38,776 bases of DNA. It comes from Pirellulaceae bacterium. GTDB lineage: Bacteria; Planctomycetota; Planctomycetia; Pirellulales; Pirellulaceae. Of the stretch, positions 1 through 38,776 are shown piece after piece. Every line of letters starts with the position of its first letter. Positions within the stretch are counted from its first letter, which is position 1. The position numbers were made by a program, and so were the translations under genes. The notes under the pieces are model-generated. The model saw nothing but the letters and a program-made list of their open reading frames with translations. It made no database searches and was not told the DNA's origin. The DNA lies in NCBI GenBank assembly GCA_011087765.1, contig JAALLA010000019.1:1-38776 (forward strand), in the 5' to 3' direction.

Positions 1-2
1 TC

Positions 3-767
3 CTGGCGGTTTGGGTTGGCTGCTGTGTTTGTGTTGGCTTGAGCGGTGCTCTGCAGGCTCAAGGCAAGACAGATTTGTCCCCTGATGACGCGCCGTGGTT
101 GGATTCCAAAGCTGGAGAGGTTTTACCAATAGATTTTGGTGATCGCCAATCGGCACGGTCTGCGTCAAGAGCGGAGGTTCCAATGGCTACAGCGGTCACG
201 CCTGTCCCGGCTCCGAGACCTGCGACGTTTTGGAATTGGAATGGGGATTGGGTTTGGAATTTCTTTAAATTTGTTTTTTACATCTTGCTGGTTTTGGCGA
301 TCGGCATAGGGGCGTACCTCGGTTATCGCTATTTCTATCGGTGGCGAAAGCTGAGTATAGAAGGAGGGGATGACGAGAGTCTGGCAAAGCGAACGGTCGA
401 ACAGAGCATGCGGGAATTGTCATTTGACGTAGACTTTTCTGGAGGAGATTTTTGTGCCGAGGCTGAGAAGGCCTATCGGAGTGGGGATTTAAGAAGTGCA
501 ATTATTTATTTGTTTAGCTACGTTTTGGTTTCCCTCGATCAAAAAGGGCATATTCGGTTGCGCAAGGGAAAGACCAACAGAGAGTACCTGCGGGAAATTC
601 GAGGACAAACTGGGTTGGCAAAATTCTACCAACGAGTGATGGTGCCATTTGAGGAGACCTTCTTTGGAGATTATCAACTTGACCAGAAAGAGTTTGAAAG
701 TTGTTGGAGCCAACTGGGGCAATTTCAAAAAGACGTCGTTCAAACTTCACGGGTGACGCATGGATGA
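3..767 (+). CDS. DUF4129-domain membrane protein, 5' end cut by the window edge
   Basis: The frame is open from base 3. The bases before the first in-window TTG (39) encode a hydrophobic run (LAVWVGCCVCVGLSGALQAQ) that looks like a signal peptide, so the real start probably lies upstream of the window. A membrane helix follows (FKFVFYILLVLAIGIGAYLG, about residues 75-95 counted from the TTG). The C-terminal cytoplasmic part carries the DUF4129 signature: GDLRSAIIYLFSYVLVSLDQKG, then a G-K-T-N-R-E-Y-L motif. DUF4129 proteins usually sit beside MoxR ATPases, DUF58 proteins and transglutaminases, as here. Their molecular role is not established. The stop overlaps the next gene by 8 nt, so the two are probably translationally coupled. 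Confidence 0.85.
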   Translation: MAVWVGCCVCVGLSGALQAQGKTDLSPDDAPWLDSKAGEVLPIDFGDRQSARSASRAEVPMATAVTPVPAPRPATFWNWNGDWVWNFFKFVFYILLVLAIGIGAYLGYRYFYRWRKLSIEGGDDESLAKRTVEQSMRELSFDVDFSGGDFCAEAEKAYRSGDLRSAIIYLFSYVLVSLDQKGHIRLRKGKTNREYLREIRGQTGLAKFYQRVMVPFEETFFGDYQLDQKEFESCWSQLGQFQKDVVQTSRVTHG

Positions 768-1923
768 ATTTGTTAAAACGGTTCGGCCAGTAATCTTAAT
801 TGTCCTGATGTTTGCCATGATGTTTGTGTTGGGCTGCGAGCAAGCAAATTCCCTCAACACGGAATACGGAACGCTTTTTGGACCTCGTGGCTCTGACAGC
901 CTAAACGGTACTAAATATTTTTCGGAGTTGTTTGAAGCTCAGGGCGCAACGGTTAATCGAAGTTCAGTTATCGACCCCAACCTTGATCAGTATGACACGC
1001 TGGTTTGGTTCCCTGACAATAATTCTCCACCCTCAGATAAAGCGGTTCGTCGCCTCAGCGATTGGCTTGGGAGTGGGTACAGGAGGACATTGATCTATGT
1101 TGCCGGGGGAAACAGAACGACGGAGGACTACCTGAGAGCAGCGATTGAAAAAGTCCCCATGGATCAAAAGGAAGAGTACTTGCGAAGAATTTCCGAAGAG
1201 ATGATAAGTGATGAGAAAACCGATGCCGGAGGTAGGCAGATTTGGTTTCCGAGTGATTCAACTGAGTGCGAATGGTATGAGGTGACTGAGAGGCGGATAG
1301 GCACGCAGAAGGTTGTTTCCGGTAAGTTATTGCCAAGTGGCAAAACTTATCCAGATATGGAACTTGATTTTGCTTATGAAGTCCAGCCTCGCAAGAAATG
1401 GGAACCCGAGGTGCTTCTCCAGGCGGGTGATGAGGCACTGGTTTATAAATTGGGTAACCGAGCCACTCGCGATAATCAAAGTGAGTTGATTCTGGTAAGC
1501 CAGGGATCCATTTTGTTGAATTATTCTTTGGTCGATGAGGATAAACAAGCCTTGGCTGCGGCGCTGGTCAGGCGTTGTGAAACCCGCCGTGGAGTGTTGT
1601 TCTTGGAGAGTGGTTCTGACGGAATCGAGGTGCGAGAATCCGTAGTCTCAAACCACAGCAATTGGAGTTGGATAGCTCAACCCCCCTTGTGCTATATCGT
1701 GCCACACGTGTTGTTTCTTGGGGTCTTATTTTGTTTCGCTTATTTCCCAATTTTTGGAAGACCCAAACGAGTGAAGCCGCGAAATACCTCGACTTTCAGG
1801 AATCATATCAACGCGACGGCGGAGTTGTTGTCGCGAAGTAATCAGCCGAACCGAGCAGTTAATACTATTAGGGATTACCAACGGGCGGTTGCCAGCGATG
1901 CCAATCGAAATAAGACTGATTGA
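760..1923 (+). CDS. DUF4350-domain protein
   Basis: This 387-residue protein starts with a hydrophobic segment ending in a lipobox-like cysteine (LMFAMMFVLGC, residues about 15-26), so it is a membrane protein or lipoprotein. Residues about 38-120 (GTLFGPRGSDSLNGTKYFSE, then DTLVWFPDN) match the DUF4350 pattern, a domain with a ThuA/GATase-like fold that usually lies between DUF4129 and MoxR genes. A second hydrophobic helix (CYIVPHVLFLGVLFCFAYF) lies near residues 311-330, followed by a basic tail. The ATG overlaps the upstream stop. The product probably works with the MoxR/DUF58 proteins, but the function is unknown. Family assignment is fairly sure; lipoprotein status is an inference. Confidence 0.8.
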   Translation: MDEFVKTVRPVILIVLMFAMMFVLGCEQANSLNTEYGTLFGPRGSDSLNGTKYFSELFEAQGATVNRSSVIDPNLDQYDTLVWFPDNNSPPSDKAVRRLSDWLGSGYRRTLIYVAGGNRTTEDYLRAAIEKVPMDQKEEYLRRISEEMISDEKTDAGGRQIWFPSDSTECEWYEVTERRIGTQKVVSGKLLPSGKTYPDMELDFAYEVQPRKKWEPEVLLQAGDEALVYKLGNRATRDNQSELILVSQGSILLNYSLVDEDKQALAAALVRRCETRRGVLFLESGSDGIEVRESVVSNHSNWSWIAQPPLCYIVPHVLFLGVLFCFAYFPIFGRPKRVKPRNTSTFRNHINATAELLSRSNQPNRAVNTIRDYQRAVASDANRNKTD

Positions 1924-1961
1924 GCATCGTTTGTAAGCCGTGACCAAGTAAAGAAAAAATT

Positions 1962-3170
1962 ATGAGTACATCAGATGAACCGGATGGGGGCCTCGTCAAA
2001 TTCCGATGCGGAAAGTGCGATAAAGTCCTTAAAGTCAAGGTGGAGTCGAGCGGTGGTAAGGCCAAGTGCCCCAGTTGCGGCGAGATCGTTATTGTACCGG
2101 ACAGTCCATCTTTGGACGCGGCGTCAGGCAACGTACAGGTGGTTGAGTCGGCGCCAGTTGTGTCACCGCCCGATCCAATGAAAAAGGGAGTCTCCCTAAA
2201 GAGCGAGGAGGGGGGGACTTCGGCTCAAGGTCTCTATCGTCGAATTACTACCGAAATTGAGAAGGTTTTTATCGGCCAGGACGAACTTGTGCAGGGCGCG
2301 TTAGTGGCCCTGTTCTCAAACGGTCACGTTTTGATTGAAAGTGTACCGGGGCTTGGCAAGACGTTGTTTGTACGAACGCTTGGTAAAGTGTTGGGGTGTG
2401 ATTTTGGGCGCATTCAATTCACTGCTGATTTGATGCCCTCGGACATCACGGGCGCCCCTGTGTTTAATATGAAGTCACAGGAGTTCGAATTTCGACCCGG
2501 ACCGGTTTTTACACAACTTCTTCTAGCGGATGAAATCAATCGCTCACCGGCCAAGACGCACGCCGCGCTTTTGGAAATTATGCAAGAGCGACGGGTGACA
2601 ATTGATGGCAACACCTACTCGTTGGAGTTGCCGTTTCTCGTAGTTGCGACGCAGAATCCAATTGAATCTGAAGGAACTTACAATTTGCCTGAAGCGCAAT
2701 TAGACCGTTTCATGTTTAAGCTATCCGCCAAGTATCCAAGCGAAGAGCAAGAGGCTGAAATCCTCATTCGGCATGGCGGGCAGGAAGACCTGACTCGGCA
2801 ATTGGCTGATAATATTAACCAGGTGACGACCCCCGAAGAAATCTTAAGTTTGACCGCGGAAAGCGGAACTGTGCGGGTTGATGAACTGTTGGTGGATTAT
2901 ATCAATAAGATTGTGCGGTTGACGAGAACTTGGCCGCAGTTTTATTTGGGTGCCTCACCGAGAGCGGGGATCAGTTTGATGCAGGGAGCGCGAACCCTTG
3001 CCCTGTTTCACGGTCGCGACTATGCCGTGCCCGATGATGTGATCGAAATTGCATTACCGGTTCTCCGTCACCGAGTTCAATTGACGGCAGAGGCGGAAGT
3101 GGAAGGGCAGAGTGTTGATCAACTTCTGAGTGATTTGATCCGCACTATCGAAGTGCCCCGACTCAAATAG
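1962..3170 (+). CDS. MoxR-family AAA+ ATPase with N-terminal zinc ribbon
   Basis: This 402-residue AAA+ ATPase of the MoxR class is thought to act as a chaperone or assembly factor for partners with von Willebrand A-like domains, such as the DUF58 protein encoded next. Walker A is ESVPGLGKT (residues 126-134), Walker B is LLLADE (186-191), and the sensor segment ATQNP (229-233) is followed by EGTYNLPEAQLDRF. The MoxR core begins near residue 90. Before it comes a four-cysteine ribbon, FRCGKC (C16, C19) and KCPSCG (C36, C39), joined by a low-complexity linker. The ribbon is an addition to the usual 310-330-residue MoxR. The ATG at 1962 is kept because the ribbon begins directly after it. Confidence 0.93.
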   Translation: MSTSDEPDGGLVKFRCGKCDKVLKVKVESSGGKAKCPSCGEIVIVPDSPSLDAASGNVQVVESAPVVSPPDPMKKGVSLKSEEGGTSAQGLYRRITTEIEKVFIGQDELVQGALVALFSNGHVLIESVPGLGKTLFVRTLGKVLGCDFGRIQFTADLMPSDITGAPVFNMKSQEFEFRPGPVFTQLLLADEINRSPAKTHAALLEIMQERRVTIDGNTYSLELPFLVVATQNPIESEGTYNLPEAQLDRFMFKLSAKYPSEEQEAEILIRHGGQEDLTRQLADNINQVTTPEEILSLTAESGTVRVDELLVDYINKIVRLTRTWPQFYLGASPRAGISLMQGARTLALFHGRDYAVPDDVIEIALPVLRHRVQLTAEAEVEGQSVDQLLSDLIRTIEVPRLK

Positions 3171-3219
3171 ATCTATTAATGCTCGGCGATTGGGTCGCCT
3201 CCGAAGATAAGTAAAGCCT

Positions 3220-4668
3220 GTGTTAGAAACTCTCCAATTCGTGTGTGAATACCTGATTAACAGCCCAATTTTGCTGTTGTTAATCATGTCATTTCCATTG
3301 TGGTTGCTCGCGCGAAAATCGGGAGTTTTTCCCAGTAAACGGATGATGTGTCTGTTTTTAATCCCAGTCCTCATCTCGTTTTTCCTAATCACTGTGAACG
3401 ACGGAGGTGGGCTGCGCCGGATATTGCTGTTTTCAATCCTGTTGATTGATATGGCGTTCTTAGCAATTTCCTTTGTTGACCTGATGATGATTGTTCCACC
3501 TTCTGTATTTTCTGGAACGCGAACGGTTCAGAGAATTGCGTCGCAGGGAAAAAGACAGAAAGTCGAGATCGAAATTATTAATCATTCAAGCAAGTCTTGT
3601 GTGGTTGCCCTGCGAGATGATCTGCCAGAGTCTTTTGTCGCGGAGCCAAATCGATTCGACGCATCAATTAGCGGTCGCAGTCGCCTGCAGTTTATTTATG
3701 AGCTGACTGGTCAGCGTCGCGGGCGAGTGGTGTTGGAGTGTATTCATTTAATGGTCGGCAGTCCTCTCAAGTTATGGCAGGGGTTCTACCGTTTACCCAG
3801 CGAATCCATTGTGGATGTTTATCCTGACATGAAGCAAATTGCTGAATATGACTTGCTGGCTCGAACGAATCGCTTGAATCTAATGGGGCTGCGTCGAACT
3901 CGAAAAATTGGACAGGATAATGAGTTCGAGCGATTGCGTGATTACACGCAGGACGACAACTACAAACACATCGATTGGCGGACAACCGCTCGACGGAATA
4001 AGTTGACGGTCCGCGATTTCCAGGCGAATCAAAGTCAACGAATTTTATTCATGGTTGACTGCGGGCGGATGATGACAGGAACGGCTGGAGAAATTAGTCT
4101 GCTGGATCATTCACTTAATGCTATGTTGATGCTCAGTTACATTGCATTGCGGCAAGGGGATTCAGTTGGCATGCTGAGTTTCAGTGACCGGATTCATAAT
4201 TTTACGCCAGCAAAGAACGGCGTAAAACATATCAACCGCCTGCTGAATGCTTCGTACGACCAGCAGGCCAGATATGTCGAGTCGCGGTACGATGATGCGT
4301 TTCTTTATTTACGGTCGCACTGCTCGAAGCGATCACTGGTAATATTGGTGACCAATGTGATCGATGAAATAAATTCGCACCAGATAAACCAGTATTTGAC
4401 TTCTTTGACAGGGCGGCATTTGCCTTTAGGGGTGTTTCTTCGCGACCAAGCAATGTTTTCTGCAGTGGATGAATATGAGTCGCATAACGACCCCAGTAAG
4501 AAACAAATCTATGAAGCCGCCGCTGCCGTAGACGTTTTGAATTGGCGCAGGCAGGTGGTTCGCGATCTTCGGCATCAAGGGGCGCTTGCGATGGATTTGT
4601 TTCCTGAGGATCTCACCTCGGAATTGATTAATCAGTACTTGCAAATTAAAGCAAGGCACTTGCTCTAA
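3220..4668 (+). CDS. DUF58-domain membrane protein
   Basis: This 482-residue protein starts at GTG and has three hydrophobic segments near residues 13-31, 41-57 and 68-92. A beta-rich middle region is followed by the DUF58 signature RDYTQDDNYKHIDWRTTARR (residues 240-259) and a vWA-like strand FMVDCGRMM (277-285) that resembles a MIDAS motif. DUF58 proteins are encoded next to MoxR ATPases and are presumed to be their substrates or partners. The 49-nt gap after the MoxR stop supports one transcript with the three upstream genes. The gene converges with the mnmE-like gene, with only 40 nt between the stops. Confidence 0.9.
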   Translation: MLETLQFVCEYLINSPILLLLIMSFPLWLLARKSGVFPSKRMMCLFLIPVLISFFLITVNDGGGLRRILLFSILLIDMAFLAISFVDLMMIVPPSVFSGTRTVQRIASQGKRQKVEIEIINHSSKSCVVALRDDLPESFVAEPNRFDASISGRSRLQFIYELTGQRRGRVVLECIHLMVGSPLKLWQGFYRLPSESIVDVYPDMKQIAEYDLLARTNRLNLMGLRRTRKIGQDNEFERLRDYTQDDNYKHIDWRTTARRNKLTVRDFQANQSQRILFMVDCGRMMTGTAGEISLLDHSLNAMLMLSYIALRQGDSVGMLSFSDRIHNFTPAKNGVKHINRLLNASYDQQARYVESRYDDAFLYLRSHCSKRSLVILVTNVIDEINSHQINQYLTSLTGRHLPLGVFLRDQAMFSAVDEYESHNDPSKKQIYEAAAAVDVLNWRRQVVRDLRHQGALAMDLFPEDLTSELINQYLQIKARHLL

Positions 4669-4708
4669 GCTTCGCAATCAAGGCTGTTTAATCCAACTGG
4701 GATGTCGA

Positions 4709-5854
4709 TCAGCTTAATCGTTCCAGTGCCTGGTTTATCGGATGGGATGATTTTTGATTGAGGCAATCGAGAGTTTCCTCGAGTCGTTGATGCTGTTCCG
4801 CAGTGACGGGATAAGCTTGTGTTTCACCCGGGAGTTCCGGAACCAATTGAGTGCCAATGATTTCTATTAACTCTCGAATTCCTTTTTTGGTTTTTACGGA
4901 AGTCTGGACGGTAGGTAAATGACCGGTCGAAATAGGGTGCACCGGCTGGTTGGGGGAAAGCAAGTCAATCTTGTTAAAAACAACTAAGTCTGTTTTGTTT
5001 TCAGCCACGATTTCAGCGATCTCGGACTGTCGGGGTTCGTTTGCATCAAAAACACAAATCGTCAAATCCGAATTAAGGATCTGCGCTTTTGCTTGAGCAA
5101 TTCCCTGAATCTCGATTGGGTTGTCGGAGTTTCTTAGGCCTGCGGTATCTTTTACGGTGACAGGCCATCCGTTGAGAGCGAGAGCTTGTGAAACAACATC
5201 GCGGGTTGTTCCAGCAATATCATGGACAATTGCCCGTTGAAAGCCCGACATGGCATTCACGAGGCTGCTTTTTCCAACGTTCGGTTGGCCGCAAAGAACA
5301 ATGGTTCGAGGGGTCGTAAGGTGCCTCCCAAACTTAGACCACTTGAGCATGGATTGGATGTGGGTAGCGGCGACATTCCATTCGTTGGAGGTTAGCAAGT
5401 TCCGTATTTGTTGAATTTGGTTAGGCAGTTGTGTAACTAGCCGTAATAAGAGCGAAGCGGTTTTGGGTGTGGTCGCTTGAGTCAGTGCCAGTTGAGTACT
5501 GACACTCCAGAAATCCTGGAATTGAGCTGAAAATTCAGCGGCTGAAATTTCAGCGAATCCCTTGGCATTGAGCGACCCAATGACAGCTTGGCTTGCCGTC
5601 GTTCCGCCATGACAGTGGATTTCGAAGTATTTTTCGCCTCGTTTAGAAACAACGAGATCTTCACCGGTGGATTTCCAAATGCCGTAGGCGACGTCCTGGT
5701 ATTTCCGGGAAGAGAGAGGGTTTCCATTTGGCGTTTGTAAGCACTCGTCGATTGCGGTTTCCGCTAATTTGCCATGAACGGCAATTACAGCAACGGCACC
5801 GCGCCCGATCGGAGTGATTTGGCTGCAAACATTAGAGGAAGGTGAGGCGTTCAA
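4709..5854 (-). CDS. MnmE/TrmE-like GTPase lacking the C-terminal catalytic motif
   Basis: The architecture resembles MnmE, the GTPase that modifies wobble uridine in tRNA together with MnmG. An N-terminal folate-binding-like part (ITPIGRGAVAVIAVHG, residues 13-28; HCHGG, 80-84) is followed by a G domain: GQPNVGKS (189-196), AGTTRD (214-219), DTAG (236-239) and NKID (294-297). The protein ends at residue 381. MnmE is usually about 450 residues and ends in FC(I/V)GK, whose cysteine is needed for tRNA modification. That motif is absent, and I found no frameshifted remnant after the stop. The start is TTG; an in-frame ATT two codons earlier is possible. It lies 33 nt after coaX in the obgE-coaX operon. 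It may be a paralogue with another role or a degraded MnmE. Confidence 0.75.
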   Translation of the reverse strand: MNASPSSNVCSQITPIGRGAVAVIAVHGKLAETAIDECLQTPNGNPLSSRKYQDVAYGIWKSTGEDLVVSKRGEKYFEIHCHGGTTASQAVIGSLNAKGFAEISAAEFSAQFQDFWSVSTQLALTQATTPKTASLLLRLVTQLPNQIQQIRNLLTSNEWNVAATHIQSMLKWSKFGRHLTTPRTIVLCGQPNVGKSSLVNAMSGFQRAIVHDIAGTTRDVVSQALALNGWPVTVKDTAGLRNSDNPIEIQGIAQAKAQILNSDLTICVFDANEPRQSEIAEIVAENKTDLVVFNKIDLLSPNQPVHPISTGHLPTVQTSVKTKKGIRELIEIIGTQLVPELPGETQAYPVTAEQHQRLEETLDCLNQKSSHPINQALERLS

Positions 5855-5887
5855 TGGAATTTTATTTTGCGTTTAGGAAAGGATGGG

Positions 5888-6667
5888 TTAGACGCAGTTC
5901 AGTTTTTTTCCGATAGCACGTGCACCTTGCAATATTAAATCAGGTACATAGTGCCAATCTTGACTCAATTGTTCAGAAACATCCTTCAGTCCACCACCTG
6001 TTGCGAAAGTAGATGCCTTTTGTGTGGAGAGCTGTGACATTTGATTGACAATTTCTCGGATGGCATGCTTTTGTGAATGGTAAACGCCTTTTCGAATTGC
6101 GTCGGTAGTCGACTTCCCAATGATGGAATCGAAGACTTGAACGGGTGTCGGGTTGTCAGCAATCTCTCCCAGATCCGGCAGGGCATCGGTAAAGGCACTG
6201 AGTCGTTTGAAGTTGGATTCAGCGCCCGGAAAGATGACGCCGCCTTGAAAAACACCTTGAGGGTCTACCCAGTCGATGGTCACTGCAGTGCCTGCGTCGA
6301 CAATGATAACTGGGCCTTCTGTGTTATTTAGTTGCCATGCCATCCAGGCTGAAATTAAGCGGTCTCTACCCAGAAGCTTCCGCGATTCGATATTAGATGG
6401 CAGTGCGATATCACTCTCGTCAATGAGATGGAGGTGGTCACTAGGTCTGTGTTGCTTGACCCACTCTATTAGCTTCGATTCCTTTTGCCGATCGACACTC
6501 GACACGGACCAAAAGAAGGCGTCGTTTTTTAGCGGTAGTTCGGAGAGTTTCTGATTCAGGGTTTCGACGTTCACCGCCAGTTGGGCCTCCCAGTTGTCGG
6601 TCATGTCGGGGCTGTCGATCGCAAGCTTGATCGAGCTATTGCCGATATCGACTGCAATCAATCGCAT
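5888..6667 (-). CDS. coaX: Type III pantothenate kinase
   Basis: CoaX phosphorylates pantothenate in the first step of coenzyme A synthesis. The 259-residue length is normal. Visible family motifs are the N-terminal phosphate-binding VDIGNSSIK (residues 6-14), GRDRLISAW (100-108), and DAGTAVTIDW (124-133), which contains the catalytic aspartate, followed by GGVIFPG. The ATG overlaps the end of obgE by 10 nt, so translation is probably coupled to it. The mnmE-like gene follows 33 nt downstream on the same strand. Type III kinases are not feedback-inhibited by CoA, a known property of the family. Confidence 0.93.
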   Translation of the reverse strand: MRLIAVDIGNSSIKLAIDSPDMTDNWEAQLAVNVETLNQKLSELPLKNDAFFWSVSSVDRQKESKLIEWVKQHRPSDHLHLIDESDIALPSNIESRKLLGRDRLISAWMAWQLNNTEGPVIIVDAGTAVTIDWVDPQGVFQGGVIFPGAESNFKRLSAFTDALPDLGEIADNPTPVQVFDSIIGKSTTDAIRKGVYHSQKHAIREIVNQMSQLSTQKASTFATGGGLKDVSEQLSQDWHYVPDLILQGARAIGKKLNCV

Positions 6668-7659
6668 GAGGAATGCTGCTCCAAAACTTGATCGATTCGA
6701 TTCATCAGCTGAGGCAGGCCATCACCCGTGACTGCCGAAATCAAAAACACTTCGTTTTCCGTTTCGCTTCTGAGTGTTGCAGCGACCTCCTGGGCGGGAG
6801 GCAATTCGGATTTGGTAACCACAACAATTTCCGGTCGTGTTTTCAATTGAGGGTTGTATTCCTCAAGTTCGCGCCGGATCGCCTGGTAATTTTCTGTGGG
6901 GTCGGTTTGATCGAGGGGCATGGGTTCGACCAAATGGACGAGGATTCCCGCTCGTTCGATGTGTTTTAAAAAGTCGTGTCCGAGGCCAACCCCTTCTGAC
7001 GCTCCTTCGATCAGCCCTGGAATATCTGCCAGAATAAACGATCGGTCAGCATCGATTTGAACTTGCCCGAGGTTGGGGAACTTGGTCGTGAAAGGGTAGT
7101 CGGCAATTTCCGGCTTTGCACTGGAGAGTCGGCTTAGCAGAGTGCTTTTGCCCGCGTTGGGTTTTCCAATCAAGCCAACATCCGCAATGACTTTTAGTTC
7201 AAGCTTAAGGACTCTTGATTCACCCGGGCCGCCCTGCGTTGCTGGTCGGGGGGCTTGATTGGTGGAAGATTTAAAGCGGGTGTGGCCTCTGCCTCCACGC
7301 CCTCCGCGGGCGGCGATTACCGAATCGCCATCGACGGCGAGGTCTTTGATGATCAAATCCGTTTCGGCATCGATAACGATGGTCCCCGTCGGTACCAAAA
7401 CCGTTATGTCCTCAGCGCACGCTCCGTGTCGGTTTGCGCCTTCGCCGTTGTTACCGTTTTTCCCTCGCACGTGATGGCGGTTGGCAAGCGCGACCAGACT
7501 GTTGACTCCGTGCTTTGCGGTGAGAATGACGCTTCCACCGTTGCCGCCGTCACCACCATTAGGCCCTCCGCGAGGGACATATTTTTCTCGGCGAAAACTC
7601 ATGCATCCGTGTCCACCCCGTCCTCCAATTACTTCGATTTGAACTTGGTCGACGAACAT
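6658..7659 (-). CDS. obgE: Obg-family GTPase
   Basis: Obg is a ribosome-associated GTPase for 50S maturation and the stringent response. The glycine-rich Obg fold (GGRGGHGCMSFRREKYVPRG) occupies the first 155 residues and the G domain follows: GKPNAGKS (165-172), DIPG (212-215), a G4 segment TKSE (282-285) and ISA (308-310). I chose the ATG at 7659, giving 333 residues, because the protein then begins MFVDQVQIEV as Obg proteins do. The longer open frame to 7740 would start inside a terminator hairpin (7727-7751). The G4 motif differs from the common N/T-K-x-D by ending in glutamate. rpmA lies upstream, the usual neighbour, and coaX overlaps downstream. Confidence 0.95.
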   Translation of the reverse strand: MFVDQVQIEVIGGRGGHGCMSFRREKYVPRGGPNGGDGGNGGSVILTAKHGVNSLVALANRHHVRGKNGNNGEGANRHGACAEDITVLVPTGTIVIDAETDLIIKDLAVDGDSVIAARGGRGGRGHTRFKSSTNQAPRPATQGGPGESRVLKLELKVIADVGLIGKPNAGKSTLLSRLSSAKPEIADYPFTTKFPNLGQVQIDADRSFILADIPGLIEGASEGVGLGHDFLKHIERAGILVHLVEPMPLDQTDPTENYQAIRRELEEYNPQLKTRPEIVVVTKSELPPAQEVAATLRSETENEVFLISAVTGDGLPQLMNRIDQVLEQHSSCD

Positions 7660-7726
7660 GGTATTCCAGACAAAATTGGATGCGGCGGTGCGGTTGAGGA
7701 GTTCAGGCTTCGAAATTGCAAAAATA

Positions 7727-7751
7727 AAGGATGCCATCATCTGGCATCCTT
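7727..7751 (-). terminator. Intrinsic terminator after rpmA
   Basis: A perfect 10-bp inverted repeat (AAGGATGCCA / TGGCATCCTT) with a 5-nt loop lies between rpmA and obgE. Read on the minus strand, the stem is followed by TTTATTTTTG, a U-rich tract. It would end rpmA transcription, or allow partial readthrough into obgE. Confidence 0.75.
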
Positions 7752-7768
7752 ATTCTTAATTCATAGTG

Positions 7769-7826
7769 CAGGGGGTAACGAACAAAGGGCGGTAGTAGTT
7801 CTACCTTCCGCCTCTGGCACCCCCTG
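7769..7826 (-). other. Nested stem-loop in the rpmA 3' untranslated region
   Basis: A perfect 8-bp outer pairing (CAGGGGGT at 7769-7776 with ACCCCCTG at 7819-7826) encloses a second hairpin, GGTAG-TAGTT-CTACC, extended by GGC/GCC across a small bulge. It begins right after the rpmA stop codon and precedes the terminator. It may protect the rpmA message 3' end. The pairing is visible; the role is inferred. Confidence 0.5.
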
Positions 7827-7829
7827 TCC

Positions 7830-8081
7830 TTAGTTGGTTTCGGCAACGACGTTGATTCGACGTCCGTTACGATCAAACATGACGTTTCCATCAACCAGCG
7901 CAAAAAGTGTGTAGTCATTTCCTTGGCCAACACCCTTTCCAGGATGCCACTTATTACCAACTTGTCGAATTAGGATATTTCCTGCAACGACGCGTTCTCC
8001 GCCAAACTTTTTGACCCCTCGACGTTGGGCGTTGGAATCGCGCCCGTTTCGGCTGGAGCCTTGTCCCTTTTTATGGGCCAT
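7830..8081 (-). CDS. rpmA: 50S ribosomal protein L27
   Basis: This 83-residue protein matches L27 end to end: [20 protein letters not shown] at the N-terminus, then RRGVKKFGG and GNILIRQVG, then a glycine-rich [18 protein letters not shown] core. L27 sits at the peptidyl-transferase centre. The N-terminal MAHKK begins directly, without the cleaved prepeptide seen in Firmicutes. The usual upstream partner rplU (L21) is not adjacent; an exported-protein gene lies there instead. A terminator separates it from obgE. Confidence 0.97.
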
Positions 8082-8197
8082 TAAACTGCTTTCTTTGTTC
8101 TCAAATACTCGTTGTAAATCTCGGCAATTCGGTCACCGAGCGGCGCGAATCCAGAAAAAATAGGTGGTCTGGACCCGACAAAATCAGAAGCGAGATT

Positions 8198-9475
8198 TTA
8201 GCGGTAAATCCACATATGATCAAGGCTTTTAATGAAGCGGATTCCGTCAAAGTCTTTTTCCCAGAACTGAGGTTCGAGAACGAGGGTGTAGCTGTCTTTT
8301 CCCTGTTTAAATGACCACTTTTTACCGGCAATTAGCGTGGTCAGGGCGGTGTTGGCGTCTAGCGTAATTCCCGCATTTTCGAAAGATTTCAGGATGGAAG
8401 GAGGCATTTTACCCTGATCGAGCATTGGCGCGATGGTGGAGTTAAAGTCCTTGAGGCTAATCTGTGCATCAGTTTCTGTGACTAACACGTCCCGTTTGGC
8501 TTCTTCGTTTTTGAAATAGCCTCTCAAGATTGGTCCGGGCAAGTTATAGCGTGTGGTGACTAACGCCTGCATCGCCGGGTCGTCAATTAACGGGATGCCG
8601 AATTTAACAAAGTCGGAAGTTTCGTCAACTGAATCTCCTGGGCGCCAAAAGTTAAGTTGTAGCGTTTTCAGTTTAGACGGAGCGGAAACTGGATCAGAAA
8701 GTCGGAAAGCGTTTGTTAACCCCTGAACAAAAACACTTACAAAGTCAATCCGCGGATCGACGTTCTCCCAAATCGCAACTCCCCAAATTCCTCGATCGGT
8801 AGCGTTTTTGGCTGCCGGGATTTTGGCTTGTGACATCTGGTGGCTATCGAATAAAACTTGGTTAGGGTCTTCCTTTTGACGAATTTGCTCTAAGGCAATC
8901 GGAGAGATCGTGTCTCGGTAAGAAACTTTTTGGTATCCCTTGTTGACGGGAACCCAGCCTTCAAGCGTGAAGCGGGGAAGGAACTTTTTGGCTTGCGAGT
9001 CAATTGATTTATCAAAGTCGACTTCCTTAGTGATGTGATCAAATTTTGGATTTTGCTTCACGTCGCTGATGGTCATGGTTTGGCCAGTGTCCCGGATTCG
9101 GTAGACCATATACCAGTAATTTCGTGTGGCAGCCTTACCGTTACCGGTTGGGATTCGGAGTTTGGCTTGCCGAAGTCCAGTGAAAGAGAATTCGTACTGC
9201 CAGACATTGTTTCGGAACATCACGACGCTACGAGATTGCCCGAATAATGTTTTTTTCTGGGCGATCGTTTTTGGATCGAATTTGGTTGCGTTCAAGTCCG
9301 GCATCACCATTGGAAGCGAGAACATGTCTCGGGGATCCAGGTTCTCCGGAATAGTTTTGAGCACGCCTTTGGCAAGCGGACGAGGCGCGTCGGTTTGCGC
9401 GTCGGTATAGTTGGTCAATGAGGCAAAAGCCACAAGAGACATTACGAATCCAAAAATTAAGCGGTGACTCTGCAT
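8198..9475 (-). CDS. Exported protein of unknown function
   Basis: I do not recognise a named family. The ATG at 9475 is preferred over an upstream start at 9568 because it begins a clean signal peptide (MQSHRLIFGFVMSLVAFASL, ending near TDA-QT), giving a 425-residue secreted product. The mature part has no membrane helix, few cysteines and many aromatic residues. It includes NVWQYEFSFTGLRQAKLRIP and NYWYMVYRIRDTG, which suggest a beta-sandwich or surface protein. The C-terminus ends KSLDHMWIYR. It is probably a lineage-specific planctomycete protein. It lies upstream of rpmA on the same strand, with a 116-nt gap. No function is claimed. Confidence 0.7.
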   Translation of the reverse strand: MQSHRLIFGFVMSLVAFASLTNYTDAQTDAPRPLAKGVLKTIPENLDPRDMFSLPMVMPDLNATKFDPKTIAQKKTLFGQSRSVVMFRNNVWQYEFSFTGLRQAKLRIPTGNGKAATRNYWYMVYRIRDTGQTMTISDVKQNPKFDHITKEVDFDKSIDSQAKKFLPRFTLEGWVPVNKGYQKVSYRDTISPIALEQIRQKEDPNQVLFDSHQMSQAKIPAAKNATDRGIWGVAIWENVDPRIDFVSVFVQGLTNAFRLSDPVSAPSKLKTLQLNFWRPGDSVDETSDFVKFGIPLIDDPAMQALVTTRYNLPGPILRGYFKNEEAKRDVLVTETDAQISLKDFNSTIAPMLDQGKMPPSILKSFENAGITLDANTALTTLIAGKKWSFKQGKDSYTLVLEPQFWEKDFDGIRFIKSLDHMWIYR

Positions 9476-9924
9476 AATAAGTTGCCAGTCAAAGGGGGTT
9501 AATAATGTTTGCAAGGGTTTGGCAAGACTTGTCTTGCTCTCCCCAAAACAGGATGAAATTGCCGTCAAATTCTACGTTTTAAGTATAGTTGCCCGTTTTT
9601 CACAGGGTCAAGTTTAAGATGAATTGATGACGTTAAAAGTCCATAATCAACTATTGCGGTTGTGACGATTAGCCCAATGTTTTGAGTTGCAAGGTCGATT
9701 GGCCGCTCGATTTTTGCTGCCATTTTCTGAATTCACAGGAATTGGACATCGAAGATCGAAAGCTGGATGTAGGTCTTTTAAATGCGAAACCGAAACGAAT
9801 GCCCCAAAAAAACACGCTTTTATCCGGCTTTCTAAGGGAAAACCACCTTAAATTGAAGCGTGATGAGGCGATTGTTAACGGCTTCTCCGTCGAACTATTT
9901 TTCGACAAAAAGAGGTAGGATCAA
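9476..9924. other. Intergenic region between spoVG and the exported-protein gene
   Basis: This 449-nt stretch has open frames on both strands (for example 9682-9918 plus and 9669-9908 minus), but they overlap each other and have no recognisable domain or convincing start. It should hold the 3' end of the ispE-spoVG transcript and the promoter of the exported-protein gene. I see no strong terminator hairpin. Confidence 0.4.
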
Positions 9925-10524
9925 TCAGTCAAAAATTCCTTTGCCGAATTCTCCGGGGGACCCGCCGGGTGATTCTTGTTGTGTATTTTTTGCCTGATTG
10001 TGCGGAGTAGGCGGAATATTGGTTCCTTCGTCCTGGCGGAGGTCTTCAGTCTGGGGATTCGTATGGTCCTGCTGACGATTGCGGTGAGGGGGTTCGGCTA
10101 CGGTTTCCTCGTTAAAGTCTTCATCGTAGCGGGAGCGATAGCCGGGTTGTGATGCGAGTTCCGTTTCATGGTTCAGTTCTTTGATGACCCGTTTTTGAAT
10201 CATCTCTCGGCATCTCGCGTTTACCGGGTGGGCAATGTCAGCGTAGAGTTTTGCTCTCCCGCCAGAATCATGTTCGATATGGTCCGACTTTAATTGACTT
10301 CCACAATGATTGCAGAAGCTCGCTCTAAGGTGATTTTTAGTTCTACACTTATAGCAATTCGATGTCAGCTTTCTACTTGGCATCGCGACGAAAGGCCCGT
10401 TATTACCTTCGATGATTTTCAAATCTCGAACGACGAAACAATCGTCAAACGTGACACTGCAAAATCCTCTTAAGCGATCTTCGGCGCTCTCAATTAATTT
10501 AATTCTGACTTCCGTAATCTCCAT
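9925..10524 (-). CDS. spoVG: SpoVG-family protein with an inserted zinc ribbon
   Basis: The N-terminal half is SpoVG, a small nucleic-acid-binding regulator: SVTFDDCFVVRDLKIIEGNN (residues 23-42), FVAMPSRK (45-52) and DIAHPVNARCREMIQ (96-110). SpoVG normally runs straight from the MPS-K strand to the DIAHP helix. Here a four-cysteine ribbon, CYKC (C57, C60) and CNHC (C71, C74), sits between them. After residue 120 a polar, disordered tail rich in Q, N, E, R and P extends the protein to 199 residues, about twice the usual length. It lies 39 nt after ispE, an arrangement also known in Firmicutes. The ribbon may add DNA or RNA specificity, which is an inference. Confidence 0.9.
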   Translation of the reverse strand: MEITEVRIKLIESAEDRLRGFCSVTFDDCFVVRDLKIIEGNNGPFVAMPSRKLTSNCYKCRTKNHLRASFCNHCGSQLKSDHIEHDSGGRAKLYADIAHPVNARCREMIQKRVIKELNHETELASQPGYRSRYDEDFNEETVAEPPHRNRQQDHTNPQTEDLRQDEGTNIPPTPHNQAKNTQQESPGGSPGEFGKGIFD

Positions 10525-10563
10525 TACGTGCTCCTTCGTGCGTTCCTCGTGTTGTTGGTTTAA

Positions 10564-11514
10564 TCAGGAGGCGATTGGTGTCAGTGTTTGAGTGAAAAAG
10601 ACTCTGGTGTCTGGGAATCTCGCAGCAAGATATTGGGTCGCATGCCGTGCTGCGCGAGAAGTTGAAAAGACGCCGAAGTAACTCGATCCACTTCCACTCA
10701 TTTGGTGGCCGAGGCAATTCAAACGTGAAAACTCTTTTTTTAAATTTAGAAAAGTCCGAGTGATCGCGGGGCTAATCGGCTCTGCAAATTCTTGCAGTCG
10801 GTTAAACATGCTGGTTCCCAAAGTATGTGGGTCAACTTGCTGGAAACTACTTATGAATTGATTAATTTGGATAGGATAAGCTGGGACAGTCACGCGATTG
10901 AAAATAGAGGCGGTCGGGATCCCAAAATCAGGTTTAGCGATGACAATTGGAATTCCACTGGTGGCTTGTATGGGTTCAATTTTCTCTCCGCGTCCACGGC
11001 AAATTGCCGTTCCTCCGTGCAGGAAAAATGGAATATCGCTGCCTAGTTGGGCGGCGATCTTCGACAATTGGTCTCGATTCCAATTGAGTTGCCATAGCTG
11101 ATTGCCGGCAATAAGTGCTGCTGCCGCGTTACTGGATGCTCCCCCCAGTCCTGCTGCTGATGGGATTTGTTTGTCCAAGTCAATCTTGAAACCGTCCTGG
11201 CAGCAATTGGCGGTCTGCTGCTCTCGAGCAGTCGCTCGAAGCAACCGCAGGGATCGAATAATTAGGTTCTGATCGTCACAGGGAATTGAGTCTTTTTCTT
11301 TCGGAAGGTTACCGCATCCGGCCGTGCGAATAGTAAGGATAAAGTCCTCGTCGTTACGTCGTGTGAATCTCATGCGATCAAAAATAGATACAGTGGACAT
11401 CACAGTTTCCAGTTCATGAAACCCATCAGCTCGGCGATTCAGGAGTTCTAAGAACCAATTGATTTTGGCAGGAGCGGCAATGTCAATTTCGTTAATACTA
11501 GAACGCAAGTGCAT
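10564..11514 (-). CDS. ispE: 4-diphosphocytidyl-2-C-methyl-D-erythritol kinase
   Basis: IspE is the GHMP kinase of the MEP isoprenoid pathway. It phosphorylates the 2-hydroxyl of CDP-methylerythritol. Motifs seen are APAKINWFLEL (residues 14-24, catalytic lysine K17), the ATP-binding loop PSAAGLGGASSNAAAAL (118-134), SDIPFFL (159-165, catalytic aspartate) and the C-terminal MSGSGSSYFGVF. The length of 316 is typical, with a slightly long middle loop. The ATG at 11514 places the first motif at the usual distance. It is followed closely by spoVG and is likely cotranscribed with it. Confidence 0.95.
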   Translation of the reverse strand: MHLRSSINEIDIAAPAKINWFLELLNRRADGFHELETVMSTVSIFDRMRFTRRNDEDFILTIRTAGCGNLPKEKDSIPCDDQNLIIRSLRLLRATAREQQTANCCQDGFKIDLDKQIPSAAGLGGASSNAAAALIAGNQLWQLNWNRDQLSKIAAQLGSDIPFFLHGGTAICRGRGEKIEPIQATSGIPIVIAKPDFGIPTASIFNRVTVPAYPIQINQFISSFQQVDPHTLGTSMFNRLQEFAEPISPAITRTFLNLKKEFSRLNCLGHQMSGSGSSYFGVFSTSRAARHATQYLAARFPDTRVFFTQTLTPIAS

Positions 11515-11951
11515 GGTTGTTTTGAACGAGCCGGTGTTAATTTGATGTGCAATTGGTGACTGACCTTAGCCAAACAAAAGCATTGTCAGGCCGGTCACGA
11601 CGTGAAACCCAAAGAGTTGCCCGCAAGGGCGAGGTAATTGATTTGATGATATCCCGAAGTCTTCTAGGCTCGGTTATAAAGGGTTGAATGAGCATAACCA
11701 AGATACTTGGTGGACTTTATTGACATATCTTCTGCTATTCTATTTAGCTATGGCTATGCTTGAATTTGACTTTGTCACTTAGTGTTACTGGGTAAACCTT
11801 GTGACCTTGAAAGGGGTGGCTTAATATCGAGTTTACCGGGCGATGAAATGTAAGTTACGGCGAACGAGGTAAACCACGTTGTGTTGTTGGCGGCGGTTGG
11901 TCGGTCTGGGTTGTGAACGCATGTTTTAATCAAAGTGGAATTTAGGATTTG
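11515..11951. other. Divergent intergenic region, ispE / DUF368 gene
   Basis: This 437-nt stretch has no supported gene. It must carry promoters for both divergent genes. A plus-strand candidate is TTGACA at 11720-11725 with TATTTA at 11741-11746, but its 15-nt spacer is short and the leader would be about 200 nt. I see no clear riboswitch fold. Confidence 0.4.
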
Positions 11952-12998
11952 ATGGAAGATAATAAAACTACGGTTCCCGATGCTCTAGGGCAGGTTTCGC
12001 GCAACGTATTGCTATTACGTTCCATTTTCGGCGGATTTTTGATGGGGCTTGCCAACCTCGTTCCAGGAATCAGTGGCGGCACGATGTTACTGGCCTCTGG
12101 TATTTACCCTGCCTGTATTGACGTCTTGGCTGATTTGACTCGTTTTCGATTCCGGGTGCGTTCCATGTTTGTGATTGGCGCTGTGGTTGCGTCTGCGGGG
12201 ATCGGGATCCTGTTGCTTGCCGGAACATTGAAGGAGTTAGTCGTCCATCAGCGGTGGGTAATGTACAGCATTTTCATCGGGTTGACGCTAGGCGGAATCC
12301 CAATCGTTTGGAAACTGGCACGCCCAGTCTCTCCAGCGCTCGTTGGTTCGGTGTTGCTTTCTTTTTTCGCGATGGTCGTCTTGGCAATTTTGCAGTCAAA
12401 TGGCATTGTCGGCCAAGGCAGTTCTAATGCCTTGATGCTGTTCATTGCAGGATTAGCTGGTGCAAGCGCGATGATTTTGCCGGGATTATCGGGAGGTTAT
12501 TTGCTGCTACTGCTGGGACAGTACGTGCCGATTCTTGGGGCAATTGATCAATTTAAAGATGCGCTGTCGAGTCGAGATTTGACCGCTGCGGTCGCTCCGG
12601 GGTTGACGGTTTTATTACCGGTTGGGGTGGGTGTGGTCGCAGGGGTGCTGATGGTTGGGAATTTATTAGAGTGGTTGCTGCGAAAATATCAGAAGGCGAC
12701 GCTGGGGATGCTGCTCGGTTTGTTATTAGGCTCAACCGCGGGTTTATGGCCTTTTCAGGAAGGCGTCCCGCCAGTTCCAGGAGAGATGATCAAGGGGGTG
12801 GTGGTGACCTTAGATAATCAAGCAGAGATTGATCCAGAGGACTGGAGCATGAATTGGGTTCGGCCAAGTTTGGGACAGATCGCCGTATCGCTACTGCTGA
12901 TCGCTGGCGGCGTGGCGACGACGATTGGCGTTGCAAAAGTGGGAGCCTACCTTGATTCAGATTCCGGCGTGAATGAAAACGAAGCCTCCCGGCAATAA
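11952..12998 (+). CDS. DUF368 polytopic membrane protein, probable polyprenyl-phosphate transporter
   Basis: The protein has about 348 residues and many hydrophobic helices. Two inverted-repeat family motifs are visible: GLANLVPGISGGTMLLASGIY near the N-terminus and ASAMILPGLSGGYLLLLLGQY near the middle. DUF368 proteins have been shown in other bacteria to recycle undecaprenyl phosphate across the cytoplasmic membrane (PopT family), which feeds cell-wall and LPS assembly. I chose the ATG at 11952 rather than the TTG just before it because AGGA lies 7 nt upstream. It has an unusual hydrophilic loop (VVVTLDNQAEIDPEDWSM) before the last helix. Confidence 0.88.
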   Translation: MEDNKTTVPDALGQVSRNVLLLRSIFGGFLMGLANLVPGISGGTMLLASGIYPACIDVLADLTRFRFRVRSMFVIGAVVASAGIGILLLAGTLKELVVHQRWVMYSIFIGLTLGGIPIVWKLARPVSPALVGSVLLSFFAMVVLAILQSNGIVGQGSSNALMLFIAGLAGASAMILPGLSGGYLLLLLGQYVPILGAIDQFKDALSSRDLTAAVAPGLTVLLPVGVGVVAGVLMVGNLLEWLLRKYQKATLGMLLGLLLGSTAGLWPFQEGVPPVPGEMIKGVVVTLDNQAEIDPEDWSMNWVRPSLGQIAVSLLLIAGGVATTIGVAKVGAYLDSDSGVNENEASRQ

Positions 12999-13071
12999 CC
13001 GGAAGGAGTCGTTTCTGCTGGAGTTGGATAAAGGTGCTGCCAATTTTCGCGGAGAAATTTGGCGAGCTAAC

Positions 13072-13422
13072 TTACTTTTTGATTTTCTTGATCGAGGTCT
13101 CTTCATTTTTATCAATGTCGAAAACCTTGTTCAGACGCATCAGTTTGAAGACTTCTTCGACGTTCTCACCGATGGTGCAGAGTCGCAATTTTACTTTTGC
13201 TTCTTTGCACTTTTTGCCAAACAGGACCAGCTTTCCAATCATCGCCGAAGACATAAAGCCAACGTTTTGGAAATTTAATATGATGCGAGAGTTGCTGGTG
13301 TTGTTGATCAGTTCACCGAGTTCTTGTCCGAGGCTACTGATTCTCGAATCATCGATGATTCTAACATCCTGAAAGTAAACGATAAGGACGTTGTCGCCTT
13401 CGAAGCGGTTGATCAATGTCAC
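13072..13422 (-). CDS. STAS-domain anti-sigma-factor antagonist
   Basis: This 116-residue protein is a single STAS domain of the SpoIIAA/RsbV type. The core has RIILNFQNVGFMSSAMIGKL (residues 44-63), where a serine in the SSA motif is the expected phosphorylation site. It starts at GTG with AGGAAG about 6 nt upstream. The C-terminus is lysine-rich. In partner switching, the unphosphorylated protein binds an anti-sigma kinase and frees the sigma factor. A matching kinase is encoded at 20005-20436, and a second STAS protein just before it. Which STAS pairs with that kinase cannot be told from sequence. Confidence 0.87.
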   Translation of the reverse strand: MTLINRFEGDNVLIVYFQDVRIIDDSRISSLGQELGELINNTSNSRIILNFQNVGFMSSAMIGKLVLFGKKCKEAKVKLRLCTIGENVEEVFKLMRLNKVFDIDKNEETSIKKIKK

Positions 13423-13567
13423 GATTTCTTCCTTCTTAGTATTCAGGCCGTTTGTAATTTCGAGCTGATTTAAATGATTACCGGATTGTACGGTTTTTAA
13501 GTGGGTTGTAAAGCAAATCTAAATCCACTGAAGTATATAGCTTCGAACTTTAAGTTGGGCAAGTTAA

Positions 13568-14524
13568 ATGCAAATTCTAATATTTGAATGGTTGACCGGA
13601 GGTGGGCTCTGGATAGATGGGGTTTCCCTCCATTGCGGGGCTGCCATTCGGTCACAGGGGAAACGCATGTTGCAGGCAATTGCTCATGATTTTCTTGTTG
13701 CAGGGGTCGAAGTGATTTTGCCGATTGATGAACGGGCAATCGTTGATTTCCCAAAGACTGAAGGGCTGACGTTACACCCGATTGCTGATCATGGGGATCT
13801 CCAGGCTTCGTTAGTAAATTTGGCAAGAGACGTCGATCGGATTTTGCTGATTGCTCCGGAAACAGGAGGCCGTTTGTTAAATTGTGTCCAGTGGCTGGAA
13901 GCGTCTCGTGAGAAGTTCGTAAGCCCCGGTGAGGAGTTTGTCAGGATAGCTTCGAGCAAGCGGGCTTCGTTTGAATTTCTGGAAGCTGAAGGATTCCATG
14001 GAGTTTCGAGGGGAATGGAATTTATTAATTTTTGGAAGAGTCCGATGGACAATTTCGAGTATCCGGTGGTTCTTAAGCCCAGCGATGGAGTGGGAGGAGA
14101 GGGACTGCGGCTGATTAACGATTACCTAGAGCTAGAGCAGTTGGAGGCCCCGTTGTCTGGCGCGGAGTATTGGTTAGAGCCGTTTTATCAGGGGGTTCCC
14201 CTAAGCGTGTCTGTGATCTGCCATGGTGACGAATTCACTTTCCTTCCCGCGACCGAGCAAGTCTTTGACCGCGAGCCGTTCGGTGAATTTGTTGGTTCGC
14301 GGTTTCCCGTCAGCAAGGATTTGGAAGGCAGGGCACGTCGTCTGGCCGAAAAAACGATTCGATTGTTGCCGCCGACTCAAGGATACGTTGGGCTAGACAT
14401 GGTGCTTGGCCCCGAGGCGGATCAGTTGATAGAAATCAATCCACGACTGACCATGTCCTATTTAAAATTAAGGAATGTATGTTCCTTCAATCTGGCCATG
14501 CGGATGTTAGATTCCAATGCCTAA
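13568..14524 (+). CDS. ATP-grasp ligase of the MfnD/COG1821-like group
   Basis: This 318-residue protein begins MQILIFEWLTGGGL, a start typical of ATP-grasp carboligases related to tyramine-glutamate ligase (MfnD) and to proteins encoded with tetrahydromethanopterin C1 genes. The ATP-grasp core is visible: YPVVLKPSDGVGGEGLRLI (nucleotide-binding lysine and glycine loop) and a metal-binding EINPRLTMSY (about residues 289-298). Many planctomycetes carry archaeal-like H4MPT/methanofuran C1 genes, so a role in cofactor synthesis is plausible, but no other C1 gene is nearby. The substrate is not shown by the sequence. The flanking STAS gene is divergent and the fusion gene downstream is convergent. 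Confidence 0.7.
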   Translation: MQILIFEWLTGGGLWIDGVSLHCGAAIRSQGKRMLQAIAHDFLVAGVEVILPIDERAIVDFPKTEGLTLHPIADHGDLQASLVNLARDVDRILLIAPETGGRLLNCVQWLEASREKFVSPGEEFVRIASSKRASFEFLEAEGFHGVSRGMEFINFWKSPMDNFEYPVVLKPSDGVGGEGLRLINDYLELEQLEAPLSGAEYWLEPFYQGVPLSVSVICHGDEFTFLPATEQVFDREPFGEFVGSRFPVSKDLEGRARRLAEKTIRLLPPTQGYVGLDMVLGPEADQLIEINPRLTMSYLKLRNVCSFNLAMRMLDSNA

Positions 14525-14588
14525 ATCGTTGTTGCAAACTTAAATAGGTTTGGCTCTGGTTGTCGGTGGCAAGATTGTTGGTGGCCAA

Positions 14589-17500
14589 CTAGGTGCCCGC
14601 TTTTTCGAGTGCGATTTCCTTGATGCCACGAAGGTCAAGTTTTCCAGTACCAAGAATCGGTAGGTGATCGACTTGAATAAATCCTGAGGTCATCGGAATG
14701 AAAATATTTGGCAACCCTGCGTCTTTAAGTGACTGTTGCATTTCTTCTACTGTTTTCGCTGTCTTTGTATAGAGAACAATTAATCGCTCGCCCTTCTTTT
14801 CATCGGGAACGGCAGTTACGGCGACAAGTAGATGGTCATCGGAGTCATCAGAAGGCGTCGAGTCCAGAAATTCGGAGAGTACTTCTTCGATCTTCAGGTG
14901 GGGCACCATCTCACCTCCGATTTTCGAAAAGCGACTCATTCGACCAGTGATTTTGATGAAACCGTCGTCGTCAATGATGGCAACGTCACCGGTTTTGTAC
15001 CATTTCCCATCGATCACTTCGGCAGTTGCTTCGGGTTTGTTGAGGTAACCCTTCATCACGCTGGGGCCGCAGATCCACAACATCCCCGGTTGATTTGGCC
15101 CCAAGAGTTCGCCTGAATCCAGATCAGTTACTCGAGCAGCCATGTTTGGCATTGGCCTACCGACAGTGCCTTCTTTGGCGTCAATTTGAAAATCTTTTTT
15201 AGTCTGTCGCGAGTAGGGAATATTAACCGCGGCGACGGGAGAGAGTTCGGTCGTGCCGTATCCTTCTACGGGTCGAACACCGAATTTGTTTTCAAACTCC
15301 TCGCACAATTCGGGTGGAAGGCGTTCCGCTCCCGCAATGACCATGTTTAGCGAACTAAATTGGTCCGGCGTACAACGTCTCATGTAAGAGCGAAGGAAGG
15401 TCGGGGTGGCGACGATGATGGTAGCCGAAAACTTCTTTGCAATTTTACCGACAATTTTAGCGTCGAGTGGATTGAAATGATAAACTCCCCGTGAGTCAGT
15501 GGTCATGGGAACCCAGAGGGTTACCGTGTAGCCCATTGAGTGGAAAAATGGCAAGACACCAATCAGGGTATCATCTGGGACCAGCGAGCCAACGCGTTCG
15601 ATTCCAAGGACGTTGCTCATGATATTCTTTTGAGTGAGCATCACTCCCTTGGGGACTCCAGTGGATCCTGAAGTAAACACGATGGTTAAAGTGTCGTCGG
15701 GTTTGATTTGATTGAGTCCGAGGCTCGAGTCGAGAAGGGCGCCGGGGACCACGAAACTCTGGAATGCACCAATGAGTTTGTCTAATCCACTTACTTTGTC
15801 TTTGAGGTCATCGAGATAAAAAATATTGCAGTCAAAGTCAAAGTTGAATTTCTCAGCGACCTTTCGAGTTGTCAGAACGGTTTTTATTTCCGCTTCTTTA
15901 ACGCAGTGATTAATAAGATCATTGGAAAGCGAGTAATTCAGGTTGATCGCGACTCGTTTGTCGAGTGCCAAAGCGAGATTGACAATCGCGCCACCCACGG
16001 AGGGTGGGATTAGGACGCCCACATTTTCTTCTTGATTGTTGAGGACATGTTTTTTCAACAGGCGTCTTAAGACCAACGCCCGGGTGAGCAGCTTCCCACC
16101 GGTTTCCTCCTGGTTGGTGGAGTCACCAATTTTCGAGCGAAACTTGTTGCGTTTACAGGATTTGATAAATGCCGACGGGGCAGAGACGAATTTTCCAGCG
16201 GGATTGTCCATGGTAGTTGCGCTAAGCTCTTGAACAGATTGACGAATTGCAAACATCGTATCAGCTTTTTCGATCGGTTTCCCAATGTGGACCGAAAGCG
16301 GGCGACGAAATGAACGAGGCCACTTTTTTATACTCTTTCCCTGAGAGAAACTGAATATGCTTCCCCAGAGTTGATCAAAGTAAACGGGAATGACGGGGAT
16401 TTTGTTTTCTTTCAAGTTAATGATTTTTGTAAGTCCGGGCTTGAAATTTTTTATTTGACAATCCCGGGAGATTCCACCTTCGGGGAACAAGCCAACCACC
16501 TCACCTTGATCGATCGTTTGTTTTGCGATTTTCAATCCGTTACGAATTGATTTTGGACCACCGGCGATCAGAATAATCCCGCAGAAGGCAGCCCATTTTT
16601 GCAGAGCCCAATGCGAAAAGTTACCCGCCCAGGCAATAATGCGAGGAAGACGAGGAACTAATACAAGAAGGATCGCTCCGTCGAGCCATGAGGAATGATT
16701 GGCGACAACCACAGCACCGCCTTGTTTCGGCAGATTTTCAATTCCGTTGATTCTGACACGGTAAATTATTTGGAACGCAAGGAAGAACAAGAGGCGGACA
16801 GTTTGTTTAATTAACAGGTAGAGTGAATATGCGATTACGGGGATGGTTAAAATGCACATTACCAAAAATATTTGGCGTGAGTTAAGTAGCGGAAGTGGAC
16901 GGATCTGTCGTTGGACTTTGAGGATTTGACGCTGAAAATTGGTCGCCTCTTGTTCGCTGAAGTTAGAGTTCTCCGGGCTAAATTCAGCCACATATTCTTC
17001 GAGTCTAAGTGGTTTTGAAACGGCGGTTCGGCGTTCTGCATCTTTGGCGATTAAGTGTGTCAGTGTGGCGGAGCGTAGGTTTTCAGGGGTTTGGCTGACA
17101 ACTTTCTCGATTCCAGGTTGATCGCCGACGGGCGAGTTTTCAAAGCGGCCTATGGTTTCCTCAAGCTCTAGTTGCTCCGCATTGCTCAAACTCTTTTTTG
17201 TCAGTTCGGCGGGCAATTGAGCAATCGTCCCTGGTTCGGTTGCTTGCGTGCAAAATAACATCACGCCAAAGAAAAGAAGGATGCTGCCGAAGGCTAGGCA
17301 GTTTGTGGCCGCGAGTAAGGAGCCGCGTTTTTCGATGGGACTGTTATGCTGCAGGTAAGACGCCAAGGGGACATCAAAAACACCGGCGCTAAATCCAAGG
17401 CCCGCAAGAAAGATAAAAGTCATGATCTTATCGAAGTTGTACGGATCTCCGTTGATGAAATCAGGAGGCGTTAACCACAATAGGAATGAGAATATTGCAA

Positions 17501-18452
17501 CGCCGGCTGCACCAATGGGGACTAGGCCTAACTCGATTCTACCGGCAGAAATTAATCCAGCGGCGACACTGCCAAATCCAATGCCTAAAACGACGGCGAT
17601 CAAGAGAGGCGTTCGGTCAGATTCAATTATACCGCCGCTCTCGGTAGCAAAAACGTCGATATTGAGTTGAGCTAAAGCGGCGACTGCCCAGAAAAAAGAA
17701 ATGCCCAGGGCAATTCTGAAAAGAGTACGGTAGGAGAATAGCTGGAAAAGGTCTTTGATGGTCTCGCCAATCAAAGTGATTGGGAATTTAGCTTTTGCGT
17801 TTGCAGCGGGGAGAGACCAAACTAAAAAGCTCAAGATCGTTCCAACGACGGCAATTCCAATTAGAACACCGGCTGCTAAACCAATGTTGTCTTGTCCTCG
17901 ATTCGTAATGTCGGAAAGTGCGCCACCAATCGCCATGCCGATGACGGTTGCGGAGAGAGTCGCTAAATTGAAAACTCCGTTACCGGCGGCAATTGTTTTT
18001 TCATTCAATAATTCCGGGATGGTGCCAACCTTGGCTGGCGAAAAGAGTGCACTCTGAAGACCCATCAAGAATACAGCGGCAAGCAATATCCAGAAAAAGG
18101 GGTCGATTCCGGTAGCGGGGTCGGGTTCGCCCAGTAGGCTGACTGCGATGACCCCAATGGTCATGATTGCAATTTCTGCAATCTTGCAGCCAATGATGAC
18201 AGTTCGTTTCTTAAATCTGTCAGCCAGCCAACCAGCGACTGACGCAAATAGAATATAGGGAATGATGAAAAATGAAGAGCCAATGATCAAAAGCGTTCCC
18301 TGATCTTCAGGGGCAAATTGATTTTTACCGACACCAATCACAAACCAGCGAAAAACATTGTCGTTGATCGAAGTTAGCCACTGAGTCCACAGCAGCCCTT
18401 GAAAGCTGGAAGACCAAATTCCGCGGGATGAGGGTTCGGCGGGTTGACTCAT
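14589..18452 (-). CDS. LplT-Aas-type fusion: MFS transporter, acyltransferase and acyl-ACP/AMP ligase
   Basis: The ATG at 18452 gives 1287 residues and begins MSQPAEPSSR, before the first MFS helix. The longer frame to 18593 adds an unlikely basic leader. Residues 1-400 form an MFS domain with SINDNVFRWF and WLADRFKKR, like lysophospholipid transporter LplT. After a polar linker and two helices comes a PlsC acyltransferase: NHSSWLD (585-591) and FPEGG (656-660). From about 780 there is an AMP-forming ligase: FTSGSTGVPKG (926-936), then YGTTELSP and a late TGDVAIIDDDGFIKITGR, ending with GTGKLDL. In E. coli the matching functions are split between lplT and aas, which import and reacylate lysophosphatidylethanolamine. 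All catalytic motifs look intact. Confidence 0.92.
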   Translation of the reverse strand: MSQPAEPSSRGIWSSSFQGLLWTQWLTSINDNVFRWFVIGVGKNQFAPEDQGTLLIIGSSFFIIPYILFASVAGWLADRFKKRTVIIGCKIAEIAIMTIGVIAVSLLGEPDPATGIDPFFWILLAAVFLMGLQSALFSPAKVGTIPELLNEKTIAAGNGVFNLATLSATVIGMAIGGALSDITNRGQDNIGLAAGVLIGIAVVGTILSFLVWSLPAANAKAKFPITLIGETIKDLFQLFSYRTLFRIALGISFFWAVAALAQLNIDVFATESGGIIESDRTPLLIAVVLGIGFGSVAAGLISAGRIELGLVPIGAAGVAIFSFLLWLTPPDFINGDPYNFDKIMTFIFLAGLGFSAGVFDVPLASYLQHNSPIEKRGSLLAATNCLAFGSILLFFGVMLFCTQATEPGTIAQLPAELTKKSLSNAEQLELEETIGRFENSPVGDQPGIEKVVSQTPENLRSATLTHLIAKDAERRTAVSKPLRLEEYVAEFSPENSNFSEQEATNFQRQILKVQRQIRPLPLLNSRQIFLVMCILTIPVIAYSLYLLIKQTVRLLFFLAFQIIYRVRINGIENLPKQGGAVVVANHSSWLDGAILLVLVPRLPRIIAWAGNFSHWALQKWAAFCGIILIAGGPKSIRNGLKIAKQTIDQGEVVGLFPEGGISRDCQIKNFKPGLTKIINLKENKIPVIPVYFDQLWGSIFSFSQGKSIKKWPRSFRRPLSVHIGKPIEKADTMFAIRQSVQELSATTMDNPAGKFVSAPSAFIKSCKRNKFRSKIGDSTNQEETGGKLLTRALVLRRLLKKHVLNNQEENVGVLIPPSVGGAIVNLALALDKRVAINLNYSLSNDLINHCVKEAEIKTVLTTRKVAEKFNFDFDCNIFYLDDLKDKVSGLDKLIGAFQSFVVPGALLDSSLGLNQIKPDDTLTIVFTSGSTGVPKGVMLTQKNIMSNVLGIERVGSLVPDDTLIGVLPFFHSMGYTVTLWVPMTTDSRGVYHFNPLDAKIVGKIAKKFSATIIVATPTFLRSYMRRCTPDQFSSLNMVIAGAERLPPELCEEFENKFGVRPVEGYGTTELSPVAAVNIPYSRQTKKDFQIDAKEGTVGRPMPNMAARVTDLDSGELLGPNQPGMLWICGPSVMKGYLNKPEATAEVIDGKWYKTGDVAIIDDDGFIKITGRMSRFSKIGGEMVPHLKIEEVLSEFLDSTPSDDSDDHLLVAVTAVPDEKKGERLIVLYTKTAKTVEEMQQSLKDAGLPNIFIPMTSGFIQVDHLPILGTGKLDLRGIKEIALEKAGT

Positions 18453-18860
18453 GGATTTACCGGTTTTTCGTCTTAATTGGTTCCGCAATCGCTCAGGTTT
18501 AAATCCTGATCTAGTCAAATGTAAGTACTTAACATTCAGTTTAAAAGATGGTTTTGCGGCTTGATACCCGAATGGTTGGAAATGTTGAACCAATCGTTAG
18601 ACATGGAATAACTTCTGTTTTCTTCCAAAGTTCGCAGGCGCGGCAACGGTTGTTTTCAATAGAACCCAAAAAAACGGAACCAATTCTTTTCAGGGTTGAT
18701 ATTTGTGAGTCCCTGGTTCAAGAAGAAAACGTTAGAAAAACGATAGGGAAAAAAGGTTTAATTGCTCTTGTTGGACACAGCGTTTGTCCGTGAAACGATA
18801 TTTCATGGGGATAGCGGTTGGCGAAGCGCAATTCTTTCCCAACCCTGAATGGAAAAAATA
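18453..18860. other. Divergent intergenic region upstream of the fusion gene
   Basis: About 400 nt without a supported gene. Open frames here are only extensions or shadows. A short inverted pair GGACA / TGTCC lies near 18775-18790. No convincing promoter hexamer pair was found for the plus-strand gene. Confidence 0.35.
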
Positions 18861-19202
18861 ATGCGACGTACTTCAATCATGACGTTAGGGCTGGTACTGA
18901 TATTCATCGGAATTCAGTTGAACTTGGTTGATACCTACGTGTTGACTCCCCGATTTTCAAATCTACTCGCGGATCATGCGACGGTAGAGCGGGAGGTGGC
19001 GTCGGTAAGTCCACAACCGGAAGTACGTGCTAGTAACTACTATCGTGCTTCCTATTCGAATAATAGTCGAACCGCTGCAAAGTCGGAAAAATCCGTCTTG
19101 GGCGTTCAAAAAAAGATTACAACGCCAACGTGGCTTTGTTGGCCCATTTTATTTTTAGGAACGGTTGTGTTTCTGAATGGATTTTCGATCAGAAGAGAAT
19201 GA
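18861..19202 (+). CDS. Small two-helix membrane protein of unknown function
   Basis: I do not recognise the family. The product has a hydrophobic N-terminal helix (TSIMTLGLVLIFIGIQLNLV), a polar serine- and tyrosine-rich middle (ASNYYRASYSNNSRTAAKSE) and a second helix near the C-terminus (LCWPILFLGTVVFLNGF), then a short basic end. The middle would face outside if both ends are cytoplasmic. I prefer the ATG at 18861 (113 residues), which has GGAAAAA just upstream; the ATG at 18849 would add four residues. It precedes the STAS/kinase pair but is separated from it by 376 nt and a promoter. Confidence 0.6.
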   Translation: MRRTSIMTLGLVLIFIGIQLNLVDTYVLTPRFSNLLADHATVEREVASVSPQPEVRASNYYRASYSNNSRTAAKSEKSVLGVQKKITTPTWLCWPILFLGTVVFLNGFSIRRE

Positions 19203-19578
19203 TCGTTTTAGAGTTCAATATTAGTAAACCAGGCTCTACCTACAGCGTTGGTCGGTTTGGATTAGCTTAAGATTGGATAACGGGCCGGCAAATTGGAAAC
19301 AAAAACGCTAGTTTGATGCGTAGACGGATGAGATTCTGGTCGATCATTCGGGGACGTATCAGCTAGTGTTTTTTATTTTAAAAACGGGGCAGGAGTTGCT
19401 TTTGAGGAAATAACACTGATTCTTTCCGGCTTAATTTAGCTGGAAAGTTCCGCAGAGTTATGAGTGAGATTGCCCCCAAAAAGGTGCTGATTTGTTTTTG
19501 ACGCGTTGGATTGGCAAGGTATGATAAATTGTCCGAACCAGCTGTGTTTTTGTTGTTTTTGCTTTTCGAGAAGATGTG
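19203..19578 (+). other. Leader region of the STAS/kinase pair
   Basis: No gene is supported here. A 9-bp stem (CTTTCCGGC at 19422-19430 with GCTGGAAAG at 19439-19447, one G-T pair, 8-nt loop) lies upstream of the promoter at 19498-19525. It has no U-tract on either strand, so it is not a clear terminator. Confidence 0.4.
19498..19525 (+). promoter_or_regulatory. Sigma70-type promoter for the STAS/kinase pair
   Basis: TTGACG at 19498-19503 and TATGAT at 19520-19525 are separated by 16 nt. This is the best housekeeping-type promoter I see in the window. It would give a leader of about 45 nt before the STAS ATG at 19579. Confidence 0.6.
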
Positions 19579-19932
19579 ATGTCAGAATTTGAATGCATTA
19601 CCACAGAAGCTCTCGAAAACGCGACGATTGTCAAGTTCGTCGATCAACGAGTGATGAATCCTGCTCGGATTGAATCCCTTGGCCGAGAGTTGCTCTCGCT
19701 GGTGGACGGGGCGGTTGCGACGGGAATTGTCTTGAATTTTGACGGTGTGAGTTTTTTTTCCAGTGCTGCGATCAACAAATTGATCAAGCTGGAGAGTGAG
19801 AGTAGAAAAAATGGACTGCAATTAAGATTGAGTAATTTGCGTCCTGAGGTGCGAGATTTGTTTAGCTATACAAACCTCGATTCATTGTTTCAGATAAAAG
19901 ATAATCAATTCGATGCAATCGAGTCACTTTAG
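19579..19932 (+). CDS. STAS-domain anti-sigma-factor antagonist
   Basis: This is a single STAS domain of 117 residues. GIVLNFDGVSFFSSAAINKL contains the SSA motif whose serine is the usual target of an anti-sigma kinase. It is a paralogue of the STAS protein at 13072-13422; both keep the motif, but the rest is quite divergent. The ATG at 19579 is preferred over the adjacent GTG at 19576. The kinase gene follows after about 70 nt on the same strand, so the two form a partner-switching module. The sigma factor or other output is not encoded nearby. Confidence 0.87.
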   Translation: MSEFECITTEALENATIVKFVDQRVMNPARIESLGRELLSLVDGAVATGIVLNFDGVSFFSSAAINKLIKLESESRKNGLQLRLSNLRPEVRDLFSYTNLDSLFQIKDNQFDAIESL

Positions 19933-20004
19933 ATTGGGTGGCCATTGAGTGTGGGCCTGAGGGCTCAGACGAGTTTTTGAATAGATTGAAGATTCAGGTT
20001 AATC

Positions 20005-20436
20005 ATGGAAAGTACAACTCAGCATTGGCGGTATGATGATCACATTCCAAGTGAGCCGGATTGCTGCGCAACGATAGTTGGTATGGTCCTTGAGCAGTTG
20101 GAAAAAAATGGTTGGGGTAACAAAGATACCTTCGGTATTCATATGGCCATGGAAGAGGCGGTGATGAATGCAATCGACCACGGAAACAACCGGAGTCCTG
20201 ACAAGACGGTACACTTGGTGATTGAGATTTGCGGGAATCGATTTTATTCGAAAATCACGGATCAGGGCGAAGGTTTTGATCCGTCAACCGTCCCCGACCC
20301 CACTGAAGAGGAAAATCTCGAAAAGGATTGCGGCCGCGGCGTGATGCTCATTCGAAATTTTGTCGATGTCGTGCTTTACAACGACAAAGGCAATTCCCTT
20401 GAGTTGACAAAGCAAAACTCAGAGGCCGAGGCGTGA
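20005..20436 (+). CDS. RsbW/SpoIIAB-like serine kinase (HATPase_c_2)
   Basis: This 143-residue GHKL ATPase has MAMEEAVMNAIDHGNN as the N-box (E51 and N55), DQGEGFDP as the G1 box (D86, G88, G90) and GRGVMLIRNF as the G2 box (from G110). Proteins of this class bind a sigma factor or other partner and phosphorylate the STAS antagonist on serine. There is no dimerisation histidine and no sensor domain, which fits the anti-sigma class rather than histidine kinases. An AGG lies upstream of the ATG. The partner is most likely the STAS protein encoded just before it. Confidence 0.9.
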   Translation: MESTTQHWRYDDHIPSEPDCCATIVGMVLEQLEKNGWGNKDTFGIHMAMEEAVMNAIDHGNNRSPDKTVHLVIEICGNRFYSKITDQGEGFDPSTVPDPTEEENLEKDCGRGVMLIRNFVDVVLYNDKGNSLELTKQNSEAEA

Positions 20437-20505
20437 CAATCAACGCGTCAGTTGATGCGTGACTGCCGTTCGCAAGCAATTTTCAGGTCGTTTACCGGAT
20501 GCAAT

Positions 20506-22080
20506 TTAGTTGCTGCTGGTTGAAAAGATCGACGCGGGTAGGTTTTCCGAGTTAACTAAATTTGCTCCTGCTGGATTCGCGGACCAGGCGTATCGTACTG
20601 CCGTCGGTTTCGACACTTCTTTGCAACTCACAACGATTGTATTGTTGTATATTTTTGCGTCGGCCCAATGCCAGGTTTGGTTGTCACCAGTGATCTCAAA
20701 ACGTTGGAGGGGCTTTCCATCGCTGGTTTTTAAGCCCGCTCCAGTGTGAGCAAATTCGATGATCATCTTTTCCGCTTCTACCCGGGAAGATTTGTAAAGT
20801 GGTCCGCTAACCGTAACTGGTTTTTGGTAATCGTTGTTTAGCGCCCACCGAGCTAGTCTCAAGCCAACGGTCTTTTTGTTTTTCGGGTGAATGTCTTTCG
20901 CGTCTCCGACATCGTTGATGGTCGCCATGCCAGTGCCAGCGAGTGCCAGAGTTTTTCTTTGCTGATCCTGGACGGTTGCCCAATCACTTTGCTGTCCGGG
21001 CTCGGTTGTTACTGGCTTGAAATTTGCCAATTGGGCGAAATAAAACGGGAATTCATCGTCCCAGCGTGCTCGCCAATCTTGAATCATTAGCGTAAACATT
21101 TCCTGATAGATCCCAGCTAAACCCGCTTTCGCGTTCGCTTCGCCTTGATACCAAATCGCTCCCCTCATGGTGTAACCAACGAAAGGATGAATCATGCCAT
21201 TGTAAAGAACCGTTGGGTTGCGCTCATTCTCATAGGTTGGTTTTTCCCTTTGGGGGCGTCTGGGAAGGCGCACTCTTTCGGATGCTGATTTATTCTTGTT
21301 TTCGGCGCGTACTTTGGCGGCTCTCTTGTCCCAATTGGCCATCGCTGCGTCGTATTTTTTCTTTGCCGTTTCGGGGTCAAACGATTTAGCCGTGCGGTCA
21401 AGTTCTGCGATCATCTTTTTCCCATGCGCGTTAGAGAGCATGGCTTCCCTGCTTGTATAGCATTCAGACCTTTTGCCGCCCCAGCAGGATTGGATAATAC
21501 CAACAGGCATCCCTGTTTCTTGATGAACTTTTTTGGCAAAGTAATAGGCAACTGCCGAGAAATTCCCTGATGTTTCGGGAGAGGAAAGGTTCCAGGTTCC
21601 TTGGATGTTGTTATGGGGTTGGGCAGCCGGTGTGTTGGCGGCCAGGAAAAATCGTATTGACGAGTTTTTGGATTTTGGCAAATCGGCTTTGGCATCAAGT
21701 GAGTTTTGTAGCTTGAATGCCATGTTGGATTGCCCGCTCGCAAACCAGACTTCACCTACGAGAATGTTTTTAATTTCAACTCTATCATTGCCATTTTCAA
21801 TCACCATGTTCATGCCCTGTCGACTGGCCTTCATCGCGGGCAGTGTGATTTTCCAGTTTCCTTCGTCGGTGGATTTTGTAGAAACCGTATTTCCATTGAA
21901 TGCGACGTCGACTTGAGTATTGGCATCCGCCCACCCCCAAATGGACACAGGTTTGTCCCGTTGTAGCACCATTTGATTACTGAAGAATGATGGTAATTTC
22001 AATTCTGCCAGTAGTTCAGCACTTGGCAAAGTGAACCAAATTAAAGTGGCGATGATCGTGAAAAAATGGTGTGGTCGCAT
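20506..22080 (-). CDS. Exported sialate O-acetylesterase-like SGNH hydrolase
   Basis: A signal peptide (MRPHHFFTIIATLIWFTLPS, ending near LLA-EL) precedes a 524-residue esterase. The start at 22080 is chosen over the TTG at 22092 because GAGG lies 8 nt upstream of this ATG. Catalytic blocks are GEVWFASGQSNM (nucleophile serine near residue 118), IWYQGEANA, and DAKDIHPKNKK with the Asp-x-x-His pair. This family removes O-acetyl groups from sialic acids or acetylated polysaccharides, and planctomycetes use many such enzymes on algal glycans. The true substrate cannot be read from the sequence. It probably acts in the periplasm or outside the cell. Confidence 0.9.
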   Translation of the reverse strand: MRPHHFFTIIATLIWFTLPSAELLAELKLPSFFSNQMVLQRDKPVSIWGWADANTQVDVAFNGNTVSTKSTDEGNWKITLPAMKASRQGMNMVIENGNDRVEIKNILVGEVWFASGQSNMAFKLQNSLDAKADLPKSKNSSIRFFLAANTPAAQPHNNIQGTWNLSSPETSGNFSAVAYYFAKKVHQETGMPVGIIQSCWGGKRSECYTSREAMLSNAHGKKMIAELDRTAKSFDPETAKKKYDAAMANWDKRAAKVRAENKNKSASERVRLPRRPQREKPTYENERNPTVLYNGMIHPFVGYTMRGAIWYQGEANAKAGLAGIYQEMFTLMIQDWRARWDDEFPFYFAQLANFKPVTTEPGQQSDWATVQDQQRKTLALAGTGMATINDVGDAKDIHPKNKKTVGLRLARWALNNDYQKPVTVSGPLYKSSRVEAEKMIIEFAHTGAGLKTSDGKPLQRFEITGDNQTWHWADAKIYNNTIVVSCKEVSKPTAVRYAWSANPAGANLVNSENLPASIFSTSSN

Positions 22081-22122
22081 GGATAGCCTCAATCGGAGAT
22101 TAGTGAGCTTGCTATTTTGGCG

Positions 22123-22890
22123 TTAATTGTCATCGATTTCAAGCAAAACAGGGCAGTGGTCGGAATAGTATATGTTTTTTAAGTGGGCAACGTTTTGAAT
22201 TGACGATTGAAGAGTGGCGTTGACGAATTGGTAGTCAATCCGCCAGGCACCTCGGTCGGTCCTGGTTGGATTGGTGGGGGGCCACCAGGTATAGCTCCGC
22301 CCTGCGGGTGTTTGATTTCGGAATGAATCGATAAAGCCCTCGTCCAGCCACTGTTGTAGCCAGTGACGTTCGTCCTGTCGAAAGCCGGAAGGGCTCGTAG
22401 TCGCTTGATCCGGGGGGACATCCAAAAGTGATCGTGCGATGTTGAAGTCTCCAACTACGATCACGCGAGGTTGTTCCTCTCTTATTTTTGTTACCCAACC
22501 AGAGAAGTCTTCGAGGAATTCTAATTTGAAATTGTGGCGAACTTGACTTGCGGATCCGTTGGGAATGTAGCAGTTAATTACTGTCAAGTTTTCGAAATCA
22601 GTGCGAAGGATTCGGCCCTCAACGTCATATTTTTCGAGGCCCATTCCGAATTCGATGTGGCGGGGTTTGATTTTGGAAAACGTGGCAACACCGCTGTAGC
22701 CCTTTCGCTTGGCAGAATGCCAACAGTGATGGTAGCCAATGCTGTTGAGCAATAAGACCGGGACACTGCCGGAATGAGCTTTTGTTTCTTGTAGGCAAAT
22801 CACGTCGTAATCGTGGTCTTCAATCCAATCGAATAGCCCTTTTTTGATTGCCGAGCGAATGCCGTTGATGTTGTACGTAATGATCTTCAT
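22123..22890 (-). CDS. xth: Exodeoxyribonuclease III
   Basis: ExoIII is an AP endonuclease and 3'-5' exonuclease of base-excision repair. The 255-residue protein has the full catalytic set: NINGIRSAIKKG (metal-site asparagine), CLQETKA (metal-binding glutamate), CYIPNG, VGDFNIA, DRGAWRIDY and SDHCPV (catalytic Asp-His). The ATG at 22890 gives the family N-terminus MKIITYN; a TTG two codons earlier is possible. It is encoded between the esterase and dprA on one strand, with 28 nt to dprA, so it may share a transcript with dprA as a DNA-processing pair. Confidence 0.95.
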   Translation of the reverse strand: MKIITYNINGIRSAIKKGLFDWIEDHDYDVICLQETKAHSGSVPVLLLNSIGYHHCWHSAKRKGYSGVATFSKIKPRHIEFGMGLEKYDVEGRILRTDFENLTVINCYIPNGSASQVRHNFKLEFLEDFSGWVTKIREEQPRVIVVGDFNIARSLLDVPPDQATTSPSGFRQDERHWLQQWLDEGFIDSFRNQTPAGRSYTWWPPTNPTRTDRGAWRIDYQFVNATLQSSIQNVAHLKNIYYSDHCPVLLEIDDN

Positions 22891-22918
22891 GTTCAAAATA
22901 GGCGGGGAGAAATTGTTT

Positions 22919-24046
22919 TTAGCGACGAACTACGGAGGTGCCCGAGACACGTTGAATTAATGAACGCATTTCAAGAATGCTAATAGTTGACATGACTCTC
23001 GCTGCAGGGATGTTCGTTTTTTCTATGATTGCGTCGATCAACGTCGGAGTCGTTTCAATCGTGTTTAGAATGTCTCGTTCCTGCTCAGTCAGTTTAAGTT
23101 CCGCTGGATTGCGAATTTCTCCTGCTTGTTGGGTTTGAATGGGGTTAGCGAGGGGCCCAAGTTCCTCGAGCACATCGTCGACAGAATTTACCAGTTTTGC
23201 TCCATCTTGAATTAACTTGTGACATCCTTGGGACATACGATTGTCGATTTGTCCGGGGACCGCAAAGACTTCCCTCCCCTGCTCCATTGCTAGTCTCGCT
23301 GAAATTAAAGCGCCGCTTCTTCGTGCGGCCTCAACAACAACCACTCCTAAACTCAACCCGGAAACGATTCGGTTGCGTCTTGGAAAAGATCCACTGCGAG
23401 GCGGGGTGTCTGGCGGTGATTCCGAAAGGACAGCCCCGCTGTGAGTGATTTCATGGGCGAGTGCAGCATGGTCCGTTGGATACAGTTTCAGATGGCCGCC
23501 CCCGAGGACGGCAATTGTTCTTCCACCCGCCTCAAGCGTTGCCTGGTGGGCGGTCGCATCGATCCCTCTCGCTAATCCGGAGATGATCGTGATACCGGCC
23601 ATTGATAACCCTCTAGCCAATTGAGATGCAATTTTGATTCCATATCTCGTTGCATGACGGGAACCGACAATGGCGATGCTAAGGTTGTCTGCAGGAACCA
23701 GCTTGCCGCGAGAATAAAGAACCGAGGGCGGGTCGTAAATTTCTGAAAGGCGTTCAGGGTAAGCACCTTCGAAGCGTTCGATCATATCAATCTTGTGCCG
23801 CTGGCATGTCTTAATGATTGAATCCACCGGTGCTATATCGCGAGTATTTAAGATCGCGTTGACTAGTTTTGGTCCGATTCCTGGAAGCTGCTTAAGTTCA
23901 GCGGCGGTTGCTTTGAATACGTTGGGAGCTGAGCCAAAGCGATGGATTAATTCTGAATAGACGACCGGCCCTACGCCGGGGATGCGAGTCAAGCGGAGCG
24001 CCGAATAGACGCTGTTCTGGTGGGAACCGAGGGTGTTGTTATCGAT
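22919..24046 (-). CDS. dprA: DNA-processing protein DprA, probable ATC start
   Basis: DprA loads RecA on incoming single-stranded DNA in transformation. Visible parts are an N-terminal helix-hairpin-helix (RIPGVGPVVYSELIHRFGS), the Rossmann core (IAIVGSRHATRYGIKIASQL, SGLARGIDATAHQ, VLGGG, PRRNRIVSGLS) and a C-terminal winged-helix-like part (DAIIEKTNIPAARVMSTISI). The first ATG/GTG/TTG codon is a TTG at 23992, which begins inside the hairpin segment (ALRLTRIPGVG). The frame is open upstream to 24068. A GAGGAG lies 6 nt before an ATC at 24044-24046, which would give 375 residues and a complete N-terminus. I therefore place the start there, with moderate confidence. Confidence 0.85.
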   Translation of the reverse strand: MDNNTLGSHQNSVYSALRLTRIPGVGPVVYSELIHRFGSAPNVFKATAAELKQLPGIGPKLVNAILNTRDIAPVDSIIKTCQRHKIDMIERFEGAYPERLSEIYDPPSVLYSRGKLVPADNLSIAIVGSRHATRYGIKIASQLARGLSMAGITIISGLARGIDATAHQATLEAGGRTIAVLGGGHLKLYPTDHAALAHEITHSGAVLSESPPDTPPRSGSFPRRNRIVSGLSLGVVVVEAARRSGALISARLAMEQGREVFAVPGQIDNRMSQGCHKLIQDGAKLVNSVDDVLEELGPLANPIQTQQAGEIRNPAELKLTEQERDILNTIETTPTLIDAIIEKTNIPAARVMSTISILEMRSLIQRVSGTSVVRR

Positions 24047-24213
24047 CGAAGTCTCCTCAGGTTTGAGTCATTTCAGATCGGTTTCGCAGTTTCAGTATTA
24101 TCTTGTGCCCGCTTCGAAACAAGGAGAGGGAGGGAATCAGATGGAATATCCACGAATTAATCGCGATTACTTATCTTGAAAGTGGTAGCGTTTTTGTGCG
24201 AGTAGTAAAAGAT

Positions 24214-26310
24214 TCAGCTTGAGATTCCGGCGACGTAAACTTTAAGTGACTTCGGTGGCAAGGGGCATGTTTGCTGGCTTTCGAGGAGGGGACCATCCAG
24301 ATTGGGATAGATGTCCTCAGGGGACTCGGCGGCGGTGTCAATAAAGAGGTGCCAGCGTTTGGGTCTGGCGATTTCCGGAATTGAATATTGTGCGGGCTCG
24401 TGACTTGAATTAAGCATCAGTAGGACATCGCGTCCCAATATTTCTGAGTCTCGATGTTCAAGTGGGGCGGCGAGTAGACACAGAATAGGCAACGCATCGA
24501 CGCTCCAGTCGATGGCTGTGCCTTGTGGGTTGTACCAACTGACATCGGGCCAGCAGTCTTGACTGTCAGGGACTCCGGTTAAGAAATGGTGTCGTCGAAC
24601 CGTTGGCTGTTGGCGTCGAAATTCGATTAACGATCTACAAAACCGAACCAGTTCAGCGTTTTCGCTGACTAAATCCCAGTCCAGCCAAGAGATTTCATTA
24701 TCTTGGCAGTAGGCGTTATTGTTTCCCTGTTGGGTTCGTTGGAATTCATCTCCGGCGACCAGCATCGGCACGCCCTGACTAAGCATTAGTGTGGTCAGCA
24801 TGTTTTTGATTTGGCGACGTCGAAGCTGGTTGACGTGGGATTCGTCGGTGGGCCCTTCAGTTCCGAAGTTTTCACTATAGTTATTATTATCGCCGTCCTG
24901 GTTGTTTTCACCGTTAGCAAGGTTTTGTTTCTCGCCGTAACTTACGAGATCATTTAATGTAAATCCATCGTGCGATGTTACGAAATTGATACTGCAGCAG
25001 GGAGGTCGACCTCCGGGTTGGTAAAGGTCGGCTGAACCCGCCAATCGAGTAGCAAGTGGTCCCCGTGTTCCTTGGTCGCCTCGCCAATATCTACGAATGT
25101 CGTCTCGGTATCGGCCATTCCACTCTGCCCAGCGATCATCGCCAAAAGAGCCGACTTGGTAGGCGCCCGCCGCATCCCAAGCTTCCGCAATAATCTTGGT
25201 GTCAGCTAGGAGTGGGTCTTCGCCAATCGCTTCGACCAGCGGTGGGTTGGGAACTAGTTCACCATTGCGGTCGCGACTGAGGATTGATGCCAAGTCGAAC
25301 CGAAATCCATCGACATGATAATTGTGCACCCAGTGGCGGAGGCAATGAAAGATCATCTCCCTAACGATGGGGTGATTGCCGTTAATCGTATTTCCACACC
25401 CCGAATAATTTTTATAGTTCCGTTTGTCGTTTTCCAGCATGTAGTAAACTGGGTTCTCAAGCCCTTTGAAGCTTAAAACTGGTCCGCGGTTATTACCCTC
25501 GCAGGTATGGTTAAAAACCACATCGAGAATGACTTCTATCCCTGCTTCGTGCAAAGACTTTACCATTTGTTTAAATTCGATAACCTGGGAACCTGGTTCG
25601 GAGCTGGCAGCGTAACCTCGATGGGGGGCGAAGAAGGCGAGCGGGTCATATCCCCAGTAATTCGGTTGACCTGAAGCAGAGCCGTCCATTGCGAGGATTG
25701 GGAATTCGTGAACCGGCATAAGTTCGACAGCTGTGACGCCTAACGATTGCAGGTATGGTATTTTTTCGATGACACCCAGGTAGGTTCCAGGGTGAGCAAC
25801 ACCACTGGAAGGGTGTTGCGTGAAGCCTTTCACATGCATTTCATAAATAATGGATTCGGACATGTCACGGCGGAGATGGCGATCTCCTCCCCAGTCAAAA
25901 TGGTCATCGACAACGACACATTTAGGTGGGCGGATTATCCCGTCATGGCTATGCTGAAAGGTTCCCGCAAGCGCTTTGGCGTAGGGGTCGATTAACCGGG
26001 CATGGGGTTGAAATCGATGGCCACGGTCGGGATCGTTGGGCCCGTTTGCTTGGAAATGATAAAGTTGGCCTACCGAGATTTGAGGAACAAAAATACTCCA
26101 GATATCACCCCACCGGTCACTGGCGGGGTCAAAGGTAATGACCTCAGTTGGTTCCGTATCTTCGACTGATTGATATAGGAGTAATCTCATTTCGCTGGCA
26201 TGGCGACTAAAGATTACAAATTGAACCCCATCATCGTGAACGACCGCACCGTAGGGTAGTTGGTGCGTGAATTGAAATTTTGGTAGGGGGCGGCGCATAC
26301 GAATAAACAT
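24214..26310 (-). CDS. glgX: Glycogen debranching enzyme GlgX
   Basis: This GH13 isoamylase-type enzyme hydrolyses alpha-1,6 branches of glycogen or limit dextrins. At 698 residues it has an N-terminal CBM48 (YGAVVHDDGVQFVIFSRHA), the barrel motif ILDVVFNHT (261-269), the nucleophile block DGFRFDLAS (D339), acid/base IIAEAWDA (E376) and TSHDGF (transition-state aspartate D448). The family-specific YWGYDPLAFFAPHRGY is present. A second ATG four codons in (MRRPLPKF) is also possible. The gene stands alone, divergent from purM and 150 nt or more from dprA. No other glycogen gene is in the window. Confidence 0.95.
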   Translation of the reverse strand: MFIRMRRPLPKFQFTHQLPYGAVVHDDGVQFVIFSRHASEMRLLLYQSVEDTEPTEVITFDPASDRWGDIWSIFVPQISVGQLYHFQANGPNDPDRGHRFQPHARLIDPYAKALAGTFQHSHDGIIRPPKCVVVDDHFDWGGDRHLRRDMSESIIYEMHVKGFTQHPSSGVAHPGTYLGVIEKIPYLQSLGVTAVELMPVHEFPILAMDGSASGQPNYWGYDPLAFFAPHRGYAASSEPGSQVIEFKQMVKSLHEAGIEVILDVVFNHTCEGNNRGPVLSFKGLENPVYYMLENDKRNYKNYSGCGNTINGNHPIVREMIFHCLRHWVHNYHVDGFRFDLASILSRDRNGELVPNPPLVEAIGEDPLLADTKIIAEAWDAAGAYQVGSFGDDRWAEWNGRYRDDIRRYWRGDQGTRGPLATRLAGSADLYQPGGRPPCCSINFVTSHDGFTLNDLVSYGEKQNLANGENNQDGDNNNYSENFGTEGPTDESHVNQLRRRQIKNMLTTLMLSQGVPMLVAGDEFQRTQQGNNNAYCQDNEISWLDWDLVSENAELVRFCRSLIEFRRQQPTVRRHHFLTGVPDSQDCWPDVSWYNPQGTAIDWSVDALPILCLLAAPLEHRDSEILGRDVLLMLNSSHEPAQYSIPEIARPKRWHLFIDTAAESPEDIYPNLDGPLLESQQTCPLPPKSLKVYVAGISS

Positions 26311-26615
26311 AGATCGATTTTGACCTGTGTGGCAATCCCATCCGTTTTTTTGAGTTGTTTCTTGTGCCCGGTGGAGTGCTTAAGGGAGTAATAAACGCGC
26401 CGTCGATGGTTACATGGGGAGAATTTTTTCCGCGATTTCATGTAAATATTTCGTTGGATTTTTAAAAATGCCCCAAAGATTGACTCTGCGAGTGGTTTCC
26501 GTTGTTCAATTCGGCATGGTTGCCGGAATCGGGCCAATCGACGAAACTATAGAACAGTTAATTAATCCGAAAAACAATCCAACTCGCTGAGTTGGCCAGA
26601 CTGATCCGCGAGCTA
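26311..26615. other. Divergent intergenic region, glgX / purM
   Basis: About 300 nt with no supported gene. It holds the two divergent promoters. A weak -35-like TTGACT at 26479-26484 on the plus strand has no good -10 partner. The open frame extends purM to a TTG at 26592, but the extra residues look non-conserved. Confidence 0.35.
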
Positions 26616-27689
26616 ATGACAGGCGTTTCCTATAAAGATTCCGGCGTTGATCTCGAAGTTTACAACGAGGCGATGAAGCGACTCCCAAAGTTGATGCATC
26701 GGACTTTCTCACCCCGTGTTCGGCAGCTTGATGGCGGGTTCGCCGGGCTGTTCCAACTGGACTTTGAGAGTAAACTTTTTCGACGAAATTATCAGGACCC
26801 AATGTTGGTTGCGTGCACTGACGGTGTGGGGACCAAGTTAAAATTGGCGCAGATGCTTAATCGTCATCGAACGGTGGGAATCGATTTGGTGGCGATGTGC
26901 GTTAATGACGCGATTTGCTGCGGAGCGGAGCCACTGTTTTTCTTAGATTATGTGGCGATGTCCCACGATGATCCGGTTGCTCTTGAGCAAATCGTAAGCG
27001 GGATCAGTGATGGCTGTCTGGCTGCCGACTGCGCGCTATTAGGGGGAGAGACTGCGATTATGCCCGATCTCTATCAGCCCGGAGATTATGACCTGGCTGG
27101 TTTTTGCGTCGGGGTGGTTGAGCGAAACCATGTAATTGACGGCCACGCAATTGCCGATGGGGACGTTGTGATTGGCGTTGCCTCGAGTGGCGTGCATTCC
27201 AATGGTTTCAGCCTCGTTCGCAAAATTGCATTCGATGTTGGAAACAAAAAACCAGAAGATTTAATGGAAGGTACGGATCGCTCAATCGGAGATGTGTTAA
27301 TTGAGCCGACCTTGATTTATACCAAAGCGATTCGAGATGTGTTGAGTCACTACAAAGTCAAAAACGTTGTCCACGGAATCGCGCACATTACCGGAGGTGG
27401 TCTCGAGGAGAATATCGAGCGGATCACGCCTGAAGGGCTGGCGATTGATATTGATGGTCAAGCCTGGGAACGTCCTCCTGTTTTTGATTGGCTTCAAAAA
27501 CTTGGAAAAGTAGAGACCGAAGAAATGTTCCGCGTGTTCAATATGGGCGTTGGTTTGGCAATGATCGTAAGTCCCTATTATGCCGAATCGATTCAGCGAT
27601 CATTGAGTAAGCACGGGCACGAAAATTGGTTGATCGGTACGGTTAAAACGGGCGAGAAGCGAGTTACCGTTCACGACAAAACGTTGTAG
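26616..27689 (+). CDS. purM: Phosphoribosylformylglycinamidine cyclo-ligase
   Basis: PurM (AIR synthetase) closes the imidazole ring in purine synthesis. The protein starts [20 protein letters not shown], the normal N-terminus, at the ATG 26616, giving 357 residues. It has [11 protein letters not shown] (ATP-binding), [38 protein letters not shown] and [13 protein letters not shown], all family signatures. It is monocistronic, and its stop is 90 nt from the convergent DsbD-like gene end. Confidence 0.96.
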
Positions 27690-27779
27690 CGAAATTTCGA
27701 TTCGACAACCTTCGGCCGTTCTAATTAGATTTCACGCTCTGTGGTCGACTTGGTGGTCGGGCCGTGATTTCCAGCTTGA

Positions 27780-30368
27780 TTAATTAGAAGCTTGGATAAC
27801 TTCTTGAATTCTATCGAGAATTTTCAATGCCTCGTCTGGACCGAAGAGAGTATCGATCATGATCGCCGGCTCTTCCGGGTAGTTCGGTGGGTAGATCAAG
27901 TTAACGGGAATAATAGAGCGATTAACCCGCAACAAATCCAAAGCTATATCAGGTCTTCGTTTGGTATCGTCAACTGAAATGAATTCAAAGTTTAGTTCTT
28001 TTAATTTCGCGAGAACCCGATCGTCCGAAAAGACACGCTTTTCGTTTACTTTACAAGTCGGTCACCAATCGGCTGTGTAGTCGACCCAAATGGGGCGGCC
28101 ATTATTCTTTAACGCGTATTCGACTTTGCCCGGGTTCCATTCTTGCCAACCTAATCCAGCTACGTTGTGGGCTCCTGCTGAAGTCAGGTTTTTAGATTCT
28201 TCGACAGCTCCGTAGCACATCCAAATACCGATCGAAGCAATTATCAGAGGCATGAGGTAGCCGAAGGTCAATCGCTTTGAGAGCTTTACACTCGCCTCCC
28301 CCCATTGTCCGTAGCAGTAGGCGGCAAGCGCGATGACTACGAGTGCCATGACAAGCCAGCTTAGGCCGCCAACTCCGGTCTGTCCGCCAAAAGCCTGCAT
28401 GAAAAATGCGACCGTTGCAAAAAGAGTAAACGCCATCGTGGCCTTGAAGGTCTCCATCCAAGGCCCCGGTTTGGGGAGTTTGTAAATGAGGGCGGGAAAG
28501 AATGAGAGCACCAGGTAAGGGGATGAAATTCCTAACGCGAAAACGGTGAAAAGGAACATCGAAGGCAGCGGGTCCTGAGCAAGCGTGTAGCTCATCGCAG
28601 CGCCTAAAAATGGACCTGAACAAGGTGTGGCAATTAAAGTGGTGAGCACTCCGGAAAAAAAGGATCCGGTGTAACCTTTTTTCTGGCCACCGTCGACGCC
28701 GGAAAGAGATGTTCCAATTTCAAAAACACCTGCCATGTTTAATCCCAGGAGGAAGAGCAGGACGATAATGCCACATACAAAATAAGGGTTACCCATCTGG
28801 GCTCCCCAGTTAATCGCCTCGCCAAACGATAGCTTGACGAACAGAACAGCGCCCCCCAGGATCCACATGGAGACGACCAGTCCAAACGCGAAGGCGATAC
28901 CGTGTTTTCGGATTTTTGCAGGTTCGCTTCCAGCCTGCATCACAAAGCCCATCACTTTTAATCCGAGGACCGGGAAGACGCAAGGCATTAGATTGAGCAG
29001 CATCCCGCCAAAAAACGCTCCCAAAAGTGCGGTAATGAAGGTAGTTTTTTCAAGTGAGCTGCTGCCTCCTGAGCCGACGGGGAATTCATCGAGATCATCA
29101 AATAGGATGATTTTTTGTTTTTCGTTTGGGTCATAAAGGCCCTTCATGATTTCAATTTGTTCCGGCGAATCGGCAAGCAGAGCAACGGCTTCGTCTTCTC
29201 CTTCATTTTCATCGTCAACACCATTGTCAGCCGGGATTGAGCCACCTGAGATTCCATGCGGCTTATTCGCGTTTTCTGCGGATTCGTAGGTTGAGTCAGT
29301 CCAGATGAGTGGAGCCGCGGCGGCTTTGCCGAGATTGATCAGAGCGGAAAATGCGATTCCCGTGGGCGGATCACAATGGGTTTCGTCACAGGTTTGGAGG
29401 CCGATAATTCCGTTAAATTGAAAAGGTTGATTTTTCTTGGCATCGCGTGGAATGCTAATAAAGAAATCAAGCGTGACAGGTTCGTAATAAGCGAAAACCG
29501 GTTCTCCAAAAGCCTCTCCAGCTTCCGGCTCTGCTGATAGTTTCGGCCCCACAACATTCCAGCTATTGGTTTGGGTGAGGCCAAGGATCGTTGATTTGAT
29601 TTGTGTTTTTTCTAGAGAGTACGAATAGACGTGCCAGTCGATCTCTGGCGTGATTGTAATTTCCAAGCGGGCAACATCGCCTGGTCGGAGCGGTTTGTCG
29701 GTCCCCGAGTTTCGAATGATCTGCCCGCGAATTTCCGCATGCGCTCCGCGAACTTTTTGATCTTCAATTTTCAGTTTTGGCTGTATGAAATCGGGCGTAA
29801 TGGCGAGAGCGTCACTAACGCCGCCGAACTTGCTTTCAAGGTTGTATTCGAAAGGCTTGCAACTCCCATTTGTTTCACAGGCTTGCCCATTGATAACCAA
29901 ATTAATTACTAATTTGTCTGGATTGATTTCAGATGCGATTTCAAATGGAGCAGACCAAGACACGCTGTTTTCAAATTCTTCACAAGGATCGTCGAATCCT
30001 TCTTCAGTGACGATGTGCGGTTCTCTGTCCGGTCGGAATTTCCCCAGTAATTTGAAGTCATCCGATTCACCCACATTAATGTTCGTGGGAATGGGGCCGT
30101 TGGTGTCTTTCATTGAAAAGACATGCCAATTTGGAATGATATCGGCAGTGACTTTTAGAATCCCCTGACGAGTTCCCGTCAGTATTTGAAAGCTGGTGGT
30201 GGCTGAAACTGGGTCGCCTGACTGGATGTCGCCAAATTGATCGAGTTGATCTTGCAGGAAGAGGCCTTGTTCTTGCCCTTGGCAGGAGAGAGGCTTTCCG
30301 AAGTCTCCCAGGACAAGTGTAAAAAGTGCGAAGCAGAGAATGTAGTGACGGTTCAATAGTGACTGCAT
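27780..30368 (-). CDS. DsbD-like thiol:disulfide interchange protein, predicted selenoprotein (in-frame TGA = Sec769)
   Basis: DsbD carries electrons across the inner membrane to periplasmic thiols. After a signal peptide come two DsbD-alpha-like domains (cysteines 164/170 and 327/332), then the eight-helix DsbD-beta domain with NLMPCVFP (C463) and IATPCSGP (C583), then a C-terminal thioredoxin fold. The frame has a TGA at 28062-28064 inside YTADW-x-PTCK, exactly at the first cysteine of the CxxC motif. Beyond it, 93 codons without interruption encode VNEKRVFSDDRV, a cis-proline strand SIIPVNLIY (P821) and a final helix, ending in TAA. Reading TGA as selenocysteine gives 862 residues with a U769-x-x-C772 site. 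A hairpin follows the TGA. The alternative is a recent nonsense mutation. The gene begins 292 nt after the companion alpha-domain gene. Confidence 0.85.
28017..28061 (-). promoter_or_regulatory. Candidate bacterial SECIS element
   Basis: On the minus strand, 17 nt after the TGA, CGAAAAG and CTTTTCG form a perfect 7-bp stem (28044-28038 with 28032-28026) closed by the loop CGTGT. CCGA directly after the TGA can pair with TCGG at 28020-28017 as an outer helix. The loop begins 24 nt after the TGA and has G at its second position, which fits the loose bacterial SECIS rules. The element lies in coding sequence, as it does in bacteria. SelB binding is inferred. Confidence 0.65.
28062..28064 (-). 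other. In-frame TGA, predicted selenocysteine codon
   Basis: TGA replaces the codon for the N-terminal (nucleophilic) cysteine of the thioredoxin-type CxxC in the DsbD-like protein. The partner cysteine codon TGT is kept three codons later. Conventional gene calling ends the protein here at 768 residues, in the middle of the thioredoxin domain. Confidence 0.8.
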
Positions 30369-30660
30369 TGAAAAGTGTCTTCCCGGGTTCTAAGCTTTAA
30401 ACGAAGGTTTGCAAGTCTTAAGTAGTCTACGTCTGATCGTCTGAAACAGGTCAGTTAATCGAAAATCAAGGATTAGGTTTTATTCACAACGGCGAATTCG
30501 TCGTGAAAATCATGGTGTCTCTTTCGCAGGCTATCGTACCAAAAATCGCTGGAACGCTCCATCTATTCCGCGCCGCAATGGGCGAATTAATCACCTTGAA
30601 AGCGTTGTGTTTAGAACTTGTGTGACGAAGGACACAAATTCTTTCGGGGAATACCCAGCC
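30369..30660. other. Gap between the two DsbD-alpha genes
   Basis: This 292-nt gap holds no supported gene. An imperfect hairpin (TTCAC...GTGAA with an inner ACG/CGT pairing) lies at about 30482-30506 but has no U-tract. It could hold a promoter for the DsbD-like gene, though I see no clear hexamers. Confidence 0.35.
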
Positions 30661-31332
30661 TCAATTTTTCTTAGGTGTCGCCTTCTTAGGAACCCCCGTT
30701 TTTTTGTCGGTCGGATCAAAAAAGCCAGCGAATTTCGCGGTTGTTTTTTCACGGGAAATTGGCAGGCACGTCGTCTCGTCACATATTTGTCCGTCGATCT
30801 CGACCTTGATCAATAGCTCGTTGGCAGAGATTGTATCGTTTACTTTTATGGGAACAAAAAATTGAACGACTCCAGAGTGCTTCTCAAGTCTCTTGCCAAA
30901 ATCAGGGTCACTCTCAATGATCTTTGGATTTTTATCCGGAGTGAAAGAGCGTTTGCCAGTTAGTGAAAAGTGTGGGGAATTGGCAACCGTAATTTTTGTT
31001 TTCGAAAATGGTTGAGGTTGCGTCAATGAATAGATATAGCTCTTGTCGGGCAGTTCGAACTTAACAATCAAATACCCCTGATTCGTTCCTTTTTTCAAAT
31101 GAAATCGAGATGAAAGTCGGAAAGGTTTTTTGACTTCGTCAGTCGCCTTTTCTTGGCTCTGAAGAACTGGACTATCCTGAGTTGTCAGTGTGACGGCTGT
31201 GTATTGAGTTTCAATCGTTTTCGAGGGGAATGATTTGGCTGAGCTGGGTTCACTACTAGGAGTTTGCAAGTTGAATAAGACGATCGCAGTTAACGCGAAA
31301 GCTGTGGGGGATATCAATGATTGAAACCGCAT
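30661..31332 (-). CDS. Exported single-domain DsbD-alpha-like protein
   Basis: This 223-residue protein has an N-terminal hydrophobic segment (LISPTAFALTAIVLFNLQTP) and one domain resembling the N-terminal alpha domain of DsbD. GYLIVKFELPDKSYIYSL and the cysteine pair GQICDETTCLP match the two alpha domains of the neighbouring DsbD-like protein. The C-terminus is lysine-rich. In DsbD the alpha-domain cysteine pair passes electrons to substrates, so this protein may be a soluble or membrane-anchored partner of the selenoprotein encoded next on the same strand. AAGGA lies 8 nt before the ATG. Family assignment is fairly sure, the partnership is inferred. Confidence 0.8.
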   Translation of the reverse strand: MRFQSLISPTAFALTAIVLFNLQTPSSEPSSAKSFPSKTIETQYTAVTLTTQDSPVLQSQEKATDEVKKPFRLSSRFHLKKGTNQGYLIVKFELPDKSYIYSLTQPQPFSKTKITVANSPHFSLTGKRSFTPDKNPKIIESDPDFGKRLEKHSGVVQFFVPIKVNDTISANELLIKVEIDGQICDETTCLPISREKTTAKFAGFFDPTDKKTGVPKKATPKKN

Positions 31333-31706
31333 TAGATCATCCTTGACCGTGTCAAAAGCCGTCTTTTACGCATAAATAGAATTGCCATTGCTGGCGGCGG
31401 AGAGTACCAAGGAGCAAGTTGTTGTCTCAATGGCATTTCTGAACGAATCTAAAATTTCTTGAAAATGGGTGCGGTAATCTGGGTTTTGCTATCACCTTTC
31501 CCTTTGTTTTCTTCGTTTAAAAGGCTGATTTACTTTTCGCTCCCTTTTTCCGCGGGAGAAAGTTCCCCTAAATTACCAAGGCATGTTTGCCAGTCGTCTA
31601 TGAAGCTGGTGAGTCTTGTGTGTAGAGTATTGCAAACGGTTTGGCTCACCTTGAAAGCGGTACCAAGAGAGCAACTGGTAAGTGAATTGAAGTCATCGAG
31701 GGGCAC
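31333..31706. other. Divergent intergenic region before the receiver-like gene
   Basis: A 374-nt region without a supported gene. The open frame at 31459-31734 has no recognisable domain and overlaps the start of the receiver-like gene. No strong promoter hexamer pair was found. Confidence 0.35.
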
Positions 31707-32060
31707 ATGGTTATTTTTCTTACGGCAGATCTAATGATGACTTCGACGGCGAGTTCGCATGCTCGGCAAAACAATGTCACTTTGAAAACCGCTACAAATG
31801 CGGAGTCTGCAATCACCTTGGTGAAGGAAGCTCGCCCCCATTTGTTTTTAGTGGACCTGCAGACTCCGGGATTGGAAATCGCTGCTCTTGGCGACGCGGT
31901 GCGAGGATTACCAGATGCCGTTTGCCCAATGACAATTGGTTATGCTCAACATGTCAATTTGGAGTCGTTGGACGAGGCTCGGCGAGCGGGTTTTGATCAA
32001 GTGTTGACCCGAGGTCAATTCAATCAGCAGGTTAGTGCGATCATTGCTGAAGCAAAATAA
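31707..32060 (+). CDS. Degenerate receiver-like protein
   Basis: This 117-residue protein has the length and strand pattern of a response-regulator receiver domain. ATNAESAITLVKEARPHLFLVDLQTPG places an aspartate (D50) at the phosphoacceptor position. The acidic pair at the end of strand 1 is reduced to one aspartate (FLTADL), and the conserved lysine near the end is replaced (VLTRGQF). It is therefore probably a pseudo-receiver that does not switch normally. It starts at an ATG with GAGGGG 3 nt upstream. No kinase or output domain lies nearby. It converges with lpxI. Confidence 0.6.
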   Translation: MVIFLTADLMMTSTASSHARQNNVTLKTATNAESAITLVKEARPHLFLVDLQTPGLEIAALGDAVRGLPDAVCPMTIGYAQHVNLESLDEARRAGFDQVLTRGQFNQQVSAIIAEAK

Positions 32061-32084
32061 CGTTGATTGACTGCGTTGATGCGA

Positions 32085-32987
32085 TTAATCGTTTGGGTCA
32101 AAGAGGCTGTCATGGTAAGCGTATACTGTGACGCCAAGTTTTTCGGCGGTACGAATCGTCTCGCTTTCCTCAAGTATGATTGTGCGGTCTGCTTCAATCG
32201 CGAGCACTCGTCCCCCTTCGCGTGCGATTGTTTCAATGGTTCCTACTCCGATGGTGGGTACATCGAATCGCATGTCCTGATTAGGTTTTGAAACTTTAAC
32301 AACTGTAAACCCACCCGCACAAAGTTGGCCTGCACGGGCGATGCACTGGTCAGTCCCTTCGATAGCCTCGACTGCGAGCACTGCTTGATTTTTTACCACG
32401 ACAGTTTGCCCAATATCTAAATCTCCCATGGCTTTTGCCATTTGCCAGCCGAATCGAATGTCTTTTAGTTGACTGTTGTTGGGTTGGTTCTTTGTCAGTG
32501 GCCCAGCTTTCACCAGTAACTCCGGAGCAAAATCAGTTGCGGGGGCGAATATAATACCCTCCGATTTATACAATTCAACGACCGTATTGAGGAGGGTGTC
32601 GTCCCGCCGATCTTTTGATTTAAAAAGAAGGAATGGGTAGAAATGTCGCCAGAATACTAAATCGGGAAAGTGTGTTAACAAGTTGGATTTTTTTTGGAAC
32701 AGCAAAGTTTTAAAAATCTTGCCAGCCATCGTTGCGTGTTCCACGCCGGCGTTGCGGAGGAATCTGCATTGGGCTCCCATGCGTGCCATGCCAAATACGC
32801 GATAAGAAGTGCAAATTTCTTTTAACACAGGGTCTGCATGGTCTTTAATTCCTGTGCAGTGAACTTCGTAACCCTGAGCGATCAGTGTTCGTGCGATGCA
32901 GACAGGAAAGTGTCCCCAGCCAGCAACCAGGCCGATTTTTTTGCTGTTGAGACTGGCTGGGTTTCGATCTTGAGTGACAGTGGCCAT
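32085..32987 (-). CDS. lpxI: UDP-2,3-diacylglucosamine pyrophosphatase LpxI
   Basis: LpxI (formerly DUF1009) hydrolyses UDP-2,3-diacylglucosamine to lipid X in lipid A synthesis, replacing LpxH. The 300-residue protein shows KIGLVAGWGHFPVCIA at the N-terminus and the C-terminal core MGDLDIGQTVVVKNQAVLAV, AIEGTDQCIARAG, FDVPTIGVGTIETI and GGRVLAIEADRTIIL, all typical of the family. It lies 27 nt downstream of lpxD on the same strand, so both are probably cotranscribed. It supports an LPS-type outer membrane in this organism. Confidence 0.93.
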   Translation of the reverse strand: MATVTQDRNPASLNSKKIGLVAGWGHFPVCIARTLIAQGYEVHCTGIKDHADPVLKEICTSYRVFGMARMGAQCRFLRNAGVEHATMAGKIFKTLLFQKKSNLLTHFPDLVFWRHFYPFLLFKSKDRRDDTLLNTVVELYKSEGIIFAPATDFAPELLVKAGPLTKNQPNNSQLKDIRFGWQMAKAMGDLDIGQTVVVKNQAVLAVEAIEGTDQCIARAGQLCAGGFTVVKVSKPNQDMRFDVPTIGVGTIETIAREGGRVLAIEADRTIILEESETIRTAEKLGVTVYAYHDSLFDPND

Positions 32988-33014
32988 AGGGTTGTCTGTA
33001 GGCGGAGAATAGGG

Positions 33015-34061
33015 CTAGGCAGCACGCGAACCGTTGTCTTCAGAATCGTTGAGTTGATCAAGTTGTTTGGATATTTTTTTGACCGTTCGCCGAAGTTCTG
33101 GAAGCTTGGAAGTCACTGCCTGAATTTGCATTTCTGTTCTTGCCGGTCTTGCGGGAATTCCAAAAATCCGTTGGTTACTTTCAACATCGTGCATCAGGCC
33201 GGATTTCGCACCGATTGAAACATGTGAGCCGATGTTCAAGTGGTCGGCCAAGCCAACTTGCCCTCCCATGATGACATAGTCGCCTGTGGAACAACTACCC
33301 GCAATTCCAACTTGCGAGCAAAGCAGGTTGTGTTCTCCAATCGTACAGTTGTGGCCCACCATCACCAGGTTGTCGATTTTAGTTCCTGCGCCAATTGTCG
33401 TTGAATCGTAGGTGCCTCGGTCGATTGTTGTATTTGCACCAATTTCCACGTCTTCGGCAATGACTACATTCCCAATTTGTGCGGAAAGAACATGGCGTCC
33501 GGTGTTGGATTGGTAGCCGAATCCGAACGCACCTAACACCACGCCGGCGTGAAGGATGGAGCGGTCACCTACGATCGTGTTTTCGTACAAGACTGAATTA
33601 GGAAAGACTTGAACGTCCCTGCCTAAGCGGCAGTTTTCCATGATCGTGACATTGGGATAAACGACTGTCCCGAAACCAATTTGGACGTTGTCCATGATCA
33701 CCGCTCCAGGATGGATGCAGGCCCCTTCGTCAATGACCGCACTGGGGCTGACAATCGCTTGAGGGCTGATGCCCGACTGAGTTCGTTGGACGGTTGGTTT
33801 AAATCGTTCGGCAATCTCAACAAAGGCCTGGGTGACATCTTCAACAATCAGGCACGCCTTTTCGGGGGGATCCACGTCGAAACCAATAACGGCTGCAATC
33901 GCAGGGCTATTGAGAAAGTCATCGTAGTACTTTGGGCTGGAGACAAAGGTGATGTCACTTGCTGTTGCCCGCGAGATTGATGCTGCCCCGGAGATTTCGA
34001 GGTCTGGGTTCTTCGTTAATCGCCCACCAGTAATTTCGGTGAGTTCGCCTAAAAGCATCAT
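33015..34061 (-). CDS. lpxD: UDP-3-O-acylglucosamine N-acyltransferase LpxD
   Basis: LpxD adds the N-linked acyl chain to UDP-3-O-acylglucosamine, the third step of lipid A synthesis. The 348-residue protein has an N-terminal uridine-binding domain (ISGAASISRATASDITFVSS) and a left-handed beta helix of hexapeptide repeats (IGFGTVVYPNVTI, then VEIGANTTIDRGT). The catalytic histidine lies in MVGHNC (H237), and a C-terminal helix follows (RRTVKKISKQLDQLND). Two adjacent ATG codons could start it; the first is used. lpxI follows. FabZ, LpxA and LpxB are not adjacent. Confidence 0.95.
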   Translation of the reverse strand: MMLLGELTEITGGRLTKNPDLEISGAASISRATASDITFVSSPKYYDDFLNSPAIAAVIGFDVDPPEKACLIVEDVTQAFVEIAERFKPTVQRTQSGISPQAIVSPSAVIDEGACIHPGAVIMDNVQIGFGTVVYPNVTIMENCRLGRDVQVFPNSVLYENTIVGDRSILHAGVVLGAFGFGYQSNTGRHVLSAQIGNVVIAEDVEIGANTTIDRGTYDSTTIGAGTKIDNLVMVGHNCTIGEHNLLCSQVGIAGSCSTGDYVIMGGQVGLADHLNIGSHVSIGAKSGLMHDVESNQRIFGIPARPARTEMQIQAVTSKLPELRRTVKKISKQLDQLNDSEDNGSRAA

Positions 34062-34264
34062 GATTCAGGCATCCTTTCCTTAGAATCCAGCACAAGTTTA
34101 TAAACGGGAATGAAGCGTTAAATGTAAGCCAAAGGCGGCTTCCGTGGCTATACTGATTTCTGATAGCAACCGTTAGAAATGTCTTAAGCATTTAACGGCC
34201 AGTTCACGTGGCTGAGTTTCATCTCCCGGTAGAGGAAACTTCGCTTGTTAACGCGGAATTCCAA

Positions 34265-34300
34265 TAAAAAAGCGAGCACTTCGGGAATCGAAGACTCGCT
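34265..34300 (-). terminator. Intrinsic terminator of the DUF1501 gene
   Basis: AGCGAG / CTCGCT (6 bp) and an inner CTTCG / CGAAG (5 bp) form a stem with a small internal loop and the loop GGAAT. On the minus strand it is followed by TTTTTTATTG, so it ends transcription about 40 nt after the stop of the gene at 34340. It is the clearest terminator in the window. Confidence 0.85.
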
Positions 34301-34339
34301 TGTATCGCCTTAATGAGGCAACTCAAATTGCGTTTATTT

Positions 34340-35608
34340 CTAAGAAATCAGTTCTTTAATGACCTTGCCGCCATTGGCAATTTTCATTGGTCGACCACTT
34401 TGGCTAGTGAAAGTGGTCTCGAGTGAAATTCCCAATGAATGGCACACTGTCGCCATGAGATCTTCGGAAGATTGTGATGGCCCCACAACACTGGTTCCAT
34501 CTTCGTTGGTAGCCCCGACGGCGATTCCCGAATTCATTCCGGCTCCACCGACGACAGCACTCCAGCTTCTGGCCCAGTGGTCGCGTCCAGTGTTGCCATT
34601 AATTCTAGGAGTCCGGCTGAATTCTCCCATCCAGATCACGGCGACGTCATCCAGCATGTCCCGTGCGGCTAAATCTTCCATCAAAGCACTCATCCCGCGA
34701 TCAAGCTCAGGAAGTTTCGTATTTTCGAGAGTTTGGAAAATGTTCTGGTGGTTGTCCCAACCGCCAAGGCCAACTTCTACGAACGGCACGCCCGACTCAA
34801 CCAAACGGCGTGCCATCAAGCAGCCTCTTCCGAAATTAGTTTGTCCATAACGCTCTTGAACGTCATCGGGTTCCTGCATGACCTTGAACGCCTTCATTTG
34901 TTCGCTCGTCATGAGGCTCAAAGTCTTGCTCAGCACCTTCGCGTGCTCGCCAGCGGCGATTCCGCGGTTGGAATCGATGAAGCCGGATTCCATCATTTTG
35001 AGAGCCTGCATTCGTTGCGTGAGGCGGTCTGGTTCGATTCCCATGTCCAAGTTGCGAACCTGTCCGTTCGAATTGACTGAGAAGGGAGCCCAGGCCATGC
35101 CAAGAAACCCAGGCCCTTCGCTGTTCCCGCCGACGGAAACAAATGGTGGGATTTCGAGATCTTCACGAGTTGCGGAAAGTTCGTGGGCAATCACAGAACC
35201 GTAACTTGGGTGTTTCACGTTTGGGTTGGGAACGTAGCCAGTGTGCATGTAATACCGGCCTCGCATGTGATCGGCTTCCCGGGTGCTCATAGAACGCACG
35301 ATCGAGAGTTTGTCCATGTTCTTTGCCATCATCGGCATGTGCTCACAAATTTGCACATCTCCGGCAGTTGAAATTGGTCGGAACGGGCCGCCGTTGTTCG
35401 ATCCCGGCTTAAGATCCCAAATATCCATGGTCGACGGTCCGCCGCCCATCCAAAGTAGAATCGCAGCCTTCTTATTTTTCTTAAGCTGTTTAGTACTTGC
35501 CTTGAGTGTGTTGCCCAGCGCGAGTGCTGTACCGGTCATAGCCGAAGCACCAGCGAGGTGACGCATGAAATGGCGTCGGTTCATGCCCTGGGGTGTTTTG
35601 AAATTCAT
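34340..35608 (-). CDS. DUF1501 family protein with Tat-type signal
   Basis: This 422-residue protein has a twin-arginine-like leader, MNRRHFMRHLAG, followed by a hydrophobic alanine-rich stretch, so it is probably exported folded. The body is DUF1501, an alkaline-phosphatase-superfamily relative common in planctomycetes: LLWMGGGPSTMDIWDLKPGS, NFGRGCLMARRLVESGVPFVEV, GGWDNHQNI, and WMGEFSRTPRINGN with GRDHW. Conserved Asp and His residues suggest a metal site. It lies about 100 nt after the DUF1549/1553 gene, the usual pairing. The biochemical function is unknown. Confidence 0.92.
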   Translation of the reverse strand: MNFKTPQGMNRRHFMRHLAGASAMTGTALALGNTLKASTKQLKKNKKAAILLWMGGGPSTMDIWDLKPGSNNGGPFRPISTAGDVQICEHMPMMAKNMDKLSIVRSMSTREADHMRGRYYMHTGYVPNPNVKHPSYGSVIAHELSATREDLEIPPFVSVGGNSEGPGFLGMAWAPFSVNSNGQVRNLDMGIEPDRLTQRMQALKMMESGFIDSNRGIAAGEHAKVLSKTLSLMTSEQMKAFKVMQEPDDVQERYGQTNFGRGCLMARRLVESGVPFVEVGLGGWDNHQNIFQTLENTKLPELDRGMSALMEDLAARDMLDDVAVIWMGEFSRTPRINGNTGRDHWARSWSAVVGGAGMNSGIAVGATNEDGTSVVGPSQSSEDLMATVCHSLGISLETTFTSQSGRPMKIANGGKVIKELIS

Positions 35609-35710
35609 GGCGTCGTCCTTTTTGAAAAAATCAATTGCTGTTTTATTTTAATCGAATTGAAAGGCGTTGGGTGAGCCCAGAGAAAAATCTCTTGCTTTGC
35701 TGGGAGAAAT

Positions 35711-37417
35711 TTAGTGGTTAAAGATAAACTCATTGGTGTTAAGAATTACCCACCAAACGTCACGCAGTGCCTCTTTAGGGTCTCCATTTCTGGCTTTCAG
35801 GAACTGCTTAGCCAGATTCTTTTCGTCGCTTTTTGGTTTTCTCGTAAGTCCAGCGACGAACAGTTGTTCAACGCACTGCGAGTAGTTTTTGCCTGATTTT
35901 GCAAGATTATCGATTAGACTTCCTTTTTTGGTGTCAATTGCCTGTTTGACCATGTCACCGTTGAACAGCATCAAGACCTGGGGGATCGTGCCGTTGAAAC
36001 TGGTCGATTCCTGTCCTTCGTCAGTGCCGAAAGCTTGGTTAAATTGGCCGAGCCAAGTGTTTTTCTTGCGTTCTCGCTCTTCGTAGCTCCCTTGAAGCTC
36101 AATTGCTTCGGTCGCAACCATCATCGATTCGTAGAGTTGTTCGGCTTCCATTTGACGAAGGTAGAAATGCGAGAACTTCGGTGACTCACCAAGTAGCGGG
36201 TCATCACTTTGATTGCCAGAGGAACGCTTGCTGGACAGGCTGTAAGGTTTGCTTAGAGCAACCCAGGAGATCAGTTTTCTAAGATCGAATTCTGCACGAC
36301 GAAATTCTTCGGAAAGAAACTCAAGTAGTTCTGGATTGGAAGGAATGTTGTGAGGCCCAAGGTCATCGACCGGTGCTGTAAATCCATAGCCCAAGAAGTG
36401 CGCCCACATACGGTTAACGATCGACCGTGTCATGAACGGTGACGCGACCATCATCTTGGCGAGTTCTTCGCGGCGGTTAACGACGTTGACCAGCCCACTT
36501 CGCTCGATCTCGCTGCCGTCGACAAAGACGGGGTACGCAACTTTACTTAGACCATTTCGCATTTCGAAAAAGATCTCTGATTTGCCCTGGCTTTCGCCAC
36601 GGAAATCCTGATCGGCGAGTTGAGCCACTCCGCCATCCCTTGGCCGGGCTCCACCTGGGAAGGCTCGCACCTGACGAAAGAACGCATTCATTTCCCAGTA
36701 CTTTTGCTGTTTCCAATCGTTGAAGGGGTGGTTGTGGCACTGTGTGCATTGTACTTGAAGACCTAGGAAAATTTTTGTTGTCGCTGCCGTTGCGAGCGAA
36801 GCTTTTTCCTCATTCACTTTGTCAATTAAGAAGTTGGTCGCTCCATTGAACTTTTCATCTCCGGGGGTCGTGGACCCCGTGGCAGTGACCAATTCGTAAA
36901 CCATCTTGTCATACGATTTCTCTCGAGCGAACGAGTCCCGCAAATACTTTTGCATTCCGGGGCGACTGATCATCGAGTCGTTGTCGTTTCCACCTGTGCG
37001 ACCGATTAGTAAATTGGTCCATACAGTTGTCCAGTTTCTCGCAAATTCTTCTGTATAACTGTCGTCGTAGAGTAGTTTTTCAACTAGCTTTTTCTTCTTG
37101 TCGGAGTCGCGAGATTCCATGAACTCAGTCGCTTCGACGTATGAGGGAACCCGCCCGATAATGTCGAGATAAACTCGCCGGCACCATTCGCCATCGGTTG
37201 CCTCTTTCGAGGGCTTTAATTCATAATCAGTCCACAGTTGTTCCACTAACTTATTAATTTGCAAGACAGTGGAATCTGCATCCGGGGCAGAGGTTGTCCG
37301 GAAAGCAACTGGAGAAGTTTGAGCCGACGAGGTTGTTGCAAAGCCGAGAATCAAAATGGCCGAACAAAGGTAGCTTGCTGCGTTTAACAAAGTGTTCGTC
37401 TTGAACTGCTGGCCCAT
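35711..37417 (-). CDS. DUF1549/DUF1553 exported protein
   Basis: A signal peptide (LCSAILILGFATTSSAQ) leads a 568-residue protein. The DUF1549 part has WCRRVYLDIIGRVPSYVEA (residues 78-96) and a CxxCH motif, QCTQCHNHPF (C224, C227, H228). The DUF1553 part has RSIVNRMWAHFLGYGFTAPVDDLG and a C-terminal AGLTRKPKSDEK. The CxxCH looks like a haem-binding motif but is also a general family feature. These genes are almost always paired with DUF1501, as here, and are abundant in planctomycetes. The role is unknown; carbohydrate-related or surface roles have been suggested. Confidence 0.93.
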   Translation of the reverse strand: MGQQFKTNTLLNAASYLCSAILILGFATTSSAQTSPVAFRTTSAPDADSTVLQINKLVEQLWTDYELKPSKEATDGEWCRRVYLDIIGRVPSYVEATEFMESRDSDKKKKLVEKLLYDDSYTEEFARNWTTVWTNLLIGRTGGNDNDSMISRPGMQKYLRDSFAREKSYDKMVYELVTATGSTTPGDEKFNGATNFLIDKVNEEKASLATAATTKIFLGLQVQCTQCHNHPFNDWKQQKYWEMNAFFRQVRAFPGGARPRDGGVAQLADQDFRGESQGKSEIFFEMRNGLSKVAYPVFVDGSEIERSGLVNVVNRREELAKMMVASPFMTRSIVNRMWAHFLGYGFTAPVDDLGPHNIPSNPELLEFLSEEFRRAEFDLRKLISWVALSKPYSLSSKRSSGNQSDDPLLGESPKFSHFYLRQMEAEQLYESMMVATEAIELQGSYEERERKKNTWLGQFNQAFGTDEGQESTSFNGTIPQVLMLFNGDMVKQAIDTKKGSLIDNLAKSGKNYSQCVEQLFVAGLTRKPKSDEKNLAKQFLKARNGDPKEALRDVWWVILNTNEFIFNH

Positions 37418-37505
37418 TGATTGTCCCTGGTGGTGGATTTGAGTTGCACGGTCAGAAACAATCCGCTCGCCTGGGAGACGGCATCGTCGCTGAAATTATT
37501 ACAGT

Positions 37506-37535
37506 ATTTTAGACTAGGCTCTGTTTCTGATTCAA
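37506..37535 (-). promoter_or_regulatory. Possible promoter of the DUF1549/DUF1501 genes
   Basis: On the minus strand TTGAAT (37535-37530) and TAAAAT (37511-37506) are 18 nt apart. This would give a leader of about 80 nt before the ATG at 37417. It is a sequence match only. Confidence 0.35.
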
Positions 37536-37650
37536 CTTGAGTGTCTCAATATTGCACAAGTGTATCGTTTTGGTGTATCGAAATTAAACAGTTCGGGGAA
37601 GCCTTTTCGCTGTCACTCACGCTGTTAGGTCTCGATTACCGAGAAAAATG

Positions 37651-37684
37651 GCCTAGACTGCTCTAAAAAGTGAGCAGTCTAGGC
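37651..37684 (-). terminator. Perfect 13-bp stem-loop, terminator-like on the minus strand
   Basis: GCCTAGACTGCTC and GAGCAGTCTAGGC pair perfectly around an 8-nt A-rich loop. On the minus strand the stem is followed by CATTTTTCTC. It could end the transcript of the release-factor-like gene, about 400 nt away, or an unannotated RNA. Confidence 0.5.
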
Positions 37685-37836
37685 ACTGCCTCGTCTCTTT
37701 TCGCCAAAAGCAGGAGTTAAACAACTTTCGGCGAACCACTTCCAACTTTTATCAATGCAATCTGTGTGCCAAAAACGACTAGACTGTCACGGTATTTCTT
37801 GGGGGTGGCGAAAAGCTCACTTTTTCGAACGTTTCC

Positions 37837-37893
37837 TTGCTTGCCCTAAAACCACCAAAACGACGTGTGTTTGGGTGGTTTTAGGGCAAGCAA
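37837..37893. repeat. Long near-perfect hairpin, 20 bp plus 4 bp
   Basis: The arms 37837-37856 and 37874-37893 are perfectly complementary over 20 bp. After one A/G mismatch AAAC and GTTT add 4 bp, leaving a 7-nt loop (GACGTGT). There is no U-tract on either side and no obvious target-site duplication. Confidence 0.75.
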
Positions 37894-38060
37894 CGATTGC
37901 GATCTAAATCATCCTCTATGTGTGTTTCATGGAAAGATACTACATAAGATGCTTGCCAGCGCGTTGAAAATGAAAAATATGCGGTTGTAAACGCGAATTT
38001 TATGGGTTTTACCGCGATACCCGCACGGGAAGGCCTCGTTGATTTGCCCATTTCCCAGTT

Positions 38061-38567
38061 TTAGATGATTTTCTTGAGGCCGAGTGACTTTCGTTGCGAG
38101 TTCATCATTGCGAAAGCTTGAGGGCTGTTTTTGATGAATTTGATTAGCTGCGAGGTAGAGCAATCGAGCCGCTGCGCCGTTGCGGCTGGATTAAAATCAT
38201 GAAAATGCAGGAAATCAAGTGCTTCAGCAAGTAGTGCTGGAAAATCGGGGTGTTTCTGGCTGACTTCGATTTTCCTTTTTTTCAGCCGAGAATTCCACTG
38301 TTCGCTTGGAGCGGATTCAAGGGATTTTTGAGTGCGAAAGCCAATGGCTAGGTTAGTTTTCAGTCTTCCGACCGCCACAGTTTTATTTTTATTTTGACTT
38401 CTTGCTTCGCTTGCCTGGCCGGATATGCCAGTGGGGAGGTGAGTTATTACGATTGCGGTTTCAACTTTGTTTCGATGTTGCCCGCCTGGGCCGCTTCCGC
38501 GAGTGCGTTTCACCGAGCAATTTTTGAGCAGCGTTAGATCGGATTGGCTTGCCGGATGTTGGAACAC
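38061..38567 (-). CDS. Release-factor-like GGQ-domain protein
   Basis: This 168-residue protein has the class I release-factor catalytic loop RTRGSGPGGQHRNKVETAIV near its N-terminus, so it can act on peptidyl-tRNA. There is no codon-recognition domain, which makes it like ArfB (YaeJ) or PrfH-type rescue factors rather than RF1/RF2. After the GGQ domain comes a basic segment (NSRLKKRKIEVSQK) and a C-terminal helical part (NPAATAQRLDCSTSQLIKFI) that resembles a small nucleic-acid-binding helix pair. It starts at GTG 38567; the frame extends upstream without a better start. Ribosome rescue is an inference from the domain. Confidence 0.8.
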   Translation of the reverse strand: MFQHPASQSDLTLLKNCSVKRTRGSGPGGQHRNKVETAIVITHLPTGISGQASEARSQNKNKTVAVGRLKTNLAIGFRTQKSLESAPSEQWNSRLKKRKIEVSQKHPDFPALLAEALDFLHFHDFNPAATAQRLDCSTSQLIKFIKNSPQAFAMMNSQRKSLGLKKII

Positions 38568-38776
38568 TTTATTTATCCGCTCGATATCTAAATTGGCCGG
38601 TGATTTAAGTTTAACTGACTCGTAACTGGAATTGAAGAAAGCGCTGGTAGTTTATGGGCAATGAAAGCACGAGTTTGATTTTGAAAACCTTGGTTCGACA
38701 CAGCCGGCTGAAAATCACCACCCTAAATTAACAAACCTGAATTCTAGCTTTAAACAGGTAGGGTTTGCCGAATTAA
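38568..38776. other. Window end, no gene seen
   Basis: The last 209 nt carry no supported gene. A short plus-strand frame from an ATG near 38654 has no recognisable features. The promoter of the release-factor-like gene should lie here. Confidence 0.3.

Follow-up and report, generated by a model that had tools for sequence, protein, structure and literature searches.

An apparent early stop codon in a planctomycete DsbD/ScsB-like gene is almost certainly read as selenocysteine

The gene, its in-frame TGA and the encoded protein

The DNA analysed here (below, the window) comprises 38,776 nucleotides, positions 1 to 38,776 of contig JAALLA010000019.1 from the assembly GCA_011087765.1 of a Pirellulaceae bacterium, and belongs to a fragmented draft genome of 371 contigs that is 88% complete. 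Its minus strand carries a DsbD/ScsB-like coding frame of 862 amino acids (27783..30368), recognised from the frame itself and from Pfam matches. The frame starts with an ATG at 30368, runs for 768 codons to a TGA at 28064-28062 (28062-28064 on the plus strand) and then continues in phase for 93 sense codons to a TAA at 27782-27780. When the bases of the tail were shuffled, 93 open codons appeared in 58 of 20,000 draws. The TGA, codon 769, is the single internal stop; from the frame and from the codons of relatives we predict that it is read as selenocysteine (Sec), which would yield a read-through product of 862 aa with the active site U769-P-T-C772. A preliminary description of this locus, made from the sequence alone, had placed the TGA at the first cysteine of the thioredoxin CxxC motif in a DsbD-like protein and had noted the 93 codons that follow without any other lesion. 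All of this is borne out by the frame and by a phmmer alignment, in which residue 769 pairs with the first cysteine of ADWCVACK in the gamma domain of E. coli DsbD.

The protein begins with a hydrophobic helix (residues 2-18; 30314..30368), modelled with a pLDDT under 50, which is likely a signal sequence. Two DsbD-alpha-like beta domains follow within the same minus-strand frame. The first (residues 54-185; 29814..30209), outlined by the strands of the model and by the positions of its cysteines (C164-x5-C170), has no Pfam match of its own; the second (residues 211-345; 29334..29738), with C327-x4-C332, is seen both in the model and as a Pfam DsbD_N match at residues 229-337 (31.9 bits, cut-off 25). 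Next comes a DsbD-beta/CcdA-like membrane domain (residues 444-727; 28188..29039), matched by Pfam DsbD_TM (PF02683) at residues 447-657 with 58.3 bits against a cut-off of 27.1; its cysteines C463 and C583 are kept in all 60 aligned sequences. The C-terminal part is a DsbD-gamma-like thioredoxin domain (residues 734-862; 27783..28169) that contains U769-P-T-C772 and is recognised by Pfam, phmmer, the model and Foldseek alike, the Pfam Thioredoxin_7 match spanning the TGA. By its three domain kinds, the protein is a member of the DsbD/ScsB superfamily.

A structural model based on 60 aligned sequences, with residue 769 entered as Cys, reached a mean pLDDT of 80.6 and a pTM of 0.55 (the gamma domain folded from its single sequence was uninformative, with a pLDDT of 40). 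Residue 769 lies directly ahead of a helix and P821 directly ahead of a strand, an arrangement that is thioredoxin-like, and the chain ends in a helix at residues 844-861. P821, a proline in 55 of the 60 aligned rows, is likely the cis-proline, and the thioredoxin tail of the preliminary description, with its cis-proline strand and terminal helix, thus has its counterpart in the model. In a Foldseek search with this model, the top match was 6c29, the N-terminal domain of ScsB (suppressor of copper sensitivity B) from Proteus mirabilis (E 5.4e-6, TMt 0.38), followed by an adhesin at rank 2 (E 4.4e-5), while ranks 3-5 and several lower ones were taken by DsbD-gamma structures. The structural match of the gamma domain is therefore clear in the model; that to ScsB is suggestive, adhesin and pilus beta domains scoring nearly as well as 6c29, and it indicates a likely kind of fold and not a close identity.

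Compared with E. coli DsbD, the protein shares the fold of the gamma domain (1uc7, 2fwe, 2fwh and 1vrs; TMt 0.72-0.77), the alignment of ADWCxxCK with U769 and C772, and the cysteine pair in the membrane. The differences are the predicted Sec in place of the first cysteine and two N-terminal domains where E. coli DsbD has a single one. The protein may share the two-part N-terminal periplasmic region of P. mirabilis ScsB; known ScsB proteins, however, have Cys at the gamma site. The NCBIfam DsbD model (PRK00293) gave 116 bits, below its cut-off of 330. The earlier label "DsbD-like" stands at the level of the superfamily, but the N-terminal region, with its two beta domains, appears closer to ScsB than to E. 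coli DsbD.

Upstream on the same strand lies a companion gene (30661..31332) for a free-standing DsbD-alpha-like protein of 223 aa with a CDETTC motif, 29% identical to residues 52-186 of the DsbD/ScsB-like protein. On the other side, an AIR-synthase-like gene (26592-27689) was considered as a candidate selD and rejected: it is purM (422 bits), and selD is located on another contig. This arrangement, with a separate alpha-like gene upstream and purM downstream, was found in 12 of 15 relatives' loci; L058, L033 and L034 showed neither gene in the available DNA, which for L058 and L033 does not reach far on at least one side. Further out, where the DNA reaches, lpxI and lpxD occur in 7 of the 15 loci and glgX in 6.

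Codon 769 and its tail across relatives

From 130 collected loci, some of them loci of tRNA, selA, selB or selD, 110 matched across residue 769 and reduced to 97 distinct sequences, the window included. The sample is weighted to the window protein, the scan of named genomes representing the best 80 of 175 confirmed relatives. At codon 769, 27 of these sequences carry TGA and the remaining 70 a cysteine codon (48 TGC, 22 TGT), with no other codon observed, and the partner cysteine three residues downstream is kept in 97 of 97. Another 12 matches flagged for TGA all had it at this site, two of them repeating contigs already counted and ten being new, and two additional loci from another planctomycete family have TGA at the same place. 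A sweep of the phylum with the gamma region gave a match in 169 of 294 genomes, and among the matches listed TGA was present only in the window and in two others (G205, G291).

In a tree from which this column had been removed, five changes between Sec and Cys are required, and well-supported branches force three of these; the tree came from a quick search, which gave a warning about several long branches that meet, so the count of five is soft and gain is indistinguishable from loss. L021 (identical to the window), L059 (a fragment) and L032 (too short) were left out. Besides the window's clade, a second planctomycete group and Verrucomicrobiota contain Sec forms. Within the Sec clade there also branch two Cys genes of the same genus, L035 (genome G021, TGC) and L036 (G010, TGT), both among the 12 syntenic loci. 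Such a position suggests, without proving it, a change from Sec to Cys in these two organisms, whose genomes have tRNA-Sec and a selB over the cut-off (partial in G010).

The sequence after the TGA was also informative. In the six of 14 relatives with unsaturated dS (saturation precluded a ratio in the other eight, which are more distant), dN/dS was 0.07-0.16 for the tail versus 0.05-0.065 before the TGA. The somewhat higher values of the tail are probably due in part to restrained synonymous change just after the TGA (see below). Judged by these ratios, the frame after the TGA is not decaying, and the tail is under purifying selection where this is measurable, which agrees with the expectation of intact tails in the preliminary description.

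These observations bear on two simple explanations of the TGA. According to the first, it is a nonsense mutation in a pseudogene, with translation ending after residue 768 and only a relic remaining of the tail. TGA does serve as a terminator here, ending 7 of 22 window ORFs hand-picked from 47 listed, glgX included. However, a chance TGA becomes untenable because three separate groups of the tree contain sequences with TGA at this very codon, 27 of the 97 distinct ones in all; in addition, the tail is selected as described, and the window frame has no other stop. We regard a nonsense mutation as extremely improbable, as the preliminary description had argued. The second explanation is a sequencing or assembly error that conceals a true TGC or TGT. 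While the fragmentation of the draft genome makes errors conceivable, many separate assemblies would need to share the same error at this single codon, and we assign it a practically negligible probability.

Selenocysteine machinery and the hairpin after the TGA

The genome of the window encodes SelA (590 bits), SelB (369 bits) and SelD (259 bits), together with a tRNA-Sec (67 bits) with the anticodon TCA, so that the full set of Sec genes sought in the preliminary description is present. Here, selD forms the last part of a 740-aa frame whose first half looks like a dehydrogenase. Among 60 genomes, tRNA-Sec of at least 60 bits occurred in 24 of the 28 with a TGA-containing DsbD versus 16 of the 32 others (Fisher p 0.003), and selB over the cut-off in 25 of 28 versus 17 of 32 (Fisher p 0.002); kinship makes these p-values optimistic, and the others include G006 and G014, which have no DsbD gamma match. 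The line of 60 bits lies in a gap between 62.2 and 53.5 and was chosen because tRNA-Ser-like matches exceed the family's own cut-off. Four TGA genomes that are 71-88% complete (G004, G022, G023 and G027) gave no tRNA-Sec, in a laxer search likewise, and selB over the cut-off was absent from G002, G004 and G023, leaving G004 and G023 without both. We take these absences to reflect missing contigs, and they constitute the main loose end of the analysis.

The machinery also weighs on the idea that TGA has taken on a new meaning throughout the genome (Cys, Trp or Gly), or that a suppressor tRNA reads it. That Cys is the alternative residue at codon 769 would fit such a scenario. On the other hand, with the 7 of 22 picked ORFs mentioned above, glgX among them, TGA is an ordinary stop in this DNA, and the code is thus not reassigned; moreover, the genome has a Sec-specific tRNA with selA, selB and selD, and a SECIS-like hairpin follows the TGA that shows no enrichment in the Cys genes. 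Reassignment or suppression is accordingly scarcely credible.

The hairpin in question (28026..28044, minus strand) has a 7-bp stem, CGAAAAG/CTTTTCG, and a CGTGT loop, the stem beginning at the 18th base after the TGA. For counting, we used a rule of at least 5 pairs, a loop of 3-6 bases with GT near its start, and a loop start 15-34 bases after the codon. By this rule, all 27 TGA genes have a hairpin, where synonymous shuffles would give 5.7, though the rule was devised after viewing these first 27 genes, many of which are close relatives, so that the draws are not independent. The Cys genes gave 4 of 69 against 3.6 expected, one Cys locus having been omitted as too short. The stem starts 17-19 bases after the TGA in all 27 TGA genes, and with the start restricted to bases 16-19 the counts became 27 of 27 against 3.3 for TGA genes and 1 of 69 against 2.0 for Cys genes. 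Ten TGA genes unseen when the rule was written all carried the hairpin, where about one would be expected. In one gene, L086, the amino acids themselves force the stem, so that the rule is satisfied whichever synonymous codons are used.

Selection at the nucleotide level points in the same direction. Over codons +1 to +12 after the TGA, synonymous differences amounted to 4.8%, compared with a median of 41% (seven close orthologues, 782 overlapping windows), and only four windows were that low: this one and three overlapping it. Among 13 sequences of the window's clade (12 distinct), 96.4% of stem cells are paired, the covariation score of the stem exceeded that of 500 out of 500 shuffles, and sliding the partner strand along lowered the pairing to 34-67%. 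Two pairs change on both sides, a count that 58 of 500 shuffles reached as well, and the number of further pair types on the stem was matched by 499 of 500. Folding energy against synonymous shuffles was rejected as a sole proof of a SECIS element, being too weak for single genes: p was at most 0.05 in only 9 of 27 TGA genes and 7 of 69 Cys genes, and it was 0.16 for the window's own hairpin. For this reason, position, recurrence, synonymous constraint and covariation were used instead. Scans of the window against Rfam (at gathering scores) and for tRNAs gave no matches.

Overall, the selenoprotein reading first put forward in the preliminary description gains support from the Sec machinery, from the alternation of TGA and Cys codons and from the hairpin, and we consider that the apparent early stop codon of this gene is almost certainly read as Sec.

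A proposed electron route and its possible dependence on selenium

The protein is very probably a transmembrane thiol-disulfide transporter of the ScsB/DsbD type, in which the attacking cysteine of the gamma domain is replaced by Sec through SelB and the hairpin. Sequence comparison supports this reading through the TGA/Cys site, the conserved tail, the constrained hairpin, the Sec machinery and the redox cysteines. From it we infer that Sec is actually inserted: the hairpin beginning 18 bases downstream would recruit SelB with the Sec-tRNA(UCA) to UGA 769, and translation would proceed past this codon to the TAA. By analogy with DsbD and ScsB, electrons would then pass from cytoplasmic thioredoxin to C463/C583 in the membrane domain and on to U769/C772. 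From there, they would reach the cysteine pairs of both N-terminal domains, and perhaps also the separate alpha-like protein encoded upstream, and finally periplasmic partners, presumably thioredoxin-like proteins or peroxidases. The ScsB of Caulobacter feeds TlpA and the peroxidase PprX (PMC5403849). A lower redox potential and faster transfer are what one would expect from a Sec in this position, and the step could be easier to sustain under oxidation.

Selenium would sit where a membrane electron transporter hands its electrons to the periplasm, and the phylum is one on whose selenoproteins the literature that we found has little to say. Related domains have been recorded before. As for the conserved-domain family cd02953, we take it to be the DsbD-gamma domain. 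The Global Ocean Sampling survey lists under this accession a UxxC selenoprotein family, "Trx-like 2 (Thiol disulfide interchange protein)", with 22 sequences, which may include relatives of the present gene (PMC2398784). UxxC is common to both, and the survey covers marine and some non-marine samples; in its accessible part, the family is a metagenomic domain family given without architecture, host or mechanism. A 2026 review names a selenoprotein family "Thiol:disulfide interchange protein" (PF13098, UxxC; PMC13188914), and selenoproteins of that name have been recorded for Geobacter and Syntrophus (PMC1794560); they have the UxxC thioredoxin-like site in common with our protein, and their name is also borne by DsbD. 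The same review describes TsoB, a selenoprotein resembling a rhodanese/DsbD fusion, with a UxxxxU motif and two Sec residues (PMC13188914). The DsbD-like region of its NCBIfam model (NF045694) matches residues 436-813 with an E-value of 7.7e-43, the whole match scoring 146 bits, below the cut-off of 805; unlike TsoB, the present protein has one TGA, and Pfam found no rhodanese domain in it. Planctomycete selenoproteins have also been reported, with candidates in a supplementary table (S9) that may include a relative (PMC4807772). The novelty that the preliminary description saw in a DsbD with Sec at this site accordingly does not extend to UxxC "thiol disulfide interchange" selenoproteins, which are already published (PMC2398784, PMC13188914); it may hold for the full-length membrane transporter, no account of a DsbD or ScsB selenoprotein of full length having been found in the open-licence PMC literature.

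Sec insertion might also be regulated to make two products, a full transporter when selenium is plentiful and, upon termination at the UGA, a shorter form that lacks the gamma domain and has its own function. That translation partly terminates at Sec UGA codons is well known, and the part before the TGA would by itself encode 768 aa, comprising the two alpha domains and the membrane domain. Nevertheless, the present data offer no function for a short form, and the U/C-x-x-C pair of the gamma domain is kept in 97 of 97 sequences, which makes a dual product unlikely in our view.

It is tempting to ask how far the cell depends on the Sec form. A DsbD_TM search of the window's draft genome returned one match, which is this gene. 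Of ten genomes of the same genus (91-95% complete), nine gave a single match in this search and the tenth gave none. The sole match was the Sec gene in seven of the nine (G003, G007, G013, G017, G018, G020 and G024) and the Cys gene in the other two, G010 and G021. The genome without a match, G008, has the end of a Sec gene on a contig edge, and G013 has in addition the tail of a second TGA gene at a contig edge (L138), invisible to the DsbD_TM search. As far as draft genomes can tell, these cells may have no such route besides the Sec form. Since the Sec form is the only DsbD_TM match of the window's genome, and likewise of seven out of the ten genomes from this genus, the periplasmic electron supply of this marine Pirellulaceae lineage, and with it envelope repair and peroxide defence, could conceivably track selenium, the UGA-terminated form being the off state; we offer this tentatively and think it somewhat less probable than its negation.

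Keeping in mind the two Cys genes described above, Sec and Cys forms that share both locus and genus represent a natural pair in which the benefit of selenium for trans-membrane thiol transfer could be measured. For several planctomycete and some verrucomicrobial genomes, there is also a practical side: annotation blind to Sec would cut the gene at residue 768 and drop its redox domain.

Neighbourhood of the DsbD-like gene and its Cys orthologues

Directly upstream of the DsbD-like gene of the window lies a free-standing DsbD-alpha-like gene with a CDETTC motif (30661-31332, minus strand), and a counterpart of it was found in 12 of the 15 relatives' loci. Searches of its product against Pfam and NCBIfam profiles returned no match.

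Two loci from the same genus as the window, L035 and L036, carry orthologues with Cys, located at the same locus as the TGA-containing DsbD. Read by eye, the L035 sequence appears to keep part of the hairpin stem (GAAAA with TTTTC). Such a remnant could be a decayed SECIS; a folding test gave no support to this interpretation.

TGA-containing genes in other genomes

A TGA at the position of codon 769, the first of the CxxC motif, was also observed in verrucomicrobial DsbD-like genes (L066, L072, L086 and L128). These genes have hairpins as well, for example TGAAGC-GGTCA-GCTTCA in L066 and L128. Some members of the second planctomycete group (L141, L143, L145 and L146) have FTGPNU rather than FTADWU as the motif that leads up to the predicted Sec.

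Two relatives' genomes each contain two DsbD-like frames with TGA at this site: G012 (L034 and L137) and G013 (L033 and L138), L138 being a tail at a contig edge.

A possible neighbouring Sec-thioredoxin

In a planctomycete family other than that of the window, L153 (genome G205) and L162 (G291) include, on the minus strand, a thioredoxin frame with TGA inside its active site (VDFWGDGUHACTKMAP). This frame shares locus and strand with the TGA-containing DsbD, and it possibly represents a Sec-thioredoxin near a Sec-DsbD.
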